The notes under the pieces: model-generated
Told to the model about the DNA's origin: nothing
Database searches by the model: none
What the model saw: only the letters and a program-made list of their open reading frames with translations
IMG/VR virus record: IMGVR_UViG_3300036791_000797
Coordinates: 1-64,000 of that record
Strand: one strand, 5' to 3'
DNA: 64,000 nucleotides
Source: a virus
Shown here: in pieces, positions 1 through 64,000 of the stretch
Numbering within the stretch: the first letter of the stretch is position 1
How the letters are laid out: each line of letters begins with the position of its first letter
Program-made: the position numbers and the translations under genes

Positions 1-296
1 CCGTTCTGCAGCGGGACTTCCCCCAGCAACTGTGGACGGCCATGGGTACCGCCATCACCGAGAACGCCGTCGAACAGGTCGATGGTCGGGCGGGCTAAGG
101 CCTGGTCCACCAGGGTGGCGCAGCCGGGGCAGAGATCCCAGTGGAGGGACTCCTCGACATAGCCGCTGTCCTGGGTGAAGCGCATGCTGACTCTCACCCA
201 GCCGGGAGGCATCAAGGCCCGCGGCTGGGTGCTGACGTATTCGGCCGGACAACGGTCGCAGAAGAACCGCGTGCCTCTGAGCAGCCGTCGAGCCAT
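1..296 (-). CDS. Zinc-ribbon hypothetical protein, 3' end off the window
   Basis: The frame is open from an ATG at 294-296 to the left edge, so the C terminus is missing. The visible 98 residues hold two Cys pairs, CDRC near residue 13 and CPGC near residue 57, which suggests a small treble-clef or zinc-ribbon fold. Codon third positions are GC-rich. A plus-strand frame (3-98, stop TAA) overlaps the left part antisense and is also GC3-rich, but the spaced Cys pairs make the minus frame the better choice. The function is not recognised. Confidence 0.55.
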   Translation of the reverse strand, partial: MARRLLRGTRFFCDRCPAEYVSTQPRALMPPGWVRVSMRFTQDSGYVEESLHWDLCPGCATLVDQALARPTIDLFDGVLGDGGTHGRPQLLGEVPLQN

Positions 297-347
297 GTAC
301 AAGATCTTCCCAGAGCCCCGAAGGGTTGAAAGAGAGGATCAGCCCCG

Positions 348-638
348 ATGAAGATGCCTTCGTGGTGGCCCTGGAAACGCAAGCCTGCTCCCGAGACCCC
401 TGAGACCTCTGAGACTCCTGAGCCCATCCCTGAGCCCCTGCCCGCCCCGATAACCCCGCTGCCCCCCGAACCTCCTCTAGCCGAGCCTGAGAGCCCCCCA
501 GCGGCCGCTGTAGAGCCCGCGGTGCCTCCGGTGCCCCCGACCCCTCCGGCTGCCCCGCCGAAGCTCCAGAGGCCCCCTCCGCGGCCCCCGAGAGGCCCTC
601 AGGCTCCGCGAGGTGATCCACCCCCGGTGGCTAGTTGA
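348..638 (+). CDS. Proline-rich hypothetical protein
   Basis: This 96-residue protein starts with a basic, aromatic N terminus (MKMPSWWPWKRK) and is otherwise almost all Pro, Glu and Ala. Such a tail is typical of extended linkers or periplasm-spanning segments, but no membrane helix is visible. An AGAGAGG stretch lies about 12 bases before the ATG. Its stop overlaps the TTG start of the next small gene (TTGA), which supports translation of both. The function is unknown. Confidence 0.5.
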   Translation: MKMPSWWPWKRKPAPETPETSETPEPIPEPLPAPITPLPPEPPLAEPESPPAAAVEPAVPPVPPTPPAAPPKLQRPPPRPPRGPQAPRGDPPPVAS

Positions 639-793
639 GCTACGGGCATCAGGAGTTCGTGAAGTTCAGCCTCCGGGAGATCCTGGGGGAGATCCGAGTC
701 CACCTGGTCGAGACCGAGTCGCTGGTGAACAAGGCGACAGCCCTGCTGGAGATCGTGGACCAGCCCGAACCACCTGACGACGAGTCCAGCTAG
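635..793 (+). CDS. Small helical hypothetical protein (TTG start)
   Basis: A 52-residue frame starts at TTG 635 and overlaps the upstream stop by 4 bases. A GTG codon at 659 is an alternative start. The product is predicted to be mostly amphipathic helix with an acidic Pro-rich tail (PEPPDDESS). Third-position GC is high, as in its neighbours. It lies just upstream of a promoter and probably ends a short operon. No family is recognised. Confidence 0.45.
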   Translation: MSYGHQEFVKFSLREILGEIRVHLVETESLVNKATALLEIVDQPEPPDDESS

Positions 794-810
794 CCTCTCT
801 CTAGGGGTAC

Positions 811-839
811 TTGCTAATGAGCCGGGAAATGGGTACTCT
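811..839 (+). promoter_or_regulatory. Promoter for the gene at 849
   Basis: TTGCTA (811-816), a 17-base spacer and TACTCT (834-839) lie 9 bases before the ATG at 849, so the transcript would have almost no leader. The TTGCTAATG stretch resembles the -10 part of the minus-strand promoter cassette found at 35.7-41.4 kb. Confidence 0.5.
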
Positions 840-848
840 TAGAGCCAC

Positions 849-1577
849 ATGACTGATAATCCCGAATCCAAAGCCCTAGAGGCCGTCCCCCAAGAGGCCC
901 TCGACGGCATCAACAAGGGCTCCATCACCTGGGCCAACCTGGCCAAGTTGCTGGTGCGCGACCGGGCCACCGAAGTGGTCCCCAAGCCGGTCAAGCTGCC
1001 CATCCCGGCCCGCATCTCCGAAGACCAGATCCTGGCCATGAAGCGCCTGTTGGAGATCTTCGGCTCGGTGGTGCCCACCGTGCGCCGGGCACTGGAGCCC
1101 AAAGAGCGCGCCGCCCTCATGGACGAGCGTCAGGTCATCGACACCGTGGCCACCATGGCCGAGACCCGCAAGGACGGCATCCGCACCACCGTCCTGAACC
1201 ACAACGACGTGACCAAGGAGCATGCCAACGGGGGTAAGCCCCTCGATGCCGCGCCCATCGACAAGGATGGGCACTACCTGGCCGACGACAAGGACATCGT
1301 TAGCGTCCCCGACTCCGACAAGGTGTTCTCCTGGGAGACCAGTCGCTTCGAGCCCGAGATCAACCTGGCCAAGCTGAAGGCCCTGTCCGAGGATGACAGC
1401 GTCCCCGAGTTCACCCACGCCGACTGGCTGGCCATGACCGAGCAGACCAGGGTCTGGGACGAGCATAAGACCATGGCCCACCTGAAGCGCCACCCCGAGC
1501 TTCTGACCATCATCGCCCGCGCCGCCGAGCCCGCCAAGGCCCCTCGGGGAGCCCTCTACGTTAGGAAAGCCAAGTGA
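849..1577 (+). CDS. Conserved-looking phage protein of unknown function
   Basis: 242 residues, mostly charged and helical, with no membrane segment or Cys cluster. It is the first gene after a good promoter and is followed by a GTGA-overlapped gene, so it heads an operon that runs towards thyX. The stretch around residues 50-95 (RISEDQILAMKRL and a run of basic residues) could form helical bundles, but I recognise no domain. I assign no function. Confidence 0.7.
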   Translation: MTDNPESKALEAVPQEALDGINKGSITWANLAKLLVRDRATEVVPKPVKLPIPARISEDQILAMKRLLEIFGSVVPTVRRALEPKERAALMDERQVIDTVATMAETRKDGIRTTVLNHNDVTKEHANGGKPLDAAPIDKDGHYLADDKDIVSVPDSDKVFSWETSRFEPEINLAKLKALSEDDSVPEFTHADWLAMTEQTRVWDEHKTMAHLKRHPELLTIIARAAEPAKAPRGALYVRKAK

Positions 1578-2098
1578 GTACCACCTTCATCCCCACCCTG
1601 GAGGCCCTGGAGGGCTCTGAGCCCGATCTACCGAGGGTCACCTCGGTGGAGATCGACCTGCCTCCCGACGAGTTCACCCCGCCGGTCCTGGCCATCGTGG
1701 ACTACGTCCTGGACACCTCCACCCCCATCTTCGAGCATATCGACGTGTCCGCCGAGCCCCACTACACCGTTTCCGAGGCGGCCATGTTCTTCTTCCGGCG
1801 CTCCTCGCACTGGATCCGCCTGCAGGAGAACCTGTGTATCAACTGCCGCCGCACCAATCGCCTGGAGGATCACAACCGTTGTCCTCTGGGCGGTAAGCAT
1901 GACGTGGGCCTGAACCGCCTGAACGGCCAGTTCGTGGCCGTTCACCGTACCGAGGGTGGGGCGCGCTACTACGACCTGGCCGACATCGAGGACCTGGCCA
2001 GGGCGCTCTACGAGCATGACGTGATCGATCAGAGCCAGCTTTCGTATGCCCTGGCTATCGCCAGGTTGCAGGGCAAGCTCTGGGATTATCTGACGTAG
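1574..2098 (+). CDS. HTH-like protein with internal zinc pair
   Basis: The GTG start at 1574 overlaps the previous stop (GTGA). The protein has 174 residues. Around residues 62-85 the sequence YTVSEAAMFFFRRSSHWIR resembles a MerR/excisionase-type helix-turn-helix, interrupted by a CINC...CPLGGKH segment that could bind zinc. The C-terminal half is helical and acidic. A DNA-binding regulator is plausible, but this is inference from the motif shape only. Confidence 0.55.
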   Translation: MSTTFIPTLEALEGSEPDLPRVTSVEIDLPPDEFTPPVLAIVDYVLDTSTPIFEHIDVSAEPHYTVSEAAMFFFRRSSHWIRLQENLCINCRRTNRLEDHNRCPLGGKHDVGLNRLNGQFVAVHRTEGGARYYDLADIEDLARALYEHDVIDQSQLSYALAIARLQGKLWDYLT

Positions 2099-2350
2099 AT
2101 GGTCGATGTCGAGCCGTGCGAGAAGCATGAGATCATCAACTGCTCGATATGTCATCACTCCCCTGACTCATCCCGTCTCAAGGTCAGTGGAGGAGGGGGA
2201 AAGTTCAACCCCGGATTACGGGCGGATCATCACTGGATCAAAGCCAAGTATCCAGGTCATTGCTATGAGTGTCATACGCCTTTTGAAGAAGGTGATCTCA
2301 TCACTCGGTCACTGGACGACGAAGGCTGGATCTGTGAAGACTGTGCCTGA
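2099..2350 (+). CDS. Small zinc-binding protein
   Basis: The ATG follows the upstream TAG directly. This 83-residue protein has four Cys pairs or near-pairs: C-E-K-H, CSIC, CYEC and CEDC. The last two (CYECHTPFEEGD...WICEDC) look like a classical zinc ribbon. It overlaps the thyX start by one base and is co-transcribed with it. It could be a nucleic-acid or protein-binding adaptor. There is no closer assignment. Confidence 0.65.
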   Translation: MVDVEPCEKHEIINCSICHHSPDSSRLKVSGGGGKFNPGLRADHHWIKAKYPGHCYECHTPFEEGDLITRSLDDEGWICEDCA

Positions 2351-3147
2351 TGCGACTCATCGACCGACCGACAGTCTTCCTCGTTGCCTACCCGGCCCTC
2401 GACTGGGGCGAAATAAGAAGGTACCTCAAAGAGGTTGACCCGGCCGCCCTGGCCTGGTCGGAGCGGGTGGCCCAGTCCGACCTGCCCGAAGGCGAGATCC
2501 TGGTGGAGTTCGGCGGGCGGCTGTGCTATCGGTCCTGGGTCGAGGGGCTCAACCCCAACGTCAGCCGGGTCCGCACCGACTCCGCTGACTACCTCGGCAA
2601 CATCGTCTCCAGCTACCACGGCTCGGTCCTCGAACACGCCAACTACAGCTTCGTCATGCACAACGTCAGTCGGGTGTTCACCCACGAACTGGTCCGCCAC
2701 CGGGCCGGAGCGGCCTACTCCCAGGAGTCCATGCGCTTCGTGCGCCTGGATGACCTGCCCTTCTGGTTCCCCATGTGGGCGCGCGATGACCCCGATGTCA
2801 TGGCCCGCTCCATCGACCTGCTGCAGCATATGGAGCGCCACCAGCACTGGATGGCTGATCACTTCGGTCTGGACGATCCGGCCGTGCCCTTCTCCGAGAA
2901 GAAGGCCAAGACCTCCTTCATGCGAAGGTTCGCTCCCGACGGGGTGGCCACGGGCGTGCTGGCCACCATGAACATCCGCACCCTGCGCCATGTCATCTAC
3001 ATGCGAACCGCCTTTGGGGCCGAGGAGGAGATCCGCCTGGTCTTCGATGAGGTGGCCCGTATCTGCATCGAGAAGTTCCCTGATCTCATGGCCGATTATT
3101 CTTCCACTGAGTACCAGGAGTGGATCCCCTCGTTTATAAAGGTTTGA
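2350..3147 (+). CDS. thyX: FAD-dependent thymidylate synthase ThyX
   Basis: ThyX makes dTMP from dUMP with methylenetetrahydrofolate and FAD. The signature RHRX8S is present at residues 116-127 (RHRAGAAYSQES), within the usual 7-8 spacing, followed by MRFVRL. The length of 265 residues is normal. The N-terminal half carries the HANYSF and HELVRHR segments of the family. It is translationally coupled to a small zinc protein and followed by an HNH gene. Together with MazG-like, dCTP deaminase and NrdJ proteins it forms the phage's own dNTP supply. Confidence 0.93.
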   Translation: MRLIDRPTVFLVAYPALDWGEIRRYLKEVDPAALAWSERVAQSDLPEGEILVEFGGRLCYRSWVEGLNPNVSRVRTDSADYLGNIVSSYHGSVLEHANYSFVMHNVSRVFTHELVRHRAGAAYSQESMRFVRLDDLPFWFPMWARDDPDVMARSIDLLQHMERHQHWMADHFGLDDPAVPFSEKKAKTSFMRRFAPDGVATGVLATMNIRTLRHVIYMRTAFGAEEEIRLVFDEVARICIEKFPDLMADYSSTEYQEWIPSFIKV

Positions 3148-3148
3148 G

Positions 3149-3616
3149 ATGGTAGCTAGAGGAACGCGTATGTCCGAGGAGTCGCGAGAAAAGATGCGTC
3201 TGGCCAAGCTCGGGGGGAAGCAATCGTCGGAGCATGTGGCTGCCCGAGTGGCGGGTCGGGCTGGCTACCAGCATTCTTTGGAGACGCGTCAGCAGATGTC
3301 GGTCACCAAAGGTGGAGGCACTCTCGAAGTGAAGGGTGATTACCTCTATCGGACTGGAGTGATTGGTCATCCTCTGGCCGAGGAAGGTCGGGTGGCGGAG
3401 CATCGCCGGGTGTTGTATGACGCTATCGGTCCCGGCCCCCATCATTGTGAGGTCCGGCACAAGTGTGATGGTACCGAGCCTCTTGTTTGGGATGGTCACT
3501 TCGGGATCAACGTGGACCACATCGACCGGGACCCCTTCAACAACGATCGTGACAACCTCCGGGTGGCCTGCTGGTTTTGCAATCGGAATCGCGACAATCC
3601 CTTCCACCAGGTATAG
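3149..3616 (+). CDS. HNH homing-type endonuclease with NUMOD3-like N terminus
   Basis: 155 residues. The N-terminal part (RMSEESREKMRLAKLG...) matches NUMOD3-type DNA-binding repeats. The C-terminal part has a HNH core, VDHIDRDPFNNDRDNLRV followed by CWFCNRNR. It lies directly behind thyX with its own -10-like TATAAA (3135-3140) 8 bases before the ATG, and probably acts as a free-standing mobile endonuclease. Confidence 0.85.
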   Translation: MVARGTRMSEESREKMRLAKLGGKQSSEHVAARVAGRAGYQHSLETRQQMSVTKGGGTLEVKGDYLYRTGVIGHPLAEEGRVAEHRRVLYDAIGPGPHHCEVRHKCDGTEPLVWDGHFGINVDHIDRDPFNNDRDNLRVACWFCNRNRDNPFHQV

Positions 3617-3624
3617 GTGATCGA

Positions 3625-4209
3625 ATGAATCTGCCCACCATTGAAGTTACCGAGGAAGAAGCCACCGCCAAGCTGGCCGAGTACGAGAAGATGCTGGCCA
3701 CCGAGCGCACCGCCGAAGACGAGGCCATCGCCCAGGCCTACCGGGCCGCCCGGCGGGGCCTGCCGGTCATTCGCCTCACCGAGGCCATGAGGCTGGGCGA
3801 CTACTTCGATTCTGGCCTGCCCCGCATGGCCATCGCCGGGGCCACCTGGACCGAGTGCCATGTGACCTGGAGCAGCGACGACCTGCTCTTCAGTGAGCAA
3901 CACTGGCCCCGCAACCAGGGTGCCCTGGTGGGCCGCGCCACGGTGCGGGTGCCCATGCGGGAGGTGTCCATCCCCACCAATCGCAACTGGCGCACCGGCC
4001 AGGCCATGATCCCCCTGGTGCCACCCCGCCACCGGCCCAAGCTGAGCCGCTTGCGCCACTGCCACATCCTGTGGGAGGTGGACGCCTGGAACCTGCAGCC
4101 GCCCAAGGACCCCGCCCTGCTGCGCCACATCCGCGGTGATCTTTGGGCCGTGCTGGCGGTGTGGGATCTCACCGAGTTGGAGCGGGCCGTCCTGGCTCAG
4201 CGATCATGA
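3625..4209 (+). CDS. Hypothetical protein
   Basis: The ATG at 3625 has AGGTGA six bases upstream and is preferred over the in-frame start at 3577. 194 residues; the N-terminal third is a charged helix, and the rest is beta-rich with many Pro, Arg and Trp and three His near RLRHCHILWEVD. Its stop overlaps the next ATG (ATGA). I recognise no family. Confidence 0.65.
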   Translation: MNLPTIEVTEEEATAKLAEYEKMLATERTAEDEAIAQAYRAARRGLPVIRLTEAMRLGDYFDSGLPRMAIAGATWTECHVTWSSDDLLFSEQHWPRNQGALVGRATVRVPMREVSIPTNRNWRTGQAMIPLVPPRHRPKLSRLRHCHILWEVDAWNLQPPKDPALLRHIRGDLWAVLAVWDLTELERAVLAQRS

Positions 4210-4994
4210 CCGCCTGCGGTAAGTGGGTCACCGGCTACAACGCCCCCGATCGGGCCAATCCCGATCAGGAGCATCGGGTGGAGCTACGCACCAGCTATCC
4301 CTGCAGCGTCGAGCCAGAGGGCCACGAAGGCCCCTGTGCGGCCGTAGAGCAGCCCCAGACCATCTCGGCCCGTCAACGGTGGCTGGAGGCCCAGAGACGC
4401 CGTAGCGCCGATCTGAGGCAGATCCAGTCGGGCCTGGGGGAGCATCAGGGTCGTCCCCTGACCTTCGCGGAGAACCAGGGCACCGAGGCCAGGCCCCATC
4501 CCTCCCAGAACGTCCCCTGTCCCCTGTGCGGGTCCTCGTTCATGGCCAAGGACCTGACCGAGCATCTGCGTCAGAGCCACGGCTCCACGGCCAGCATGGC
4601 CGCGGTGGGTCGATCGTCTTCCCAACCCACGGCGGAGATGCTCACTCCCACCAGGGCCGATCGGGAGCATGACCAGAAGCTCCCCGAGGTCAACGAGCGC
4701 CCGGTCATGCACAACGTACTCACCGATCTCATCGCCAAGCGCCTGGCCATCGGCATCGAGCGCTACGGCACCGGCCTGCAGCCCATGAACGGCCGGGATG
4801 CCTACCGGGACCTGGTCGAGGAACTGGTGGACGCGGCCGTCTACACCTTGCAGATCCAGCACGAACGAGCCGAGATGTATGTCAATGCTATTGCTGTGCA
4901 GAAGGAGCTTAATAGAGTCAATAGTGATGACATTGTGATTTATCCTGTAGTTCTAGCTAGCATCGATGCAATAGTGAAATGGCTGGAGCAATGA
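4206..4994 (+). CDS. C2H2 zinc-finger plus MazG-like pyrophosphohydrolase domain
   Basis: 262 residues from the ATG at 4206. The middle has CPLCGSSFMAKDLTEHLRQSH, a C2H2-like finger. The C-terminal part (from about residue 175) contains RLAIGIERYGTGLQP followed by GRDAYRDLVEELVDA, the pattern of phage MazG-like all-alpha NTP pyrophosphohydrolases, with the EELVDA acidic cluster for metal binding. It may remove unwanted dNTPs; this follows from the family, not from direct evidence. The last 40 codons are more AT-rich than the rest. Confidence 0.7.
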   Translation: MTACGKWVTGYNAPDRANPDQEHRVELRTSYPCSVEPEGHEGPCAAVEQPQTISARQRWLEAQRRRSADLRQIQSGLGEHQGRPLTFAENQGTEARPHPSQNVPCPLCGSSFMAKDLTEHLRQSHGSTASMAAVGRSSSQPTAEMLTPTRADREHDQKLPEVNERPVMHNVLTDLIAKRLAIGIERYGTGLQPMNGRDAYRDLVEELVDAAVYTLQIQHERAEMYVNAIAVQKELNRVNSDDIVIYPVVLASIDAIVKWLEQ

Positions 4995-5209
4995 CAACCG
5001 AGCAGGATCTCCCGCTGGATTATAAGTGGATCGACTGGGATCATCTCTATCTCTATGTCGGCAGAGCCATGCTGCAGAATCATGTTCCGATGATGACCGA
5101 TAAGATCGCCAAGTACCTGGAGGATCAGGCTCGGGACATGCACCGGGCGGCCGACAAGTTGGTCATAGCCGCTAAAGCTCTGCGGACTACCAAGCAGCAG
5201 AATGCATGA
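4991..5209 (+). CDS. Small helical hypothetical protein
   Basis: A 72-residue protein starting at ATG 4991, overlapped with the upstream stop (ATGA). An in-frame ATG at 4979 is an alternative. Acidic N terminus, then a long helix with many Ala and Lys (residues 30-70). It sits between the MazG-like gene and the exonuclease and overlaps the latter by 4 bases. No family assignment. Confidence 0.55.
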   Translation: MTTEQDLPLDYKWIDWDHLYLYVGRAMLQNHVPMMTDKIAKYLEDQARDMHRAADKLVIAAKALRTTKQQNA

Positions 5210-6126
5210 CCACGCTCCTGGTGGACGGCCACAACATCGCCCTGCGATCACTGTTCGCCATGAGCAAGGCCAAGCCCCTCAGCACCGCCGACGGGGTGCC
5301 CACCGGAGCCCTGCACACCACCATCATCTCCTTGGCCAGCTACGTGCGGACCATCCGCCCGGATCGCATCATGGTGTGCTGGGACGGTGGCGGATCGTGG
5401 CGGCGCGATGTCTATCCTGAGTACAAGGCCGATCGGGTGGTGGGATCCGAGCCCACCGAGTTCATCGCCCAGGTAAAGCAGTTCCTGCTCCTGGCCGGGG
5501 TTCAACAGGTGGCCCGCTCCCGTGAAGAGGCCGATGACTTGATCGCGGGATACTGGACCGAAGCCGGGAATGACTTCGTCCACATCATCAGCGGTGATAA
5601 GGACTTCTACCAGTTACTCAATCCCCGTACTCAGATCCACCATCCGGGGGACAAAGAGGTATGGACGGTCGAGCGCTTTATTGAGGAGTTCGGTATTCAT
5701 CCCCAGCATATGAGACTGGTCATGGCCCTGACTGGGGACAAGATCGACGGCATTCCTGGCGTACCCCACGTTGGCATGAAGACGGCGGTGAAGATCGTCA
5801 ACAGCGTCCATGGTAACGCTCAGCAGTTGCTGCAGCTTGAGAGCTTCGGAAAGATCAAGATTCCACCGGGCATCGTAACCCGCAATCTTCGCCTGGTGGA
5901 CCTGACCAGAGTGTCCCTGCTGGCATTGCCGGTGCTGGGGTTCTTTAACCCCACGCGTCCCGCTGGACAGGGCTGGGACGACCTTGTAGCCTTCCTCGAT
6001 CGTTGGGAACTTAACGTCGTTAAAAGTCGGCTTTTGGCTGGTCGTTTGTGGGTTGACACAGCGTGGAGCCCTAAGCCAACGCGTCCTTCCGACCGTGAGA
6101 AAGGAGATCGCCTTTGGGCCTACTAA
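5206..6126 (+). CDS. 5'-3' exonuclease (FEN/PolA N-terminal type)
   Basis: 306 residues with the acidic motifs of the 5'-3' exonuclease family: LLVDGHN at the N terminus, MVCWDGGGSWRRDVYPEYKA near residue 60, EEADDLIA near 106, ISGDKDFYQLL near 125, and LTGDKIDGIPGVPHVGMKTA (helix-hairpin-helix) near 175. It would remove RNA primers or flaps in phage DNA replication. It is the last gene of the 849-6126 operon and is followed by a hairpin. Confidence 0.88.
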   Translation: MTTLLVDGHNIALRSLFAMSKAKPLSTADGVPTGALHTTIISLASYVRTIRPDRIMVCWDGGGSWRRDVYPEYKADRVVGSEPTEFIAQVKQFLLLAGVQQVARSREEADDLIAGYWTEAGNDFVHIISGDKDFYQLLNPRTQIHHPGDKEVWTVERFIEEFGIHPQHMRLVMALTGDKIDGIPGVPHVGMKTAVKIVNSVHGNAQQLLQLESFGKIKIPPGIVTRNLRLVDLTRVSLLALPVLGFFNPTRPAGQGWDDLVAFLDRWELNVVKSRLLAGRLWVDTAWSPKPTRPSDREKGDRLWAY

Positions 6127-6128
6127 GA

Positions 6129-6154
6129 GACTGACATTCGCAACAACGTCAGTC
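6129..6154 (+). terminator. Hairpin after exonuclease gene
   Basis: GACTGAC (6129-6135) pairs perfectly with GTCAGTC (6148-6154) over a 12-base loop. There is no long T run, so it could be a weak terminator or processing site. Confidence 0.4.
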
Positions 6155-6215
6155 TTGACCCCAAAACGCAAGGGGATCGTCCATGATCCTCCCCATGTGA
6201 GGAGCCAAGCTCAAC

Positions 6216-6932
6216 GTGAAAGTTACCCGTGGGGCGACTGCCAAGATCGCCCTCTCCGCCGCCTTCCTGGGCGGCCTGCTTTTTGCGGTACCCATGGCGG
6301 CTCAGGCCGCTTCCCTACCAGCGACAGGAGATGTGGCTCAGGCCCGTGGTTCATCCCCGAGCGTGATCCTCACGGCGGTGCAGACCCCGACTCTCGCACG
6401 CTACACGGTCGCTTCCGGCGACACGCTGTGGGGAATCGGGATCCGCACCCATCGGACGTGGCCAGCCCTGGCGAGCTATAACCACATTCCGAACCCTGAC
6501 CTGATCTACGTCGGGAACGTCCTCACCATTCCGCCCGCGACGTACATCGGTTCGGTCTCACTACCCGCTCCTGCCCCCACCTACACACCTCCTGTCAGGC
6601 AGCGCTATTCGGCTCCGGTCAGGACTTATACACCTCCTGCACCTCGACCGGTGGTCAGCACCTACAGCGGAGGTGGAGGAGGAGGAGGGGCCTTCACCGG
6701 AGTCTGGGCCTGCATCGCCCAGCATGAATCGGGCGGTAACCCGGCCGAGAACACCGGCAATGGGTACTACGGGGGACTCCAGTTCACGGCTCAGACGTGG
6801 GCTGCCTACGGTGGTTCCGGCAGTGCGGCTAATGCCTCCGCCTCGCAACAGGAGGCTGTGGCCAACCGCATCGTGGCGGCCCAGGGCGGCTACGGAGCCT
6901 GGCCGAACACCTCCCGCATGTGCGGGGTATAG
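6216..6932 (+). CDS. Secreted LysM protein with Rpf-like transglycosylase domain
   Basis: GTG start with GAGGAG about 12 bases upstream. Residues 1-32 look like a signal peptide (basic N terminus, hydrophobic core, ending AAQAA). Residues 62-107 form a LysM repeat (YTVASGDTLWGIG...NVLTIPP). A Pro/Tyr/Gly linker follows. Residues 160-238 match the resuscitation-promoting-factor/transglycosylase fold, with the likely catalytic Glu at 171 (AQHESGG) and the GGLQFTAQTW segment. It probably cleaves actinobacterial peptidoglycan during lysis or entry. It stands alone between a hairpin and a strong terminator. Confidence 0.88.
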   Translation: MKVTRGATAKIALSAAFLGGLLFAVPMAAQAASLPATGDVAQARGSSPSVILTAVQTPTLARYTVASGDTLWGIGIRTHRTWPALASYNHIPNPDLIYVGNVLTIPPATYIGSVSLPAPAPTYTPPVRQRYSAPVRTYTPPAPRPVVSTYSGGGGGGGAFTGVWACIAQHESGGNPAENTGNGYYGGLQFTAQTWAAYGGSGSAANASASQQEAVANRIVAAQGGYGAWPNTSRMCGV

Positions 6933-6971
6933 CCTGATCATCGCTACGCGAATGCTGTAGTCACAACCAGG

Positions 6972-7013
6972 AGCCCCCGGTCAGATACCTCTTCCGCCTT
7001 CTGACCGGGGGCT
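6972..7013 (+). terminator. Strong terminator behind the LysM gene
   Basis: A perfect 13-bp stem, AGCCCCCGGTCAG (6972-6984) with CTGACCGGGGGCT (7001-7013), closes a 16-base loop. It is followed by a second small GCCC/GGGC hairpin at 7016-7027. Confidence 0.75.
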
Positions 7014-7187
7014 TTGCCCTTTCGGGCAGAGGTTGCCCGGCGATCGTTGCAGGTGGTAGCCTCCCCGCAGAGGTCATCCGGGCTGGATCCCTTTGAACTC
7101 AAGACGTGCATATTGGCCGTCCCACCTTCTGCTGGCCGGTGGATGGGGCGGCCAACTCTCTCCCCTCCGGGGGAATCGGGGTATCGG

Positions 7188-7535
7188 GTGGTCAAGAAGG
7201 CAAACGAGCCGAGTGGGTCATCTGTCTCAACGAAGCAGATGGCCTACACCGTCAAGGACGGTCGTATGGTCACTTTTCTCTTCGAGAACCTGCCGTCGGT
7301 ATCGGGCTATTTGGCCGGGATGGATGGGTATCACTGGCTGGTTATCACACCAGATCTCAGCATCTATCTCATCCACAAAGCATCAGCCTGCGTTAACCTT
7401 GGGAAGTTAGATCAAGAGTCTTCTCTGAAAGCGGAAGATCACCAGGATGAGATCGAGCGACTCGTCCTTCCTTTCCGCCAATACCTACGGGATAAAGAGA
7501 TCATTCCTCCAGGTAAAGTGAAGGGCGAAACCTAA
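7188..7535 (+). CDS. Hypothetical protein, small beta-rich
   Basis: I start the gene at GTG 7188 (MVKKANEPSG...); ATG 7239 is the alternative. The core DGRMVTFLFENLPSV followed by GMDGYHWLVITPD looks like a small Sm-like or beta-barrel fold, then a charged helical tail. The stop overlaps the next ATG by one base (TAATG). The 5' region 7060-7187 has several GC-rich inverted repeats but no convincing promoter. No function assigned. Confidence 0.55.
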   Translation: MVKKANEPSGSSVSTKQMAYTVKDGRMVTFLFENLPSVSGYLAGMDGYHWLVITPDLSIYLIHKASACVNLGKLDQESSLKAEDHQDEIERLVLPFRQYLRDKEIIPPGKVKGET

Positions 7536-7978
7536 TGCTTATGGCCTTTGATTCGGAGTTGGACCAACTGGGCGTACAGAGTGTCCGGGTCCAACGCAAC
7601 GAACGGATAGCAGTTACTTCCAACCCCCAAGCCATCGACATAAGAGTCATCCACATTCTCCAGGGGGATGACCAGTGGGATTGGCGGGGCATTCGGGATT
7701 ACGTGCATGATCAGATCTGTCGCATCCATGGCGACTTCCCGCCCATGACGGCGGTCCAGGAGTCGGGGATCTTCAAGTCCTTCCTGGGCCGGTGGCCCAA
7801 TGACGACTTCCCCGTCATCGTGGCCTCGGCCATCGCCCGCTATGCCTTCGAGATCGAGGGCGGCTGGTGGTACGGAGCCCCCATCGGCTATGGCCGCTTC
7901 ACCAGGGCCTCAGACGGCTACTTCGCCGTGCCCATCGCCACCAAGCTGGCCACCGCCGCGCCCTACGCCACGCGCTAG
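7535..7978 (+). CDS. Hypothetical protein before the helicase loader
   Basis: 147 residues from ATG 7535 (ATG 7541 also possible). Aromatic and Gly-rich towards the C terminus (EIEGGWWYGAPIGYGRF). It ends directly before the GTG of the loader gene, so it is part of the replication operon. No domain recognised. Confidence 0.65.
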   Translation: MLMAFDSELDQLGVQSVRVQRNERIAVTSNPQAIDIRVIHILQGDDQWDWRGIRDYVHDQICRIHGDFPPMTAVQESGIFKSFLGRWPNDDFPVIVASAIARYAFEIEGGWWYGAPIGYGRFTRASDGYFAVPIATKLATAAPYATR

Positions 7979-8899
7979 GTGTTCGAGCTTCCCGCCCTGC
8001 CGGGGGCCATCAGCACCCTCAAGAACGAGGACTCCGATCGACTCAAGCGGGAGTTCGGTGACGATCTGGCCGTCTCCCCTGAGGATTGCCGCACCTGCCG
8101 GGGCACCGGCACCTTCCTCTGGTATGCCCGTGCCGCCGCTGACGATCACGATCCCAATGAGATCGTGGAGTTCAAATGCCCGTGTGAAGACCAGTGGTTA
8201 CTCAACAGATTCCTGTTGAACTGTGGGATCAAAAACAAGTATCAACGCTTCGATTGGCATGATCTGGATACTCCCATACTTCCCCCTGAGATCATCGACT
8301 ACTTGGGCAATGCCAAGCACATCATCGATGCCGGACTGGGCCTGGTGCTGTACGGACCCGAAGGCACCGGCAAGACCCTCCTGGCCGTCCTGCTGCTCAA
8401 GACCCTTATCGCCCGTGGTCACAACGGCTACTTCACCACCTATGCCGACATGATCCAGCGCTTTCACGAAGGCCGCTTCGATCGAGAAGAGCGGGAGTGG
8501 TTTTTCCGTCGGGTCAAGCACGCCTCGGTGTTGGTCATCGATGACATTGGCCGGGAGCAGAAGCGTAAGAGACTGGAGTGGAATCGTGCTGATAGAGAGA
8601 CTGAAATGGGGAACGTTTTAGTTGATAATCAGGGTGGTGAAGTTCTTGATCTGAACACCACTGCCGAGTTTCTCTTCGAGGATGTCATCCGCCACCGGGT
8701 GGCCATGGTCTCGCCCACCTTTGTCACCTCCAACCTGCCCCTCTCGGGCCTGGCTACCAAGTACGGCAGCAACGTCATGAGCCTGCTCGATGAGCAGGCC
8801 ATCCCGGTGGAACTGTCCGGCCCCGATTGGCGCATCTCCAGCAAGGATCGGGCCACCGCCGAGGTCCACCAGGGCCTGCGCCGTCCGGTGGTGCTGTAG
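7979..8899 (+). CDS. DnaC/IstB-like helicase loader ATPase with N-terminal zinc motif
   Basis: The GTG start follows TAG directly. 306 residues. N terminus: CRTCRGTG plus CPC, a DnaJ-type CxxCxGxG knuckle. Walker A GPEGTGKT at 126-133 and Walker B VLVIDDIG at about 184-191 are intact, as in DnaC-family AAA+ proteins. Position immediately before the DnaB-type helicase supports a loader role. Between the Walker B and sensor regions lies a stretch with many Arg and Lys (REQKRKRLEW). Confidence 0.85.
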   Translation: MFELPALPGAISTLKNEDSDRLKREFGDDLAVSPEDCRTCRGTGTFLWYARAAADDHDPNEIVEFKCPCEDQWLLNRFLLNCGIKNKYQRFDWHDLDTPILPPEIIDYLGNAKHIIDAGLGLVLYGPEGTGKTLLAVLLLKTLIARGHNGYFTTYADMIQRFHEGRFDREEREWFFRRVKHASVLVIDDIGREQKRKRLEWNRADRETEMGNVLVDNQGGEVLDLNTTAEFLFEDVIRHRVAMVSPTFVTSNLPLSGLATKYGSNVMSLLDEQAIPVELSGPDWRISSKDRATAEVHQGLRRPVVL

Positions 8900-10219
8900 G
8901 TGTCCAAGCTCGGAGAGAAGCAACTGATCTGTCACCTCACCGACGACGACTCGCTGCACACCCTGGTCACCGAGGGCCTCAACCTGGCCATCGTCCCCAC
9001 CGCCTCCCTGCGGGACGTGGTGGCCTTCGCCCTGGACTACTACACGAACTCCAGCGGCAACCTGGCCCCCACCATCGAGGTGTTCGAGGCCCACGAACTG
9101 TCGGCCGGGCGTACTATCGCCAACCTCCTGGACGACCTGGAGATCCCCTGGCGGGACGGTTATGAGGTGTCCATCGAGTGGATCCTGACCGACCTGGTGG
9201 GCACCTACGTCACCTCCAAGTCCCAGACCCTCATGCGCGAGGGCGGCACCAAGCTGCTCGAAGCCGACACCGAGGACCGCCTGGAGGTCTTCTCCGACTT
9301 CGTCACCGAGGCCACCGAACTGGTCCTGTCCCTGCAGGAGCGGCGCACCAGGGTGGAGATGACCGCCGACATCGGGGAGCGGCTACTGGCCTACGAGGAC
9401 CGGGTGGCCAACAAGGACCTGCGCCGGGGCCTGACCATGGGCCTGGATCAGGTGGACGCCGTCACCTCCTTCATCCACCCCGGTGAACTGGCCATGCTGG
9501 CGGCCTTCGCCAAGCTGGGCAAGAGCTTCGCCTTGAACCGCATCGCCCTCATGGCCTGGCACTCGGGCATGCCGGTGGCACTGTTCACCCTGGAGAACGA
9601 CATCGACATGACGCTGGACCGCATGGCCTGCTTGGCCGCCGGGGTGGACCCGGCTCGTTGGCAACGCGGGGAGTGCCCCGACTTCGAGGTGGACCGGGTC
9701 CGGGACCGTTTGGACGAGATGGAGAAGTCCGACTGCCCCTTGCACATCCTCTCTCCCGATCCCGGTCAGCGCACCCCCCACGCCATGGTCCGCATGGCCC
9801 AGATCCTGGGGGCCGAGGCCATCATCATCGACCAACTCAGCCACATCGAGCATCCCGATCCGGGCCGCAAACGGGCCGACATCATCGAGACCGAGAAGCT
9901 GCGCTCGCTGCGCCTGCTGGTGGCCACCGGCCGTCACCGCATGTCCTGCCTGGTGGCTCACCAGATCAACCGGGAGGGCAAGAAGGCCGCCGATAAGCGG
10001 GGCTGGCATGAGATGTGGGACCTGGCTGAGACAGCCGGGGCCGAGCGGGAGACCGACCTGGTTTGTAGCATGTACCAGTCCAATGACATGGCCCAGGTAA
10101 AGCAAGTGCTATTCCAGATACTTGCCTCCCGGAGAACCGCCATCAAATGGTGGGAGATCAAGTGGCAGATGGAACAGGGTGACGCCAGAGTTCTGGGTGA
10201 GAAGCGGCCGTATGGCTAG
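8900..10219 (+). CDS. DnaB-type replicative helicase
   Basis: 439 residues, GTG start right after the loader stop. The RecA-like core has LAAFAKLGKSFALNRIA (Lys-Ser at 208-209), where the first P-loop Gly is replaced by Ala, and a Walker B strand AIIIDQLSH ending at Asp311. LVAHQINREGKKAADKRG resembles the DnaB H3/H4 region. The N-terminal 150 residues fit the DnaB N domain. The stop overlaps the primase start by 8 bases. Confidence 0.85.
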   Translation: MSKLGEKQLICHLTDDDSLHTLVTEGLNLAIVPTASLRDVVAFALDYYTNSSGNLAPTIEVFEAHELSAGRTIANLLDDLEIPWRDGYEVSIEWILTDLVGTYVTSKSQTLMREGGTKLLEADTEDRLEVFSDFVTEATELVLSLQERRTRVEMTADIGERLLAYEDRVANKDLRRGLTMGLDQVDAVTSFIHPGELAMLAAFAKLGKSFALNRIALMAWHSGMPVALFTLENDIDMTLDRMACLAAGVDPARWQRGECPDFEVDRVRDRLDEMEKSDCPLHILSPDPGQRTPHAMVRMAQILGAEAIIIDQLSHIEHPDPGRKRADIIETEKLRSLRLLVATGRHRMSCLVAHQINREGKKAADKRGWHEMWDLAETAGAERETDLVCSMYQSNDMAQVKQVLFQILASRRTAIKWWEIKWQMEQGDARVLGEKRPYG

Positions 10220-11306
10220 GTTTCGCACCGGGGTAACAGGAGCTAAGGAGCGGTCCAGTGACTTCCTGGTCTACTCACTGCTATCCGACACCGAGAAGGA
10301 GCGGCTGGCCCGCTCCCTGCTAGCCGAGTTCGGGGTCACCCACGTCGCCAACGTCACCAATCGGGGCGAGATGATCCACTCCTGTTGCCTGCCCCTGGGC
10401 GGGCACCGCAACGGGGACGCCAATCCCTCGGCCTCCTTCAACTTCCAGAAGCTGACCTACAACTGCTACGGCTGCGGTAATAGCGGCGGCCTGCTGTGGT
10501 TCATCGCCACCTGCCGCGGCACCTCAGCCACCGAAGCCCGGACCTGGTTGGGCTCCCAGACCGGCATCGGGGAGGAGCAGGACCTGGCCGCCTTCTTGGC
10601 CTTCTTCGACGCCCTGTGGTCACCCCAGCGGGTCGAGCATCCGCCTCTGCCAAAGTACGACCCCAGTGTCCTCGATCCCTGGCGGCTCATTCACCCCTGG
10701 CTCACCGACGGCCGTCACATTCCGGTGGAGACCCTCATCGCCTTCGACGTGGGTTACGACCCCGAGTACCGGGTGCCCCTTCATGAGGGCGAGTCCCTGC
10801 GCTGGATCACCTCGGAGCGCATCATCATCCCGCACTGGTGGCGAGGCGACCTGGTTGGTTGGCAATCCCGCCGCCTCAATGCCGACGGCACGGCCAAGTA
10901 CCTCAACAGCGGGGATTTTCCACGGGAGTTTTCTCTCTACCATTACGATCCGAAACGACCGGCGTTAGTGGTGGAATCCCCTATGAGCGTGCTGTCCAAG
11001 TATGCCATGTGTTCTGACATCGAGGCTACCTTTGGGGCTTCGGTCACCGATTACCAGGTCCAGCTATTGGCCAATCATCCTAGGGTCACGCTGTTCTTCG
11101 ACAACGATGAGCCGGGCTGGCATGCCACCGAGGAAGTTGGCAAGACTTTGATGGACTATACCGACGTGCTGGTCATCGACAATCCTTACAATGCTGACGC
11201 CGCTGATCTCACCGAGGATCTCTTCAGCGATCTGATAGCCAATCCCATCCCGTTTGCCATGTGGAAACCACCCAAGACGTTGGCGGAGTTACCCCATGCA
11301 AGTTGA
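10212..11306 (+). CDS. DNA primase with CHC2-type zinc finger and Toprim domain
   Basis: Start chosen at ATG 10212 (364 residues) inside the end of the helicase gene. The zinc site is CC-x6-H...CYGC (residues 58-88), the CHC2 pattern of DnaG-type primases. The Toprim motif is seen as ALVVESPMS and LFFDNDEPGW near residues 255-305. It would make primers for the DnaE polymerase encoded at 14.3 kb. Confidence 0.85.
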   Translation: MARFRTGVTGAKERSSDFLVYSLLSDTEKERLARSLLAEFGVTHVANVTNRGEMIHSCCLPLGGHRNGDANPSASFNFQKLTYNCYGCGNSGGLLWFIATCRGTSATEARTWLGSQTGIGEEQDLAAFLAFFDALWSPQRVEHPPLPKYDPSVLDPWRLIHPWLTDGRHIPVETLIAFDVGYDPEYRVPLHEGESLRWITSERIIIPHWWRGDLVGWQSRRLNADGTAKYLNSGDFPREFSLYHYDPKRPALVVESPMSVLSKYAMCSDIEATFGASVTDYQVQLLANHPRVTLFFDNDEPGWHATEEVGKTLMDYTDVLVIDNPYNADAADLTEDLFSDLIANPIPFAMWKPPKTLAELPHAS

Positions 11307-11523
11307 GTTTCATGTGGCCATCTTCGATGAGGACCAGGCTCAGCGCGAAAATAAGCGGGCCGAGATAGGATTCTCTTTCACTGGCATGACCGAAGTGCAA
11401 CGAGGACTGTTGATCTATATCCTGCGTCGAACCGCGGACAAGCTGGAAGAGCATGCACCCAACGAACAGGAGGCTATGGCCGATGTCTTTGCGGAAAACA
11501 GGGTCAGGGAAGATCCTCAATGA
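11296..11523 (+). CDS. Small acidic hypothetical protein
   Basis: 75 residues from ATG 11296, overlapping the primase end by 11 bases. Beta then helix, acidic, no Cys. It lies in the replication operon and overlaps the next gene by 41 bases. No function assigned. Confidence 0.55.
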   Translation: MQVEFHVAIFDEDQAQRENKRAEIGFSFTGMTEVQRGLLIYILRRTADKLEEHAPNEQEAMADVFAENRVREDPQ

Positions 11524-11659
11524 GCAAGACGAGGACCTGACCAAGACCGGCCCAGAGCGTCTGGCCTCCTACGAGGCCCTGGCCACCGAGATGACCGAGG
11601 AAGAGCGCCGGGCTGCCATGAGTGAAGACATACGTCGAGCGCAGGGGAATGCCCAATAA
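11483..11659 (+). CDS. Small charged hypothetical protein
   Basis: 58 residues. The ATG at 11483 has AGGAGG (11468-11473) nine bases upstream, the best ribosome site in this stretch, although it lies inside the preceding gene. The product is a charged helix (MTEEERRAAMSEDIRRAQG). It overlaps the next gene slightly. Confidence 0.5.
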   Translation: MSLRKTGSGKILNEQDEDLTKTGPERLASYEALATEMTEEERRAAMSEDIRRAQGNAQ

Positions 11660-12572
11660 TCCACCCACCCGGCCGCCCTGGGAACGCCAGCGCCCGGACA
11701 ATCCCAAGCCACCCCGGCTCAACCGCCAGGCCGGTCCCGGTGACGGGGCCTTCGCGGATGACATCTGGGTCGGTGATCCCGAGACCTGGGTGGCCGAACG
11801 CAGCCCGGCCTTCGTGGCGGCTCAGGATCGGCCCAAACCCCGAGCCGTGGAGGCCGGACCCATGGAGTTCTCCACCTCGGTAGGCCTGGAGCCCTGGCCC
11901 CTGGTCGTATGGGATGTCAATGCGTACTATGCCGAACTGGGCCTGTCCTTCCGCGCCACCCGGCGAGAGATCAGGGAGGCCTACCAGCGCCTGGCCGGGG
12001 ACGCCTCCGAGCGATTGACCTACATCGTCAAGCAACTCCTCGATCCCAGCATCCGCTCCACCTACGACGCCTGTCAGCCCGGCAGCGTCTTCTTCGATCG
12101 CTATATCGCGGAGTATGTCAAGGGCCAGATGCTGTCCGATCAGATGGCCGAGCATGGTCGTATCCTGACCTTCGATGACCAGATCGCTCAGGATCTGCAC
12201 TCCATCGACCTGAGCCAGTACATGGATCGACCGTTTGACATGGTCCCACCCATGAGCCACAATGGGCCATCTCGATGGCGCTGGGGGTTCTACCTCTGGG
12301 CCAGCGACGACTACAACACCGACAAGCTGCGCCAGTGGCAGGGACTTCTGGTAAGCGCTCTTGCTCGAAAGGGGGTCGTACTCAATCTCAGCGTCGGCCT
12401 GGTCGGCGGCTCCCTGGAGCCAATGAGGGTCGAGGCGGTTGGCTACCGAGTGGTCGCATTCCTGGACGACACTGAATCGCCAACTCTGGAGCTAGCCCAG
12501 GCTGCTGCAGACCGAGTGGTCGAGACCGTAATCATCATGCAATCCGAAAGGGTTCCCCGCCATGCCATCTAA
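11649..12572 (+). CDS. J-domain-like protein lacking HPD
   Basis: 307 residues from ATG 11649 (GTG 11622 possible). After a Pro-rich N terminus, residues 90-142 fit a J domain: YYAELGLSFRATRREIREAY, then LLDPSIRSTYD. The HPD tripeptide that triggers Hsp70 ATPase is absent; AGD (116-118) occupies the loop. The C-terminal half is unrecognised and contains a Trp-rich segment (SRWRWGFYLWAS). It lies between primase and ssDNA-binding protein, so it may be a replisome assembly factor; this is inference. Confidence 0.65.
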   Translation: MPNNPPTRPPWERQRPDNPKPPRLNRQAGPGDGAFADDIWVGDPETWVAERSPAFVAAQDRPKPRAVEAGPMEFSTSVGLEPWPLVVWDVNAYYAELGLSFRATRREIREAYQRLAGDASERLTYIVKQLLDPSIRSTYDACQPGSVFFDRYIAEYVKGQMLSDQMAEHGRILTFDDQIAQDLHSIDLSQYMDRPFDMVPPMSHNGPSRWRWGFYLWASDDYNTDKLRQWQGLLVSALARKGVVLNLSVGLVGGSLEPMRVEAVGYRVVAFLDDTESPTLELAQAAADRVVETVIIMQSERVPRHAI

Positions 12573-13761
12573 GTTTCGTACCGGAGCGGAGGAAGCTGCC
12601 AAGTCGCAGATGGCCTCCTTCAACCGGGTGGACTTCTTCTCCGTTCCCGATGGGAAGTCTGTTGTCGTCCGCTTTCTCATGGACTATGACGAGTGGCCTT
12701 CTGTAGAGGTTCACACCATGGTTCCCGTGCAGAAGAAGCAGCCGGAGGGTCGCCGTAGCTGGCCCAAGACCGTCCCGGCCATCTGCCGTCGCACCAAGCT
12801 GCCGGATGCTACCCCACTGGACGTGCAGCAGACCATGCCGCATTTCCCCTATCTGTACCCGGACTGCTACATCTGCGATTCCATCCGTAAGGCCGACGGC
12901 AAGGCCATCGGTCGTTCCTCCCGCTCTTTCACTCTGGTTGTCATCCGCGAGGAGGTCCGCGGTGACGGTAGCGATGCTCTGGGTGGCGAGGCCAACAAGG
13001 GCAAGCTGCTCGGTTACAAGGACCGCATGAAGGAAGTGGCGGTCACTGATGCCGCGGGCAAGCCCACCGGGGATGTCGAGAAGGTCCGCGACATCCAGAT
13101 CGTGCAGCAGGCCTACAGCAACTTCTTTATCCACCTGGAGGGCATGGCCGGAGTCCATGGCACCCTGCTCGACCGCGACTACTTCATCAAGCGCAAGGGC
13201 GAGTCCACCGACACCGAGTACCAGATCGTCCACCTCGACCCCCAGTACGTCAACGGGGCCAACGGGCCGGTCATCTTCGACCTGCGTGACGCCGAGTTTG
13301 CCAAGCGCTACGGCATCGAGGTCACCAGCCAGGGCCGCATCTACCCCGAGGAACTGGACCTCGACGCCCACATCGAGCGCCAGATGGGGGACCGCTACTA
13401 CGGGCTCTACATCGACCCCCGTATTCCCCAGCCTGTGGAGGGCAAGTCGGATAACTCCTCCGATGGCCAAGCCACCGCCACCCCGGTGGCCAAGCCGGAG
13501 ACCGAGGGTAGCGCCGATCAGATGGCCGCCCTACGCGATCGCGTGGTGGGCTACTCCAAGGGAGCCAACGGCCCCGCAGAGGCCCCTGCCGCCCCGGCTG
13601 TGGCTCAGGAGGCCCCGGCGGTCACGTTGCCCCCTGGAGCCACCCTGGAGCCCCCTGTGGTCCCCGCAGCGGCTCCTGCGCCCCCTCAGACCCCGGTCAC
13701 CGTCCCTGACGACATGCCGGTAGCTCCAGGCCAGCCCGTGGTGGTGCCGGACTTCGGCTGA
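12562..13761 (+). CDS. Probable single-stranded DNA-binding protein
   Basis: 399 residues. An N-terminal OB-like region (MASFNRVDFFSVPDGKS...) includes a possible zinc site (C-RRTK, CYICD near residues 75-105), as in T4 gp32-type proteins. The central part (LGYKDRMKEVAVTD...) is compact, and the last 100 residues are Pro/Ala-rich and disordered, like tails that recruit partners. Location between primase/J-protein and DnaE fits. The family call rests on overall pattern, not on one decisive motif. Confidence 0.6.
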   Translation: MPSKFRTGAEEAAKSQMASFNRVDFFSVPDGKSVVVRFLMDYDEWPSVEVHTMVPVQKKQPEGRRSWPKTVPAICRRTKLPDATPLDVQQTMPHFPYLYPDCYICDSIRKADGKAIGRSSRSFTLVVIREEVRGDGSDALGGEANKGKLLGYKDRMKEVAVTDAAGKPTGDVEKVRDIQIVQQAYSNFFIHLEGMAGVHGTLLDRDYFIKRKGESTDTEYQIVHLDPQYVNGANGPVIFDLRDAEFAKRYGIEVTSQGRIYPEELDLDAHIERQMGDRYYGLYIDPRIPQPVEGKSDNSSDGQATATPVAKPETEGSADQMAALRDRVVGYSKGANGPAEAPAAPAVAQEAPAVTLPPGATLEPPVVPAAAPAPPQTPVTVPDDMPVAPGQPVVVPDFG

Positions 13762-13779
13762 CAAGATGTCCTAGACGGT

Positions 13780-13815
13780 GGGTGGTCCGGCCTTGGGGAA
13801 GTGACCGGTCCACCC
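13780..13815 (+). terminator. GC-rich hairpin after ssDNA-binding protein gene
   Basis: GGGTGGTCCGG (13780-13790) pairs with CCGGTCCACCC (13805-13815) except for one internal mismatch. A pyrimidine-rich stretch follows. Likely a partial terminator before the dnaE operon. Confidence 0.5.
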
Positions 13816-13847
13816 GCCTTCTCTCCTCTCAGGCTGGAAGGAGAAAG

Positions 13848-14003
13848 ATGACGGCTGGCACCGCGATAGACATCGCGGCCCTCTTCTTCAGTGGCGTGGC
13901 CCTGTGCTTCTGCGCGCTGACGGCCAGGAACCTGCGCCGGATCAAGCAGGCCAACCAGCGGACCCAGCAGGCCTGTCAGCGCATCGAGGCGGCCAGAAGG
14001 TGA
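13848..14003 (+). CDS. Small single-span membrane protein
   Basis: 51 residues; ATG 13848 preceded by GGAAGGAGAAAG, a strong ribosome site. Residues 5-27 (AIDIAALFFSGVALCFCALTA) form one hydrophobic helix, followed by a basic, Gln-rich tail. The stop overlaps the next GTG (GTGA). It could be a membrane anchor or lysis-related protein, but nothing beyond topology supports a role. Confidence 0.6.
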   Translation: MTAGTAIDIAALFFSGVALCFCALTARNLRRIKQANQRTQQACQRIEAARR

Positions 14004-14347
14004 CCTGGCCCTGCCCGGCGGGCACGGTGGTACGGGCCGTACACCCCGACCTGGAGATCCCCATCCGCACGGCCTGCCGGGGCCACCTGTTTCAGACCAT
14101 GAACTCCGCCGTCCCGGTGGAGGCGACCTACTCCGAGTGCCGCTACGTGCAGGTCGTCACCTGTCTGGTGTGTGGCTACATCACCGCCCAACTGGATGCC
14201 GATTGGTTCCATGAAGCCACCGACGATGACATCACTGATTGCATCTACTACGTGGGTCAGATCATCGAGCATCTGCAGGAACGGCGCGAGAACCTGATCA
14301 AGCTATCCAGCAAAGCCCCGGCCTTCCTGTTACCGGCGGACATATGA
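14000..14347 (+). CDS. Hypothetical protein with two Cys/His sites
   Basis: 115 residues from GTG 14000. Contains C-x2-G-H and CLVCGY, a probable zinc ribbon at residues 30-65, followed by an acidic stretch and a C-terminal helix (DCIYYVGQIIEHLQERR). The stop overlaps the dnaE ATG (ATGA), so the two are coupled. Confidence 0.6.
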   Translation: MTWPCPAGTVVRAVHPDLEIPIRTACRGHLFQTMNSAVPVEATYSECRYVQVVTCLVCGYITAQLDADWFHEATDDDITDCIYYVGQIIEHLQERRENLIKLSSKAPAFLLPADI

Positions 14348-17300
14348 GACTCTTCACCCTCGAAGCCAATCTGCCCGGCAACGACCGAGCCATCATCAAC
14401 TTCGAAGGGGAGACCCAGGCCGCTCCCTGCGTGATGCGCGACTCCGATGACTTCCTGCATCTGATCGTGGTCACTCCCTACGTCTACAACAACACCTGGG
14501 AGCAGGCTTATCCCCTGGGGATCTCAGTGATAACTCACTACGACGGGCGAAGCTGGAACCATCTGATGGCTGATGCTTTCGTAGAGCAACGTCAAGTAGA
14601 GCCGGGTCGCTATTTCATCGGTATCGGGGCTCGCAGCCTTGATCATCCAACTCCATTCCGGCAGCTTGTTTTTGAACATGAGAAGCTCGATCAAATGGAG
14701 CGGGCCAAAGGTGGCTTCGTCAATGTCCACACCCATACCGAGTTCTCCGCCCTGGATGGCCTGTCCAAGGTTGAGGAGATCGTCAAGCTGGCCAAGGACA
14801 TGGACCAACCGGCCCTGGCCGTCACCGACCACGGCATCTGCGCCGCCCATCCTCACCTCCAGATCAAGGCTCGCGAAGCCGGGATCAAGCCTGTCTTCGG
14901 ACTGGAGGCGTACTTCGTCAACGACCGGCTGTGGCGGCCCAACGTCGAGATCCCCACTGTTACTGGCAAGGAAGCGAAGATCGACCAGGAGATGCAGGCG
15001 AAGCTGGAGGAAGCCAAGGCTGAGAGGGCACGCCAGCAGGACATCGGCAAGAACGGCTACTACCACCTGATCCTGTGGGCCATGACCACCGAGGGCCTGC
15101 ACAACCTGTGGGCCATGTCCACCGCCGCCCATCGGGAGGGCTTCTACTACCGGGCCAGGATGGACTGGGAGGTCCTGGAGCGCCTCAACACCGGCATCAT
15201 GGCCTCCACCGCCTGCCTGCGCGGCCCGCTGTCGGTGCCCCTGCTGGCCGACGACGAAGAGCTAGCCGTCCGCAACCTGGCCCGGCTGCAGAACGTCTTC
15301 GGGGACCGGCTCTACATCGAGCTTCACGCCAACCAGATCCCCGAGCAGGTCAAGGTCAACCACGGGCTCATCACCCTGGCCCAGCGCTTCAGCATCCCGC
15401 TCGTTGCTGCCGTCGATTCGCATTATCCCTGCCGGGAGGATCGCCCCACCCACCAGACCTGGCTGGCCCTGCAGACCAAGGACGACATCCAGGACGAGAA
15501 CGACCTCTTCGCCCGCAGCCAGGAGTACCACCTCATGGACCGGGCCGAGGTGTGCAACGCCCTGGAGGCCCACTATCCCAGGGGCCTGGTGTCGGCCGCC
15601 TTGGACCAGACGGTGGCCCTGGCGGAGCGTTGTGATGCCGAGGTGGTCTCCTCGTCGCGTCCGCCTATCTTCTCCAAGCCCACCCCGGCCATGCGGTACC
15701 TGACCGAGGAGGAGGTCACCCAGACCCTCCTGCAGGCCGATGTCACCCGGCTCATGGATATCTGTCTGGCCAACTGGGATCGTAAGGTCATAGGAAAGAC
15801 CAATCCAGAATCGGTGTATAGGGAGCGTTTCGAGAAAGAAATGCTCATGTATATCGACAAGAAGTTCTGTGGGTACTTCGACATTGTCAGTGACTACACC
15901 CGGTGGTCCAAGGAGCAGGGCTGGATCATGGGACCCTCCCGTGGCTCGGGTGGGGCCTGCCTGGTGGCCTATCTGGCCGACATCATCGAGATCGACCCCA
16001 TCGAGGCTGACCTGCCCCTGGCCCGGTTCATGACCCCCGGCCGGGTGGATCCCCCCGACTTCGACCTGGACTGGCCCACCACGGTGCGAACCCCGCTGCA
16101 GACCTACGTGGCCGAGCGGTGGGGTGAGGGCCATGTGGTGCGCGTCGGCACCCACACCCGGCTGAAGAACAAGGGCGTCTTCCGCTCCCTGGCCATGATC
16201 TACAAGTCCGACCCGGATCGCCAGGTGGACTTCCGGGACCTGGAGGCCATCATCGAGATCATCCGGGCCGAGGAGGCTGACTCCGCCGGGCTGGGCAAGC
16301 CCTGGGACGTGGTCTACCTGGCCAACGAGGATGTCTTCGCCCCCTACGTGGTCAAGTACCCGTGGCTGTTCGACCTGGCCGACAAGCTGGTGGGACGGCT
16401 CAAGAGCTACGGTCGTCACGCCGCGGGGATGGTCATCTCCACCGAAAACACCCTGACCGACTGGCTGCCTATGCGAATGGGCGAAGACGGTCACATGATC
16501 TCCGACTTCGACATGGAGGCCCTGGAGAAGCTCCACCTTCTCAAGTTCGATTTACTCACCTTACGCACGCTCGATACGTTGCAGGAATGCATTGATCTGA
16601 TCCACAAGCGCCGTCCCGATGCGCGTGTGGACATCTACTCCTGGGCCAAGGAGATGTACCAGGATCCCCTGGTCTGGGAGGGCATCCGGGATGGCTACAC
16701 CATGGGCCTGTTTCAGGTGGAGACCCCGGCGGTGACCGGGTTGATCCGCCGTATCCAGCCCAACAACCTCGATGAACTGGCTGACGTGATCACCCTGGTG
16801 CGGCCCGGTCCTACCAACTCCGGCCTGACCAATACCTACATACGTCGCAAGTTCGATCAGGAGCCCATCTCAGTCCCAGATCCCCGGCTGGTCGATGTCC
16901 TCTCCAAGACCTACGGCTGCATCGTCTACCAGGAGGACATCATCAACGTCTGTCGCATCCTGGCCGGGTACGACGAAGAAGAAGCAGACGCAGTTCGCAA
17001 GGTGCTTGGTAAAAAGAAGATCGAACAGGTCACTACCATGGGGCAAAAGTTCATCCCCGCCTGCGTCGAAAGAGGGATGGATAAAGAGGCCGCCGAATCC
17101 CTGTGGCATCAAATGGCGGAGTTTTCCAAGTACAGCTTCAACCGTGCCCACGCCTATGCCTACGCTGTTCTTTGCTATTGGACGGCCTGGTTCAAGTTCC
17201 ATTACACCCCGGAGTTTCTCACCTCGGTGCTGTCCACTGCCGACAAGGTCCGTATCCCGGACTTCGTCAACGAGGCCCGGCGCATGCACTTCAAGGTGCT

Positions 17301-18147
17301 GCCGCCCGACATCAATGAGTCCGGGAAGGGGTTCACCGCCTATGACACCTCGGTGCGCTACGCCCTGGACGGCATCAAGGGCGTGGGGGACGCGGTGGTC
17401 GAGGCCCTGGTCTCCGGCCAGCCCTATGCCAGCTTCGAGGACTTCCTGGAGCGCAAGGGAAAGGCTTGCAACGACGGTCACGTCCGGCTGCTAGCGGAGG
17501 TGGGGGTCTTCGACAGCGTCTACCCCCATCGCCATGAGCTAGAAGTTCATCTGAACTATCAGGCCACCCCGGAGTCCACCCAGTGCGTCCACCTGGACCG
17601 TACCAGCACGGTGCCCAATGGTTTGCCCTGCGGCTTCGATTGGTCCTCCGAGCCGGTGGAGTTCTCCAAGACCGGCAAGCCCAAGAAGGCCAAGCCGTTG
17701 CCCACCAAGTGCTTCAAGGGCTGCCGCCGCTACACCGCCCCGCCGCCCTGGACCCCCGAGGTGGATCCTTACACCCCCTCTGACATCCAGGACAAGGAGA
17801 TGGAACACCTGGGCGTCTGGCTGTCCTCGACCCCCTTCGACCGTATCCCGCCCAAGGACCTGGAGATGTGCCACACTGCAGACTCCGTAGTGCGCGGTCC
17901 CCTCGGGCCATACCTTGTCGCCGCTATCATCGAGAAGGTAAACCGCCGTCGGGATCGTTATGACAACGAGTATGCCTGGGTCAAGCTCTTTGCCCAGACA
18001 GGCTCATTCGATACGGTGTGCTGGAGCAAGACATTCGATGAACTGAAGAACATGCTCCGGGAGGACATCCTGGTGATCGCCTACGTGAACAAGAAGATAA
18101 GTCGAGAGCGTGAAACCTATGAACTCACAGCCGTGATGCCTGTGTAG
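14344..18147 (+). CDS. dnaE: DNA polymerase III alpha subunit (DnaE type, with PHP domain)
   Basis: 1267 residues, a full-size C-family polymerase. The start at ATG 14344 is preferred over 14239 because of the ATGA overlap. An N-terminal extension of about 125 residues precedes the PHP domain (VNVHTHTEFSALDGL, His129/His131, then AVTDHG). The palm contains PSRGSGGACLVAYL and the catalytic PDFDLDW with Asp574 and Asp576. Later blocks such as YGCIVYQEDI and YSFNRAHAYAYA are typical DnaE. It is the phage replicative polymerase, working with the helicase, loader and primase upstream. Confidence 0.93.
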   Translation: MRLFTLEANLPGNDRAIINFEGETQAAPCVMRDSDDFLHLIVVTPYVYNNTWEQAYPLGISVITHYDGRSWNHLMADAFVEQRQVEPGRYFIGIGARSLDHPTPFRQLVFEHEKLDQMERAKGGFVNVHTHTEFSALDGLSKVEEIVKLAKDMDQPALAVTDHGICAAHPHLQIKAREAGIKPVFGLEAYFVNDRLWRPNVEIPTVTGKEAKIDQEMQAKLEEAKAERARQQDIGKNGYYHLILWAMTTEGLHNLWAMSTAAHREGFYYRARMDWEVLERLNTGIMASTACLRGPLSVPLLADDEELAVRNLARLQNVFGDRLYIELHANQIPEQVKVNHGLITLAQRFSIPLVAAVDSHYPCREDRPTHQTWLALQTKDDIQDENDLFARSQEYHLMDRAEVCNALEAHYPRGLVSAALDQTVALAERCDAEVVSSSRPPIFSKPTPAMRYLTEEEVTQTLLQADVTRLMDICLANWDRKVIGKTNPESVYRERFEKEMLMYIDKKFCGYFDIVSDYTRWSKEQGWIMGPSRGSGGACLVAYLADIIEIDPIEADLPLARFMTPGRVDPPDFDLDWPTTVRTPLQTYVAERWGEGHVVRVGTHTRLKNKGVFRSLAMIYKSDPDRQVDFRDLEAIIEIIRAEEADSAGLGKPWDVVYLANEDVFAPYVVKYPWLFDLADKLVGRLKSYGRHAAGMVISTENTLTDWLPMRMGEDGHMISDFDMEALEKLHLLKFDLLTLRTLDTLQECIDLIHKRRPDARVDIYSWAKEMYQDPLVWEGIRDGYTMGLFQVETPAVTGLIRRIQPNNLDELADVITLVRPGPTNSGLTNTYIRRKFDQEPISVPDPRLVDVLSKTYGCIVYQEDIINVCRILAGYDEEEADAVRKVLGKKKIEQVTTMGQKFIPACVERGMDKEAAESLWHQMAEFSKYSFNRAHAYAYAVLCYWTAWFKFHYTPEFLTSVLSTADKVRIPDFVNEARRMHFKVLPPDINESGKGFTAYDTSVRYALDGIKGVGDAVVEALVSGQPYASFEDFLERKGKACNDGHVRLLAEVGVFDSVYPHRHELEVHLNYQATPESTQCVHLDRTSTVPNGLPCGFDWSSEPVEFSKTGKPKKAKPLPTKCFKGCRRYTAPPPWTPEVDPYTPSDIQDKEMEHLGVWLSSTPFDRIPPKDLEMCHTADSVVRGPLGPYLVAAIIEKVNRRRDRYDNEYAWVKLFAQTGSFDTVCWSKTFDELKNMLREDILVIAYVNKKISRERETYELTAVMPV

Positions 18148-18160
18148 GGAAAGGAAGTAT

Positions 18161-19330
18161 ATGGCTGGAAAAGCTGCACTCAAGGGCATCGAGGCTTTCA
18201 AGCAACGCTTCGATGCCAGCTATGGGGAAGGAGCCTTACGCACCGGCACCGAATCCCTGGGCACCTACCAGGTCATCCCCACCGGCTCCCTGGGGCTCGA
18301 CTATGCCCTGGGCACCGGGGGCCTGGTGGAGGGCCGCCTCTCCGAGTGGTATGGCTGGGACGACGTGGGCAAGACCACCCTGGCCCTCATCACCGCGGCC
18401 CAGGCCCAGCGCAAGTACCCCGACCGCTACGTGGCCTACGTGGACATGGAGAACAAGCTGGACCTGGACTGGGCCACCGCCCACGGGGTGGACCTGGACC
18501 GGTTCTGGCCCTACTGGCCCAAGACGGCCGAGGACGTGGCCGACGCCGTCACCGACTTCCTGCGGGAGAACTTCGTGTCCATGTTGGTGGTCGATTCCAT
18601 CGGGGCCATGATCAGCCGGGTGGAGATGGAGAAGCAGGCCGACGAGGCCACCGTGGCGGTGGTGGCCCGCATCGTCACCCGCATGGTCAAGGCCGCCACC
18701 TCCCAGGCCCGCACCCACAAGCCGGTGGTGGTGCTGATCAACCAGCTTCGCTCCGAGATCCGCACCGCCGGGCGAGGCGGCAACGGCACCACCCGGCCAG
18801 GCGGGAACGCCCTGCGCTTCCAGACCACCACCCGGCTGAGGCTGGCCTATACGGCCGAGCCTGCTATGACGGTCAAGATGGGGGCCGACGACATCGAGGT
18901 GGCGCGCGAGATCGGCGTCCAGGTGGAGCGCAACAAGTGCGGACTCAAGGGCCGGGTGGCTAAGGTCAAGCTGGTCTCGGTACCCTCCGAGGCCCACGGC
19001 GAGATGGGCATCGATGTCTATGACGAGACGGCTCGCCTGGGCGACATCCTCGGCCTCATCCCCAAGGCCGGAAGCTGGTACACGCTGCCTGGCCATGAGA
19101 AGCCCCTGCAGGGCGTCAGGACGGTCGCAAACTGGCTTAGAGCCCACCAGGAGGAGGCTGACGCCCTGCGGGCTCAGATCCTGGCTACACGGGCCGCCGA
19201 GATCACCGACGACCTGGGTAGCCCGCTGGCCGGTGAGGGGGAACTGGAGGCCGTGGAGGGCGCTCCAGTCTTCCTGCCCGATGAGATCGATGGGGACAAG
19301 ATCCTCCGTTCGAAGTTCCATAGGGGGTAA
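18161..19330 (+). CDS. recA: RecA-family recombinase
   Basis: 389 residues; GGAAAGGAAG precedes the ATG. Features of RecA are clear: LGTYQVIPTGSLGLDYALG, Walker A GWDDVGKT at 65-72 (an unusual replacement of GPESSGKT), MLVVDSIGAMI for Walker B, and VVVLINQLRSEI for the L2-adjacent strand. The C-terminal part ends acidic. It would promote strand exchange and recombination-dependent replication and stands next to three nuclease genes. Confidence 0.9.
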   Translation: MAGKAALKGIEAFKQRFDASYGEGALRTGTESLGTYQVIPTGSLGLDYALGTGGLVEGRLSEWYGWDDVGKTTLALITAAQAQRKYPDRYVAYVDMENKLDLDWATAHGVDLDRFWPYWPKTAEDVADAVTDFLRENFVSMLVVDSIGAMISRVEMEKQADEATVAVVARIVTRMVKAATSQARTHKPVVVLINQLRSEIRTAGRGGNGTTRPGGNALRFQTTTRLRLAYTAEPAMTVKMGADDIEVAREIGVQVERNKCGLKGRVAKVKLVSVPSEAHGEMGIDVYDETARLGDILGLIPKAGSWYTLPGHEKPLQGVRTVANWLRAHQEEADALRAQILATRAAEITDDLGSPLAGEGELEAVEGAPVFLPDEIDGDKILRSKFHRG

Positions 19331-19333
19331 GTC

Positions 19334-19846
19334 ATGACTGTTACACCCAGATTGGCCCAACAACTGAACGAAGAAGCCATAGCCGTAATCATGAGAAGTG
19401 GGCTTTCGCGGGTGCAGGCTGAGAGCCTCTTGTTCGATCTTCGTGTCACCAATCTTGATTTCTGTTGTGTCTGTCATTACAAGAGGAAGCGAAAGACCGG
19501 TGATCCACTTCCAGAAGGTCGTGGTGAACTGGAAGACCTGATGAGGATCATTGAGCTTCCCCAGCGAGATGGTGACTCAGGGGATCTCGATATCCGTTGG
19601 TCTCATGCTAGGACAATCTTATGGGCTTTGTACTGGGCTCCTGAGGGATTTACTGATTGGGCTCTCCACGAAGTCACTGAGATTTATTTGGACTCATGTA
19701 AGGGAATGAGAGCCAACCTGATGAAGCACGGTTGGATCGTCGCTACGGGACGTAAGCTCCCCTCCTCCCAGAACCGACCTATGGAGGTCTGGGTACTCTC
19801 ATCAGAAGCGCGCCGAGACATGGAGGAGTATCTCGGTGGCATTTAA
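19334..19846 (+). CDS. Hypothetical, possible winged-helix protein
   Basis: 170 residues. Contains CCVCHYKRKRK near residue 44 and a C-terminal segment FTDWALHEVTEIYLDS to VWVLSSEARRDMEEYL, which resembles a winged-helix DNA-binding fold. Codon use is clearly more AT-rich at third positions than in recA before it, suggesting a different origin. The stop overlaps the next ATG. Confidence 0.55.
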   Translation: MTVTPRLAQQLNEEAIAVIMRSGLSRVQAESLLFDLRVTNLDFCCVCHYKRKRKTGDPLPEGRGELEDLMRIIELPQRDGDSGDLDIRWSHARTILWALYWAPEGFTDWALHEVTEIYLDSCKGMRANLMKHGWIVATGRKLPSSQNRPMEVWVLSSEARRDMEEYLGGI

Positions 19847-20334
19847 TGAGATTCGCGAGATGGTATGAGCGCTGGGTGATGGGCAAGGACCTCAACCATC
19901 GCATGGCCGAACTGCATGAGGCCTGGTTCGCCAAGCTGTTCGCCGGGATCATCCACCCCGGCTCCGGCAATCACCTGGCCAACCAGGCTGACGGGCGGCG
20001 CAGCTACTACCGCTTCGGCATGGGCTGGGTATGGGACTGCAAGTCCACCCTGGCCCGGTCCATCAGCGTCACCATGGAGACCTGGGACAAGCTGACCGAG
20101 CAGGTGGGCCTGGACCATCCTCTGTTGCCGCTGAGGTTCTACCTGAATAACCGTCTCACCGAGTATGTAGACCTGGTGGTCATGAAGCCCGAAGACCTCA
20201 TTGAGGTGCTGGAGCTACTCGAAGAAGCCGAGCGCAGGCTCGACAACGTGCGTGAGAAGATGATCAACTGCCTGCCGAAATACCAAGATCATCCGATGGT
20301 GCAAGCCGCCTTGCAAGCGGCGGATGGAGAGTGA
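19846..20334 (+). CDS. Possible Hjc-like PD-(D/E)XK nuclease
   Basis: 162 residues. The core IIHPGSGNHLANQADGRRS followed by WVWDCKSTLARSISVT fits the PD-(D/E)XK order: Gly-Ser-Gly/Asn loop, an Asp, then D-C-K on the next strand, as in archaeal-type Holliday junction resolvases and related phage proteins. The C terminus is a charged helix. It neighbours a second PD-(D/E)XK protein and a RuvC-like protein. The call is motif-based. Confidence 0.5.
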   Translation: MRFARWYERWVMGKDLNHRMAELHEAWFAKLFAGIIHPGSGNHLANQADGRRSYYRFGMGWVWDCKSTLARSISVTMETWDKLTEQVGLDHPLLPLRFYLNNRLTEYVDLVVMKPEDLIEVLELLEEAERRLDNVREKMINCLPKYQDHPMVQAALQAADGE

Positions 20335-21161
20335 TGTCGAAGTTCGGCACCATCCTCAAGGGAGTGCTGGAGAAAGAGATCATCATCCCCCGGCTGAACA
20401 CCTACCTCTACGACCCCAAGTTCCCCGGCTTCGAGGTGCCCATGGCGGGCTTCGAGAAGCGTTTGCCCGACGGGTGGTTCCATCCCAGCACCCATCCTCT
20501 CTGGCCCGAGCGCCTGCTGTACTGGTACGCCCGCGACCCCAGGTCCATGGTCACCGAGCCCATGGACCCCATCGGTACCCAGGCCGTCACCCAGGGCAAC
20601 TTCTGGCATGCCTTCTTCCAGACCATCGGGGTGGCCGACGGCTGGCTCAAGATCATGACCCCCAAGGCCAGGACGCCCCATGACATGGCCGAGTACTGGG
20701 TGGAGGACGCCTCACTCGGGACGGGTGGCTCCCTGGACGGGGTGCTGGAGCCTGACAACCTGCCCATCGAGGTGGAGGAGGGTTTCGAGATCAAGACCAT
20801 GGTCAACGCCAAGCTGCGGAAGTGCCCCAAGGCTCCGCCCATGTCCAATGAGAAGGTCGAATGGTATCGAGATAGCTGCCCGGAGTACTATGCCCAGGTC
20901 ATGGAGTATCTCAGGATGTCGGGTTACCAGCGTCATAGGATCCTGATCACCTCGGTGGAATACCCGTATCCGAAGGCGGAGTTATGCATTCCCTTCGACC
21001 GTGGTTACTCGTCTGCCATAGTCGAGAAGTACCGGCGGGTACGCCAGGCCGTAGCCGAGGATCATCTCCCTGATCCCTGCTGTGGCTACTTCGACACCAA
21101 GGTCCAGCAGATGTGCCCGGCTCGCACCGTCTGCCCCATCGCCCTGCGGATTGCCCGATGA
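20334..21161 (+). CDS. Cas4/RecB-like PD-(D/E)XK nuclease, possible Fe-S
   Basis: 275 residues from ATG 20334 (one-base overlap with the previous stop). GGSLDGVL followed by EEGFEIKTM supplies the D...EXK active site, and YYAQVMEYLRMSG is the QxxxY motif of RecB-type nucleases. Four Cys in the last 35 residues (CC, CPARTVCP) are placed where Cas4-like proteins hold an iron-sulfur cluster; that cluster is inference. Probably an exonuclease in recombination or end processing. Confidence 0.75.
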   Translation: MSKFGTILKGVLEKEIIIPRLNTYLYDPKFPGFEVPMAGFEKRLPDGWFHPSTHPLWPERLLYWYARDPRSMVTEPMDPIGTQAVTQGNFWHAFFQTIGVADGWLKIMTPKARTPHDMAEYWVEDASLGTGGSLDGVLEPDNLPIEVEEGFEIKTMVNAKLRKCPKAPPMSNEKVEWYRDSCPEYYAQVMEYLRMSGYQRHRILITSVEYPYPKAELCIPFDRGYSSAIVEKYRRVRQAVAEDHLPDPCCGYFDTKVQQMCPARTVCPIALRIAR

Positions 21162-21487
21162 GATGGCGAGTCACGCTACGCGGTGAGGACGTGGAGCTAC
21201 GCGGCTACGTCGATTGCTCGTTGCCAGAACTGGAACTGATGTCCGAGCAGGTGAAGCCGCTGGGTCTGTTGATCGCCTCGCCTGCTGATGCCGATTACAA
21301 CCCGTTCGGTCCAGATCCGATGACCAGGCAGGAGATCCTAGAACGGATGGCTCTCCTGGTGGCCGGTCGTATGGCTTTGCATTGGCCGTTTCAATGCCCC
21401 ATGTGCCCAGACCGGGCGCACATGGCTCTCGACATCGCGGAGTCGATTATGGCTGATCCAGTTCTGGCCCCGGTTTCGCATGACTGA
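21158..21487 (+). CDS. Hypothetical protein
   Basis: 109 residues from ATG 21158, coupled to the upstream stop (ATGA). Beta-rich start (MRWRVTLRGEDVELRGYVD), then a helix and CPMCPDRAH, a possible half zinc site. It overlaps the RuvC-like gene by 8 bases. Not recognised. Confidence 0.6.
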   Translation: MRWRVTLRGEDVELRGYVDCSLPELELMSEQVKPLGLLIASPADADYNPFGPDPMTRQEILERMALLVAGRMALHWPFQCPMCPDRAHMALDIAESIMADPVLAPVSHD

Positions 21488-22097
21488 CCTGTCCAAGTTC
21501 CGTATTGGGGAGCCTGATGGCTCACCGATGGTCCCGCTCAAGTTCCTGGATATCCGCTACTGGGGCAAGATCATCGCCTTCGACCAGAGCCTGTCCAAGA
21601 CCGGCTACGTGGTGCTTTCCAACCGGGGTAACACCTTCTCCACGCCGGAGTTCTGCTTTGAGACTACCGGTATGCTAACGGCCAAGGATGATCTTAAGGG
21701 CCATGAGAAGGCCCTTGATAGGGGCATGGACCTGTTCTGGGAGATCCAGGATGTCTGCCGGGCGCACCGGCCTGACAGCGTCATCTTCGAGACCCCACCG
21801 GTCGGGGGCAAGATGTCCCGGCCCGAGTCCTCCTTGCTGGCGGCCCTGACCATCCGCCTGGCCGCCATCATCGAGAATCCCTTCGTCAAGCTGATCATGA
21901 TGAGCCGCCAGAAGGCCGCCAAGCGCTGGACCGGCAATGCCAACGCCGACAAGAAGGTGGTACGAGCCGCCTTGGAAGCACTGATGGAGGCCCATAAGAT
22001 CGAGCGGCCCACCGGCTACTGGAACGAGCATGTCTGTGACGCGCTCAGCCTGGGCCTGTTGTTCATGGAAGGAAGCAACGATGGCGAATCAGGGTAA
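21480..22097 (+). CDS. RuvC-like Holliday junction resolvase
   Basis: 205 residues with the RNase H-fold acidic residues in order: IIAFDQSLSKTG (Asp35), VIFETPP (Glu104), and NEHVCDALSLG (His184, Asp187). This is the pattern of phage RuvC-like resolvases that clear branched DNA before packaging. It completes a recombination cluster with recA and two PD-(D/E)XK proteins. Confidence 0.8.
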   Translation: MTDLSKFRIGEPDGSPMVPLKFLDIRYWGKIIAFDQSLSKTGYVVLSNRGNTFSTPEFCFETTGMLTAKDDLKGHEKALDRGMDLFWEIQDVCRAHRPDSVIFETPPVGGKMSRPESSLLAALTIRLAAIIENPFVKLIMMSRQKAAKRWTGNANADKKVVRAALEALMEAHKIERPTGYWNEHVCDALSLGLLFMEGSNDGESG

Positions 22098-22761
22098 GCC
22101 TCGTCAGAGCGGGCTCACCGCCGCCCAGGAGACCGCCATCGAGGCGGGCAAGGACGCTGACACCCCGCTGGACTCCGACATCGAACACACCCGCAAGTTC
22201 CGCACGCCGGGCTTCGCCCGCATGCGAACCGACTGGCGGCCCGAGGATGCCATCATCCTGACCAAGGCCAAGCTGGCCGCCGAGGATCGCCTGGTGTTGG
22301 AGTTCGCGGACGCCTATCGGGTCCTGGCCCACATCTACGACATCGTCCGCACCCCGCTCACGGTGGATGACCAGGTCCAGAAGGACCGCCACGGCTGGAC
22401 CATGTGGGCCAAGGACGAGTACGGCAGCTTCATCGAGGACTGGTCCCTGCTCACCACCGACAAGCGCGACACCATCCTGTTCACCCTGGCCACCCGGCTC
22501 TATGACTGGGAGCAGAAGGCCGCCGACGCCTGGGGTGAGGCCATGTTCGCCAAGGGCCAGTGGGAGGAGCGCTTCAGCATTGGCTTCGACGCCCCCATGT
22601 CCGGTACCGTGCAGGATCGGGAGGCCACCGGGCGCATCTGGAGCGCCGACGAGCGTTACTTCGCCATCCAGATGACCTTCTACTCCCGGAAGGCTGATGC
22701 CCTGGTACGGACCATGACTCGTCTGGCCGATCGCCTGAAGGACAGCCTGTTGCATCGCTAG
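22081..22761 (+). CDS. Hypothetical protein
   Basis: 226 residues from ATG 22081, with GAAGGAAG just upstream, inside the end of the ruvC-like gene. Charged N terminus, then mostly helix with many Trp and Asp (TMWAKDEYGSFIEDWSLL). No Cys and no membrane segment. It closes the replication/recombination operon; a 147-base gap follows in which I see only weak inverted repeats. Confidence 0.6.
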   Translation: MANQGKPRQSGLTAAQETAIEAGKDADTPLDSDIEHTRKFRTPGFARMRTDWRPEDAIILTKAKLAAEDRLVLEFADAYRVLAHIYDIVRTPLTVDDQVQKDRHGWTMWAKDEYGSFIEDWSLLTTDKRDTILFTLATRLYDWEQKAADAWGEAMFAKGQWEERFSIGFDAPMSGTVQDREATGRIWSADERYFAIQMTFYSRKADALVRTMTRLADRLKDSLLHR

Positions 22762-22908
22762 GCCTCATGGTCATCTCGACAGTGTGATTTCTTGCGCGGG
22801 TCGTTTGAATCTGCAAGGTTAGAGGCGACGGTGTTTTGGGACGCCGTGTCTCCGACTACAGGGGACCCCGATCGGATGGGCCAGAGAAGGGCAGTTCAGT
22901 GATCTGAG

Positions 22909-23289
22909 TTGGGTTCCCATGATGGTGAGGAACTGGATGGCTGGTCTGTCTCGACCCTGCGAGAGCTATTCCGCAACTTGCAAGCCTTCCGATCCTTTGT
23001 CGAGTCCGGTGGGGCAGAAGATCTCATCTGGCATGGCCATGAGTTCAACTACTGGGATCTCGAACGAATCTACAGATACTCACAGATAGCCCTGCCCAGA
23101 CGACAATATCAGGCCATCTTTCTCTGTCTCTATGAGAATGTCCTGGAGAAGGATGCTGCTGAGATGATGGGCGTATCGCCCACTAACCCTGTTGCCATGT
23201 ATGCGACTAAGGGACTTGAGAAGCTCCTGGATCACCTCCGTACCGGGAGGATTCCAAACGTCCGTATCGACTTTTATAATGCTGGATAA
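22909..23289 (+). CDS. Sigma-region-4-like HTH protein
   Basis: 126 residues if TTG 22909 is the start; no ATG is available upstream of the conserved part. Residues 60-108 (LPRRQYQAIFLCLYENVLEKD then AAEMMGVSPTNPVAMYATKGLEKLL) resemble sigma-70 region 4 or a related helix-turn-helix. It lies immediately before the terminase genes and might regulate late transcription or act in packaging as a DNA binder; both are inference. Codon third positions are less GC-rich than average here. Confidence 0.5.
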   Translation: MGSHDGEELDGWSVSTLRELFRNLQAFRSFVESGGAEDLIWHGHEFNYWDLERIYRYSQIALPRRQYQAIFLCLYENVLEKDAAEMMGVSPTNPVAMYATKGLEKLLDHLRTGRIPNVRIDFYNAG

Positions 23290-23301
23290 GAGGTATGAGT
23301 A

Positions 23302-23622
23302 ATGTCCATGCATCATGGCACCAACCGCATATTGGAAGACGAGGCCGATCGCATCATCAAAGAGTCGTTGAAGGGGGTGACCCGCTATAGCGACAAGGCG
23401 GACATCCTCACCCCCTGGAAGCAGAAGAGCCGGGCCAAGCGGGAGATCCTCACCTCCTCGGGGTTCCCTGAGTCCTCCCTGCGCCAGGGCATGTTCAACC
23501 GGCGGCACAACGCGGCGCGGCCGGACCTAAACTCCAGGGATGGCATCGCTCAGGCCCGAGGTCGGGGCCTGGAGCGGCTGCAGACCTTCGTGCAGGAGTA
23601 CGGGGCATCACTAGACGAATGA
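23302..23622 (+). CDS. Small basic hypothetical protein
   Basis: 106 residues; AAGAGG precedes the ATG by about 11 bases. Highly charged with many Arg and Lys (KQKSRAKREILTSSG, FNRRHNAARPD). The stop overlaps the next ATG (ATGA). Possible DNA-binding accessory protein of packaging. Confidence 0.6.
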   Translation: MSMHHGTNRILEDEADRIIKESLKGVTRYSDKADILTPWKQKSRAKREILTSSGFPESSLRQGMFNRRHNAARPDLNSRDGIAQARGRGLERLQTFVQEYGASLDE

Positions 23623-24353
23623 CCGGCCCTCCTCCTCCGCAGACCTCGGTGATCTACCGGATCGGCGGCACCAACTACCCCATGCGGGTGGTTCGCAACT
23701 GCGACACCTGCCGCTCGATCCACCGTGCCGAGATCGAGAACCTCATCATCATGGGCTACTCCTGGGGCACCATCGCGGACCACCTGCCCACCGACGCCGG
23801 GCTGTCCAAGGACCAGATCCGCCGCCACTTCGAGACCGGGCACATGCCCCTGCCGGAGTCTCTACGCCGGGCCGTCATCGAGCGCCGGGCCAAGATGCTG
23901 CGCTTGTCCACCGCCGACAACGCCGCTCCCCTGGTCGATCAGTGGGTGGTGGTGCAGTCCATCATGCAGCGGGGCTTCGAGCGCATCGCCACCGGCCTGG
24001 CCGAGCCGGACGTGAAGGACACCCTGGCCGCGGCCAAGGAGCTATCCGCCATCGAGGCCCGTGCCCAGGGGGAGCAGGCCCTGGACGAGGACGCGGTGAT
24101 GGCTATCATCGAGGGCGCTCGCTCCTACATGAGCCAGGAAGACTGGATCAAGTTCATGTGGGATTTGCGCGAGAACCCAGCCATGGGCATGTATGGGACC
24201 GTAGAAGAGGTCCAGGAGAGCCGGGTCCCATTGGAGCGATCCGGTCACACTGGCTTGCCGCCGGTCGATGCCAAGGCTGATTACAATCAGACGCACATGG
24301 GCTCATCAACCGATGAGATCCCCCCGATATCTGACCATGCCGAGTCTCTGTAA
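23619..24353 (+). CDS. Putative terminase small subunit
   Basis: 244 residues. CDTCRSIHRAEIENLIIMGY leads into a helix-turn-helix-like segment (SWGTIADHL, LSKDQIRRHFETGH), followed by long helices suited to oligomerisation (residues 100-190) and a disordered C terminus. Position two genes before the large subunit fits the small subunit, which recognises the packaging site. There is no decisive motif. Confidence 0.5.
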   Translation: MTGPPPPQTSVIYRIGGTNYPMRVVRNCDTCRSIHRAEIENLIIMGYSWGTIADHLPTDAGLSKDQIRRHFETGHMPLPESLRRAVIERRAKMLRLSTADNAAPLVDQWVVVQSIMQRGFERIATGLAEPDVKDTLAAAKELSAIEARAQGEQALDEDAVMAIIEGARSYMSQEDWIKFMWDLRENPAMGMYGTVEEVQESRVPLERSGHTGLPPVDAKADYNQTHMGSSTDEIPPISDHAESL

Positions 24354-24376
24354 CACCTCACTGAGAGGAAAGTCCT

Positions 24377-25387
24377 ATGTTTGGTGTCCGTACATTGTCA
24401 GGGATAACCCTGGAGGAGATCGCTAGCCAGGTCGCTCCCCCCGATTCCAAACTCGTTTGCACCACCGATGACATCAGGGTCAACTTCGGGGGTGCGGAAC
24501 CTTCGGTGAGAATACGTGTAGGCCCGGAAGATCATCTGACCATTTCGGCCCTGGGGGCACGCAACGTCTTCTCCCAGTTCCTGAACATCCCCTATTCGTT
24601 CCTGGATCGTGTCAACGATTCCATGGCTGATTACATCGTCAATGGACTGCTGGGTGAGGTCCATAACGAAGTCCGGGTCCGCCATTCAGAGCATGGCATC
24701 CATGACATCCTGGAGGCCCGTCTGGATCCCATCGAGCCGCTCTCGGTGATCGAGATCGCAGAGCGCATCGTGGGTGAGGAGGCTCAGATCCTGGAGTGGT
24801 GGATCAACCTCACCGACTTCCGCCTGGACGTGGTCTCCCCGGAGACGGGCCTGACCGGCGGCGATCGCAAGCTGGGTGACATCTGCCATGGTGGCCTGCG
24901 TTACAGCCAGGATCTCCGCAAGCACATGATGCCCCAGGTGCAGAAGCTGGTCTATCGGCTGGTTTGCACCAACGGCATGGAGATCGCGGACGCGGCGGCC
25001 AAGATGGACGGCCGGGGAGCCTCGCACTCGGAGTTCCTGGACTCCTTCGAGATCATCTCCCGACGGCTCTACTCCGAGGTGGAGGCGGACATCCACCACT
25101 TCTACCAGCTACGCCAGGAGCCCCTCGGAGACGCCTCTCAGGCCGTCCTGCGGGTGGCCCAGGAGCAGAAGCTGCCCGAGCGGGTGGCCACCCACCTGGT
25201 CCGCCTGGTGCCGGACATGATCCCGGACGAGAACGCCTCTCAGTTCGACCTGGTCAACTTGTTCACCAATGCCGCCCTGGAACCCGGTGTACCGGCCGGG
25301 ACCCGCCGTCGGCTGGAGTCCATCGGTGGCCATATCGTCATCGAGCAGAGCGCCCGTTGCACCAAGTGCGCGGCCAAGGTGGGTTGA
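24377..25387 (+). CDS. DUF932-like phage protein
   Basis: 336 residues; GAGAGGAAAG gives a good ribosome site. The length and pattern (FSQFLNIPYSFLDRVNDSM, WWINLTDFRLDVVSPETG, LVYRLVCTNGMEIADAA) resemble the DUF932 family of phage and plasmid proteins, whose role is unknown. It ends with C-T-K-C. Lying between the terminase subunits, it may be an insertion of a regulatory gene. The assignment is moderate. Confidence 0.5.
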   Translation: MFGVRTLSGITLEEIASQVAPPDSKLVCTTDDIRVNFGGAEPSVRIRVGPEDHLTISALGARNVFSQFLNIPYSFLDRVNDSMADYIVNGLLGEVHNEVRVRHSEHGIHDILEARLDPIEPLSVIEIAERIVGEEAQILEWWINLTDFRLDVVSPETGLTGGDRKLGDICHGGLRYSQDLRKHMMPQVQKLVYRLVCTNGMEIADAAAKMDGRGASHSEFLDSFEIISRRLYSEVEADIHHFYQLRQEPLGDASQAVLRVAQEQKLPERVATHLVRLVPDMIPDENASQFDLVNLFTNAALEPGVPAGTRRRLESIGGHIVIEQSARCTKCAAKVG

Positions 25388-25388
25388 C

Positions 25389-25745
25389 GTGCCTAATGAA
25401 GTTCTGCCGCAGATCGACCTGTACGACTCGGAGATAATCCAGGTCGAGAAGGTCCTCGAAAAGCTCAATGCGAAGCAGGGCAGTTATGTCCCGGTGGAGG
25501 CATTCCGCAAGGAGGCCATCGAACGTTTTGAGGAAATAGGGCTGGTCGTCAATGTCCAGGTGTACTCCTGCATGGATGAAGGAGGGAAGCCACTGGACGA
25601 TGTCTATGCCTTCGATATCACCATCTCTGATCGCTGCGAACGGAAGCCCTTCGATTTCGATCGACAGCGTTTTGAGGTGATCAACGATGTCGCCGGTATC
25701 GAGCCCGACATGAAAGGTGTCACCTTTCCCGTACCGGATGCCTAA
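25389..25745 (+). CDS. Hypothetical protein before terminase
   Basis: 118 residues from GTG 25389, two bases after the previous stop. Mixed alpha/beta with no recognisable motif (EAFRKEAIERFEEIGLVVNVQVY). The stop overlaps the terminase ATG (TAATG). Confidence 0.6.
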   Translation: MPNEVLPQIDLYDSEIIQVEKVLEKLNAKQGSYVPVEAFRKEAIERFEEIGLVVNVQVYSCMDEGGKPLDDVYAFDITISDRCERKPFDFDRQRFEVINDVAGIEPDMKGVTFPVPDA

Positions 25746-27793
25746 TGGCCAACGTTCTGTCGGCCCGGATGGCGCAACTGACCGAGGACGAGACGGGACT
25801 GTGGATCCCCGACATCATCGAGTTCACCCTCTCAGACGCCTTCCTGCATCGAAACCTGTATCCCCGCCAGGCCACCATGCTCAAGGTGGCCTTCCTGCAG
25901 GACGAGCTTTTCACCGACTACGACCTGGAGGTTATCGACGGCTGGACCCGCTCCTTCCGCGAGACCGAGGAGAACGGCATCCAGCCCGACATCTTCGAGC
26001 GCATCCAGATCTGCAAGGCCGAGGGTCGCCCCTGGTTCCGAGAATGGCTCAACATCATCGGCCGCCGGGGCTCCAAGGGCTACCTGGGCGGTATCGGGGC
26101 CGCCTACGTGCTGTGGCACTACCTGTGCAAAGGAGATCCCCAGGAGTACTACGGCATTGATCGCGACCGGCGGTTGTCCATGCTGGTTTTCGCCGGGAAG
26201 AAGGAGCAGGCCACCGTCAACCAGTGGCGCGATGTCACTGACATCATCAAAGGCGGCAAGTGCTTTGCCCCCTATTTCTCCCGATCCCTGGGCGAGAGCC
26301 TGACCCTGCGCGCTCCCCATGACAACAAGCGCATCAACGCCCGCGAGGACCTCGGTATCTACGAGGACGGGGACATGGCCACGTTTATCATCCTGCCCAA
26401 GGAGTCCACGGCCATGGCCGCCCGAGGCCCGGCCGTGTTCGCCCTGCTCTTCGATGAGATGGCCCACGTCGTCCGCCAGGTGGCCAAGTCCGACGCCGCC
26501 GAGGTGTACCAGTCGGCCTCCCCGGCCCTCGACACCTTCGGAGTTGATGCCTGGATGTACGAGGCCTCCAGCCCCTGGGCCAAGACCGGCCAGTTCTACG
26601 ACAACGCCGTGCAGGCCCTGGCCGTCTCCGATGGCACCGACGGGCTGGAGCCGGGCGAGATCGTCCGACCGGAGATGCTGCTGATCCAGTTGACCTCCTG
26701 GGATCCCTACATCGACTGGGAGCGCTCCGACCACATCCCCACCATGGGCCGGGCTGAGTTCGAGCATCCCCGTCGTCGTCCCTCGGCTGGTCCTCCCCAC
26801 TCCCGCGGCCATGGCTATTGCCTGCCTCAGCAGCGGCGCGCCCAGCAGGTCTACGACAAGCAGCTACAGCGCATCGAGGCCGCCAATCCCGAGACCTTCG
26901 CGGTGGAGCGGCGCAGCCATTGGGCCGCCGTCCTCGATGCGTACCTCAACGAGGATCGTGTGAAGGCCATCTGGCTGCCATGGCCAGAACAGAACCCCCT
27001 CAACCTGCACATGCGTGAAGAGGGCAAGCTGGCCGTCCTCTACAAGGCTCATGGGGACCCCTCGAAGTCGGGGGCGAACTTCGGCTTCGCAGTGGCCCAT
27101 GTGGTCCGCTACGGCGAGGATGACTTTCCGCACGTCGTCTTCGATTACATCACCCACTGGGAGCCAGCCAACTTCCCGGAGAACGAATACCAGATCGATT
27201 ACGATTATATCGAGAAATCCATCCAGGGCTACATCGACGCTTTCATGCCTACTGAGGTCACCTTCGACCAGGGTTATTCGAACTGGATGATATCCAGGTT
27301 GATGAAGTGGGTGAGAACCAGGAACTTCGCCAAGCGGGTCCAGGTCTTTGAGCGCACCGCCACCGCGCCCATGAACTGGACCATAGCCGAGACCTTCAAG
27401 ACGGCTATAGGGCTGAGTCTGGTCCATGCTCCGTACTATCAGCAGGCCGAGGATGAGCTTGTCTTCCTGCAGAAAGTAGGCGAGAACAAAGTCGATCATC
27501 CGACGGCTGGTCCGGTGCAAACCAAGGACGTGGCCGACTGCATGATGATCCTGGTGCATGCCCTGATTGGAAATGAGATTTCCGCCTTCGTGGGCGAGGC
27601 CTTTTCGTCCTTGCGGATGCGAGGGGGCGCGCAAGGTGGGCTGCCTACCCCGGCCGAACAGGCCGCGGAGGTATCAGCCGGTGACCCCATCAACGCCCTT
27701 CGCAACTGGGGTGGCCGCAACCGTCCCATGGGCAGTGGCTATTCGCCTGCTCGGGGTCGATTCAGCGGCACGGGGCGGCGCAGTAGAAGATGA
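25745..27793 (+). CDS. terL: Terminase large subunit
   Basis: 682 residues. The ATPase half contains MLVFAGKKEQA and a Walker B-like FALLFDEMAH (Asp237-Glu238), followed by a typical YEASSPW coupling motif. The nuclease half has VVFDYITHW (Asp467), EVTFDQGYSNWM and a DVADCMMIL segment, the three acidic sites of the RNase H-like terminase nuclease. NPETFAVERRS is also common in large terminases. Residues about 340-365 look compositionally foreign (see finding). The protein packages DNA into proheads through the portal. Confidence 0.85.
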   Translation: MANVLSARMAQLTEDETGLWIPDIIEFTLSDAFLHRNLYPRQATMLKVAFLQDELFTDYDLEVIDGWTRSFRETEENGIQPDIFERIQICKAEGRPWFREWLNIIGRRGSKGYLGGIGAAYVLWHYLCKGDPQEYYGIDRDRRLSMLVFAGKKEQATVNQWRDVTDIIKGGKCFAPYFSRSLGESLTLRAPHDNKRINAREDLGIYEDGDMATFIILPKESTAMAARGPAVFALLFDEMAHVVRQVAKSDAAEVYQSASPALDTFGVDAWMYEASSPWAKTGQFYDNAVQALAVSDGTDGLEPGEIVRPEMLLIQLTSWDPYIDWERSDHIPTMGRAEFEHPRRRPSAGPPHSRGHGYCLPQQRRAQQVYDKQLQRIEAANPETFAVERRSHWAAVLDAYLNEDRVKAIWLPWPEQNPLNLHMREEGKLAVLYKAHGDPSKSGANFGFAVAHVVRYGEDDFPHVVFDYITHWEPANFPENEYQIDYDYIEKSIQGYIDAFMPTEVTFDQGYSNWMISRLMKWVRTRNFAKRVQVFERTATAPMNWTIAETFKTAIGLSLVHAPYYQQAEDELVFLQKVGENKVDHPTAGPVQTKDVADCMMILVHALIGNEISAFVGEAFSSLRMRGGAQGGLPTPAEQAAEVSAGDPINALRNWGGRNRPMGSGYSPARGRFSGTGRRSRR

Positions 27794-27795
27794 TG

Positions 27796-27824
27796 TGGTC
27801 AGTGGGACGGTTGGTGGGTATGAT
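27796..27824 (+). promoter_or_regulatory. Promoter of candidate small RNA
   Basis: TGGTCA (27796-27801), 17 bases, TATGAT (27819-27824), directly behind terL. No start codon follows at leaderless distance; the expected transcript begins near 27831. Confidence 0.5.
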
Positions 27825-27830
27825 CTAGCC

Positions 27831-27954
27831 AATCCTGGTCACCATTTCTGCAGTTTGATCTCAAGATCTTCAAAAGGCTGTGGGAACACAGGATGCGTGG
27901 TGGTCCTTGTGGGCCTTGTCGATCCCCCACCGATCCAGCCCGGTGGGGGCTCGA
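27831..27954 (+). ncRNA. Candidate structured small RNA
   Basis: About 124 bases between a promoter and a strong hairpin terminator with no credible reading frame. ATCCTG (27832-27837) can pair with CAGGAT (27889-27894) to close the 5' domain, and GATC/GATC (12 bases around 27858-27869) forms an inner hairpin. It is less GC-rich than the surrounding genes. It is not a tRNA: no acceptor stem, T-loop or CCA is present. It could alternatively be an untranslated leader of the gene at 28005, but that gene has its own promoter behind the hairpin. Confidence 0.4.
27924..27949 (+). terminator. Terminator-like hairpin
   Basis: CCCCCACCG (27924-27932) pairs perfectly with CGGTGGGGG (27941-27949) over 8 bases. 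TCGA on both sides (27919-27922, 27951-27954) extends the stem past one mismatch. Confidence 0.65.
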
Positions 27955-27969
27955 CCGCGACTGAGCGGA

Positions 27970-27998
27970 TTGGTCTAGCAAGCACACCTGGGTATGCT
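27970..27998 (+). promoter_or_regulatory. Leaderless promoter of the gene at 28005
   Basis: TTGGTC (27970-27975), exactly 17 bases, TATGCT (27993-27998), then 6 bases to ATG 28005. No ribosome site is present, so the message is expected to be leaderless. Confidence 0.65.
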
Positions 27999-28004
27999 GA
28001 CCCC

Positions 28005-28517
28005 ATGTCCTCAGTCGAGGCACCCTCGGAGAACTCCAGTCGCGAGCCTGTAGTTCAGAAGAAGTGTGCGTCCTGCCATCATCCCCTGAGCTTTCATGGC
28101 AACGGAGCGACCGGATGCAAGGCCATGGGCTGCCGGTGTGGGACCTGGAGCGAGGAGGACCCCTTCGGGGCGCGGGACCACTATGCCGCGGTAGTGACCT
28201 TGCTGAGAGCCTTAGAGGTGCCCTCCCGGCTGATGCAGCAGGGGGAGCGACCCCTGATCTACGTTGGGGGTTACGTCGAGCCCGATCTCTATGACCTGGC
28301 CGAGGCCGGTAGTGAAGCCCCAGGATTGCCCGGAGGCTGGCAGCCGCCCTTCGCCATCTGGGCCAACTACGACGGCCCCTGGAGCTATTCGGTGGTGGAT
28401 CAAGAGGGTATGGTGACTGAGGCGGGCACCGATGTCATGCCCCATGACACGGGGGCCGAGGAGGTGGCTCGCATCGTGGCCACCTGGACCTACCCCAACG
28501 AGGCCATGGAGTCTTGA
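28005..28517 (+). CDS. Small zinc-finger hypothetical protein
   Basis: The promoter spacing fixes the start at ATG 28005 (170 residues), not at earlier in-frame codons from 27567. The N terminus has CASCHHPLSFHGNGATGC and C-R-C, a likely zinc site. The rest is an alpha/beta domain with VTLLRALEVPSRLM and EVARIVATWTYPNE. The stop overlaps the next ATG by one base. Function unknown. Confidence 0.7.
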   Translation: MSSVEAPSENSSREPVVQKKCASCHHPLSFHGNGATGCKAMGCRCGTWSEEDPFGARDHYAAVVTLLRALEVPSRLMQQGERPLIYVGGYVEPDLYDLAEAGSEAPGLPGGWQPPFAIWANYDGPWSYSVVDQEGMVTEAGTDVMPHDTGAEEVARIVATWTYPNEAMES

Positions 28518-28825
28518 TGACCAGCACCCCTGAGTATCCCGAAGCCACCGGAGCGGCCGAGCCCGTCCTCAACTGCATGGTCCCCGGTTGCACCCGCCCG
28601 GCCAGCACCCAGATGATCGTGGTGGCCGCCCCCGACGAGCATCAGCTACCGGTCTGCGACCTCCATCACCTGGAGCTATCCCAGCCGGGTCACCTGAAGG
28701 ACCTACGGGAACTGGCCGGGATCAGCGAGCAGGTCCACCAGCCGGGTGACCAGTTCATCGCCCAGGCTCAGCCTGCTCAGCCGGGCACATCGACCGAGCC
28801 CGGCCCGGAGGTCGTCAAGCCCTAG
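28517..28825 (+). CDS. Hypothetical protein with Cys/His site
   Basis: 102 residues from ATG 28517. CMVPGC...CDLHHLE in residues 18-58 is a probable zinc site; the C-terminal third is Gln/Pro-rich and disordered. It is coupled to the gene before it. A CCCTA/TAGGG hairpin (28820-28835) at its end may terminate the pair. Confidence 0.65.
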   Translation: MTSTPEYPEATGAAEPVLNCMVPGCTRPASTQMIVVAAPDEHQLPVCDLHHLELSQPGHLKDLRELAGISEQVHQPGDQFIAQAQPAQPGTSTEPGPEVVKP

Positions 28826-28839
28826 CATTATAGGGATGC

Positions 28840-28868
28840 TTGACAATCGATAGGCGGCTCGCTAGGGT
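28840..28868 (+). promoter_or_regulatory. Leaderless promoter of the gene at 28875
   Basis: A consensus TTGACA (28840-28845), 17 bases, TAGGGT (28863-28868), then 6 bases to ATG 28875. The minus-strand promoter at 42910-42938 has the same -35 and -10 boxes. Confidence 0.75.
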
Positions 28869-28874
28869 GGCACC

Positions 28875-29111
28875 ATGGTGGGTGTCCTGCCGCTGGGTAA
28901 CTCTGTGTGGCTGCTGGTGATCATTGGCGTCTTGATAGTCCTGGCTATGATCGTCATCGTTATGGCGACGACTTATCACATGCAAACACCGGTCCAAGCT
29001 GATGATAACTACGATGGCTACGATGATTGTGTGGATGGGGAATGGCATCAGCATGTGCGTGTCCTATCTCCTCCTGCCCCTTCCTTCTATGATTGGGAGA
29101 ACGACGCTTGA
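28875..29111 (+). CDS. Small single-span membrane protein
   Basis: 78 residues starting at a leaderless ATG. Residues 11-32 (VWLLVIIGVLIVLAMIVIVM) form one very hydrophobic helix; the following 45 residues are acidic and Tyr-rich (DDNYDGYDDC). Driven by one of the best promoters of the window, so it is probably expressed strongly. It could be an early host-takeover or lysis-type membrane protein; the sequence does not decide. The stop overlaps the next start (TTGA). Confidence 0.65.
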   Translation: MVGVLPLGNSVWLLVIIGVLIVLAMIVIVMATTYHMQTPVQADDNYDGYDDCVDGEWHQHVRVLSPPAPSFYDWENDA

Positions 29112-29668
29112 TCCTGGTGGACCGGGACATCAAACAGGCCCTGCTAACCGGTGAGATCGAGATCGAGCCCTACAACGAGGACCACCTTCAGGCGGCCTCC
29201 TACGACATCCGGCTGAACCCGACCATCCGCCGCCTGGACCCCCGCATGGAGGCCCTGGACCCCGCCATCGAGCAGCCCTACACCTACCCTGAGACCGTCC
29301 CTCATCCCTTCGTGCTGCACCCCGGCGAGTTCATCCTGGCCTCCTCGGTGGAGCGCATCAAGCTCAACGGGCGCATGGTGGCTCAGCTATCGGGCAAGTC
29401 CTCCCTGGCCCGCCTGGGCCTGCAGATCGAGGCGGCCGGGTACTTCGACCCCGGCTGGAATGGCCAGGCCACCCTGGAACTGGCCAACATGACCCAGCGC
29501 CCCATTCGCCTCTACCCCTACATGAAGATCGCCCAGATGGTCTTCATCATGGGCTCGGGCATGGCTGACCGGCCCTACGGCAGCCCCGAGCTTGGTTCCA
29601 AATACCAGAACCAAACAGGTCCCACGCCGTCGGCCATGTGGCGCGAGGAGCCCCCGAATGGATCATGA
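29108..29668 (+). CDS. dcd: dCTP deaminase
   Basis: 186 residues from TTG 29108, the codon that overlaps the upstream stop. Family motifs: EPYNEDHLQAASYDIRL, LSGKSSLARLGL (nucleotide/catalytic loop), AGYFDPGWNGQATLEL and the C-terminal YQNQTGP lid. It deaminates dCTP to dUTP; actinobacterial members may also hydrolyse dUTP to dUMP. The product feeds ThyX. It overlaps the next small gene by 11 bases. Confidence 0.88.
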   Translation: MILVDRDIKQALLTGEIEIEPYNEDHLQAASYDIRLNPTIRRLDPRMEALDPAIEQPYTYPETVPHPFVLHPGEFILASSVERIKLNGRMVAQLSGKSSLARLGLQIEAAGYFDPGWNGQATLELANMTQRPIRLYPYMKIAQMVFIMGSGMADRPYGSPELGSKYQNQTGPTPSAMWREEPPNGS

Positions 29669-29822
29669 CCTCGACTACTACGAGGCGGTGACCATCTACT
29701 GCCATAGCTGCGGTCAGGAGTGGCCCACCTCCTGGGATGAACTGACCGAGACCCAGGACGCCCTCAAGGTCAGCCATGACTGCCCTGGCCCGCCTCCCCA
29801 CCAGATCGTCACACCCTCCTGA
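29658..29822 (+). CDS. Small zinc-ribbon-like protein
   Basis: 54 residues starting inside the end of dcd. CHSCGQEW and a later Cys (SHDCPG) suggest a small zinc site; the tail is Pro-rich. Unknown function. Confidence 0.5.
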   Translation: MDHDLDYYEAVTIYCHSCGQEWPTSWDELTETQDALKVSHDCPGPPPHQIVTPS

Positions 29823-29834
29823 GATGATCCCGCC

Positions 29835-30251
29835 ATGGCCCTGTACCTGATCCACTTCGCCCAGCCCTACCAACACGCCAACCACTACCTGGGCTTCGTG
29901 GACACCGACCGACATCCCCTCCAGACCGCCCTGGAGTCCCGCATGGCCTACCACCGCGCCGGGCGGGGATCGAGGTTCCTGCGGGCCGTCAACGCCGCCG
30001 GGATCGACTGGGAGGTGGTCAGGGTCTGGGAGGAAGGCACCCGCACCGACGAGCGCCGTCTCAAGAGTCATAGCTCCACCCGGCTGTGCCCCACCTGCAA
30101 TCACCTGGGATGGCAAGCCTACGGCCGGTTGACTAACGTGATCTTGCCCTCTCAGGCTGGAGAGGCAGAAGGGCTGGAACCTGATGGAACTGTCCTCGAA
30201 CGCGCGCCAGATCATGGATCTGCGTTACTCGCGCAAAGACGAGCAGGGTAA
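29835..30251 (+). CDS. GIY-YIG-like nuclease domain protein
   Basis: 138 residues. LYLIHFAQPYQHANHYLGF resembles the GIY-YIG strand pair, followed by MAYHRAGRGSRFLRAVNAAG and DERRLKSHSSTRLCPTC, which fit the Arg helix and the conserved tail of GIY-YIG-like proteins common in actinobacteria. A GATGAT box preceded by TG lies 6 bases before the ATG. The last 22 codons overlap the start of nrdJ by 68 bases, which is unusual and may mean the real stop was lost. Confidence 0.5.
   Translation: MALYLIHFAQPYQHANHYLGFVDTDRHPLQTALESRMAYHRAGRGSRFLRAVNAAGIDWEVVRVWEEGTRTDERRLKSHSSTRLCPTCNHLGWQAYGRLTNVILPSQAGEAEGLEPDGTVLERAPDHGSALLAQRRAG
30111..30139 (+). promoter_or_regulatory. Possible promoter for nrdJ
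   Basis: TGGCAA (30111-30116), 17 bases, TAACGT (30134-30139), about 44 bases before the nrdJ ATG. A CCTCTC/GAGAGG hairpin lies in the leader. The -10 is the same as in the minus-strand cassette. Confidence 0.35.
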
Positions 30252-32721
30252 CCCGACCGAGACCCCCGAGCAGGTAGTGGCCCGCGTGGCGGCCACCGTG
30301 GCCAAGGTCACCCACCTGTACGAGAAGGGCCACAGCCCGCCGGGCCAGTACTCCACCGCCGCCCCGGCCTCCGCCGAGCAGGAGGTCTACAAGGCCTACC
30401 GGGACCTGCTCGATGACCGGCTCATGTTCCCCAACAGCCCGACCTGGACCGGGGCCGGGACCCCGCTGGGCCAGCTATCGGCCTGCTTCGTGCTGCCCAT
30501 CGATGACGACCTGGGTCGGGAGCGGGCCGGGATCTACTCCACCCTGCGGGACGCGGTGCTGATCCAGCAGACCGGCGGCGGCAACGGTTTTGACTTCTCC
30601 CGCCTGCGCCCAGCCAACGCCGTGGTGTCGCGATCCATGGGCCGGGCCTCGGGGCCGGTGGGCTTCCTGGGCAGCTATGACGCCGTGTTCGGCACCATCG
30701 CCCAGGGTGGCTCGCGCCGGGGGGCCAACATGGCCGTGCTGCGTTGCGACCATCCCGACGTGACTCGCTTCATCCGGGCCAAGATCGAAGAGGGCAAGAT
30801 CTCCAACTTCAATATCTCGGTGGCCGTCACCGAGGACTTCATGACCGCGGTGCAGGAGGAGGCCGAGTTCGACCTGGTCTATAAGGGCCGGGTCTATGAG
30901 ACCATCAAGGCCGGTGATCTCTTCGCGGAGATCGCAGAGGACGCCTGGAAGTTCGGGGACCCCGGCCTGTTGTTCATCGATCGAGCCGAGCGTGATAACC
31001 CTTGTCCACTGCATTACCACTATGAGGCCACCAACCCCTGTGGTGAGCAATGGCTACCGCCGTATGGCTCCTGCAATCTGGGATCCATAGCCTTGCAACG
31101 CTTCGTGAGAAACGGCCAGAACTCCGGCGAGGCATTCCTGTATTGGGAGGGCCTGGCCCAGGCCATCCACACCTCGGTCAACTTCCTCGATGACGCCATC
31201 GATGCCAACCACTACGTGGAGTCGGTGCCCGAGCTAGCCGAGATGGCCTTGAACGAGCGCCGCATCGGTCTCGGCTACATGGGCGTGGCCGACGCCATGG
31301 CCCTGCTCGGCATCCGCTACGGCTCTCCTGATGGGGAGGACTTCGTCTCCCAGGTCACCGAGTTCTTGCGCTTCCACGCCATGTCCGCCTCCATCCTGCG
31401 CGCCCAGGCTCGCGGGGCCTTCCCTTGGATCGAGGGCTCCATCTACGACCCCAAGCTCATCTCCGGTCGGGGCTGGGGCACCGAGATTCAGCCCGGCCTA
31501 TTCACCTGGTCACCGCCGGTTGGCAGCGTGGAGCATGTCCGGGGCTGGGGTCGTCCGGTGCTGGACTGGCACATCATCCAGGAGGGCATCGAGTCCTACG
31601 GCATCCGCAACGCCTGCCTGCTGACCTACGCCCCCACCGGCACCATCTCCAACGTGGCCGACTGCGAGGGCTCGGGCATCGAGTGCTTCTTCGCCCTGAC
31701 CTTCGAGCGCAAGGTCATGCAGGAGGGCCAGAACATCAGCCTGCACTATGCCTCGGCGCTCTTCGAGCAGGCTCTGACCGGCCTGGGCTACGACCAGTCC
31801 CGTCGCCGGGCCATCGTGGACCAGGTGGCGGCCGAGGGGGGCTCCTGTCAGGCCGTGGGCGACCTGCCCCAGACGGTCCGCGACGCCTTCGTGGTGGCCG
31901 GGGACCTGAGCTACCAGGAACACATCCGCATGCAGGCGGCGGCCCAGGCCTGGGTGGACAACTCCATCTCCAAGACCATCAACCTGCCCCATGAGGCCAC
32001 CGTGGGCGAGGTGGAGCATGCCTACCGGCTGGCCCACCAACTGGGCTGCAAGGGCATCACCATCTACCGCCAGGGCAGCCGTTCCCTGGAGGTCCTGTCG
32101 GCCCCGTCCGCCGAGGTCGAGACCATCCCCGAGCCAGTCAGCTTCGAGGCCCACGCCAACGGCTGGAAGACCATCACCCCCATGCCCATCCCGGTCAGCG
32201 CGGCCACCGAGGGCCTGCCTACCCGGACCTTCCCGGTCAAGACCGGCTTCGGCACCCTGCAGGTCTACGTCACCGAGCATCCCGACCACCCCGGCCGCCC
32301 CTTCGACTGCCGCATCTCGGTGGGCAAGCACGGCTCGGACAAGAACGCCGACGTGGAGGCCCTGGCCCGCATGATCTCCATCGCCTTGCGCTCGGGGGTG
32401 TCGGTGGCGGCCATCACCGACCAACTCAAGGGCATCGGCGGGCGGACCATGGACGGCTTCGGGCCGGGCAAGGTCCTCAGTGTCGCTGACGGCGTCGGCA
32501 AGCTCCTGGAGCGCATCTACCAGCCCGATCCCTCTCAAGCGCTCTTAGAGGCTCCTGGAGGCCTCTCCGGGCCTCCTGGACTCCTGGAGGCTGGCCCCAT
32601 GGCTCTGGACCGGGGTCAGACCTGCCCGCGCTGTGGGGTGGCCTCCCTGGTCTACGAGGCCGGGTGCCTGCACTGCGATGTCCGCTACGGGGGTTGCGGG
32701 GATTTTACACGGTGTGATTGA
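30184..32721 (+). CDS. nrdJ: B12-dependent (class II) ribonucleotide reductase
   Basis: 845 residues. The NPCGEQ active-site motif is at 284-289 (Cys286, Glu288); NSPTWTGAGTP, TGGGNGFDFSRLRP, QGGSRRGANMA and APTGTISNVADCEGSGIE are the class II signatures. The C-terminal region carries a reductase-specific domain and a CPRC...CLHC zinc pair with further Cys, used for redox or binding. As a single-chain class II enzyme it needs adenosylcobalamin, presumably from the host. It supplies dNTPs with dcd, thyX and the MazG-like protein. Confidence 0.92.
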   Translation: MELSSNARQIMDLRYSRKDEQGNPTETPEQVVARVAATVAKVTHLYEKGHSPPGQYSTAAPASAEQEVYKAYRDLLDDRLMFPNSPTWTGAGTPLGQLSACFVLPIDDDLGRERAGIYSTLRDAVLIQQTGGGNGFDFSRLRPANAVVSRSMGRASGPVGFLGSYDAVFGTIAQGGSRRGANMAVLRCDHPDVTRFIRAKIEEGKISNFNISVAVTEDFMTAVQEEAEFDLVYKGRVYETIKAGDLFAEIAEDAWKFGDPGLLFIDRAERDNPCPLHYHYEATNPCGEQWLPPYGSCNLGSIALQRFVRNGQNSGEAFLYWEGLAQAIHTSVNFLDDAIDANHYVESVPELAEMALNERRIGLGYMGVADAMALLGIRYGSPDGEDFVSQVTEFLRFHAMSASILRAQARGAFPWIEGSIYDPKLISGRGWGTEIQPGLFTWSPPVGSVEHVRGWGRPVLDWHIIQEGIESYGIRNACLLTYAPTGTISNVADCEGSGIECFFALTFERKVMQEGQNISLHYASALFEQALTGLGYDQSRRRAIVDQVAAEGGSCQAVGDLPQTVRDAFVVAGDLSYQEHIRMQAAAQAWVDNSISKTINLPHEATVGEVEHAYRLAHQLGCKGITIYRQGSRSLEVLSAPSAEVETIPEPVSFEAHANGWKTITPMPIPVSAATEGLPTRTFPVKTGFGTLQVYVTEHPDHPGRPFDCRISVGKHGSDKNADVEALARMISIALRSGVSVAAITDQLKGIGGRTMDGFGPGKVLSVADGVGKLLERIYQPDPSQALLEAPGGLSGPPGLLEAGPMALDRGQTCPRCGVASLVYEAGCLHCDVRYGGCGDFTRCD

Positions 32722-32881
32722 GGTCTTGGCTTTCCTGGCTCTGTCCCCCACTCTCTGAGCATGGCGTCGCGTTCTGCGGTTGATCGTCGGCATCCCCTGC
32801 TCCTCGATCCTCTTCAGCAAGTCCCTCAAGTCGTCCGCCGTGCAGCCGTGGGGGGTTATCGTCTTCGCTTCCTGATACTCC
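32722..32881. other. Spacer between nrdJ and the methylase gene
   Basis: No convincing plus-strand gene. A minus-strand frame starts at ATG 32883 (MEYQEAKTITPHGC...), is GC3-rich and looks protein-like for about 45 codons, then continues antisense into nrdJ to a stop at 32545. It may be a decayed or truncated gene. Confidence 0.4.
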
Positions 32882-33610
32882 ATGACTGGTAGATACGTCG
32901 AACCACAGCTTGTTGTCCGGGAGCATCCGGCTACCTGGTCCGCCCCCATCCTGGAGGTCATCGCGGCTCGATTGCCCAAAGGGGCAATCGTTCTGGACCC
33001 CTTCGCCGGTACGGGTGGACTCAGTGACATTGGTCACATCCGCCCGGTCATGATCGAGATCGAGCCCGAGTGGGCCACCCAGGTCGTCGGCAATGCTCTG
33101 AGCTTGCCCTTTCGGGCAGGCACCTTCCTGTGGGTGGCCACCTCGCCCTGCTTCGGCAACCGCATGGCGGACCACCATGACAACCGGGACCCCTGCAAGC
33201 CCTGCAGAGGCACCGGCCTCCAGGGCGACCTGAGAGACCCCTGCAGGGCCTGTGGGGGCTCGGGGCTGTCACGCCGCCACACCTACAAGCACTACCTGGG
33301 CCGGGACCCCCACCCGGCCTCCAGCGCCATCCTGCAATGGGGCGAGGAGTACCGGTCCTTCCACACCGCCGCCTGGGCCGAGACGACCCGCGTCTGCGGA
33401 AGATGGGCGCACCTGCTCCTGGACATCTCCGACCACATCCGCGGTGGCGCGATCATGCCGGTTACCGATTGGCACCAGAGCGCCCTGGAGGGCCTGGGCT
33501 GGCTGTGCCTGGACCGCACCCCGGTGGATGTCCGCCGCCAGCGCCACGGCCAGAACGGGGACCTCAGGGTCATCTGCGAGTGGGTCCTGGAGTTCGTCCG
33601 GGTGGGCTAG
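32882..33610 (+). CDS. DNA methylase-like protein with embedded zinc module
   Basis: 242 residues. Residues 36-46 (AIVLDPFAGTGG) are the AdoMet-binding motif I; TSPCFGNRMAD at 87-97 takes the place of the TSPPY motif IV of N4-cytosine/N6-adenine methylases, with Cys instead of the second Pro. Directly after it lies a CKPCRGTG...CRACGGSG double knuckle (105-128) of DnaJ type. It could protect phage DNA from restriction. The stop overlaps that of the convergent SAP gene in GCTAGC. Confidence 0.7.
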   Translation: MTGRYVEPQLVVREHPATWSAPILEVIAARLPKGAIVLDPFAGTGGLSDIGHIRPVMIEIEPEWATQVVGNALSLPFRAGTFLWVATSPCFGNRMADHHDNRDPCKPCRGTGLQGDLRDPCRACGGSGLSRRHTYKHYLGRDPHPASSAILQWGEEYRSFHTAAWAETTRVCGRWAHLLLDISDHIRGGAIMPVTDWHQSALEGLGWLCLDRTPVDVRRQRHGQNGDLRVICEWVLEFVRVG

Positions 33611-33882
33611 CTCCGACCCTCCTCCTGGGCAGGCTGGTCCGAGCCCTTCTGGTCATCCTCCTCCAGCCGGGCCACCAGGTCCTCCTTCTTGCCGGACTTC
33701 GGCAGGTCCCGCTCGGCTAGCTCGTCCTTCAACTCCGCCACCGTGGACTCGGAGTAGGAGGATCCCTCCTGGGTCTCTGCTTCCGGAGTCAGGCCCTGCA
33801 TCTCGGCACGGGCGCGCTCTTCGTCCTCGCGTTGTTTGGTAGCCATCTGCTGGGCCACCTCTTGGCTCGTATCGTGGGTCAT
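33607..33882 (-). CDS. Small SAP-domain protein
   Basis: 91 residues. Charged helical N terminus, then a SAP-like segment at 45-75 (STVAELKDELAERDLPKSGK then KEDLVARLEE), a DNA-binding helix-extension-helix. Its ATG (33880-33882) is 24 bases from the divergent ATG 33907 and has TATCAC 7 bases upstream, so it is probably leaderless. Confidence 0.65.
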   Translation of the reverse strand: MTHDTSQEVAQQMATKQREDEERARAEMQGLTPEAETQEGSSYSESTVAELKDELAERDLPKSGKKEDLVARLEEDDQKGSDQPAQEEGRS

Positions 33883-33889
33883 AGTCGTA

Positions 33890-33899
33890 GTGATACCCT
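33890..33899. promoter_or_regulatory. Overlapping divergent -10 boxes
   Basis: Plus strand: TGA-TACCCT (-10 at 33894-33899), 7 bases before ATG 33907, extended -10 type. Minus strand: TATCAC (33895-33890), 7 bases before the ATG at 33882. The two boxes share 2 bp; neither has a clear -35. Confidence 0.45.
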
Positions 33900-33906
33900 C
33901 CGACCC

Positions 33907-34098
33907 ATGACCGACACCGCTCCTACCCCGCCTGATCCCGCCGCCTCTGACAGCCCGGTAGCCGACGATGTGGCCGCCGTGGTGGACTCCCTCAAGCAGC
34001 TAATAGCCACTGTCCAGCAGGAGTTCGACGCCCTGCGGGTGACGGTGCAGACCAAGATCGATGAGGTCCAGACCAAGCTGGCCAACATCCGCCAGTAA
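33907..34098 (+). CDS. Small coiled-coil protein
   Basis: 63 residues. Disordered acidic first 20, then a heptad-patterned helix (VVDSLKQLIATVQQEFDALRV...) likely to form a coiled coil. Leaderless start. Unknown role. Confidence 0.6.
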   Translation: MTDTAPTPPDPAASDSPVADDVAAVVDSLKQLIATVQQEFDALRVTVQTKIDEVQTKLANIRQ

Positions 34099-34169
34099 GA
34101 GACCACTTGAAACGGTCTTAGCATCACCCTTTGTGTGGCGAGCCCGTGGTCCTGGGTAAAACCCCCGGC

Positions 34170-34343
34170 ATGGCACTTGGAATCGCTCTGATCATCATCG
34201 GCTTCATTTTTCTGGCCTTCCTGATCTTCCCCTTCCACGTCCTGCTGGGGGTGCTGGCGATAGCCCTGGGCATCCTGGACCTGTTCTGGGCGGGCCGGAC
34301 CTGGCGAGGGGGCTACACCGGTCCCCGCCGGTACTACTACTAG
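34170..34343 (+). CDS. Small membrane protein with two hydrophobic stretches
   Basis: 57 residues from ATG 34170, which has TAAAAC 7 bases upstream; TTG 34131 in frame is the alternative. Residues 2-38 are hydrophobic, probably a helical hairpin (ALGIALIIIGFIFLAFLIF, then VLLGVLAIALGILDLFW), followed by a basic aromatic tail (RRYYY). Could be a holin-like protein, but there is no direct evidence. Confidence 0.55.
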   Translation: MALGIALIIIGFIFLAFLIFPFHVLLGVLAIALGILDLFWAGRTWRGGYTGPRRYYY

Positions 34344-34350
34344 GAGGACC

Positions 34351-34605
34351 ATGCCTGCCCAGCGTTGTCCCGGCTGTAGCGCTCCTCTGCCCGAGGAGCG
34401 TCACCGGGAGGAGACCATCCGCACCGAGAGCGGCTACCAGATCCCCGTCATCGTCTGCCCCAACCATCCCCGCGGCACCCTGACCATCGGCCCGCCCGAA
34501 GGGTTCCGCTTGATGGAGGACGACCTCCAGGCCCCCGGCGCGTCCGAGCCCCCTCCGGTGATAGAGGGGGCTCGGGTGGCTCAGGGCCGGGTCAGCGACG
34601 TTTAG
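34351..34605 (+). CDS. Small zinc-ribbon protein
   Basis: 84 residues; AGGAGG three bases before the ATG. CPGCSAPL at the N terminus and C-P-N-H 30 residues later form a probable zinc site. The stop overlaps the stop of the convergent ArdC-like gene (TTTAG). Confidence 0.6.
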   Translation: MPAQRCPGCSAPLPEERHREETIRTESGYQIPVIVCPNHPRGTLTIGPPEGFRLMEDDLQAPGASEPPPVIEGARVAQGRVSDV

Positions 34606-35693
34606 ACCAGGCTGGCCACCTCCTCGGCGGCCTCTGCGGGGCTCTCAGGGGCCTCAGCATCGTCCTTGGCGTACTTGATGCCCTGGATGTAGTCGGCGGC
34701 CTCGGAGGCCTTGGTGGCGGCCTGGAGGAGCCATTTGGGCTCGTCGGCCAGCTTGCGGAGCCAGCCCTGCAGGTAGGCGGCCGAGTTGTCCACCGTCTCG
34801 TTGTCGATCCCGGCGATCCCGCACAGCATGGCGGCGGTCATCTCGGCCACAAGCTCCTCCTTGGAGTAGCTGGTGTCCCCGAAGTGGTGCATCTCCATGA
34901 GGTCCTTGCGGGCCAGGCGGCTGGCGTGGCCGGTGGAGTGGCCCATCTCATGGAACAGCGTCGAGTAGTACTCCTCGGCCCCGTCGAACTGGTGGCGCTC
35001 GGGCATGCCGATGTAGTCGGCCGAGGGGCTGTAGTAGGCCCGGTTGCCGCCGTGGCGGACATCCACCTCGGTGTAGCCGGAGGCGATGGCCTCGGCCGCC
35101 TCGATGGGATCGAACTCCTCGGGGGCCTCGCCGGGGGCCGCGGGCAGGAGCTTCTCGGGCAACGTCTCGGCGGCCACCTGGTCCTGGTTCCAGACGTGGT
35201 AGGTCTTGAGGAGGGGGATGCGTTTGCGGCTCTTCTTGCCGGTGGCCTCATCGATCTCGGTGATGTAGATCTGGATCCACAGGGTGATCTCGGTGCCCTT
35301 CTCGCCCTTGCGGACACCGCGAGGGGTGGGATCGACACTGCCGTCTTCGAGGACCGGCGAGAAGTACTTGACGATGTCGCGGCCCTTGGCGTTCTGGCCG
35401 ACGACGGTGCGGACCATGCCGCCCTGGCGCGCCCACTCGTTGTAGGTGCCCCAGCGGTTGGACTTGTAGCCCTTGTCCAGGGCCTCGGCCAGGAGGATCC
35501 AGGGGTTGATGCCCCGGTAGTTCCGGCCTGTCGAGAGGGAGATCGGGAACATGGACACGCCGTCCACGTTCTTCCAGGACCGGTGCCAGGTCAGACGGCC
35601 CTCGGCCACGATCTGGGCGATGAGCTTGTCGGAGATGTCGCCGTACACGTCCCGGCGAGGCTTGGCGGACTTGGACTTCTTGGTGGTGGTCAT
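34602..35693 (-). CDS. ArdC-like antirestriction protein with zincin motif
   Basis: 363 residues from the leaderless ATG at 35693. The N-terminal half (residues 14-175) fits the ArdC ssDNA-binding domain (ISDKLIAQIVAEGRLTWHR, GRNYRGINPWIL, NRWGTYNEW). The C-terminal half has the metalloprotease HEMGH at 248-252 and KEELVAEM at 278-285. ArdC-type proteins protect incoming DNA against restriction; here it would act early after infection. Its promoter is a copy of the repeated cassette. Confidence 0.82.
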   Translation of the reverse strand: MTTTKKSKSAKPRRDVYGDISDKLIAQIVAEGRLTWHRSWKNVDGVSMFPISLSTGRNYRGINPWILLAEALDKGYKSNRWGTYNEWARQGGMVRTVVGQNAKGRDIVKYFSPVLEDGSVDPTPRGVRKGEKGTEITLWIQIYITEIDEATGKKSRKRIPLLKTYHVWNQDQVAAETLPEKLLPAAPGEAPEEFDPIEAAEAIASGYTEVDVRHGGNRAYYSPSADYIGMPERHQFDGAEEYYSTLFHEMGHSTGHASRLARKDLMEMHHFGDTSYSKEELVAEMTAAMLCGIAGIDNETVDNSAAYLQGWLRKLADEPKWLLQAATKASEAADYIQGIKYAKDDAEAPESPAEAAEEVASLV

Positions 35694-35700
35694 GGCAGGT

Positions 35701-35729
35701 ACGTTAGCAAGGATCCTTAGAGAAGTCAA
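35701..35729 (-). promoter_or_regulatory. Promoter cassette copy 1 (ArdC-like gene)
   Basis: On the minus strand: TTGACT (35729-35724), 17 bases, TAACGT (35706-35701), 7 bases, ATG. Leaderless. Confidence 0.8.
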
Positions 35730-35888
35730 GTCGGCCCGGCAACGGCTAGGCTCAGGCCAGCGCGGTAGTTAGCCCGTCTGGTCCTAGGCCCCCAGGCCCC
35801 GACTAAGTCCCCCATCGGGCATCGGGAGCGGCGAGTCTCGAAATCCGCGACAGGACCGGTCAAACGTGGGACGGTCCACCTACGAGAA

Positions 35889-35910
35889 GAGCCGCCCCGG
35901 AGGGCGGCTC
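35889..35910 (-). terminator. Terminator between accessory genes
   Basis: GAGCCGCCC/GGGCGGCTC perfect 9-bp stem with a 4-base CGGA-type loop, downstream of the gene ending at 35931. A second hairpin (GGACCG/CGGTCC, 35853-35877) follows. The remaining spacer to 35730 holds no gene. Confidence 0.65.
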
Positions 35911-35930
35911 AAGTGGGAGATAGTGGGGGA

Positions 35931-36323
35931 TCAGGACTGCTCGGCCCCGCATTGGTTGCAGTAGGTGGTCCAGCGCCAGCCGTCGCCGCTGTCGTCAGGG
36001 ACGGCGTAGCCCTCCAGGTCGAAGAACCCGCTGAACAGGTTGTCCGAGTAGCAGGTGGCGCAGGGGGCGTGCGTGGGGCGGGTGACGGTCAGGATGGTGT
36101 CATGGCGCTCGATGGCGTAGCCCAGTCCCTTCAGGGCGTCAGCCAGGTCGTCGGCCAGGCGAGAGGCCTCACCGGAGTGATCCAGATCGGCGCTGACGGT
36201 GACGGCCCCAGCGAAGCCTTTGCGAACCCGCACGCCCTCGCGGCGGCGGTCGAAGGAGGGCACGAAGCCAGCCTTACGAAGCTGACGGCTCACGCCCTGG
36301 GCGGAGATCTTGGTGGTGGTCAT
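35931..36323 (-). CDS. Zinc-ribbon hypothetical protein
   Basis: 130 residues from the leaderless ATG at 36323. Residues 1-85 are basic then alpha/beta, with SRQLRKAGFVPSFDRRREG; residues 88-126 contain CATCYSDN and CNQCGAE, a zinc ribbon. The start is fixed by the cassette promoter. Function unknown. Confidence 0.7.
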   Translation of the reverse strand: MTTTKISAQGVSRQLRKAGFVPSFDRRREGVRVRKGFAGAVTVSADLDHSGEASRLADDLADALKGLGYAIERHDTILTVTRPTHAPCATCYSDNLFSGFFDLEGYAVPDDSGDGWRWTTYCNQCGAEQS

Positions 36324-36330
36324 GGCAGTC

Positions 36331-36359
36331 ACATTAGCAGGTTTCCTTAGAGGAGTCCA
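36331..36359 (-). promoter_or_regulatory. Promoter cassette copy 2
   Basis: TGGACT (36359-36354), 17 bases, TAATGT (36336-36331), 7 bases, ATG 36323. The TAA of the -10 box is the stop codon of the gene at 36334-36501. Confidence 0.8.
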
Positions 36360-36501
36360 GTCGCTCCTGCTCAGCTTGAGTCCGGCCGGTGAGGGCGTTG
36401 CGGACTTCTCCACAGCGGGTGCAGGTGGTGGTGGATTGCCGCCAGTCCGCCCGGTTGGGCGGATCAGGGGCGGAGTCATGGGTGAAGGGCTCGCAGGGCA
36501 T
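36334..36501 (-). CDS. Small CxxC protein ending in the promoter cassette
   Basis: 55 residues; the ATG overlaps the previous stop by one base (TGATG). CTRCGEV near residue 27 is a half zinc site. The C terminus LDSSKETC and the TAA stop are read from the cassette that drives the next gene, so the -35 and -10 boxes are inside this coding region. Confidence 0.55.
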   Translation of the reverse strand: MPCEPFTHDSAPDPPNRADWRQSTTTCTRCGEVRNALTGRTQAEQERLDSSKETC

Positions 36502-36830
36502 CAGACCGTCACCTCGGAAAGCTCACGGGGCAGGCCGTGCCATTCGCGCAGTGCCCGCTTGTGGGGCTGGCCAAGCTCCTCAGCCAACCGGACGAAGGCG
36601 GCGTCGATGTGGCGCTGGGACCTGGTCATGGCCTCGTCGCGGGTGACGTAGGCCAGACCCCTGATCTGCTGGGTCTGGGACAGGCCGACGCTGGGGTTGC
36701 CCTCGGCATCGACCAGCTTGATGACCGGCACGTAGGGGAACTTGGGGTTACGGCCCCGCTTGGCGGCCGAGGCGATCCCGAAGAAGTTGCGGGCCTGGAG
36801 CCCCTCGATGGTTTTCTGGATGGTGGTCAC
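36501..36830 (-). CDS. Hypothetical protein, leaderless GTG start
   Basis: 109 residues beginning MTTIQKTIEGL at GTG 36830. Middle: FFGIASAAKRGRNPKFPYVP and DEAMTRSQRHIDAAFVRLAEEL, basic and helical. The start is fixed by a cassette promoter 8 bases upstream. No family recognised. Confidence 0.65.
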   Translation of the reverse strand: MTTIQKTIEGLQARNFFGIASAAKRGRNPKFPYVPVIKLVDAEGNPSVGLSQTQQIRGLAYVTRDEAMTRSQRHIDAAFVRLAEELGQPHKRALREWHGLPRELSEVTV

Positions 36831-36838
36831 GGGAAGAC

Positions 36839-36867
36839 ACGTTAGCAGGAATCCTTAGAGGAGTCCA
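36839..36867 (-). promoter_or_regulatory. Promoter cassette copy 3
   Basis: TGGACT (36867-36862), 17 bases, TAACGT (36844-36839), 8 bases, GTG 36830. It lies directly behind the stop of the Toprim-like gene. Confidence 0.8.
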
Positions 36868-36868
36868 G

Positions 36869-37876
36869 TCAGTCGTCAGGATCAGTGTCCTCGGGCCAGG
36901 TCATGTCGGCCACGGCCTCGGCAATGGCCTGCGGCAGGGCCTGGCGCTCACTGAGCCATTCCCCCTTCACCTGGCGGCGGATGTCGGCATCGAGGTGCTG
37001 GCGGAACCATCGCCGGAGCAGGGCGTCCAACTCCGGGACCGGGATACCGTCGGCCTCGGCCTTGCCGTGATCGTCCAGGAGATCCCAGTCCCGAGCCTGC
37101 TGCACGGTCAGGGCCAGGCGCTTCCAGTCCAGCCACCCGCCCGGCCGGGAGGGGATCCCCTGGGGCAGCCAGCCGTCCGGCTTGGCCAGCCCGAACCACT
37201 TCTCCACCCAGGCCACCGTGTCGCGCACCAGGGGCCGGTAGATGTTCCTCTCCCCGGCGTCGTCGCGGTCCCCGATGTGACCGATGATGGTGGGGATGCC
37301 GCGGGAGGCGGCCTCTCGGGCGATGCGGGTCTTGATCTTCAGCCCGTCCGAGCCCCCGCCTGAGAACACGTTCACGCCATAGGGGGTCGAGATCTGGGTG
37401 ATCCGGGGCATCAGATCGGCGGCCTCACACCACAGCACCAGGTACACGTCCTGGTCCTTCTGAAGGTTGGGCTGGAACTCCTGGGCTCGGGCCATGGTCT
37501 CGCTGGCGAAGTCCTGGGCATCGTCGTAGCTGGGGATGATGAGAGGGTCCGGCGCATGGGCGTCGGCCACCCAGGACTCGGGGATGATCAGCGCCCGGCG
37601 CAGCATGAGCAGGAGGTCCGCGACGTGGGTCTCATGAGCCTCCATGTCCCCGAACTCCTGGGGCTCGGTGTTCTTCTTGCGGTAGGTCAGGCCGTGGCCC
37701 ATGCCGGTCGGGCGCAGGTCGTAGAAGATCCCTCGACCACCACGGGGCAGGGTGCCCTCCCGCTCATGCTGCTGGTAGCGGGCGATGATGTCTTGGGCCA
37801 GAGCCTTCTGGCGGTCGCTGCGCTGGTCTCCATCGGGATCCCAGTCGAGTTGAGGCCCCTTCGGGCGCTCCCCCAT
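36869..37876 (-). CDS. Toprim-domain protein, TopoVI-A/Spo11-like
   Basis: 335 residues. VYLVLWCEAADLM supplies Glu151 and GHIGDRDDAGERN supplies Asp203/Asp205, the E...DxD metal site of a Toprim domain. Upstream, RGIFYDLRPTG with Tyr52 recalls the region that holds the catalytic Tyr in topoisomerase VI A subunits. A GHKL ATPase (TopoVI-B) partner is not seen. It might nick or bind DNA, or act in defence/anti-defence; function is inferred only from the fold. Confidence 0.6.
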   Translation of the reverse strand: MGERPKGPQLDWDPDGDQRSDRQKALAQDIIARYQQHEREGTLPRGGRGIFYDLRPTGMGHGLTYRKKNTEPQEFGDMEAHETHVADLLLMLRRALIIPESWVADAHAPDPLIIPSYDDAQDFASETMARAQEFQPNLQKDQDVYLVLWCEAADLMPRITQISTPYGVNVFSGGGSDGLKIKTRIAREAASRGIPTIIGHIGDRDDAGERNIYRPLVRDTVAWVEKWFGLAKPDGWLPQGIPSRPGGWLDWKRLALTVQQARDWDLLDDHGKAEADGIPVPELDALLRRWFRQHLDADIRRQVKGEWLSERQALPQAIAEAVADMTWPEDTDPDD

Positions 37877-38079
37877 CAGCCCTCCAGCCAGCGCTTGACC
37901 GAGTCAGCGAAGCGCTCGATGTCCTGCTTCATCTTCATGCCGGTCTCGGTGCGGTAGTACACCGTGCCCGTGGCCACGCGGGTGACGGTGCAGATGTCGG
38001 GTCGGGCCGTCCCCGCCTTGGGGGAGCCCTGGATGTAGCGGGCATGCTCGAAACGCGCCCCGGCCTTGAGGTGGGTCAT
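37876..38079 (-). CDS. Small hypothetical protein
   Basis: 67 residues. Beta-rich, basic (TVTRVATGTVYYRTETG) with a C-terminal helix. Overlaps its neighbours by 1 and 4 bases in the operon 38713-36869. Unknown. Confidence 0.6.
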   Translation of the reverse strand: MTHLKAGARFEHARYIQGSPKAGTARPDICTVTRVATGTVYYRTETGMKMKQDIERFADSVKRWLEG

Positions 38080-38282
38080 GACCGCCCCCGCTCAACGTCC
38101 TTGAGGGTGTAACGGCGGAACTCCCGAGCCGCCGTGCGGTACTCGTCGGCCCTGAACTGCATGCGCCGCACAAGCTCGCGCTTGGCCGGGGCGAAGGTCT
38201 TGAACACGTCGTCGCCATTGGGCTCTTCGTCGCTCTCGCGGATGCCGCCGAAGATGCCGTCGGTGTAGATCTGGTAGCTCAT
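38076..38282 (-). CDS. Small hypothetical protein
   Basis: 68 residues. YTDGIFGGIRESDEEPNGDD, then a basic helix (AKRELVRRMQFRADEYRTAAREF). Coupled by ATGA overlaps on both sides. Unknown. Confidence 0.6.
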   Translation of the reverse strand: MSYQIYTDGIFGGIRESDEEPNGDDVFKTFAPAKRELVRRMQFRADEYRTAAREFRRYTLKDVERGRS

Positions 38283-38557
38283 GGCCGTCCGCGCTCGATC
38301 ACGTCGAGGCCGGTGTACCAGCCTGCTGGACGCTCATTGGAGCCCCGGTTGATCCCGGCGTGCAAGTGGTTGGGGGTCTGGCGGTGGTGGGCCTCGGCAT
38401 GGGCCTGGGCCAGTTGGCCTGCGGTCCAGCTAGCCCGCATGGTGAGGCTCTGGTGGCGCTCGGCCAGGTGGGAGGCCAGGTCAGCCCGTTTCCCGGCTTT
38501 GGCGGCCCAGGCGGCCCGTACAGCGGCCTTACGGCGGTCGGTGGCGCGCTGGCTCAT
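38279..38557 (-). CDS. Small basic hypothetical protein
   Basis: 92 residues from ATG 38557. Ala/Arg-rich helix (DRRKAAVRAAWAAKAGKRADL) with many His in the middle (QAHAEAHHRQTPNHLHAG). The ATG overlaps the stop of the small frame upstream (38554). Unknown. Confidence 0.55.
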   Translation of the reverse strand: MSQRATDRRKAAVRAAWAAKAGKRADLASHLAERHQSLTMRASWTAGQLAQAHAEAHHRQTPNHLHAGINRGSNERPAGWYTGLDVIERGRP

Positions 38558-38713
38558 GATTGACCCCACACTTCCGGCCATTGATCGGCCCGGAACTCGT
38601 CCAGGTTCAGATCGGTGTCGCTGACCTGGTACTCCAGGTCGGTGCATTCCCGGCAGGGGCAGTTCCACAGGTCCACCGAGGGATCGTGGACAGGATTGGG
38701 GGGTGGTGGTCAT
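38554..38713 (-). pseudogene. Small CxxC gene with apparent +1 frameshift in a G6/C6 run
   Basis: From the leaderless ATG at 38713, removing one base of the run 38698-38703 gives a 52-residue protein, MTTTPNPVHD...CPCREC...WGQS, whose stop overlaps the next ATG perfectly. Without it the frame runs into a Pro/Arg/Gly-rich nonsense-like stretch that happens to stay open into the next gene. Could be an assembly error, a real mutation, or programmed slippage. Confidence 0.5.
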
Positions 38714-38720
38714 GGCAGTC

Positions 38721-38749
38721 ACATTAGCAGGTTTTCTTAGAGAAGTCCA
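38721..38749 (-). promoter_or_regulatory. Promoter cassette copy 4
   Basis: TGGACT (38749-38744), 17 bases, TAATGT (38726-38721), 7 bases, ATG 38713. Confidence 0.8.
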
Positions 38750-38765
38750 GTCGCCCTGGGAAAGG

Positions 38766-38796
38766 GGAGAGCCCCCGTTGTAGGCGGGGGCTCTCC
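38766..38796 (-). terminator. Strong hairpin terminator
   Basis: Perfect 12-bp stem GGAGAGCCCCCG/CGGGGGCTCTCC around a 7-base loop, just upstream of cassette copy 4. It would end transcripts from the gene at 39050-39190. Between it and that gene (38797-39049) I see no credible gene or tRNA. Confidence 0.75.
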
Positions 38797-39049
38797 AGTC
38801 CAGGTGTACTGCGGCACTACGGTCCTGCCTGATCTCGTACCCGGAGCTTGGTCGCATCGCAGCCTGGCGGGCTCGGGAGCCCTCCCACTCTCTCCGGCAG
38901 GGCTGGCATCCCTGCGTACTCTGTGGTTTTGGTTGTCAGAGGTCAGTTTCCGGGCTCAAGCCGTTCGCGCCGGGGCTCGCATGGACTCGACTACCGCCAC
39001 CAGGGGCCTCCCAGCCCCCGGCGCAGACGGTGCCATGCGTCGGTGAGAT

Positions 39050-39190
39050 CTAATCCTGGACCACCCGGCCCCGGCAGGCCCGCTTGGAGGCGACCCGCTT
39101 CTTCGAGGGGATGGTGCTGGCCCGCAAGGTGACCAGGGGGTTCATGGCTCGCTTGGCGCGAGCCGCCTGAGGTTTGCGGGTGGTGGCCAT
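39050..39190 (-). CDS. Small very basic protein
   Basis: 46 residues from the leaderless ATG at 39190: 16 Arg/Lys, no acidic residue until the last (ATTRKPQAARAKRAMNPLV). Likely nucleic-acid binding. Own cassette promoter and own terminator make it a monocistronic unit. Confidence 0.6.
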   Translation of the reverse strand: MATTRKPQAARAKRAMNPLVTLRASTIPSKKRVASKRACRGRVVQD

Positions 39191-39197
39191 GACAGGT

Positions 39198-39226
39198 ACA
39201 TTAGCAGGAATCCTTAGAGGAGGCAA
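39198..39226 (-). promoter_or_regulatory. Promoter cassette copy 5
   Basis: TTGCCT (39226-39221), 17 bases, TAATGT (39203-39198), 7 bases, ATG 39190. The TAA is the stop of the gene 39201-39638. Confidence 0.75.
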
Positions 39227-39638
39227 GTCGCCTCTGGTGAGGTCGGTACTGACCCAGGGAGTTGGTGGGCACCACCTGGCTACAGGCCGGGCAGTAGGCC
39301 TCACCCTGGCCCGGCCGGGACACGCCGATGTAGGCCAGTGATCCTTCGCAACGCGTCGTCTTGGCGGTGGCCTTCTGACAGCGCTGGCACTGGGGGATCT
39401 CATCGGCCTCGTCCTCGCTCAGGTCCCACTCGCTGGGGTCGGTGACATCGATTGGGTAGACCCGGATCTCGAACCAGGACAGCCCCCGAGGGCGCTGGTA
39501 GCCAGGACGGGCCTGCTTGGGCACCAGGATCCCGCACAGGGTCTTCTCAGCCCCCTCGGGCAGCAGGTGGACACTGGTGGGCGGGGTGGTGGTGTAGAGG
39601 CTCTGAGAGCGGCTCCAGGCCACTGGGGTGAGGCTCAT
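39201..39638 (-). CDS. Zinc-ribbon protein ending in the promoter cassette
   Basis: 145 residues; ATGA overlap with the HNH gene upstream. Two Cys pairs, CQRC near residue 85 and CPAC near 117. The last residues LASSKDSC plus the TAA stop come from the cassette driving the next gene. First half resembles a small beta domain (SVHLLPEGAEKTLCGILVP). Confidence 0.65.
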   Translation of the reverse strand: MSLTPVAWSRSQSLYTTTPPTSVHLLPEGAEKTLCGILVPKQARPGYQRPRGLSWFEIRVYPIDVTDPSEWDLSEDEADEIPQCQRCQKATAKTTRCEGSLAYIGVSRPGQGEAYCPACSQVVPTNSLGQYRPHQRRLASSKDSC

Positions 39639-40351
39639 GACTCAAGCGCCTTGATCAGCATGTTCATAGTGCCCCTCTTTGACCGAGGCATCTGGAAGAC
39701 CGGCTCGGGTGTATGCCCGGCCGAGCCACAGTGGCGACAACGCCAGCCGTCTCGGCGCAGTACCGTTTGGCGGACCTGGTGCCAGTAGGGTGAGGACACG
39801 AACTGGGTGTAGTAGCCCTCGTAAGGCTTGGGTGCATGTAACCAGGGATCGGCGGTGTGAGCGGCCTTGTGACAGGGATCGCACACGGTGATAAGATCGC
39901 CCAGATGAGCATGCTCCTGGGTGTGGTGATCATAGGTGAGATGGTGAATGATCAGCCGTTCCGAGGTCCGTTGCAGAGCTTGCTCTTGGGCTTGGGCATT
40001 GATGTGCGGATTGGTGCCTCGTAGTACCATCTGGGCCTTGAGCCAGCCTGGATCGCCGGGTTGCTTCGACTGCCAGTAGCCGTCAGGGTCAACTTGGCGG
40101 AGATGCCGTTGATGGGCTATCCCGGCCTGGGCCTGTTGCTGTCGTTCGACTAGCTCGGGGTGTAGGGCCAGGTATTGAGCCTTGGTGTCCTCGTCCTGAC
40201 GCCACCAGACGCTTTCCTGTTGCCGAGGCTCCAGATCCCAGAACGAGACCGGAGCCGGGGGTGGGTAGTAGACGGGCTCCGGCCGCGATGGCCTAGAAGG
40301 AGCGGACGCGGGCGTGGTCAGCCACTGCTTCAGTCGCTGCCAGAAGGTCAT
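39635..40351 (-). CDS. HNH endonuclease
   Basis: 238 residues from ATG 40351. A Pro-rich N terminus, then a helical region, then IIHHLTYDHHTQEHAHLGDL leading to CDPCHKAAH, a HNH core with the Cys pairs of the zinc-bound subclass. A second partial HNH-like start follows (RRDGWRCRHCGSAG). Both flanking genes overlap by ATGA, so unlike the other two HNH genes it is embedded in an operon. Confidence 0.75.
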   Translation of the reverse strand: MTFWQRLKQWLTTPASAPSRPSRPEPVYYPPPAPVSFWDLEPRQQESVWWRQDEDTKAQYLALHPELVERQQQAQAGIAHQRHLRQVDPDGYWQSKQPGDPGWLKAQMVLRGTNPHINAQAQEQALQRTSERLIIHHLTYDHHTQEHAHLGDLITVCDPCHKAAHTADPWLHAPKPYEGYYTQFVSSPYWHQVRQTVLRRDGWRCRHCGSAGHTPEPVFQMPRSKRGTMNMLIKALES

Positions 40352-40530
40352 GATTGACCCCTCTTGGCCTTGAGGACGGGCTGACGGTTGCCACAGCGAG
40401 CCACATAGCCGTCGGCGTTGGCCGGGGCGTTGTGGGAGGCCAGGTAGGCCCGGTCCTGCCAGGGCTGCTGGCGTACCGGCACCTCGGTCTGGCCGCACTT
40501 GGGGCAGGTGGCCGTCATGACCTTAGCCAT
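40348..40530 (-). CDS. Small zinc-ribbon protein
   Basis: 60 residues from ATG 40530. CPKCGQTEVPVR at the start and A-R-C-G-N later; basic C terminus. Overlaps both neighbours. Unknown role. Confidence 0.6.
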   Translation of the reverse strand: MAKVMTATCPKCGQTEVPVRQQPWQDRAYLASHNAPANADGYVARCGNRQPVLKAKRGQS

Positions 40531-40774
40531 GGTCGATCCCTGCGGCACTGTAGCCAGTGGATGTCGCTCGCCGTAGACAACGACGGCAGATGATCGGGTG
40601 AACCTGCGCCCAGGACATGCCACCACGAACCGAGATGCGCTTTGCGTCGTCAAGGATTACTGGCGTTCCACAGACTGCCGTGCCAGTTACGAGCCAGCGG
40701 GCATGCCACTTACCTCGGTCATCGACGGGGGCGAAAAACTCGGCGTGACGTGCCGTCAAGCGAGGCTGGTTCAT
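40523..40774 (-). CDS. Small CxxC protein
   Basis: 83 residues from ATG 40774, overlapping the previous stop (ATGA). VCGTPVILDDAKR and IICRRCLRRATS suggest a zinc site of the kind seen in short phage zinc-ribbon proteins. Unknown role. Confidence 0.55.
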   Translation of the reverse strand: MNQPRLTARHAEFFAPVDDRGKWHARWLVTGTAVCGTPVILDDAKRISVRGGMSWAQVHPIICRRCLRRATSTGYSAAGIDHG

Positions 40775-41337
40775 GACCACACCACCTCCTTGCCGTGCGC
40801 CCTGGCGAACTCCGCCACCTCACGCAGTTGCGCCAGGCGGTCCTCGGTGTAGCCCTCGGGACGGCCGCAGGAGATGAACGTGGCGCAGCCCTCCTCGATG
40901 AAGGTCTCGGTCTCGGTGCCGGGATCGCCTACCGACATGACCTCGGCGGCCAGCACCCGGCCCAGGAACTCCTCGGCGTCCATGCAGCCGTAGGGGTCCT
41001 CGGGCAGGGGGCCGAAGGGGCCGTCAACGACGCGGGGCCGCAGGCCCAGGGCGGACAGGATCAGGATGGCGTTGCTGTTGGAGATGTTGAGTTCGGGGCC
41101 GCGCTCGGGGTACACGGCCGTGATGAAGCAGTGGCCCAGGTCGCAGAAGCCCTCCCGCCCGAGGTAGTCGCAGCCCACCAGGACCTCGGGGATGGCCCGG
41201 TTCAGGAGATCGTGCTTGACGTAGAACGCCTCGGCGTCGGCGTAGGTACCGAACACCGGGCCACGGTTGGACTCGCAGGAGCAGCCCACCCGGAAGCCGG
41301 TGGGGGTGCCAAGTTCGGAGTGGAAGGTAACGCTCAT
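40771..41337 (-). CDS. Cys-rich hypothetical protein
   Basis: 188 residues from the leaderless ATG at 41337. Ten Cys spread through the chain (GCSCESN, GCDYLGREGFCDLGHC, GCATFISCG), acidic centre, helical C terminus (RLAQLREVAEFARAHG). It is the first gene of a five-gene operon that ends with 39201. No family recognised. Confidence 0.65.
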   Translation of the reverse strand: MSVTFHSELGTPTGFRVGCSCESNRGPVFGTYADAEAFYVKHDLLNRAIPEVLVGCDYLGREGFCDLGHCFITAVYPERGPELNISNSNAILILSALGLRPRVVDGPFGPLPEDPYGCMDAEEFLGRVLAAEVMSVGDPGTETETFIEEGCATFISCGRPEGYTEDRLAQLREVAEFARAHGKEVVWS

Positions 41338-41344
41338 GGAACCC

Positions 41345-41373
41345 ACGTTAGCAGGTTTCCTTAGAGGAGTCCA
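41345..41373 (-). promoter_or_regulatory. Promoter cassette copy 6
   Basis: TGGACT (41373-41368), 17 bases, TAACGT (41350-41345), 7 bases, ATG 41337. It directly follows the stop of the gene at 41379. Confidence 0.8.
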
Positions 41374-41378
41374 GTCGG

Positions 41379-41708
41379 CTAGTCGTCCCCGTTGTAGGTC
41401 TGGACCAGCAGGCTGCGGCCGATCATCTCGGTCCACAGGGCGTCGTTGGTCAGCCTCCTGGTCTTGGGGTAGTTGACCGGGTTGCGGTAGTACCGGCCGA
41501 TGCGCTTACCGAGGACGCTGAGGTAGTCATAGCGCTCCCGGCGGCACCGCTTGCAGCGCAGGCAGACGATGACATGGGCCATGCGGGCCACCTGGCCGTC
41601 GATGTGCTTGGGCGAGGGGTTCTTGCTCCAGTCATGAGCCCACAGCGCCTTGCAGGTGAGGATGTCGTCACCAAGCTCGGTGATGTCGGTGTACTCAAGA
41701 ACGGCCAC
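41379..41708 (-). CDS. Hypothetical protein with CxxC
   Basis: 109 residues. VIVCLRCKRCRRERYDYLSV in the middle holds a Cys pair and a basic patch; His residues before it may complete a zinc site. Overlaps the upstream gene by 14 bases. Unknown. Confidence 0.6.
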   Translation of the reverse strand: MAVLEYTDITELGDDILTCKALWAHDWSKNPSPKHIDGQVARMAHVIVCLRCKRCRRERYDYLSVLGKRIGRYYRNPVNYPKTRRLTNDALWTEMIGRSLLVQTYNGDD

Positions 41709-42063
41709 GGGGTGCCCTCACTTGCTCGCAGATCCACATCGACCCGTCCTCGCCCAGTCCCACCTTGATGTTCTCCGGGAAGTGGAGCCCTTCGATGGGG
41801 GGCGGCAGCACCTCGTTCGGGCGCGCCACCACCGCAGGCAGCAAGGCCTGGGTCGATGCTTTGCGGGTGGCGTTGGGCCGACGCCCCCGGTGGTTGTACC
41901 GGGGGTCGTTACGGACCCGACCGCTGCGCCCACCCCAGATGTTGTGGACCTTGCGAAGATGGTTGTAGATGTTCTGGCCCTTGTATGTCCCTCCACACTC
42001 CGGGCACTGATTCAGGCCCTTCTCATGGAAGTTCTCAACGGCTCCGTTGTGTTGGTTTGTCAT
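41695..42063 (-). CDS. C2H2 zinc-finger protein
   Basis: 122 residues from ATG 42063 (an in-frame GTG at 42081 is possible). CPECGGTYKGQNIYNHLRKVH is a classical C-x2-C-x12-H-x4-H finger, followed by a basic tail (GRSGRVRNDPRYNHRGRRP). Probably DNA-binding. Confidence 0.65.
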   Translation of the reverse strand: MTNQHNGAVENFHEKGLNQCPECGGTYKGQNIYNHLRKVHNIWGGRSGRVRNDPRYNHRGRRPNATRKASTQALLPAVVARPNEVLPPPIEGLHFPENIKVGLGEDGSMWICEQVRAPRGRS

Positions 42064-42068
42064 AGGAT

Positions 42069-42875
42069 TTATACCGGGCACTCGTCAACGATCGAGCAGG
42101 CGCTCTCGACCTCTGAACGCCACTCGTCCATCTGGTCCGAGGTGGGCTCGTCGGGGGTGAATCGGCCGCTGCCGTCGCAGGTATCGCAGGCGATCTCCTC
42201 CTCCTCATCCTCGGAGCCCTCGACCCAGTCCGGGTTGGCGATCGAGCCGGAGCCTTCGCACTCCTCGCATTCGTCCTCCTCGACCTCGGGCAGGTCGGGG
42301 ACATCGACGTTCTCGATCTCGTCGGCCCAGGAGTTCAGTTGCTCGGCCACGTCGGTCAGTTCCTCCGACATGGACGTGGAGTGGCCGAAGCCCTCCTCCA
42401 CGTTGTTGGCCGACTCTTCCTTCTCCGAGGCGATCTCGCGTACTGCCTCGGCGGCCTCGTTCAGGGCCTCGGTGATCTCGTCGGGGGTGTCGGCGTTCGA
42501 GATGGCCACGCTGAAGTTGTGGCTGATCTCGGCCGTGCGCGCTGACAGCGAGGAGGAGTACTCCCACACATTCCAGGAGGGGCACTCGGCGCAGCGGTAC
42601 AGGGTCCGGCCGCCGTAGGGGCCGGAGCGAGGGGAGATGTGCTTGTAGGGGTCCCCGACCTTGATCTCGTTGCCGCACTTGCCGCACTTGCGGTTGGGCA
42701 GGGGCTTGGACTTGTCGTTCGTGGTCACGCTCAGGAAGATGGGCTTGCCCTTCTTGGTGACCCGCTGCTTGCCGTTCTTCATGACCGGCGTGCGCTTGGG
42801 CTGGCCGTCCTCATCGAGGACGGGGACCTGCTCGTAGCGCTGCTGGGCAGCCTTGACGTAGGTGGTGCGGGCCAT
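42069..42875 (-). CDS. Acidic multi-zinc-knuckle protein
   Basis: 268 residues from ATG 42875 with AAGGAG 9 bases upstream. N-terminal zinc ribbon (CGKCGNE...CAECPS, residues 64-99), a long central helix, then an acidic tail with two DnaJ-type knuckles, CEECEGSG near 203 and CDTCDGSG near 230. It is the first gene of the minus block and has a consensus promoter and a leader, unlike most others there. Confidence 0.7.
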   Translation of the reverse strand: MARTTYVKAAQQRYEQVPVLDEDGQPKRTPVMKNGKQRVTKKGKPIFLSVTTNDKSKPLPNRKCGKCGNEIKVGDPYKHISPRSGPYGGRTLYRCAECPSWNVWEYSSSLSARTAEISHNFSVAISNADTPDEITEALNEAAEAVREIASEKEESANNVEEGFGHSTSMSEELTDVAEQLNSWADEIENVDVPDLPEVEEDECEECEGSGSIANPDWVEGSEDEEEEIACDTCDGSGRFTPDEPTSDQMDEWRSEVESACSIVDECPV

Positions 42876-42909
42876 CGGAGGAAACTCCTTGTTCGTGGTG
42901 GTCTCGCCC

Positions 42910-42938
42910 ACCCTAGAGGAGAATCGAGTCATTGTCAA
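42910..42938 (-). promoter_or_regulatory. Consensus promoter opening the minus block
   Basis: TTGACA (42938-42933), 17 bases, TAGGGT (42915-42910), then a leader of about 34 bases with a ribosome site. A fragment of the cassette (TCCTCTAAG) lies just upstream. The facing gene starts at 43035. Confidence 0.75.
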
Positions 42939-43034
42939 GTCATCTTAGAGGACCCAGGCTCCGGGGAGGCCCCTGTCCAGGTACACCTCAGGACCCTGAA
43001 GGGGTGAGATGGGCACGTCAGCGAACCAGGGCGA

Positions 43035-44294
43035 ATGAGTCATCTCCAGGCCCAGTGGCGACAGGTCCAGGCCTGGCGACTGCCGACGGAGATCCGGGGC
43101 TATCCCCTGCCTATCGGCGGCCAGTTCGCCCACACTCAGGACACCCTGGACCCCGACCTCTTCGATCCCTCCGAGAAGATGTGGCCCTGGATCAGAGGAT
43201 CCCTCCTGGCCATCCTGGAGGCCTTCTGGCGGCCTCGCTACGGCGACTGGCGGCCCTGGACCCGGATCTACCTGGCGGGCTCCCTGGCCAGCTACTGGCA
43301 CGCCACCCTGGACTTCGACACCCTGGTGGGCGTAGACACCCACCGCCTGGTGCGTGATCACCCCGAGTTCGGGGGCATGTCCGACGCCGAGGTCTGCCAG
43401 GCCCTGACCCATGAGTTCATCACCGAGCTTGACCCCCTGCTCATTGACTGGAGCTTCCCGCCCGAGCCCAACCTGCACCGGGTCATGCACGCCCTGGGCG
43501 GGCCGGATGTGACCGACGTGTACAAGTCGGTGCCAATGACGGTGGTAACCGGGCTCGGACCCATGGAGATGACCTGGTACGTCAATCCGGCTGCCTACGA
43601 CATTCGCACCATCAGGCCCTACGCCGCTTACGACGTGACCAACGATCGCTGGGCTGTGCATCCCGACAAGATGGCCAAGACGTGGGGAGCCCAGGCTCTG
43701 GGCCATGACTTCTGGGAGCGCATGGCTGATGTAGCCGATGGCATCAAGGCCGCCCTAAAACTTCCAGAACCGGCGCGCACTTCTGAGAGCTTGCGGATAT
43801 ATGACCGCATACACACTGATCGAGGCCAGGCCTTTGGCCCGGCTGGGCGGGGGGTGACCGACCCCCGCTCCCTGCAGTGGATCGTCCTGAACCGCTGGGG
43901 TCTGCTTGGCCCCCTGGAGGTGGCCGCCCATCCCGGCCGGGAGATGGCCCACATCCCTCCGGCCATCGCCTCCTCCTGGCGGGCCATCGACCCCGGCTTC
44001 GAGTCCGGGGGCCACGGGTCCTGGCGTAACCATCCGGCCGTGGTCATCCCCGAGGGTGGGGCGGCCGGGCGCAAGCGCTACACCCTGCACGTCAACGGTG
44101 AGCCCAAGGCCAGCCGGTCCACCCTGCGCGAGGCCAAGGAGGCCCTGGAGAGCGAGTGGGGGCCGCAGGAGTGGAAGCGAGCCCGGCCCCCGAAGCAGTC
44201 GGCCACCCACTACCACTTCGGCCCCACTACCGAGTTCTCCGATCCGGCGGAATATCATTACGTCGAGAATCTGGAGCGCAATCATGAGCAGTGA
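43035..44294 (+). CDS. Nucleotidyltransferase-fold protein
   Basis: 419 residues. AGSLASYWHATLDFDTLVGV at 81-100 matches the GS...DxD strand-loop of minimal nucleotidyltransferases (Gly82, Ser83, Asp93, Asp95). A third acidic position could be in LLIDWSF. The C-terminal 80 residues (RYTLHVNGEPKASRSTLREA...) look like a separate small domain. First gene of the virion block; it may modify a protein, tRNA or nucleotide. Confidence 0.65.
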   Translation: MSHLQAQWRQVQAWRLPTEIRGYPLPIGGQFAHTQDTLDPDLFDPSEKMWPWIRGSLLAILEAFWRPRYGDWRPWTRIYLAGSLASYWHATLDFDTLVGVDTHRLVRDHPEFGGMSDAEVCQALTHEFITELDPLLIDWSFPPEPNLHRVMHALGGPDVTDVYKSVPMTVVTGLGPMEMTWYVNPAAYDIRTIRPYAAYDVTNDRWAVHPDKMAKTWGAQALGHDFWERMADVADGIKAALKLPEPARTSESLRIYDRIHTDRGQAFGPAGRGVTDPRSLQWIVLNRWGLLGPLEVAAHPGREMAHIPPAIASSWRAIDPGFESGGHGSWRNHPAVVIPEGGAAGRKRYTLHVNGEPKASRSTLREAKEALESEWGPQEWKRARPPKQSATHYHFGPTTEFSDPAEYHYVENLERNHEQ

Positions 44295-44577
44295 GGTCCT
44301 GTCCAAGGAACTGTCCATGCAGAAGAAGGTGCGATGGGTGTTCCCACAGGATCTAGAAGAGGGTCAAAAGGCGGCTATTCATGTGGTAGGAATAGCCATA
44401 GCTCCGTTCTTTGACTTCTATGGTGACAGGTTTCAGAACTTCGGTTCGTTCTTTGAAGGAACAGTTGAGCGTATCCTCGATGAGGATGGGGAACTCGTAG
44501 CCGTGCAGATTGGGTTCTACCTGATCCCCGACGATCTTCTCGATCATCCCAGGGTGACGGCGGTGATCGAGACATGA
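44284..44577 (+). CDS. Hypothetical protein
   Basis: 97 residues from ATG 44284, overlapping the previous gene by 11 bases. Beta-rich (AAIHVVGIAIAPFFDFYGD, ERILDEDGELVAVQIGFYLI). AT-richer codon use than the gene before it. Unknown. Confidence 0.55.
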   Translation: MSSEVLSKELSMQKKVRWVFPQDLEEGQKAAIHVVGIAIAPFFDFYGDRFQNFGSFFEGTVERILDEDGELVAVQIGFYLIPDDLLDHPRVTAVIET

Positions 44578-44596
44578 GCAAGGCTGGAGGGATGCA

Positions 44597-44884
44597 ATGC
44601 CCAAGGGAGTCTGTTTCGTAACCGAGAAGCACAAGGCCGGGTTTCTGTGGGTGATCGGCAACCCGCCCCGGCCCGATGACGCCGTGCTGTACGCCGAGAC
44701 CGAGCGGGAGATCCAGTACGTGGACTGGCAGACCCAGGTCATGCACGTCAGCACCCACGGCGGGGACCTGGTCACCGCGGCTCATCGGCTAGTGGAGCGC
44801 TTCGGGGGCAAGGCCGTGAACTACTCGGTAGTCTTAGATCCGGCCGAGGCCGAGGACCTGGTTTCTCAAGCTCTCTTACATTAG
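44597..44884 (+). CDS. Hypothetical protein
   Basis: 95 residues; GGAGGG before the ATG. Small alpha/beta protein (GVCFVTEKHKAGFLWVIGN). Its end carries the -10 box of the next gene. Unknown. Confidence 0.6.
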   Translation: MPKGVCFVTEKHKAGFLWVIGNPPRPDDAVLYAETEREIQYVDWQTQVMHVSTHGGDLVTAAHRLVERFGGKAVNYSVVLDPAEAEDLVSQALLH

Positions 44885-44887
44885 GCT
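44882..44887 (+). promoter_or_regulatory. -10 box of the gene at 44894
   Basis: TAGGCT lies 6 bases before ATG 44894; no ribosome site is seen, and the -35 (TGGTTT) is weak. Confidence 0.4.
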
Positions 44888-44893
44888 TGCCTC

Positions 44894-45481
44894 ATGCCTG
44901 TCTGTGGAGCCCCAGATCCTCGCAAGCGGGGAGTCAGTTGCATCCTACCGCCTGATCATGAGGATGATGAGCATAAGGATGCCTTTGGGGTCTTTGCAGA
45001 TCCTTGGCCGGTCGAAGGGCGCGATCCGCCTACGATTCCGCCCAGGACCCAGCGAGAGCAGCAGTTACATCTGCTGGAGATGTCCCGACGTGGTTCTCAA
45101 CCAAGTCATGCTCTTGAGCCTGATCTACCCAATATGGATGTTCCAGGTAGATATCGAGCGAGACGAACAGATCCTAGTACTTCAAAATCCGCTGCTAGAG
45201 GTAACTACTTATCTCATAGTATTCGCCTTCTCATTGCCTTTTCAAAGGCCGTAGATGATGGATTGAATCGTGATGAAGCAGCATCAATAGCTGGATTAAC
45301 CCCTTATCAGGCATCTAAACGAGAATCCGATCTTCACATTCATCATGGTTGGATTGAACTTGTAGTGCAGGATGGACGAGAAGTGCTTCGCAGAGGGTCT
45401 TCGGGGGAAGATCAGCAAGTTTGGCGAATCACGTTTGCTGGACTGCAGGAGCTTGTCGAGAGAGGAATCTCCGACAGCTAG
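44894..45481 (+). CDS. Probable winged-helix DNA-binding protein
   Basis: 195 residues. N-terminal part with two Cys, Pro-rich, disordered; residues 110-190 (LIAFSKAVDDGLNRDEAASI, GLTPYQASKRESDLHIHHGW) fit a winged helix that would bind DNA. The second half is distinctly AT-rich in codon third positions compared with its neighbours, suggesting recent transfer. Probable leaderless start. Confidence 0.6.
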   Translation: MPVCGAPDPRKRGVSCILPPDHEDDEHKDAFGVFADPWPVEGRDPPTIPPRTQREQQLHLLEMSRRGSQPSHALEPDLPNMDVPGRYRARRTDPSTSKSAARGNYLSHSIRLLIAFSKAVDDGLNRDEAASIAGLTPYQASKRESDLHIHHGWIELVVQDGREVLRRGSSGEDQQVWRITFAGLQELVERGISDS

Positions 45482-45504
45482 CCTGTCTCTTCCGAGATCA
45501 GCCC

Positions 45505-45531
45505 CACGAAGGAGTGAAGTTCACCTTCGTG
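45505..45531 (+). terminator. Hairpin before the 889-residue gene
   Basis: CACGAAG (45505-45511) pairs with CTTCGTG (45525-45531), with an inner GTG/CAC. It ends next to the ribosome site of the next gene, so it may terminate or modulate translation. Confidence 0.45.
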
Positions 45532-45544
45532 AGGGAGTCCTTGC

Positions 45545-48214
45545 ATGACCCTGATGGGCTTTGAGGTTCGAGCGGCCAAGGCCAAGGGCGAGCGCAGTTC
45601 AGATGAAGAACAGCCGGATCGTCAGCCCATCCGCCCGGCCGAGGTCTCCCCGGCCCAGCGGCGCAACCTGACCAACGAGGAGCGCACCGTCAAGCGGCGG
45701 CGGCGGCGCGTCAACGCGGCCTTCACTCAGCCGGGCTACTACCTGGTGGACAAGGACGCCGCCCCGCAGTCCGAGCGCTTCGACACCATGAGCGAGGCCG
45801 AGGCCCAGCTACAGCCGGAGTCCGGGCAACTGATCCAGTACCTGGACCAGGCCCCCAACTCCTCCCACATCGCAGAGCCCTTCCCGCCCAACCTCAACCA
45901 AGTCAACGGGAGCCTGTCCATGTCTGCCCACCTCGATGACGAGTTCCTCTTCGTAGCTGGCATGGGTGGTGAAGAGGCCGACGCCGACGAGGACGAGGGG
46001 GCGCAGAACGCCAAGGACGAGGATCTCATCGCCCAGGGGGCCTACACCCCCGAAGAAGAGCGCGAGAACGAGGAGATCCGCCGGGCCAACGAGGAGCGCC
46101 GTCAGCCCGCCCCTTATGAGATCGCAAGCTGGCAGAAGAAGGAATCCCTGCAGGTACGGGAGGCCCGACTCCTGGCTGCCATGGCCAAATCCTCGGGCGA
46201 CGAGCAGCGCCAGATCATGGGGGAGCTTGAGGGCCTACGCCGGGAGGCCCGACGCCAGGTGGTAGCCGATCGGGAGATCGACCTGACCGACGCCTACATC
46301 CATGACTCCTTGACCCCGGTGCGGGTCCATGAGCATCACACTGCCGCCACCGACTGGATCGAAGAGGTAGCCGAGCCCGCCTACGACGCCAGCACCGTCC
46401 ACCGGGCCATGGTGGTCGAGGCCCGGCGCTGGATGGCCGGAGTCTCCCCGGCGGTCAAGGAGGACCGGGACGAGTACCTGGAGCAGGCCCGTGGCGTGGC
46501 CCGCATCAATGCCTCGGCCATGGGGCCGCACCGGGATCTGGCCTTCCAGACCTTCATGCGGACTGCGGCCGACGGCGAGAGCGGAGCCCTGCCCTGGAGC
46601 GCACCACCCATGGAGTTGCCCCCCACGGGTGGCGGTAACGCCCCCTTCGGCGTCCCCCAGGGCGGGGCTCCCCTCAACGGCCAGAACTTCAATCCCATGG
46701 CCACAGAGGTCTATCCCGGCTCCCAGCCCCTGCCCCTCGACAACGGGGCCTCAGCCTGGCCTCCGGCCGACAACCTCGAAGGCGAAGAGCCCCTACCGCC
46801 GGTCGCTCCCGACAACTACAACGCGGTCGGGGCCGACACCCATATGTCGGCCCTGCAGCGAGAGGCCGACGCCAAGGAGTACTCGCCCCGCTCAGGCATG
46901 GGCGGCCAGGAGCAGACCAAGCCCTGGAAGGCCACCCACACCTACAACCCCATCGGCTGGGACGCCTTCGACGCCCGTCCCCACCCCGGCTCCAAGGCCA
47001 TCACCCCTGGCGTGCCCATCCAGAACCACGGCTACATGAGCCCCCGCGGCCCCGGTGGCATGCGCCTGGTCCATGTCTCCGACGAGGCCGGGAACCACCA
47101 GACCATCGACAGCCGCTCCCTGGCCGCTTACGACGGCCCCAATCCCGATCGACCCAACGTCTTCGAGAGTCGCCGTCGCCAGGCCTCCGAGGCCTTCAAT
47201 GGCCCCAAGCAGACCTACGCCGAGTACCAGGCCCGGCTGTCCGAGGGATCTGAGCCCATGGACGAGGAGCATTGGGCCGGGTCCATGAGCGCGGTCAGCC
47301 CGGCTGCCACCAACACCGTCACCCCGGTCACGGCCATGTTCCGCTGGGCCGAGCGGGGCACCGACCCCGACCCCCAGGGCAACGACCTGGCCGGAAATCC
47401 CATGGCCGGGTACCCCGAGGGCGGCGACTGGGACAAGGACGAGGCCCATGCCCAGTCCGGCGAGGCCCAGTCCAACCTGCCGCTGGCCCCCGAAGGCCCC
47501 ACCGTCACCCAGCACCTGGACTTCATCACCGACTTCCCCGACACCGGCCCCACCGAGGTGCCCTCTGATCGAGCCTTCAACATCTCGGCCAACGGCAGTC
47601 ATACCGGAGCCACCGTCAATGCCCCCTATGCCTGGGACCCCGGCTACGCCGACGAGGACATCGCTGACGACTACGCCAACCATCAGTACATGAGCGAGAT
47701 CCCCCACGATTTCGAGCCCCAAGGCAACTCCCAGTACTGCCGTACCTGCGGGGAATCCCGCCGTCATCCCATGCACGTCTACGCCCGTCGAATGGCAGCC
47801 AAGCCACCCCCTGACGTGGGTGAGGACGAGAGCCAGGGCACGTCCGGGTGGAAGCCCCGTGAGGATTACGCCACTACCCCCGGTGGCCAGGCCGCCTCCA
47901 CCGAGCAGTACGAGCAGGCCTACTCCTCCGGGCGGAATATCGACTACACCGAAACAGGCATCGGGCAGTTGGGCACCGTGCCAGTCCAGGGCTATGGGGC
48001 CAATCCCAACGGGGAGATGTTCACCTGGGAGATGGCCCCCGGTGGAGTACCGGTGGGAGCCGCCAACGTGGCCGATGTGCCGCCCCCAGGGGCCGGACAG
48101 GTCGGGGCGGCACAACCCACCGACCTGAACAACCCGGAGTCCCCTGAGGGCAGGGAGGCGGCTCTGCGAGTCGTCCGGGATCGAGTCCGCTACAACCTGG
48201 GAGCCCGGCGATGA
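45545..48214 (+). CDS. Large low-complexity virion-associated protein
   Basis: 889 residues; GAGGGAG 7 bases before the ATG. Basic start, acidic stretch near 145-180 (EEADADEDEGAQN), a helical part to about 330, then a long Pro/Gly/Asn-rich region. YCRTCGESRRHP near 732 is a zinc site. The motif MFRWAERG at 598 resembles the MLxW motif of the 1901-codon protein. Located next to the portal, it is probably a head or internal virion protein. No homologous family recognised. Confidence 0.65.
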   Translation: MTLMGFEVRAAKAKGERSSDEEQPDRQPIRPAEVSPAQRRNLTNEERTVKRRRRRVNAAFTQPGYYLVDKDAAPQSERFDTMSEAEAQLQPESGQLIQYLDQAPNSSHIAEPFPPNLNQVNGSLSMSAHLDDEFLFVAGMGGEEADADEDEGAQNAKDEDLIAQGAYTPEEERENEEIRRANEERRQPAPYEIASWQKKESLQVREARLLAAMAKSSGDEQRQIMGELEGLRREARRQVVADREIDLTDAYIHDSLTPVRVHEHHTAATDWIEEVAEPAYDASTVHRAMVVEARRWMAGVSPAVKEDRDEYLEQARGVARINASAMGPHRDLAFQTFMRTAADGESGALPWSAPPMELPPTGGGNAPFGVPQGGAPLNGQNFNPMATEVYPGSQPLPLDNGASAWPPADNLEGEEPLPPVAPDNYNAVGADTHMSALQREADAKEYSPRSGMGGQEQTKPWKATHTYNPIGWDAFDARPHPGSKAITPGVPIQNHGYMSPRGPGGMRLVHVSDEAGNHQTIDSRSLAAYDGPNPDRPNVFESRRRQASEAFNGPKQTYAEYQARLSEGSEPMDEEHWAGSMSAVSPAATNTVTPVTAMFRWAERGTDPDPQGNDLAGNPMAGYPEGGDWDKDEAHAQSGEAQSNLPLAPEGPTVTQHLDFITDFPDTGPTEVPSDRAFNISANGSHTGATVNAPYAWDPGYADEDIADDYANHQYMSEIPHDFEPQGNSQYCRTCGESRRHPMHVYARRMAAKPPPDVGEDESQGTSGWKPREDYATTPGGQAASTEQYEQAYSSGRNIDYTETGIGQLGTVPVQGYGANPNGEMFTWEMAPGGVPVGAANVADVPPPGAGQVGAAQPTDLNNPESPEGREAALRVVRDRVRYNLGARR

Positions 48215-51200
48215 CTGACCTGTGGATGATGGCCGGTGAGGAGGCCGAGCGCGACGCCTCCGATCACCTGCTGGCCCTGGCCCGAGTGGCCTGCGCCTGC
48301 TACTGGCCGGTGGTGGCCTCGGTGACCACCAAGGAGGGCCTGGACCACGCCAAGGCCCTGATCTCCGATGGGGTCACCACCTCGGTGACCGGCATCGCCA
48401 CCTCCCCGGCTGAGACCGCGGTGCTGGCCTCACGGGTCCTGGACAGCTTCTCCGAGGACTGGGAGGCCCATATCGCGGCCAAGCAGGCCGTGGTTGAGAA
48501 CGCCCCGGCCTACGCCGAGCAGATGGGCTTCGGGTTCCCGGCCGAGCCCCTGCCCAACGAGGCTCCCGCCCTGGAGGGTGAGATCGCGGCCTGGGAGGGT
48601 GCTGACCAGCAGAGCCGGGTCAATATGGGCAACGGCCTGGGGGTCTCTGACGACTCCTCCGGCCCCAATGTGGCCGGGCCGGGAGCCAACCCCGGCGAGA
48701 CGCCCCTCCTGCATGCCAGCGCCCTGGACATCGAGGCCGGTCTGGAGCCCGGCGATTATCGCCTGGATGCTTTCGGGGCGCTCATCCGGGTGGAGGCCAC
48801 GCCTTGGAGTCATCTGAAGGAGATGAATCCAGGCGAGATGAGTGACCAGGAGCTAGAGAACCATCTCATGCTCCACCACAATCAGATGTCAGTCTCTGAT
48901 TATGCTCCATTGAATGCTGATAAGCATATGGAGATCCATGGCAATCCCGGTCAGTATGGATCTGCCCGTCACGGTCATGGTGCTTATTCCGGTGAAGAGT
49001 GGGATGAAAGTGGTCGTCTCTCCCATCTCGTCTTAGCTGACAAGGCTCCGTATTACATCCGGGAGGAAGGCGGCAAGTTCAAGGTCGTCAACCGCGAAGG
49101 TGAGGTAAAGGGCACCTTCGACAGCAAGGACGCCGCCCGCCAACAGCAGAAGGCCCTCTACGTCAACATCCCCGACGCTCCAGGGAAGGCCGAGAAGGCC
49201 CACGGCCACACCCCTGAGGCCGTCTCCGACGTGGGCAAGAAGGCCAGCCGTCGCACCGCCAGTATCCGGCTGACCGCCCTGCAGCAACAGGCCGTCCGGG
49301 CAGCCCGTGCCCTGGTCGATCAGATGCCCACCGAGGCCCAGCATCACGCCGTGGCCAAGGCCATGCTGATGCGAGCCCGTGGCTTCGAACTGAGCCCCAT
49401 AGAGACCGACCTGGTCATCACCGCGGCGCTCCAGCGCGTCACCGAGCGGCAGGCCGGAGGGGGCCTGGATTTTACCCGGCAGGCCGCTGACGATCGCAGC
49501 CATTGGCCGCGCTGGGCCGCCAGGGTCCATACCTTCGATGACTCGGGGCATGCCTACAACCGCAGTCAGACCGATGATGAGATCAAGAACGGCGATGTCT
49601 TCCACATCCCCGAAGAGGGCATCACCGGCTACATGCACAAAGCGTGGCCCACGGCCGTCACCCAGAACAAGGGCGCGTTCCATGGGCTAGAAGAGCCTGC
49701 CTCTTATGCCGGTCCTCGGGGTGAAGGCCACAAGATCTGTCAGACCTGCGATGGCAATGGCCAGGCGAAGCCCGGAGCCAATGCTCCCTACCGTGAGCCC
49801 GGCGACACCAAGTGCTGGGGATGCGGTGGCAAGGGTCACTACGAGGGTGACTCACTGGAGACGGTGCAAGCCTTGCACAATGGTTGGCGGCAAGCCCGAG
49901 AGCTTGCTACCCAGCATGGCTATCCCGTCGATGGCATGGGTACTACTGCTGCTAAGCACTCTGCTGCTAAGCACTCTGCTGAATGGCACCAAGGGTTTGA
50001 GCATGGTGTATCAGGTCAAGCTGAGCAATATCCTGATGAGTTCAGTCCAGAACAAGTTGATGATTACAGCGATGGACATGAAGAGGGACGCCGGTCACGC
50101 GGTCGTAGTGATGATGATCGGCGTTTTCTAAGCTCGATCCACACCGCCGACGGCGTACCTGAGTCCAAGCGAGATCGGGCTGAGAAGGCCGGTGACACCC
50201 TGCCCGGCACCGACAAGTTCCCTATCGAGAACGCCCGTGACCTGGAGAAGGCCAAGCACGACATCGGGCGTACCAATGAGCCTCATGATAAGGTCGTCAA
50301 CTACATCGATCGTAAGGCCGAGGAGTTAGGTGAGCCTGGAGTCGGTGAGGATGATGAGGGGAAGAAGGCAGCCCTGCAAAAGGGTGCCCCTTTCGCCGGT
50401 TACAAGGACTTCCATGACTGCGTGAGGAAGAATCAGGACAAGGATGATCCTGAGGCCTACTGCGGTCAGATCAAGCATCAGGTGGAGGGATCCAGACAGG
50501 GTCGGATGGGACGGTTGTGGGACCGACTCATGGGCCGTACCGCCCAGGGCATGGGCATGGCCAACCCCATGGACCCCTCCTCGGTGGCCAACCCCTTCTC
50601 CCCGGCCCAGGATGTCAACGCGGCCATGACCGACACCAATCCCACCATGGGCGGGGGTGCGGCCGGAGCAGGTGGGACCATGGATCCCTCCACCACCCCG
50701 CCCGACGAGATCCCCGGCCAGACCGTGCCCGGCTCGGCTACGGCGGCCTCCTCTAAGCCCCGTACTAAGCCCTCCAGCAACCCCAACGCCCCCAACCAGC
50801 CATCTCCCTCCCAGCTTGGCGGGATGCCTCAGCCGGGGATGATGGGTGGCACACCCATGGGTGGTCCGATGCTCACCAGCATGCCCATGATGGCCGGTCG
50901 TGCCCAGGTCCTGGTGGCCTCGTCCATCCTCAACGACAACCCGGAGATGTCCGACGACGAGGCCCTGCACCTGGCCTCCAGGACCATCGAGCGCTACCCA
51001 CACCTGGTCCATCAGGCTTACGGAGGATTCGACTTCCCTTTTGGCGAGGAGGACACACCGGGTAGCTACACGGTCTGTCCGCAATGCAACGCCAATACCT
51101 TTGACGGTCGTAGCGGGCATTGCCACAACTGTGGATACCTCGGTGGTACCGGCTCTCCAGGCTTCGATCCCCTGGTAGGTCCAACCACCATAAGACCGGG

Positions 51201-51372
51201 ACAGTTCGACATGCGGAATCCAGGTCTTACCGCTGCTTCTTACAGTGTGAGAAAGTGTAGATCTTGCGGAAATCAAGTCAGGGTTCAACTTGGCCAGGAT
51301 TTCCCCGAGGATCATGCTGATTACTGTCCAGAGCAGGCAGATTTTCCTGGCAGAAAAAACAGGGAACAGTAG
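48211..51372 (+). CDS. Large mosaic virion-associated protein with zinc modules
   Basis: 1053 residues, ATGA overlap with the previous gene. Helical N-terminal 110 residues; a central region with a DnaJ-type double knuckle (Cys510/513 in CQTCDGNG, Cys535/538 in CWGCGGKG); FAGYKDFHDCVRKNQDKDDP at 728-747, a segment recurrent in phage head proteins; Met/Gly/Pro-rich linker; C-terminal zinc ribbon (CPQC at 956, CHNC). A 15-bp perfect tandem repeat (49948-49977) encodes AAKHS twice. The role is unknown. Confidence 0.65.
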   Translation: MTDLWMMAGEEAERDASDHLLALARVACACYWPVVASVTTKEGLDHAKALISDGVTTSVTGIATSPAETAVLASRVLDSFSEDWEAHIAAKQAVVENAPAYAEQMGFGFPAEPLPNEAPALEGEIAAWEGADQQSRVNMGNGLGVSDDSSGPNVAGPGANPGETPLLHASALDIEAGLEPGDYRLDAFGALIRVEATPWSHLKEMNPGEMSDQELENHLMLHHNQMSVSDYAPLNADKHMEIHGNPGQYGSARHGHGAYSGEEWDESGRLSHLVLADKAPYYIREEGGKFKVVNREGEVKGTFDSKDAARQQQKALYVNIPDAPGKAEKAHGHTPEAVSDVGKKASRRTASIRLTALQQQAVRAARALVDQMPTEAQHHAVAKAMLMRARGFELSPIETDLVITAALQRVTERQAGGGLDFTRQAADDRSHWPRWAARVHTFDDSGHAYNRSQTDDEIKNGDVFHIPEEGITGYMHKAWPTAVTQNKGAFHGLEEPASYAGPRGEGHKICQTCDGNGQAKPGANAPYREPGDTKCWGCGGKGHYEGDSLETVQALHNGWRQARELATQHGYPVDGMGTTAAKHSAAKHSAEWHQGFEHGVSGQAEQYPDEFSPEQVDDYSDGHEEGRRSRGRSDDDRRFLSSIHTADGVPESKRDRAEKAGDTLPGTDKFPIENARDLEKAKHDIGRTNEPHDKVVNYIDRKAEELGEPGVGEDDEGKKAALQKGAPFAGYKDFHDCVRKNQDKDDPEAYCGQIKHQVEGSRQGRMGRLWDRLMGRTAQGMGMANPMDPSSVANPFSPAQDVNAAMTDTNPTMGGGAAGAGGTMDPSTTPPDEIPGQTVPGSATAASSKPRTKPSSNPNAPNQPSPSQLGGMPQPGMMGGTPMGGPMLTSMPMMAGRAQVLVASSILNDNPEMSDDEALHLASRTIERYPHLVHQAYGGFDFPFGEEDTPGSYTVCPQCNANTFDGRSGHCHNCGYLGGTGSPGFDPLVGPTTIRPGQFDMRNPGLTAASYSVRKCRSCGNQVRVQLGQDFPEDHADYCPEQADFPGRKNREQ
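49948..49977 (+). repeat. Perfect 15-bp tandem duplication
   Basis: GCTGCTAAGCACTCT occurs twice in a row, encoding AAKHS twice in the 1053-residue protein. Confidence 0.8.
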
Positions 51373-51864
51373 ATGCAAAAGACCTCCGTACCCGAGGGCG
51401 CACGGGTCGCCTATGCCGGTCTTCCGCATCACGATGTCGATATCGGTGACGAGGGTAAGGTCCTGCAGACCAGCGGTCGTATGTGCCACGTCATCATGAG
51501 GACGGGGGCCAACGTGGGTCAGGTGGTCCTGGTGGACCAGGGAGACCTGACCGTCCTGGCCTCACCGCGCCACGCCATCGATGACTCCCTCCTGGATGGC
51601 TCTCTGGACGAGCCCACCCTGGTCACCACCGCAGTGCGGAGCGTCTATGAGCGTCAGGGGGAGAAGGGCCTCATCACCGCCCTGGCCAACCGGGGGGAGC
51701 TACCGGATTTCTTCGAGGTGGCCGAGCAGGCCGTCCAGCAGGTGATCGCCACCGTGCGCCAGGATCCGATCATGATCAGGGTGCTGGCTGAGCTTGATGA
51801 CGAGGAGGGTGAGAACTTCATTCAATCATTGGCCTTGTCGGCCATTGACGAGGTCATTGGATGA
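51373..51864 (+). CDS. Hypothetical protein of the virion block
   Basis: 163 residues starting right after the previous TAG. The N-terminal 60 residues are a small beta barrel-like part (GDEGKVLQTSGRMCHVIMRT), the rest helical and acidic. The stop overlaps the next ATG (ATGA). Unknown. Confidence 0.6.
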   Translation: MQKTSVPEGARVAYAGLPHHDVDIGDEGKVLQTSGRMCHVIMRTGANVGQVVLVDQGDLTVLASPRHAIDDSLLDGSLDEPTLVTTAVRSVYERQGEKGLITALANRGELPDFFEVAEQAVQQVIATVRQDPIMIRVLAELDDEEGENFIQSLALSAIDEVIG

Positions 51865-52958
51865 GCGAAACGGCTACCGATAGGGATCGGACTGGTGACA
51901 CTCCGATGTATTGCACCAAATGTAAGAAGATGGTGCAACGGCAGAGTGATTGTCCTAAGGGTGGGAACCATCATCTGCTCTCTATCTCTGACAAGGGTGT
52001 GCAAGGTCAGGGCCATGGGGATGGACCGGAAAGCACCAGGAACTCTGAGGAGTCCGATCCGCACAAGGTATCCCGCAAGCTGGTCATTGCCGGAGTAGAC
52101 CCCGACTGGAATGGTAAGCACAAGTTGCAATGGATGGGTCGAGGACGAGATGCACGGGGACAATGCTCCTGTGGGATGTGGGCGGAGCTTGGAACCTATG
52201 TCATGCCAAGTAAGAAGGTGCAGAACGTGAAGGACAAGTTCGCTCAGCACTTACAGCATGCCACCGATCATCCTGAGTACTATCAAAAGGAAGCCTCGGT
52301 AGCGCATCCCAACGATCGCATTCGAGCCTATGCCATGCAGTATCTGGCTCATGATTCCGGTGATGGTCAGACCGTCTACCACTGTCCCTTCTGCGGTGGT
52401 GGCAACGTCATCGGCCGTTCTGACGGCACCATCGAGTGCGGGTTCTGTAACACCCATTTCACCGTGCAGGTCCAGCCCGAGTTCGCGGGCATGCCCCAGA
52501 CCGTCGATGGTCAGCCCTATGACGTGCCCGGCATGCCGGGTGGTGTCGATCCTATGACCGGCCTGCCGCCCGACCAGGGTGAGGACGAGGGGATGGGTGA
52601 CGAGGAGGAGATGCCACCGGGCGGGGCCGAGATGGGCAGCCCTGAGGACGAGGAGGCTCAGGGCAAGAACGGCTCCTCGGTGCCTTGGGAGCATCAGTCG
52701 GCCAAGAAGACCTGGACGGCTGTGTGCAAGGACTGCGATTGGCAGTCCACCGAGTCGCGTCAACGTGATGCCTACAACCGGGCTGTGGGGCATGAGCGTG
52801 AGACTCGGCCAGCCCAGTTCAAGAGTGGTCATCGCGTTCAGCTAAGAGATGATTCCAAGCAGGCCAAGCGTTACATCTCACCTCTAGGAGCTATGACCGA
52901 GCGACAATACATGGCGCATCTCGCTCTCCTTCACAGTGTGGTGGTAAAGAACGGATGA
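51861..52958 (+). CDS. Multi-zinc-ribbon protein
   Basis: 365 residues. CTKCKKMV near the N terminus, CSCGMW near 100, CPFCGGGN...CGFCNTHF near 175-200 (a zinc ribbon), and CKDCDWQS near 295. A Gly/Asp/Met-rich linker joins the parts. AT-richer codons at both ends. It may bind several virion or nucleic-acid partners. Confidence 0.6.
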   Translation: MSETATDRDRTGDTPMYCTKCKKMVQRQSDCPKGGNHHLLSISDKGVQGQGHGDGPESTRNSEESDPHKVSRKLVIAGVDPDWNGKHKLQWMGRGRDARGQCSCGMWAELGTYVMPSKKVQNVKDKFAQHLQHATDHPEYYQKEASVAHPNDRIRAYAMQYLAHDSGDGQTVYHCPFCGGGNVIGRSDGTIECGFCNTHFTVQVQPEFAGMPQTVDGQPYDVPGMPGGVDPMTGLPPDQGEDEGMGDEEEMPPGGAEMGSPEDEEAQGKNGSSVPWEHQSAKKTWTAVCKDCDWQSTESRQRDAYNRAVGHERETRPAQFKSGHRVQLRDDSKQAKRYISPLGAMTERQYMAHLALLHSVVVKNG

Positions 52959-52961
52959 CGT

Positions 52962-53342
52962 ATGCCTGTGCCCCCTCTGATCCAGCAGGCCATTGTCAAT
53001 ATCTATCCGAACAATGGGTCTATTTATTCATCGGAACATGAGTGTGAAGGTGCGAAGTTTCATTCCCCCAATCCCCTCATCGTCCATGAGACCAACCTCG
53101 TTCCCTGGGATCCACATCCGCCAGTACACATCGTCTGGCTCTGTGGTACGTGCCGAGGCAATCTCTGGGTATATCAGCGTCTCCTGCAGGAGCGAGGAGG
53201 AGATATCCCCTGGGCTATCCAGCGCTCTTTCGGCAATGCCATCCGAGCCTTGGCTAAACAAGGATGGGAGATCTATCAAGCCGATGATAATCGACATTCC
53301 CATCCTCCGAGTAGTTGGTCTTTGAGGAGCAATCATCTCTAG
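52962..53342 (+). CDS. HNH-like or zinc-binding small protein
   Basis: 126 residues. HECEGAKFHSPNPL...WLCGTCRGNLW contains spaced His and Cys that could be a degenerate HNH or zinc site; the tail is basic. AT-rich third positions. Its 3' end overlaps the proposed portal start by 8 bases. Confidence 0.5.
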   Translation: MPVPPLIQQAIVNIYPNNGSIYSSEHECEGAKFHSPNPLIVHETNLVPWDPHPPVHIVWLCGTCRGNLWVYQRLLQERGGDIPWAIQRSFGNAIRALAKQGWEIYQADDNRHSHPPSSWSLRSNHL

Positions 53343-55458
53343 TATCTGGACTCCGACCGGGGAGCATCCCATAGGCGAGCGGGACTCCGATGTCCTGGCC
53401 AAGCTGGCCACGGCCTCGCTACGGCGCGGCATCTCGGAGGGTCCAGGCGAGGAATCCCCCGAAGTTCAGGAGATGCGGAAGAACCGTCGCATCAACCGCA
53501 AGCTCAACGGGGTCAGCCATCAAGCCGATCTCCTCAGTGGGGCCGGGGCCAGCAGCCTGTCGTTTGCCACCGGGCGTCCTCAGGACCCCATGTTCTACTG
53601 GAAGCAAGCGAATCTCCCTTACGATATCTGGAAGGAAGAAGAGCTTGTTGTTATCCGCCACTACTGCAGGCTTCTTTATCTTACTCATCCACTGTTGGCC
53701 TCAGCCATCGATATCTTCAGCAAATACCCCATGCAAGGCATGGAGTTGAACTGCAAGGACAACGAGCTTGTTGACTTCTATGGAACACACTTCCTCGATG
53801 ACCTGAACTACCCCGAGTATCTCACCGATGTCCTGCATGAGCGCTGGCTGGTAGGAGAGGCGTGGCCCCTCGGGCAGTGGAACGACACCCTGGGCATCTG
53901 GGAGGACGACGAACTCATCAACCCCGATGACGTGGATGTCATCAAGAGCCCGTTCATCAAAGAGCCCCGCTTCGAGATGCGTCTGCCCGAGACGTTGCGC
54001 TCCATCCTCAAGGAGCGCCAGCCCGAGTGGGAGTACAAGAAGCTGGTCAACGCCTACCCCGAGCTTCTGGCCTTCCTGGCCGAAGACTCCCGCATGCCGG
54101 TGTCCAACATCCTGCTCAAGCAGATCAAGTTCAAGGCCGACACCTTCCACCCCCGCGGCATCCCCATCCTGATGCGAGGCTTTAGGGCCATCTTCCAGGA
54201 GGAGATGCTCAACGCCGCCCAGGACGCCATCGCCTCTCGGCTCTACACCCCGCTCATCCTGGCCAAGATCGGAGCCTCGGCCACCGACCTGGGCACCCAG
54301 TATCCCTTCATCCCCACCGCCGCGGACCTAGCTGACTTCGAGGAGGCCCTGGACGAGGCCCTGGCTGCTGACTTCCGGGTCCTGACCCACCACTTCGCCC
54401 TGACCATGGAGTCGGTATTCGGTCGGGAGGTCATGCCCGACCTCAGCGGCGACTTCGAGCGCCTGGCCGAGCGCCAGCTACAGGTCTTCGGCATCTCCAA
54501 GACCATGCTCTCCGGCGCGGGTGATGGTGAGACCTACGCCGCCGACGCCCTGAACCTGGACATCATGAGCCAGCTACTGGGTGGGGCGCAGCGGCTCATC
54601 AAGAGGTTCTTCAAGGATCGGGCTCTGGTGGTGGCTGAAGCCCAGCAGCACTGGGACTATGAGATGCGGGGTGGCAAGAAGTTCCCGGTCATGGAAGAGG
54701 TCCTCGAAGTCGATGAGGAGACCGGTGAGAAGCGCATCATCGAGCAGCCCAAGCTGCTGGTGCCGGACCTGGTCATGAAGTCCATGGACATGAAGAACGA
54801 CACGCTGCGACGGCAACTGCTCGAAGAGCTACGCAGCACGGGGGTGCCCATCTCCATGAAGACTCGCCTGACCAACATCGAGATCGACCTGGACGACGAG
54901 ATCGAGGCCACCCGTGACGAGCAGATCAAGATCGCGGTGGCCACCCAGGAGACCCGTCGGGACACCTTCTCGGCCCTGGCCGCCCAGGGCCTGCCCATCC
55001 CCGACGACCTGGAGCAGGACTTTCGGGCGGTGGCCCTCGACGCCGAGCCGGGTGGACCGGCAGCCGAGCAACTACCTCTACCCAACATGGCCATGGACCC
55101 GGCTGGAGGTCCGGCCACGGCCCTGACTCCTGGACCTGAGGACTATGCCGCCGCCGACGAGGCCGAACAGGAAGGCGAGGCTCCCGGCGACGTAGGAGCC
55201 TCCAATGCCTCTCCTCCACCGCAGATGCAATCCAATATGGCGGCGATAATACCGTTGCCTCGTCAGCGTATGCGCCCTCCAGAGTCTGATGAACGACGCG
55301 GTGAGATGCCGAAGAAATCCAGCTTGCAAAGCGATGATGGTGAGGAACTTGAAGAGGGATCCTACCGACTGCTCAGCGGCCCGGCCCATATTGGCCAGCG
55401 CCGCTACGTGTACCTCGACCCCACCGAGCCCCTGCCCGATCCTGACTCAGAACGATGA
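53335..55458 (+). CDS. Portal protein, probable AUC start
   Basis: 707 residues if initiated at ATC 53335, six bases behind GAGGAG (53324-53329); 661 if at ATG 53473, which has no spaced ribosome site. The upstream 46 codons read like protein (ISSIWTPTGEHPIGERD...) with coding-type GC3. The body has YDIWKEEELVVIRHYCRLLY, IDIFSKYPMQG, PVSNILLKQIKFKADTFHPR and GISKTMLSGAGDG, typical of large-phage portals, and a Pro-rich C terminus. It forms the DNA-entry ring and works with TerL. Confidence 0.75.
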   Translation: MSSIWTPTGEHPIGERDSDVLAKLATASLRRGISEGPGEESPEVQEMRKNRRINRKLNGVSHQADLLSGAGASSLSFATGRPQDPMFYWKQANLPYDIWKEEELVVIRHYCRLLYLTHPLLASAIDIFSKYPMQGMELNCKDNELVDFYGTHFLDDLNYPEYLTDVLHERWLVGEAWPLGQWNDTLGIWEDDELINPDDVDVIKSPFIKEPRFEMRLPETLRSILKERQPEWEYKKLVNAYPELLAFLAEDSRMPVSNILLKQIKFKADTFHPRGIPILMRGFRAIFQEEMLNAAQDAIASRLYTPLILAKIGASATDLGTQYPFIPTAADLADFEEALDEALAADFRVLTHHFALTMESVFGREVMPDLSGDFERLAERQLQVFGISKTMLSGAGDGETYAADALNLDIMSQLLGGAQRLIKRFFKDRALVVAEAQQHWDYEMRGGKKFPVMEEVLEVDEETGEKRIIEQPKLLVPDLVMKSMDMKNDTLRRQLLEELRSTGVPISMKTRLTNIEIDLDDEIEATRDEQIKIAVATQETRRDTFSALAAQGLPIPDDLEQDFRAVALDAEPGGPAAEQLPLPNMAMDPAGGPATALTPGPEDYAAADEAEQEGEAPGDVGASNASPPPQMQSNMAAIIPLPRQRMRPPESDERRGEMPKKSSLQSDDGEELEEGSYRLLSGPAHIGQRRYVYLDPTEPLPDPDSER

Positions 55459-55467
55459 AGGAGTGAG

Positions 55468-58400
55468 ATGCCCTTCTCGTCGTTCACTGCCATCTTCAGG
55501 ACCAGGTTAAATGGGCCAGTTGGTGCCGTCCAGGATGAAGGCAATGGCTCGGCGGCTGACACCGAACTCCTCCGCAAGGCGGGTCTTCTCTCCTCGGATC
55601 CCAGTCGATCGGGCGCGGATATCCAGGACTTGAGCGGCCGTGAGCTTCTCCCCTCGACCGATTACGAATCCTCTGCGGGTGGGTGGGTGGACCGCCCTGC
55701 CCTTGGCCAGTTTGTCTCGCATGTTGTCGAGGTTGGTGCCGAGCCAGAGGTGATCGAGGGTGACACACAGCGGCACATCGCAGGTGTGCAGTACATGCAG
55801 TTCACCGGGATTAGCGATGAAGTGGGTGTAGGCCCAGCGATGGGCTGGGATCATGCGATTGCCATCCCGGAAGTAGCCGTACCCTCTGCGTTGGGCAGCC
55901 GTCCACAGCCAGCAAGGACCGCTTCGATCGACCTTGGCCCAGAAGCGCTCCTCGATGGTGGGCACGTTGGCAATCTAGCTTCAGATTCCTACCCGGAGCT
56001 TTCTGAGGTCCTACTCCAGAGACCCCCGCCCAACTCCCACCAGGCGGCCGTGGATGGCCTGTGCGCCCTCTGTGAGGCCGAGCCTGCCACCCAGGAGATC
56101 TCTGGCACCACCGTAGGGGATCGCTGCGCTGAGCATCTCATGGGCGTCCCTGGGGCCGGTACAGCCCCTCCTGAGTTCGGTCAGGCCGTCTACGGGATGG
56201 CCCACACTGCCTCCTGGGAGTCCGAGGATCGAGAGCGCTACAAGACGATCCTCAAAGACCAGCCCGAGGAGCCCTGCGGCAACTGTGGGCAGCCCATCAA
56301 GTTCGATGACGAGACCGAGACCTACGTGGCCAAGGACGGCTCCCAATGCCCGAGCGAGGATGGCCATGATCCTCTGGGCAGCACCAGCCATGAGGCCGGG
56401 ATCCTGGACTGGCTGGACCGCAAGCTGGCCCCTACCGGCCTGGTGCCCGAGCAGGGTGGTCGCTGGAGCTTCGACTGGTGCCGGTACCGTCACAACTCCC
56501 ACTGCTTCTACCCCGCCGGGCTTGACGCCGGAGCCTCCTCCCAGGCGGGCTACGCGGTGTGGACCCCGCAGGACCGGGGTAGCTGCCCCCGCTTCACCTG
56601 GGAGTCCCAGCAGCAGTGCCCCATCGGCGCGCCCGGCCCTCATGCTGGGGGCACCCCCGACGCCTATACCCAGCAGCAACCGGTCCAGCCCCGAGGGTTG
56701 TTGCAACGACTCCTGGGTTCCAAAGATGCTAAGGATGAGGATTTCCACTGGCATTTCTGCGCTAAATGGGCAGATGTAAGAGCCAAGGCAGCCCGGATCA
56801 GACGTGAGGGTGGCGTGCGTATCATCAGCGCCCCTGATGCTCGCAATCCCTATATCACTGCCGAGGTCAAGGGTGATAACCACACCTATCAGACCACCAT
56901 CCTTCGCTCCATCGGAGGAAAGTCGGTAGCCGGATGGGAATGCACCTGTGCCTGGGCGCACTACGCCTGGGGCCGGTCTGGTAGATGGAAGAAGTTCGAG
57001 GGCCGACAGTGCAGTCACGCCCTGGCCACCATCTACCAGGCCCAGGCCGACGAGATGTTCGGCGGCCGGGTCAAGGAGATCTCCCGCCAACCGGCCACCT
57101 TCGACCAGCCCGGCGACGAGGGCCAGTTCAAGAAGGTCTGGCAGTACGACCCCGACGACGAGAAGCGCAAGGAGTACGTCGAGCGGGACTGGCGCAAGGA
57201 TCCCACCAAACGCTCCGGTAAGGCCCCCGAGTGGGTCAAGCAATACGAGGGCAGCTTAAGGGTCATCGCCCAAGAGACCGAACAGGTCAAGGTCGGTGAT
57301 GTGCAGCCGGGTGATCGGGTGCTTCTCACCGGATATGAGAAAGAAGGTCCGCATACTGTCAAGAGTGTTCGCGATGGAACACCAGCTAAGAGGATCGAGC
57401 CTTACGAGGATAAAAAAGAACGTACTCTGCGGGGGATCATAGAGCATGATGACCCAGATCATTATCCGCCGAAGGACTATGGGACTATTCCCATTCGGCA
57501 TTTCGATCTAGCGGGAACATTCGATCACATCGCTCTTCCACATCATGCACCGATCAAGCGCCTGACGGCTTCCTTGAGCTTCTCCGAGGAGCGGCCTATC
57601 GCCATGGAGGCTGAGGCCCGTCTGGAGGCCGGTGAGAGCCCCCAGGCCGTCCTGAGCTACCTGCGGGCGGCCGATGCTCCTTGGCCCGAGTACATCCTCA
57701 CTGAGGCCCTGCACAAGCCTTTCGTGGCCCGCGACCCGGCCGATGAGCTACACACCATCGTCAGCCTCGAAGGGGAGCATGCGGTCACCGACAACGGGGA
57801 TCTCATCCCGGCCGAGCATCTGACGCATCCCGACTTCGACTGGCACAGCGGGCTGTCGTTCCAGGGACAAGCTCAGACCAACTCGGCGGAAGTCCAGCAG
57901 GACCCCGTCGAACACGTCAACGCGGATGGGTCCCCGCACAACGGGGTCATGGTGGCCCTGGTACCGCCCGAGAAGGTGCGTGAGGGGCTGGCCGTCCAGG
58001 ACGGCGAAGCCCCGGAAGACATGCATGTAACCGTCGGTTACCTGGGCAAGAAGGACAGCGTCGATCCTGAGGCTTTGCACCGGGCCGTGTCCTCCTTCGC
58101 CCAGCAGGTACCACCGCTGAAGGGCAAGATCAGTGGGTTCGGTAACTTTGAGGTTGATCCTGAGCGTAACGATGGCTTTTCCCATGCCCATGTTGGGCTG
58201 GTGGACATCCCCGGTATCTCCGACTTCCAGGCCAAGCTCGATGAGCATCTTGGGCGCGAGGGCCTGAAGGTCAACAACGAACATGGTCTGCAGCCCCATC
58301 TCACTGTCGCCTACGGGCATGAGCCCGCTGAGTACGACAGCATGCCCGATACCACCGACCATTTCGACCTCCCTCACATCACCGTAGCCCACGGTGGGAC

Positions 58401-61173
58401 CTGGACCCACTATCCCCTCCAGGGCAGCCCGGAGGCCCAGAAGACCGGCATGCTGCGCTGGGCCAGAGGTCCGGTCCATGGACCCATCCTGAATCCCCAC
58501 TGGCAATCCCCCGAGGCCCCCAAGGGTCGCTCGAAGGGCCGGGCCGATGATCCCAACGCCACCAAGTTCTCCACCTACGAGCCCAAGTTCCAGGAGAAGA
58601 TCGCCAACCAGTTCCACAGCAACGTCCCCTCAGAACTCGGCATCAACACCCATCGAGACATGGTCGAGAACATCAAGGGGATGTACCGGGAGGCCAAGGC
58701 CACCAATCCCAAGGCCATCAGAGAGGGCAAGAAGTGGTATTCGGATGCCCACAACTTCGCCAAGGGATTAGCTCAGAAGCATCCTGGTGGGAAGCTGCGT
58801 ACAGCGCTGGGTATGACGGCGGCCCTCTCGCCCCAGAATCACTGGGAGGAGAACAAGACCCAGGCCGAGTATATCCACCATCATCTGAGTGCTGATCCCG
58901 ACTCCGAAGACGGTCGCTTCAACATCTCGCATGAGGATGCTCAGGCGGCCATGAAGAAGCAGTCCAAGCAAGCCAGCGTGAAGAAGGGTTATCGCCAGGT
59001 ACAGCAGTTGACGCCCGGCAAGCGCTTTGCCGACATGGAGCCCGAGGAGGCGGCCCACTCCCTCAAGGCCCAGGCCCAGTACACCCACAAGCTGAAGGTG
59101 CCGGGGCGGATCAAGAACGACGGCGATCCTTGGAAGGCCACCTTCGCCAACGGCACCGGCTCGATCGCCAAGGCCGTGCGGATTCATCGGGGTGAGGATC
59201 CCGATGATGTTTTGCAGGGTCATAAGGTCCGCTCTTTCTTCAACAATATGGCGGATCACACCAACAAGCAGAAGCGTGATGATGTCACTATTGACACGCA
59301 TGCTGTCTCGTTGGCGGCTGGGGCCAAGTTCGGAGCTAGCGCTCCTGAGCTAAAGAAGATGTTCGCCAATGGTGCCAACAAGAATCAGAACGTCACCGGC
59401 ACTTACGGCTATGTCGCGGATGCCTATCGCCAGGCTCATAAGGAGCTACAGGACTCCGGGGAGATGTCCAAGACCTCGGCTCCCCATCACCTGCAGGCCA
59501 CCACCTGGTTGCACTGGCGGGACATCAACGACGAGCCCGGCAAGCTGAAAGAGGCCAACAAGGGTCGCTTCAAGGACTACTCCGGCGAGAACGCTGCCCG
59601 CAACAAGCGCAACAAGGAACTCTACGGCGAGGACTACGAGGGCGACGAAGACGAGGACGAGGGCATGTCCGCGGCGGCCAGCCTGCATGTGGCCCAGGGG
59701 CATGACATCGGAGAGGCGGGCAAGCTCCTCGACCCCTCCAACTACGACGAGAACGCCGCCGATCCCGACTTCGACCCCGATCTGGCCGAGGATGCCCTGG
59801 ACGCCGAATGGGATGCCGAGCCCGCCGAGATGGAGCAGCGCTGGCAGGACTCCCAGGCCAAGCAGCCTCGCACCTCCATGCTGCGCTGGGGCGCGGTCCA
59901 GGGTGACGACATGGACACCGATGACGTGGATTCTGACACTTCAGATGAAATGGCGGATGCCTCGGCGGTGCAGAAGCAGTACGCCGATCAGGCCGACGAC
60001 GCTCAAGACGACTTCTACTTCAACTACCCCACCGACAGCCAGAGCCCCTTCCCCAACGACCCCAACAAGGTGCCGCCCTACATGAGCGCCACGCCCCACG
60101 GGGCTATGCTCCACTGGGCTCGCCCCCGGCCCGATCGCCTCTTTGATGTCAGTGATATCCCCACTAAGAAGGGGCCGTATCAGGAGCCTCGATCAAACCC
60201 GAACTTCGAGCATCCTTACGAAGGTCCCATAGGGAAGTATCTGTATCATCACAGTCCGCCTGAGAATCGCAGTTCCATCATGGAGCATGGTCTGCAGCCC
60301 CGTGATCCTCAGGAAAGCTCAGCTAAGGGATCTGATATTCCTTCTGAACGGACACCCGAAGGTGTCTACTTAGGACCATACGATCACATCGGTCCTCACC
60401 AGCGTGGATCTGATGTATGGGCGGTGGATACCAACAAGGTAAGGCTCCATCAAGATCCTGATGATGACGAGAACTACTGGGGATTCCACTACTCGGAGGA
60501 CCCCGTGCCGCCGGAGGCCATGAAGCTGGTGCATCGGCATCCCAGCGTGGCCATGCTGCACTGGTCAGCCGAGGCGGCCGAGGAGATGCTCAGGGATGAG
60601 CCCGAGGGCGCGCTCCCATCTACGGATGGTGGAGCCCCCTCAGAGCTTTGGGAGAGCCAGCACTCCACCACTGCCCCCGATCCCATCAGCGCCGGTCCTG
60701 CGGGCTTCGGCAGTCCCCTGGACCCCGGCAGCGAGCATGAGGACATGGGCTACCCCGAAGCCGACGAAGCGGTCCTGCGCCCCTCCGGTGGTCCGGGCGC
60801 GGGGTCGTTCATGAACGAGATGGAAAACAAGATGTATGGCCTTGACTACGCCTCCTCCCTCCATGCGGGGACCGTAGGTCAACAGAGCCGGGCATGGCTG
60901 CTACAGGCGGATCCTCATCGAAGTGCAGGTGGTGACCAGGGCATTCGGGATTCCGACATAGCAGCCATGGCTCGGCAGTTTCTGCAGACCGGGGAGGTGC
61001 CGGGTCAGTCCAAGGTGGCGGCCAAGGTGTTCAGCCCGGCCGAGCAGGTCGAGTTGATCCAGGAGGGCTCGGCCGACGGCACCCGCGCCTCGAACCTGGA
61101 CCGCCTGCAACTGGAGGGCACCCACTACCTGGCTGACGAAGATGACGAGGATCTCGATGGGTTGTTCGGCTGA
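55468..61173 (+). CDS. Giant mosaic virion protein (zinc, SWIM, 2H, DUF7178-like, ART-like)
   Basis: 1901 residues; AAGGAG before ATG 55468. Residues 14-166 are antisense to an HNH gene. Then: zinc ribbons (about 195-300), SWIM finger (Cys492, Cys494, Cys515, His517), 2H phosphoesterase (HVTVGY at 853 and HLTVAY at 944), a DUF7178-like helical domain (about 1035-1380, ALGMTAALSPQNHW), and an ADP-ribosyltransferase-like domain (about 1585-1690, YHHSPPENRSSIMEHGLQP, then GVYLGPYDH). MLRW/MLHW motifs at 995, 1471, 1547 and 1696 punctuate it. Its place behind the portal suggests packaged, injected effector domains; this is inference. Confidence 0.7.
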   Translation: MPFSSFTAIFRTRLNGPVGAVQDEGNGSAADTELLRKAGLLSSDPSRSGADIQDLSGRELLPSTDYESSAGGWVDRPALGQFVSHVVEVGAEPEVIEGDTQRHIAGVQYMQFTGISDEVGVGPAMGWDHAIAIPEVAVPSALGSRPQPARTASIDLGPEALLDGGHVGNLASDSYPELSEVLLQRPPPNSHQAAVDGLCALCEAEPATQEISGTTVGDRCAEHLMGVPGAGTAPPEFGQAVYGMAHTASWESEDRERYKTILKDQPEEPCGNCGQPIKFDDETETYVAKDGSQCPSEDGHDPLGSTSHEAGILDWLDRKLAPTGLVPEQGGRWSFDWCRYRHNSHCFYPAGLDAGASSQAGYAVWTPQDRGSCPRFTWESQQQCPIGAPGPHAGGTPDAYTQQQPVQPRGLLQRLLGSKDAKDEDFHWHFCAKWADVRAKAARIRREGGVRIISAPDARNPYITAEVKGDNHTYQTTILRSIGGKSVAGWECTCAWAHYAWGRSGRWKKFEGRQCSHALATIYQAQADEMFGGRVKEISRQPATFDQPGDEGQFKKVWQYDPDDEKRKEYVERDWRKDPTKRSGKAPEWVKQYEGSLRVIAQETEQVKVGDVQPGDRVLLTGYEKEGPHTVKSVRDGTPAKRIEPYEDKKERTLRGIIEHDDPDHYPPKDYGTIPIRHFDLAGTFDHIALPHHAPIKRLTASLSFSEERPIAMEAEARLEAGESPQAVLSYLRAADAPWPEYILTEALHKPFVARDPADELHTIVSLEGEHAVTDNGDLIPAEHLTHPDFDWHSGLSFQGQAQTNSAEVQQDPVEHVNADGSPHNGVMVALVPPEKVREGLAVQDGEAPEDMHVTVGYLGKKDSVDPEALHRAVSSFAQQVPPLKGKISGFGNFEVDPERNDGFSHAHVGLVDIPGISDFQAKLDEHLGREGLKVNNEHGLQPHLTVAYGHEPAEYDSMPDTTDHFDLPHITVAHGGTWTHYPLQGSPEAQKTGMLRWARGPVHGPILNPHWQSPEAPKGRSKGRADDPNATKFSTYEPKFQEKIANQFHSNVPSELGINTHRDMVENIKGMYREAKATNPKAIREGKKWYSDAHNFAKGLAQKHPGGKLRTALGMTAALSPQNHWEENKTQAEYIHHHLSADPDSEDGRFNISHEDAQAAMKKQSKQASVKKGYRQVQQLTPGKRFADMEPEEAAHSLKAQAQYTHKLKVPGRIKNDGDPWKATFANGTGSIAKAVRIHRGEDPDDVLQGHKVRSFFNNMADHTNKQKRDDVTIDTHAVSLAAGAKFGASAPELKKMFANGANKNQNVTGTYGYVADAYRQAHKELQDSGEMSKTSAPHHLQATTWLHWRDINDEPGKLKEANKGRFKDYSGENAARNKRNKELYGEDYEGDEDEDEGMSAAASLHVAQGHDIGEAGKLLDPSNYDENAADPDFDPDLAEDALDAEWDAEPAEMEQRWQDSQAKQPRTSMLRWGAVQGDDMDTDDVDSDTSDEMADASAVQKQYADQADDAQDDFYFNYPTDSQSPFPNDPNKVPPYMSATPHGAMLHWARPRPDRLFDVSDIPTKKGPYQEPRSNPNFEHPYEGPIGKYLYHHSPPENRSSIMEHGLQPRDPQESSAKGSDIPSERTPEGVYLGPYDHIGPHQRGSDVWAVDTNKVRLHQDPDDDENYWGFHYSEDPVPPEAMKLVHRHPSVAMLHWSAEAAEEMLRDEPEGALPSTDGGAPSELWESQHSTTAPDPISAGPAGFGSPLDPGSEHEDMGYPEADEAVLRPSGGPGAGSFMNEMENKMYGLDYASSLHAGTVGQQSRAWLLQADPHRSAGGDQGIRDSDIAAMARQFLQTGEVPGQSKVAAKVFSPAEQVELIQEGSADGTRASNLDRLQLEGTHYLADEDDEDLDGLFG
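55507..55965 (-). CDS. HNH endonuclease antisense in the giant gene
   Basis: 152 residues from GTG 55965. RFWAKVDRSGPCWLWTAAQR, GYGYFRD, AHRWAYTHF, CDVPLCVTLDHLWLGTNLDN is a complete HNH core of the phage AP2/HNH type, followed by a C-terminal HTH-like segment (LAEEFGVSRRAIAFILDG). TAGATT lies 6 bases before the GTG, so it has its own leaderless promoter. It is a typical free-standing homing endonuclease, inserted near the start of the plus-strand gene. Confidence 0.85.
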   Translation of the reverse strand: MPTIEERFWAKVDRSGPCWLWTAAQRRGYGYFRDGNRMIPAHRWAYTHFIANPGELHVLHTCDVPLCVTLDHLWLGTNLDNMRDKLAKGRAVHPPTRRGFVIGRGEKLTAAQVLDIRARSTGIRGEKTRLAEEFGVSRRAIAFILDGTNWPI

Positions 61174-61529
61174 TGGCTGACCTGGAGCGCTACCCCGACG
61201 GCGACGTGGAGGAGAACGGCCTCCTGGCCTATCGCCTGTTCCGCCCGGTGCTGCCGCATGTGCTGGTCGAGGAGCTAGAGGCTGAGGCGGGCACCGAAGC
61301 TCTGCATCTGACCTTCGAGGGTGACATCAGCGCGGCCTCAGAAGAGGACCCGGTCATCATCTACGTGCCCGAGACGGTCAACACCAAGCACATCACCCGT
61401 GTCCTGGCCTCCCATGATCACCGTGCTGCCCCTCATGCCATGGATGCCATCAGGATGAAGCTAGACCATGATGAGCAGCTAACCATGGAGGAAGTCTCTC
61501 AGGCGCTCAAGTTCTTGCTGGGGGCGTAG
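61173..61529 (+). CDS. Hypothetical virion-block protein
   Basis: 118 residues, one-base overlap with the giant gene. Small alpha/beta protein (GLLAYRLFRPVLPHVLVEEL, VIIYVPETVNTKHITRVL), acidic. The stop overlaps the next GTG by one base. Unknown; possibly a head completion or adaptor protein from position only. Confidence 0.6.
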   Translation: MADLERYPDGDVEENGLLAYRLFRPVLPHVLVEELEAEAGTEALHLTFEGDISAASEEDPVIIYVPETVNTKHITRVLASHDHRAAPHAMDAIRMKLDHDEQLTMEEVSQALKFLLGA

Positions 61530-62521
61530 TGGCTACTCCCATCTCCGCCCGCAACTTTTCGAATACGACTCTTCCTACTCAACTGAGCGCCAACATCGAC
61601 AACCAGTTGACCACCACCAATATCCCCGTCCAATCCACGGCCAACTATCCGCCGGTTCCCTTCACCGGGTGTTTCGAGCGCAATACCATCAACCAGGAGT
61701 TTTGTCTGGTCACTACCATCCCTGATGCCAATCACTTCACCGTAGTACGAGGTTATGACGGTACTCCGCCTGTGCAGCACTTGGCTCCGGCAGTCTTCGA
61801 GCATTGTGTCGGTGCCATCGACTATCGCGAGGCCAACTGGCATAACACCGACACCACCCGCGATGACCATCTGCAGTATGCCTTGACCAACGGGTCCCGT
61901 CCCATCACGGGTTTGCAGACCTTTCAGGCCGGTCTCAGCACCCCCTTCGTAGCCGTGGCCGGTAACTTCGGCTCCAATATCGCCACCCGCTACATGGGGG
62001 GAACTGGACCTGGTGTTGGTCCTCCAGGTGGAGGCACCTTCCAGGTCGGGGATTGGATCATCGATGTTCTGGGCCATCGCTGGACCTGCATCACGGCGGG
62101 CACTCCTGGTACCTGGACGGTGGAGGCTGGGAGAATGGTGGGTCATTATCAGAACACCGGTGCTTTGCCTGATGCCGCCAACAACACCGTCACCGTGACT
62201 ACCGCCTCATTCACGGCGGTCAAGGGTGTCTCTTACGTCATTGATGCCAGTTATCAAGGGACGATCATCACTGCTCTTCCCAACTATGTGAATGCGGTGT
62301 TGTATACCAGTCCCAATATCTTCGCTTACAATAGCTACATTTTTACCCTAGATAGTGCTGGCTTTATCTTGGGTAATGTCATTCAAGGATGTACGGTGTC
62401 AGGGACGAACGTCATAGCCACCACTCAGACCGTCAATGTAATGGTGAACATTCAGTCTTCCGGTGCTGGTGGATTACGGAGTGCGGTGGGCGGCTTAGAA
62501 GTGATCGTGAGGACGGCCTGA
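61529..62521 (+). CDS. Tail-fibre/receptor-binding-like protein, copy 1
   Basis: 330 residues from GTG 61529. Thr/Asn-rich N terminus (FSNTTLPTQLSANIDNQLTT), PFTGCFERN, HFTVVRGYDGTPP, TDTTRDDHLQYAL, and a Gly-rich turn (GPPGGGTFQVGDWI), then a beta-rich C-terminal domain. The DDHLQYA motif is widespread in phage fibre and baseplate proteins. Paralogous to the next two genes; the C-terminal 120 residues differ most and have AT-richer codons. Confidence 0.65.
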   Translation: MATPISARNFSNTTLPTQLSANIDNQLTTTNIPVQSTANYPPVPFTGCFERNTINQEFCLVTTIPDANHFTVVRGYDGTPPVQHLAPAVFEHCVGAIDYREANWHNTDTTRDDHLQYALTNGSRPITGLQTFQAGLSTPFVAVAGNFGSNIATRYMGGTGPGVGPPGGGTFQVGDWIIDVLGHRWTCITAGTPGTWTVEAGRMVGHYQNTGALPDAANNTVTVTTASFTAVKGVSYVIDASYQGTIITALPNYVNAVLYTSPNIFAYNSYIFTLDSAGFILGNVIQGCTVSGTNVIATTQTVNVMVNIQSSGAGGLRSAVGGLEVIVRTA

Positions 62522-62522
62522 T

Positions 62523-63512
62523 ATGGCACCTATCACTGTACGCAACTACTCCAACACCACCCCACCCACCAACCTCACCGCCAACATCGACAATGCGCTG
62601 ACCACCACCAACATCCCGGTGGCCTCCACCGCTGGTTATCCCGTCGTTCCCTTCACCGGCTGCTTCGAGCGCAACACCAACAACCAGGAGTTCGTGCTTT
62701 GCACCAACATCGTTGATGCCAACCACTTCTCGGTAGTACGAGCTTATGACGGCACCCCGGCGGTCCAGCATCTCGCCCCCGCCACCTTCGAGCATTGCAC
62801 CGGGGCCATTGACTTCCGCGAGGCCAACCAGCATCACACCGACACCACCAGGGACGACCATCTCCAGTACGTCCTGGCCAATGGGTCGCGGGCCATCACC
62901 GGGCTACAGACCTTCAGCAGTGGTCTCAGCGCTCAGACCGTGGCCATCAGCGGATTTCCTAGCTACTCCTATATGCCCACCCGCTACGTCGGTGGCACGG
63001 CGGGTCCTGGCCCTCCAGGAGGCGGAACCTTCCAGGTAGGCGATTGGGTCCTTGACACCGTCAACTGCCGCTGGATGTGCATCACCGCCGGTACACCCGG
63101 CGTCTGGACGCCAGAGCCTGGGCATGTCTACGCCCGTGTGTACGGCCCTCCTGCCGGTCAGGACATCATCAATCGCCAAGTTCAGGTCCTCAGCTACAGC
63201 TTCACTGCTGTGAAGGGCATGACCTACGAGGTCGATGTCCGCTTCCAGGGTCTCATCATCACCGCCATTCCGGCCTGGGTGAACTCGGTCTTGACCTGTA
63301 CCGGAGGGATGCTTCCGTCCACCGTCTACGTCATGACCATCGGTGGAGCCGCCTTCGTGACGGGCAACGTGGTGTCGGGCTCCTGCACCGTGTCGCTCAC
63401 CCCGGTGACGGTCACCGGAACCCAGACGCTGCGGCTCTATGCCACCTCGGCGGGTCGAGGAGCCATGCGGATGACCGGCTACAACGCCGAGTTGATCATG
63501 CGAAAGGGATGA
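62523..63512 (+). CDS. Tail-fibre-like protein, copy 2
   Basis: 329 residues. Same plan as copy 1 (YSNTTPPTNLTANIDNALTT, PFTGCFERN, TDTTRDDHLQYVL, GPPGGGTFQVGDWV) with a diverged C-terminal beta domain. One base separates it from copy 1, and copy 3 starts one base after its stop. Confidence 0.65.
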   Translation: MAPITVRNYSNTTPPTNLTANIDNALTTTNIPVASTAGYPVVPFTGCFERNTNNQEFVLCTNIVDANHFSVVRAYDGTPAVQHLAPATFEHCTGAIDFREANQHHTDTTRDDHLQYVLANGSRAITGLQTFSSGLSAQTVAISGFPSYSYMPTRYVGGTAGPGPPGGGTFQVGDWVLDTVNCRWMCITAGTPGVWTPEPGHVYARVYGPPAGQDIINRQVQVLSYSFTAVKGMTYEVDVRFQGLIITAIPAWVNSVLTCTGGMLPSTVYVMTIGGAAFVTGNVVSGSCTVSLTPVTVTGTQTLRLYATSAGRGAMRMTGYNAELIMRKG

Positions 63513-63513
63513 G

Positions 63514-64000
63514 ATGGCCACTCCCATCCTGGCTCGCAACTACTCGAACACCACTCTTCCCACTCAACTGACCGCCAATATCGATAACCAGTTATCCACC
63601 ACAAACATCCCGGTGGCATCTACGGCGAGCTATCCACTGGCTCCTTTCACTGGTTGCTTCGAGCGTAATACTCCTAATCAGGAGTTCGTTCTGGTCACCG
63701 CCATCCCTGATCTCAATCACTTCACGGTGGTGCGAGGCTATGACGGCACTCCACCGTCCCAGCACTTTGCTCCGGCCACCTTTGAGCATGCGGTGGGCTC
63801 CATCGACTATCGCGACGCCAACTGGCATCACACCGACACCAGCCGCGACGATCACCTGCAGTACGCCCTGACCAATGGCACCCGAGCCTTCACCGGGCCG
63901 CTGACCGCACCGGCCTACGCCGCCAGCTTGACCGGAGCCAGCGGGCGATTCATCGGCATGACCAATGGGCCTCCTGCGGCCGGGGCTTATCTGATCAACG
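63514..64000 (+). CDS. Tail-fibre-like protein, copy 3 (3' end off the window)
   Basis: The first 162 codons are present. YSNTTLPTQLTANIDNQLST, PFTGCFERN and TDTSRDDHLQYAL repeat the N-terminal plan; after the DDHLQYAL block it departs (GPLTAPAYAASLTGASGR), which is closer to other fibre stems. Confidence 0.65.
   Translation, partial: MATPILARNYSNTTLPTQLTANIDNQLSTTNIPVASTASYPLAPFTGCFERNTPNQEFVLVTAIPDLNHFTVVRGYDGTPPSQHFAPATFEHAVGSIDYRDANWHHTDTSRDDHLQYALTNGTRAFTGPLTAPAYAASLTGASGRFIGMTNGPPAAGAYLIN

Follow-up and report, generated by a model that had tools for sequence, protein, structure and literature searches.

A phage J-domain-like protein without the HPD motif, encoded in a replication operon and possibly serving as a replisome adaptor

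A J-domain-like protein that lacks the HPD motif is encoded in the replication operon of a virus (IMG/VR record IMGVR_UViG_3300036791_000797, 84,645 bases), of which positions 1 to 64,000, on one strand, were analysed (hereafter the window). The descent of the protein, judged by sequence, from the actinobacteriophage DnaJ-like chaperonin family (PHROG 2778), the deletion that removed the HPD loop, the predicted fold, the purifying selection on the gene, its operon slot, and two contigs in which it forms one frame with the single-stranded DNA-binding protein (SSB) were all computed. We put it at slightly better than even that the protein, J-like by descent and altered by one deletion, is a probably Hsp70-independent, small protein–protein adaptor at the phage replisome, perhaps linked to SSB. 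The fuller account, in which one deletion would have turned a DnaK-recruiting J cochaperone into an Hsp70-independent, SSB-linked replisome subunit in phage-plasmids and large phages, of which Streptomyces harbours some, is offered tentatively, at somewhat under an even chance. Coordinates are collected in Table 1.

Table 1. The J-like gene, its parts, and neighbouring replication genes in the window.
Feature	Position	Strand	Basis or remark
DnaC-like helicase loader	7979..8899	+	PHROG 50, E 1.1e-31
DnaB-like replicative helicase	8900..10219	+	PHROG 19, E 3.8e-31
DNA primase	10200..11306	+	PHROG 47, E 4.7e-47; start provisional, ORF listing from 10122
Small ORF, 73 aa	11302..11523	+	no PHROG match up to E 1
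J-like protein gene	11649..12572	+	307 aa; ATG start; TAA stop included
N-terminal tail, residues 1–84	11649..11900	+	low model confidence
J-like domain (predicted), residues 90–146	11916..12086	+	superposition on solved J domains; hhalign with HPD-bearing family
Shortened helix II–loop–helix III hairpin, residues 105–131, without HPD tip	11961..12041	+	
A-G-D in the turn replacing the HPD loop	11994..12002	+	G117 is the kept residue
C-terminal alpha-beta-beta-beta-alpha domain (predicted), residues 214–300	12288..12548	+	common to HPD-bearing relatives
SSB gene	12562..13761	+	PHROG 9721 and 1607, E 3e-9 and 5e-9
DnaE-like DNA polymerase III alpha	14239..18147	+	matched to named phages' DnaE-like genes; start provisional

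The J-like peptide at 11916–12074 that had been noticed in the original prediction is present, inside the plus-strand ORF of the J-like gene. The Pfam DnaJ profile (PF00226) matched the window protein at 16.1 bits (E 0.012), below its gathering cut-off of 27.8, and since this match spans helices I–II only (positions 2–25 of 63), sequence alone is marginal for J identity. The family PHROG 2778, which has no named function, matched the protein at E 1.6e-7, and was also matched by the proteins of E3 (7e-80), Pupper (1.2e-63), and L022 (3e-73), those of E3 and Pupper being annotated 'DnaJ-like'. When a profile of the HPD-less proteins (8 rows) was compared with a profile of the HPD-bearing phage proteins (12 rows) using hhalign, the two families aligned at E 1.3e-19 over 194 columns, an alignment that takes in the C-terminal domain. 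A sequence search of the PDB with the HPD-less profile gave weak matches only, the best being helices I–II of DnaJ (E 0.005).

The window protein was modelled using AlphaFold with an alignment of 15 sequences, six of them HPD-bearing. The model had a mean pLDDT of 54.9, with values below 50 over residues 1–85, covering an N-terminal tail that mostly has no counterpart in the alignment of HPD-bearing relatives, and values of 74–83 in the segments holding the four J helices (residues 93–97, 105–114, 121–131, and 133–140). Foldseek searches of the PDB with this model returned nothing below E 0.001, the best match being Thermus DnaJ (0.034), and a search of a viral model library returned three matches below that value, all of them actinophage 'DnaJ-like chaperonins' (Myrna, Finch, and ET08). 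Residues 90–146 were superposed by VIA-align on a human DnaJ-kinase chimera (Z 8.3, rmsd 1.9 over 57 residues) and on the J domain of CbpA (Z 8.0, rmsd 1.7 over 56 residues), and solved J domains took the first eleven rows of matches to the window model, although the tool warns that Z scores of such size in helical bundles can reflect a common arrangement. The model of the HPD-bearing E3 homologue (mean pLDDT 73.0) had the same element order, and reached Z 10.3–10.4 to J domains. A four-helix J fold in residues 90–146 is predicted with moderate confidence. Structure prediction had been set beforehand as the test of a J-domain-like fold, and the four predicted helices, superposable on solved J domains, together with the profile homology to the HPD-bearing phage family, agree with that claim, no model lacking the fold having been obtained.

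Relatives were collected by eight IMG/VR scans, two genome-contig scans, and protein searches of phages and plasmids. The first genome-contig scan found no relative, and the last IMG/VR scan returned 8 loci, every one on contigs already collected. H33, P34, and D35 are all missing in 38 of 38 collected rows of the lineage (32 distinct proteins; six rows are identical to others), a count that holds for the lineage and should not be read as a survey of phage J proteins in general, since this set was collected with HPD-less or mixed queries. L089 and L110 were left uncounted beside L075 and L088, whose contigs have equal lengths to theirs. Start codons were assigned by inspection; no candidate lies ahead of the match in L040, contig ends mark the beginning of L073 and L084, and the starts of L074 and L125 are provisional. 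HPD was present in 13 of 13 relatives outside the lineage (named Rhodococcus, Gordonia, and Mycobacterium phages, and IMG/VR contigs), having been read in nine of 227 matched phage records (E3, SCentae, Pupper, Skog, Finch, Stormageddon, Tonenili, Phabba, and Alice) and also in L047. Searches of named phages with the L014, L019, L075, and L076 proteins gave no HPD-less member among the matches listed.

After seven copies had been dropped (L063, L068, L080, L081, L083, L085, and L087), a maximum-likelihood tree was built from 44 rows (31 HPD-less, 13 HPD-bearing), using columns filled in at least 55% of rows. One branch of this unrooted tree parts HPD-less from HPD-bearing proteins (support 100/100, and 100% of 200 bootstrap trees), the HPD columns themselves not being among those kept, and an earlier tree of 39 rows agrees on the split. 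Since a single branch separates the two sets, one ancestral loss of HPD in the lineage appears simplest, the change being read as a loss because HPD is the rule in J domains.

What had been read as an HPD loop changed to AGD is a deletion of 11–12 residues that takes out the loop together with the facing ends of helices II and III. These helices have 15 residues each in the E3 model (49–63 and 72–86) versus 10 and 11 residues in the window model, and the core from Y to D is 47–51 residues long in 34 HPD-less rows versus 59–60 in 12 others. The G of the short turn (G117) is kept in all 38 rows, the next position is D in only 6, and AGD as a point-mutated HPD was rejected on this family alignment.

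Positions facing Hsp70 were numbered by alignment to E. coli DnaJ (K-12), whose DnaK-contact positions include K26, K48, and K51 (PMC8215388). The position of K26 is basic in 1 of 38 HPD-less rows (3 counting H) versus 11 of 13 HPD-bearing rows (counting H), and that of K51 in none, with T in all 38, versus 9 of 13 (K, R, or H). At the position of K48, basic in none versus 3 of 13 (counting H), the loss says little because HPD-bearing rows are also mostly non-basic there. The window protein has Q, E, and T at these three positions and keeps R22 and R27; the former position is basic in 33 and the latter in 9 of the 38 rows, so some weak DnaK contact is conceivable. T124, which aligns with the DnaK-contacting K51, is invariant in the 38 HPD-less rows, and among residues of the fold Y6 and Y7 are kept in all 38, and L10, G11, L57, and R63 in 37. 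These alignments give good support to the statement that such a protein could not stimulate Hsp70 in the usual way, with HPD absent throughout and the K26, K48, and K51 positions nearly all non-basic.

An Hsp70 match was found in 0 of 20 records searched, several of which are fragmentary. The DnaJ profile found nothing but the J-like gene, below the cut-off, in eight of the 10 HPD-less records among them, and nothing at all in the other two; all of the 10 HPD-bearing records were above the cut-off. A compensating second phage J protein or phage Hsp70 was rejected for now, none being present in the records searched, where either could be missed because several records are fragments.

In the window, the order of genes is DnaC-like loader, DnaB helicase, primase, the 73-residue ORF, the J-like gene, SSB, and DnaE, with an 11-base overlap between the end of the J-like gene and the start of SSB at its ATG. 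The placement between primase and SSB given in the original prediction is correct as to the slot, but the small ORF separates primase from the J-like gene. Gene order was tabulated for 46 of 51 rows (without L101, L122, L124, L125, and L127), taking the best tblastn matches at E up to 0.01. J was followed by SSB in 46 of 46 rows, primase preceded J in 44 (the other two contigs begin at J), and SSB was followed by DnaE in 44 (two loci end before DnaE). DnaB was not found by tblastn in L064, despite 4.3 kb upstream. The primase–J–SSB slot was also seen in the named phages E3, SCentae, Skog, Finch, Stormageddon, Tonenili, Phabba, and Alice.

Two metagenomic contigs, placed on separate branches of the tree, have the J-like protein and SSB joined in one stop-free frame (L074, 4444–6261; L125, 2432–4219), and the window SSB matches the second part of these frames at 1.6e-27 and 2.3e-47, respectively. 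In L074, SSB may also be made alone, because AAGGAG precedes its ATG. A frame error in metagenome assembly is possible for either contig, and the joint frames are supportive of a link to SSB, not decisive.

Several other features of these loci were recorded. The DnaC-like loader of the window has a CxxCxGxG motif resembling the one in the DnaJ zinc domain, as do the loaders of L065, L067, L068, L074, and Tonenili; the reading of this motif as a zinc motif split off from DnaJ was dropped, since it had no consistent relation to HPD loss. In phage E3 the small ORF is separated from the J gene by a putative HNH endonuclease gene (L004, 3385–3996, gp151). Mycobacterium phage Tonenili has a second weak DnaJ-domain match (KX752698.1, 155248–155355; 20.1 bits, positions 15–48) outside the replication operon.

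DnaJ takes part in disassembly of the lambda O–P–DnaB complex. More generally, Hsp70 dismantles replication complexes, of which this is one example, and J cochaperones position Hsp70 through HPD and a basic patch (PMC8215388). On the simplest reading, host DnaK would have been brought to the phage primosome, or to SSB, by the ancestral J protein. One ancestral deletion would then have taken away the HPD loop along with the ends of helices II and III on either side of it, while the J fold was otherwise retained, as was the C-terminal domain; the grip on replication proteins, the client half, would have stayed, the Hsp70 plug and with it Hsp70 activity would have gone, and the J-like protein would have become a small protein–protein adaptor in the phage replisome. 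Because the whole lineage shares the cut, the fold was probably put to a new use at the replication machine. The suggestion that the fold serves as a replisome scaffold fits the fixed slot, the overlap with the SSB gene, and the two J–SSB frames, but binding to the replisome and partnership with SSB are themselves what we infer, and adjacency in a phage operon is no proof of a replication function.

The same observations bear on two other readings, both centred on the chaperone machinery. The protein might dock host DnaK without stimulating it, sequestering it or bringing it to the replisome; the J fold is kept, the window protein is basic at both R22 and R27, and Rki of Escherichia phage RB43 is described as acting on host DnaK through its J domain (PMC3486835). 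A lasting decoy, however, would be expected to retain its contact surface, the lineage has lost HPD and nearly all basic residues at the K26, K48, and K51 positions, and in Rki the substitution H38Q, which falls in HPD, is reported to have abolished ATPase stimulation and to have failed to complement the deletion mutant (PMC3486835). With most known contact positions lost, the proposal that host DnaK is recruited or sequestered is unlikely, and we regard it as unsupported, the R22 and R27 positions notwithstanding. Equally unlikely, in our estimate, is a partnership with an HPD-bearing J protein such as host DnaJ, after the manner of Pam16 with Pam18, by which that protein would be regulated or diverted, phage sensing included. 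A precedent exists in J-like proteins that probably heterodimerize (PMC11349236), and the partner would have to be a host protein because no other DnaJ domain was found in the 10 HPD-less records; against this, the slot, the SSB overlap, and the two J–SSB frames point to replication.

Two further readings turn on the C-terminal domain and on selection. Models of this domain from both branches (window and E3) have the order alpha-beta-beta-beta-alpha, and at Z 6–7, a range where the tool warns of common arrangements, the window model weakly matched selecase, abylysin, and SPRTN and viral SprT-like models, and the E3 model weakly matched Wss1. The HExxH zinc motif was found in 0 of 46 rows, and a SprT/Wss1/minigluzincin-like fold is a lead only. 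A dsRBD was also considered from the element order; none was among the matches listed, an absence that proves nothing. Selection was estimated by simple Nei–Gojobori counts. For the J region, dN/dS of the window gene was 0.15 against L065 and 0.24 against L067 (whole gene, 0.21 and 0.25), and 0.12–0.27 in three other pairs; for the C-terminal domain it was 0.61 against L065, where dS was very low (0.08), and 0.23 against L067. The frames are open through the C-terminal domain in the rows read. By these counts, the J-like gene is under purifying selection. It is quite unlikely that a degenerate SprT/Wss1-like domain, acting on DNA–protein complexes, is the working part and the J-like domain a structural remnant: the weak fold matches suggest such a role, but the missing zinc motif, and a J region that is conserved, selected, and marked by invariant residues, argue against it. 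That the J domain is a decaying relic in a protein that does little is very improbable and already largely refuted; HPD is lost, and Pfam DnaJ scores of HPD-less proteins are below the cut-off or there is no match, yet the core of 47–51 residues has stayed constant despite deep divergence, the frames are open, and G117 and T124 are newly invariant. A degenerate pseudogene was rejected on the same grounds, namely J-region dN/dS well below 1, conserved core length, and the two invariant residues.

An Hsp70-independent adaptor, the preferred reading, may be set beside known systems. The PHROG 2778 proteins (among them Rhodococcus phage E3 gp152, Gordonia phage SCentae gp149, and Mycobacterium phage Alice gp194) are like the window protein in full-length homology, in joining a J domain to an alpha-beta-beta-beta-alpha C-terminal domain, and in the slot primase–J–SSB–DnaE; they differ in that the relatives read have HPD where the window lineage has its deletion, and in that the N-terminal tail is longer in the window subclade. 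Phage J proteins already known include Rki (PMC3486835) and the moraphage DnaJ (PMC12619734). Rki, compared here by description, shares with the window protein its standing as a phage J or J-like protein with a C-terminal domain of its own, but unlike the window protein it has HPD, stimulates the DnaK ATPase, and stabilizes sigma32 (PMC3486835). TbPam16/TbPam18 and yeast Pam16, like the window protein, have a J fold without HPD, and the trypanosome pair is proposed to be Hsp70-independent and to serve mitochondrial DNA replication; TbPam18, however, has an HSD substitution rather than a loop deletion, and the pair are inner-membrane proteins (PMC11349236); beyond the J fold, we claim no kinship with the window protein for any of these. 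Structural matches to the window model also included RSP16 (Chlamydomonas radial spoke), Tetrahymena complex I, and the trypanosome mitoribosome protein mL77, J folds that are built into machines but, unlike the window protein, are eukaryotic. Phage J proteins and eukaryotic J-like proteins are both known; no report of an HPD-less J-like phage family was found in the open-access literature searched. Because it is without an HPD-bearing J domain, the window lineage was classed, on its descent, as derived J-like rather than as a J cochaperone.

The usual definition of a J domain rests on HPD and Hsp70. We know of no earlier phage case in which a J domain was turned to DNA replication independently of Hsp70, and the present one, if true, would be the first. 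HPD-bearing and HPD-less branches in one operon slot make a natural before-and-after pair, and raise the question of what job the ancestral J protein did with DnaK at the replisome, and what remained of it after the contact was lost.

Members of the lineage were also found in Streptomyces. One is encoded on plasmid pRLB1-9.1 of Streptomyces sp. RLB1-9 (circular, 154,158 bases), which also encodes an HK97-fold major capsid protein and a ParB-type protein, has replication genes of phage type, and is probably a phage-plasmid; others are on contigs of Streptomyces sp. MH60 (156,949 bases) and Streptomyces sp. A0642 (152,548 bases). When 392 genomes from the genus to which Streptomyces sp. A0642 belongs were searched, a member was found in one, the seed itself. 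The pRLB1-9.1 homologue is annotated 'J domain-containing protein', which suggests a cochaperone, and this it probably is not. The replication operon of this plasmid includes a WhiB-family regulator gene (NZ_CP041653.1, 37436–38008, L088), placed after the gene for the DnaB-like helicase, and elsewhere on the plasmid an annotated ATP-grasp-modified RiPP gene (tgmA; NZ_CP041653.1, 70814–71032, L091) adjoins an ATP-grasp protein.
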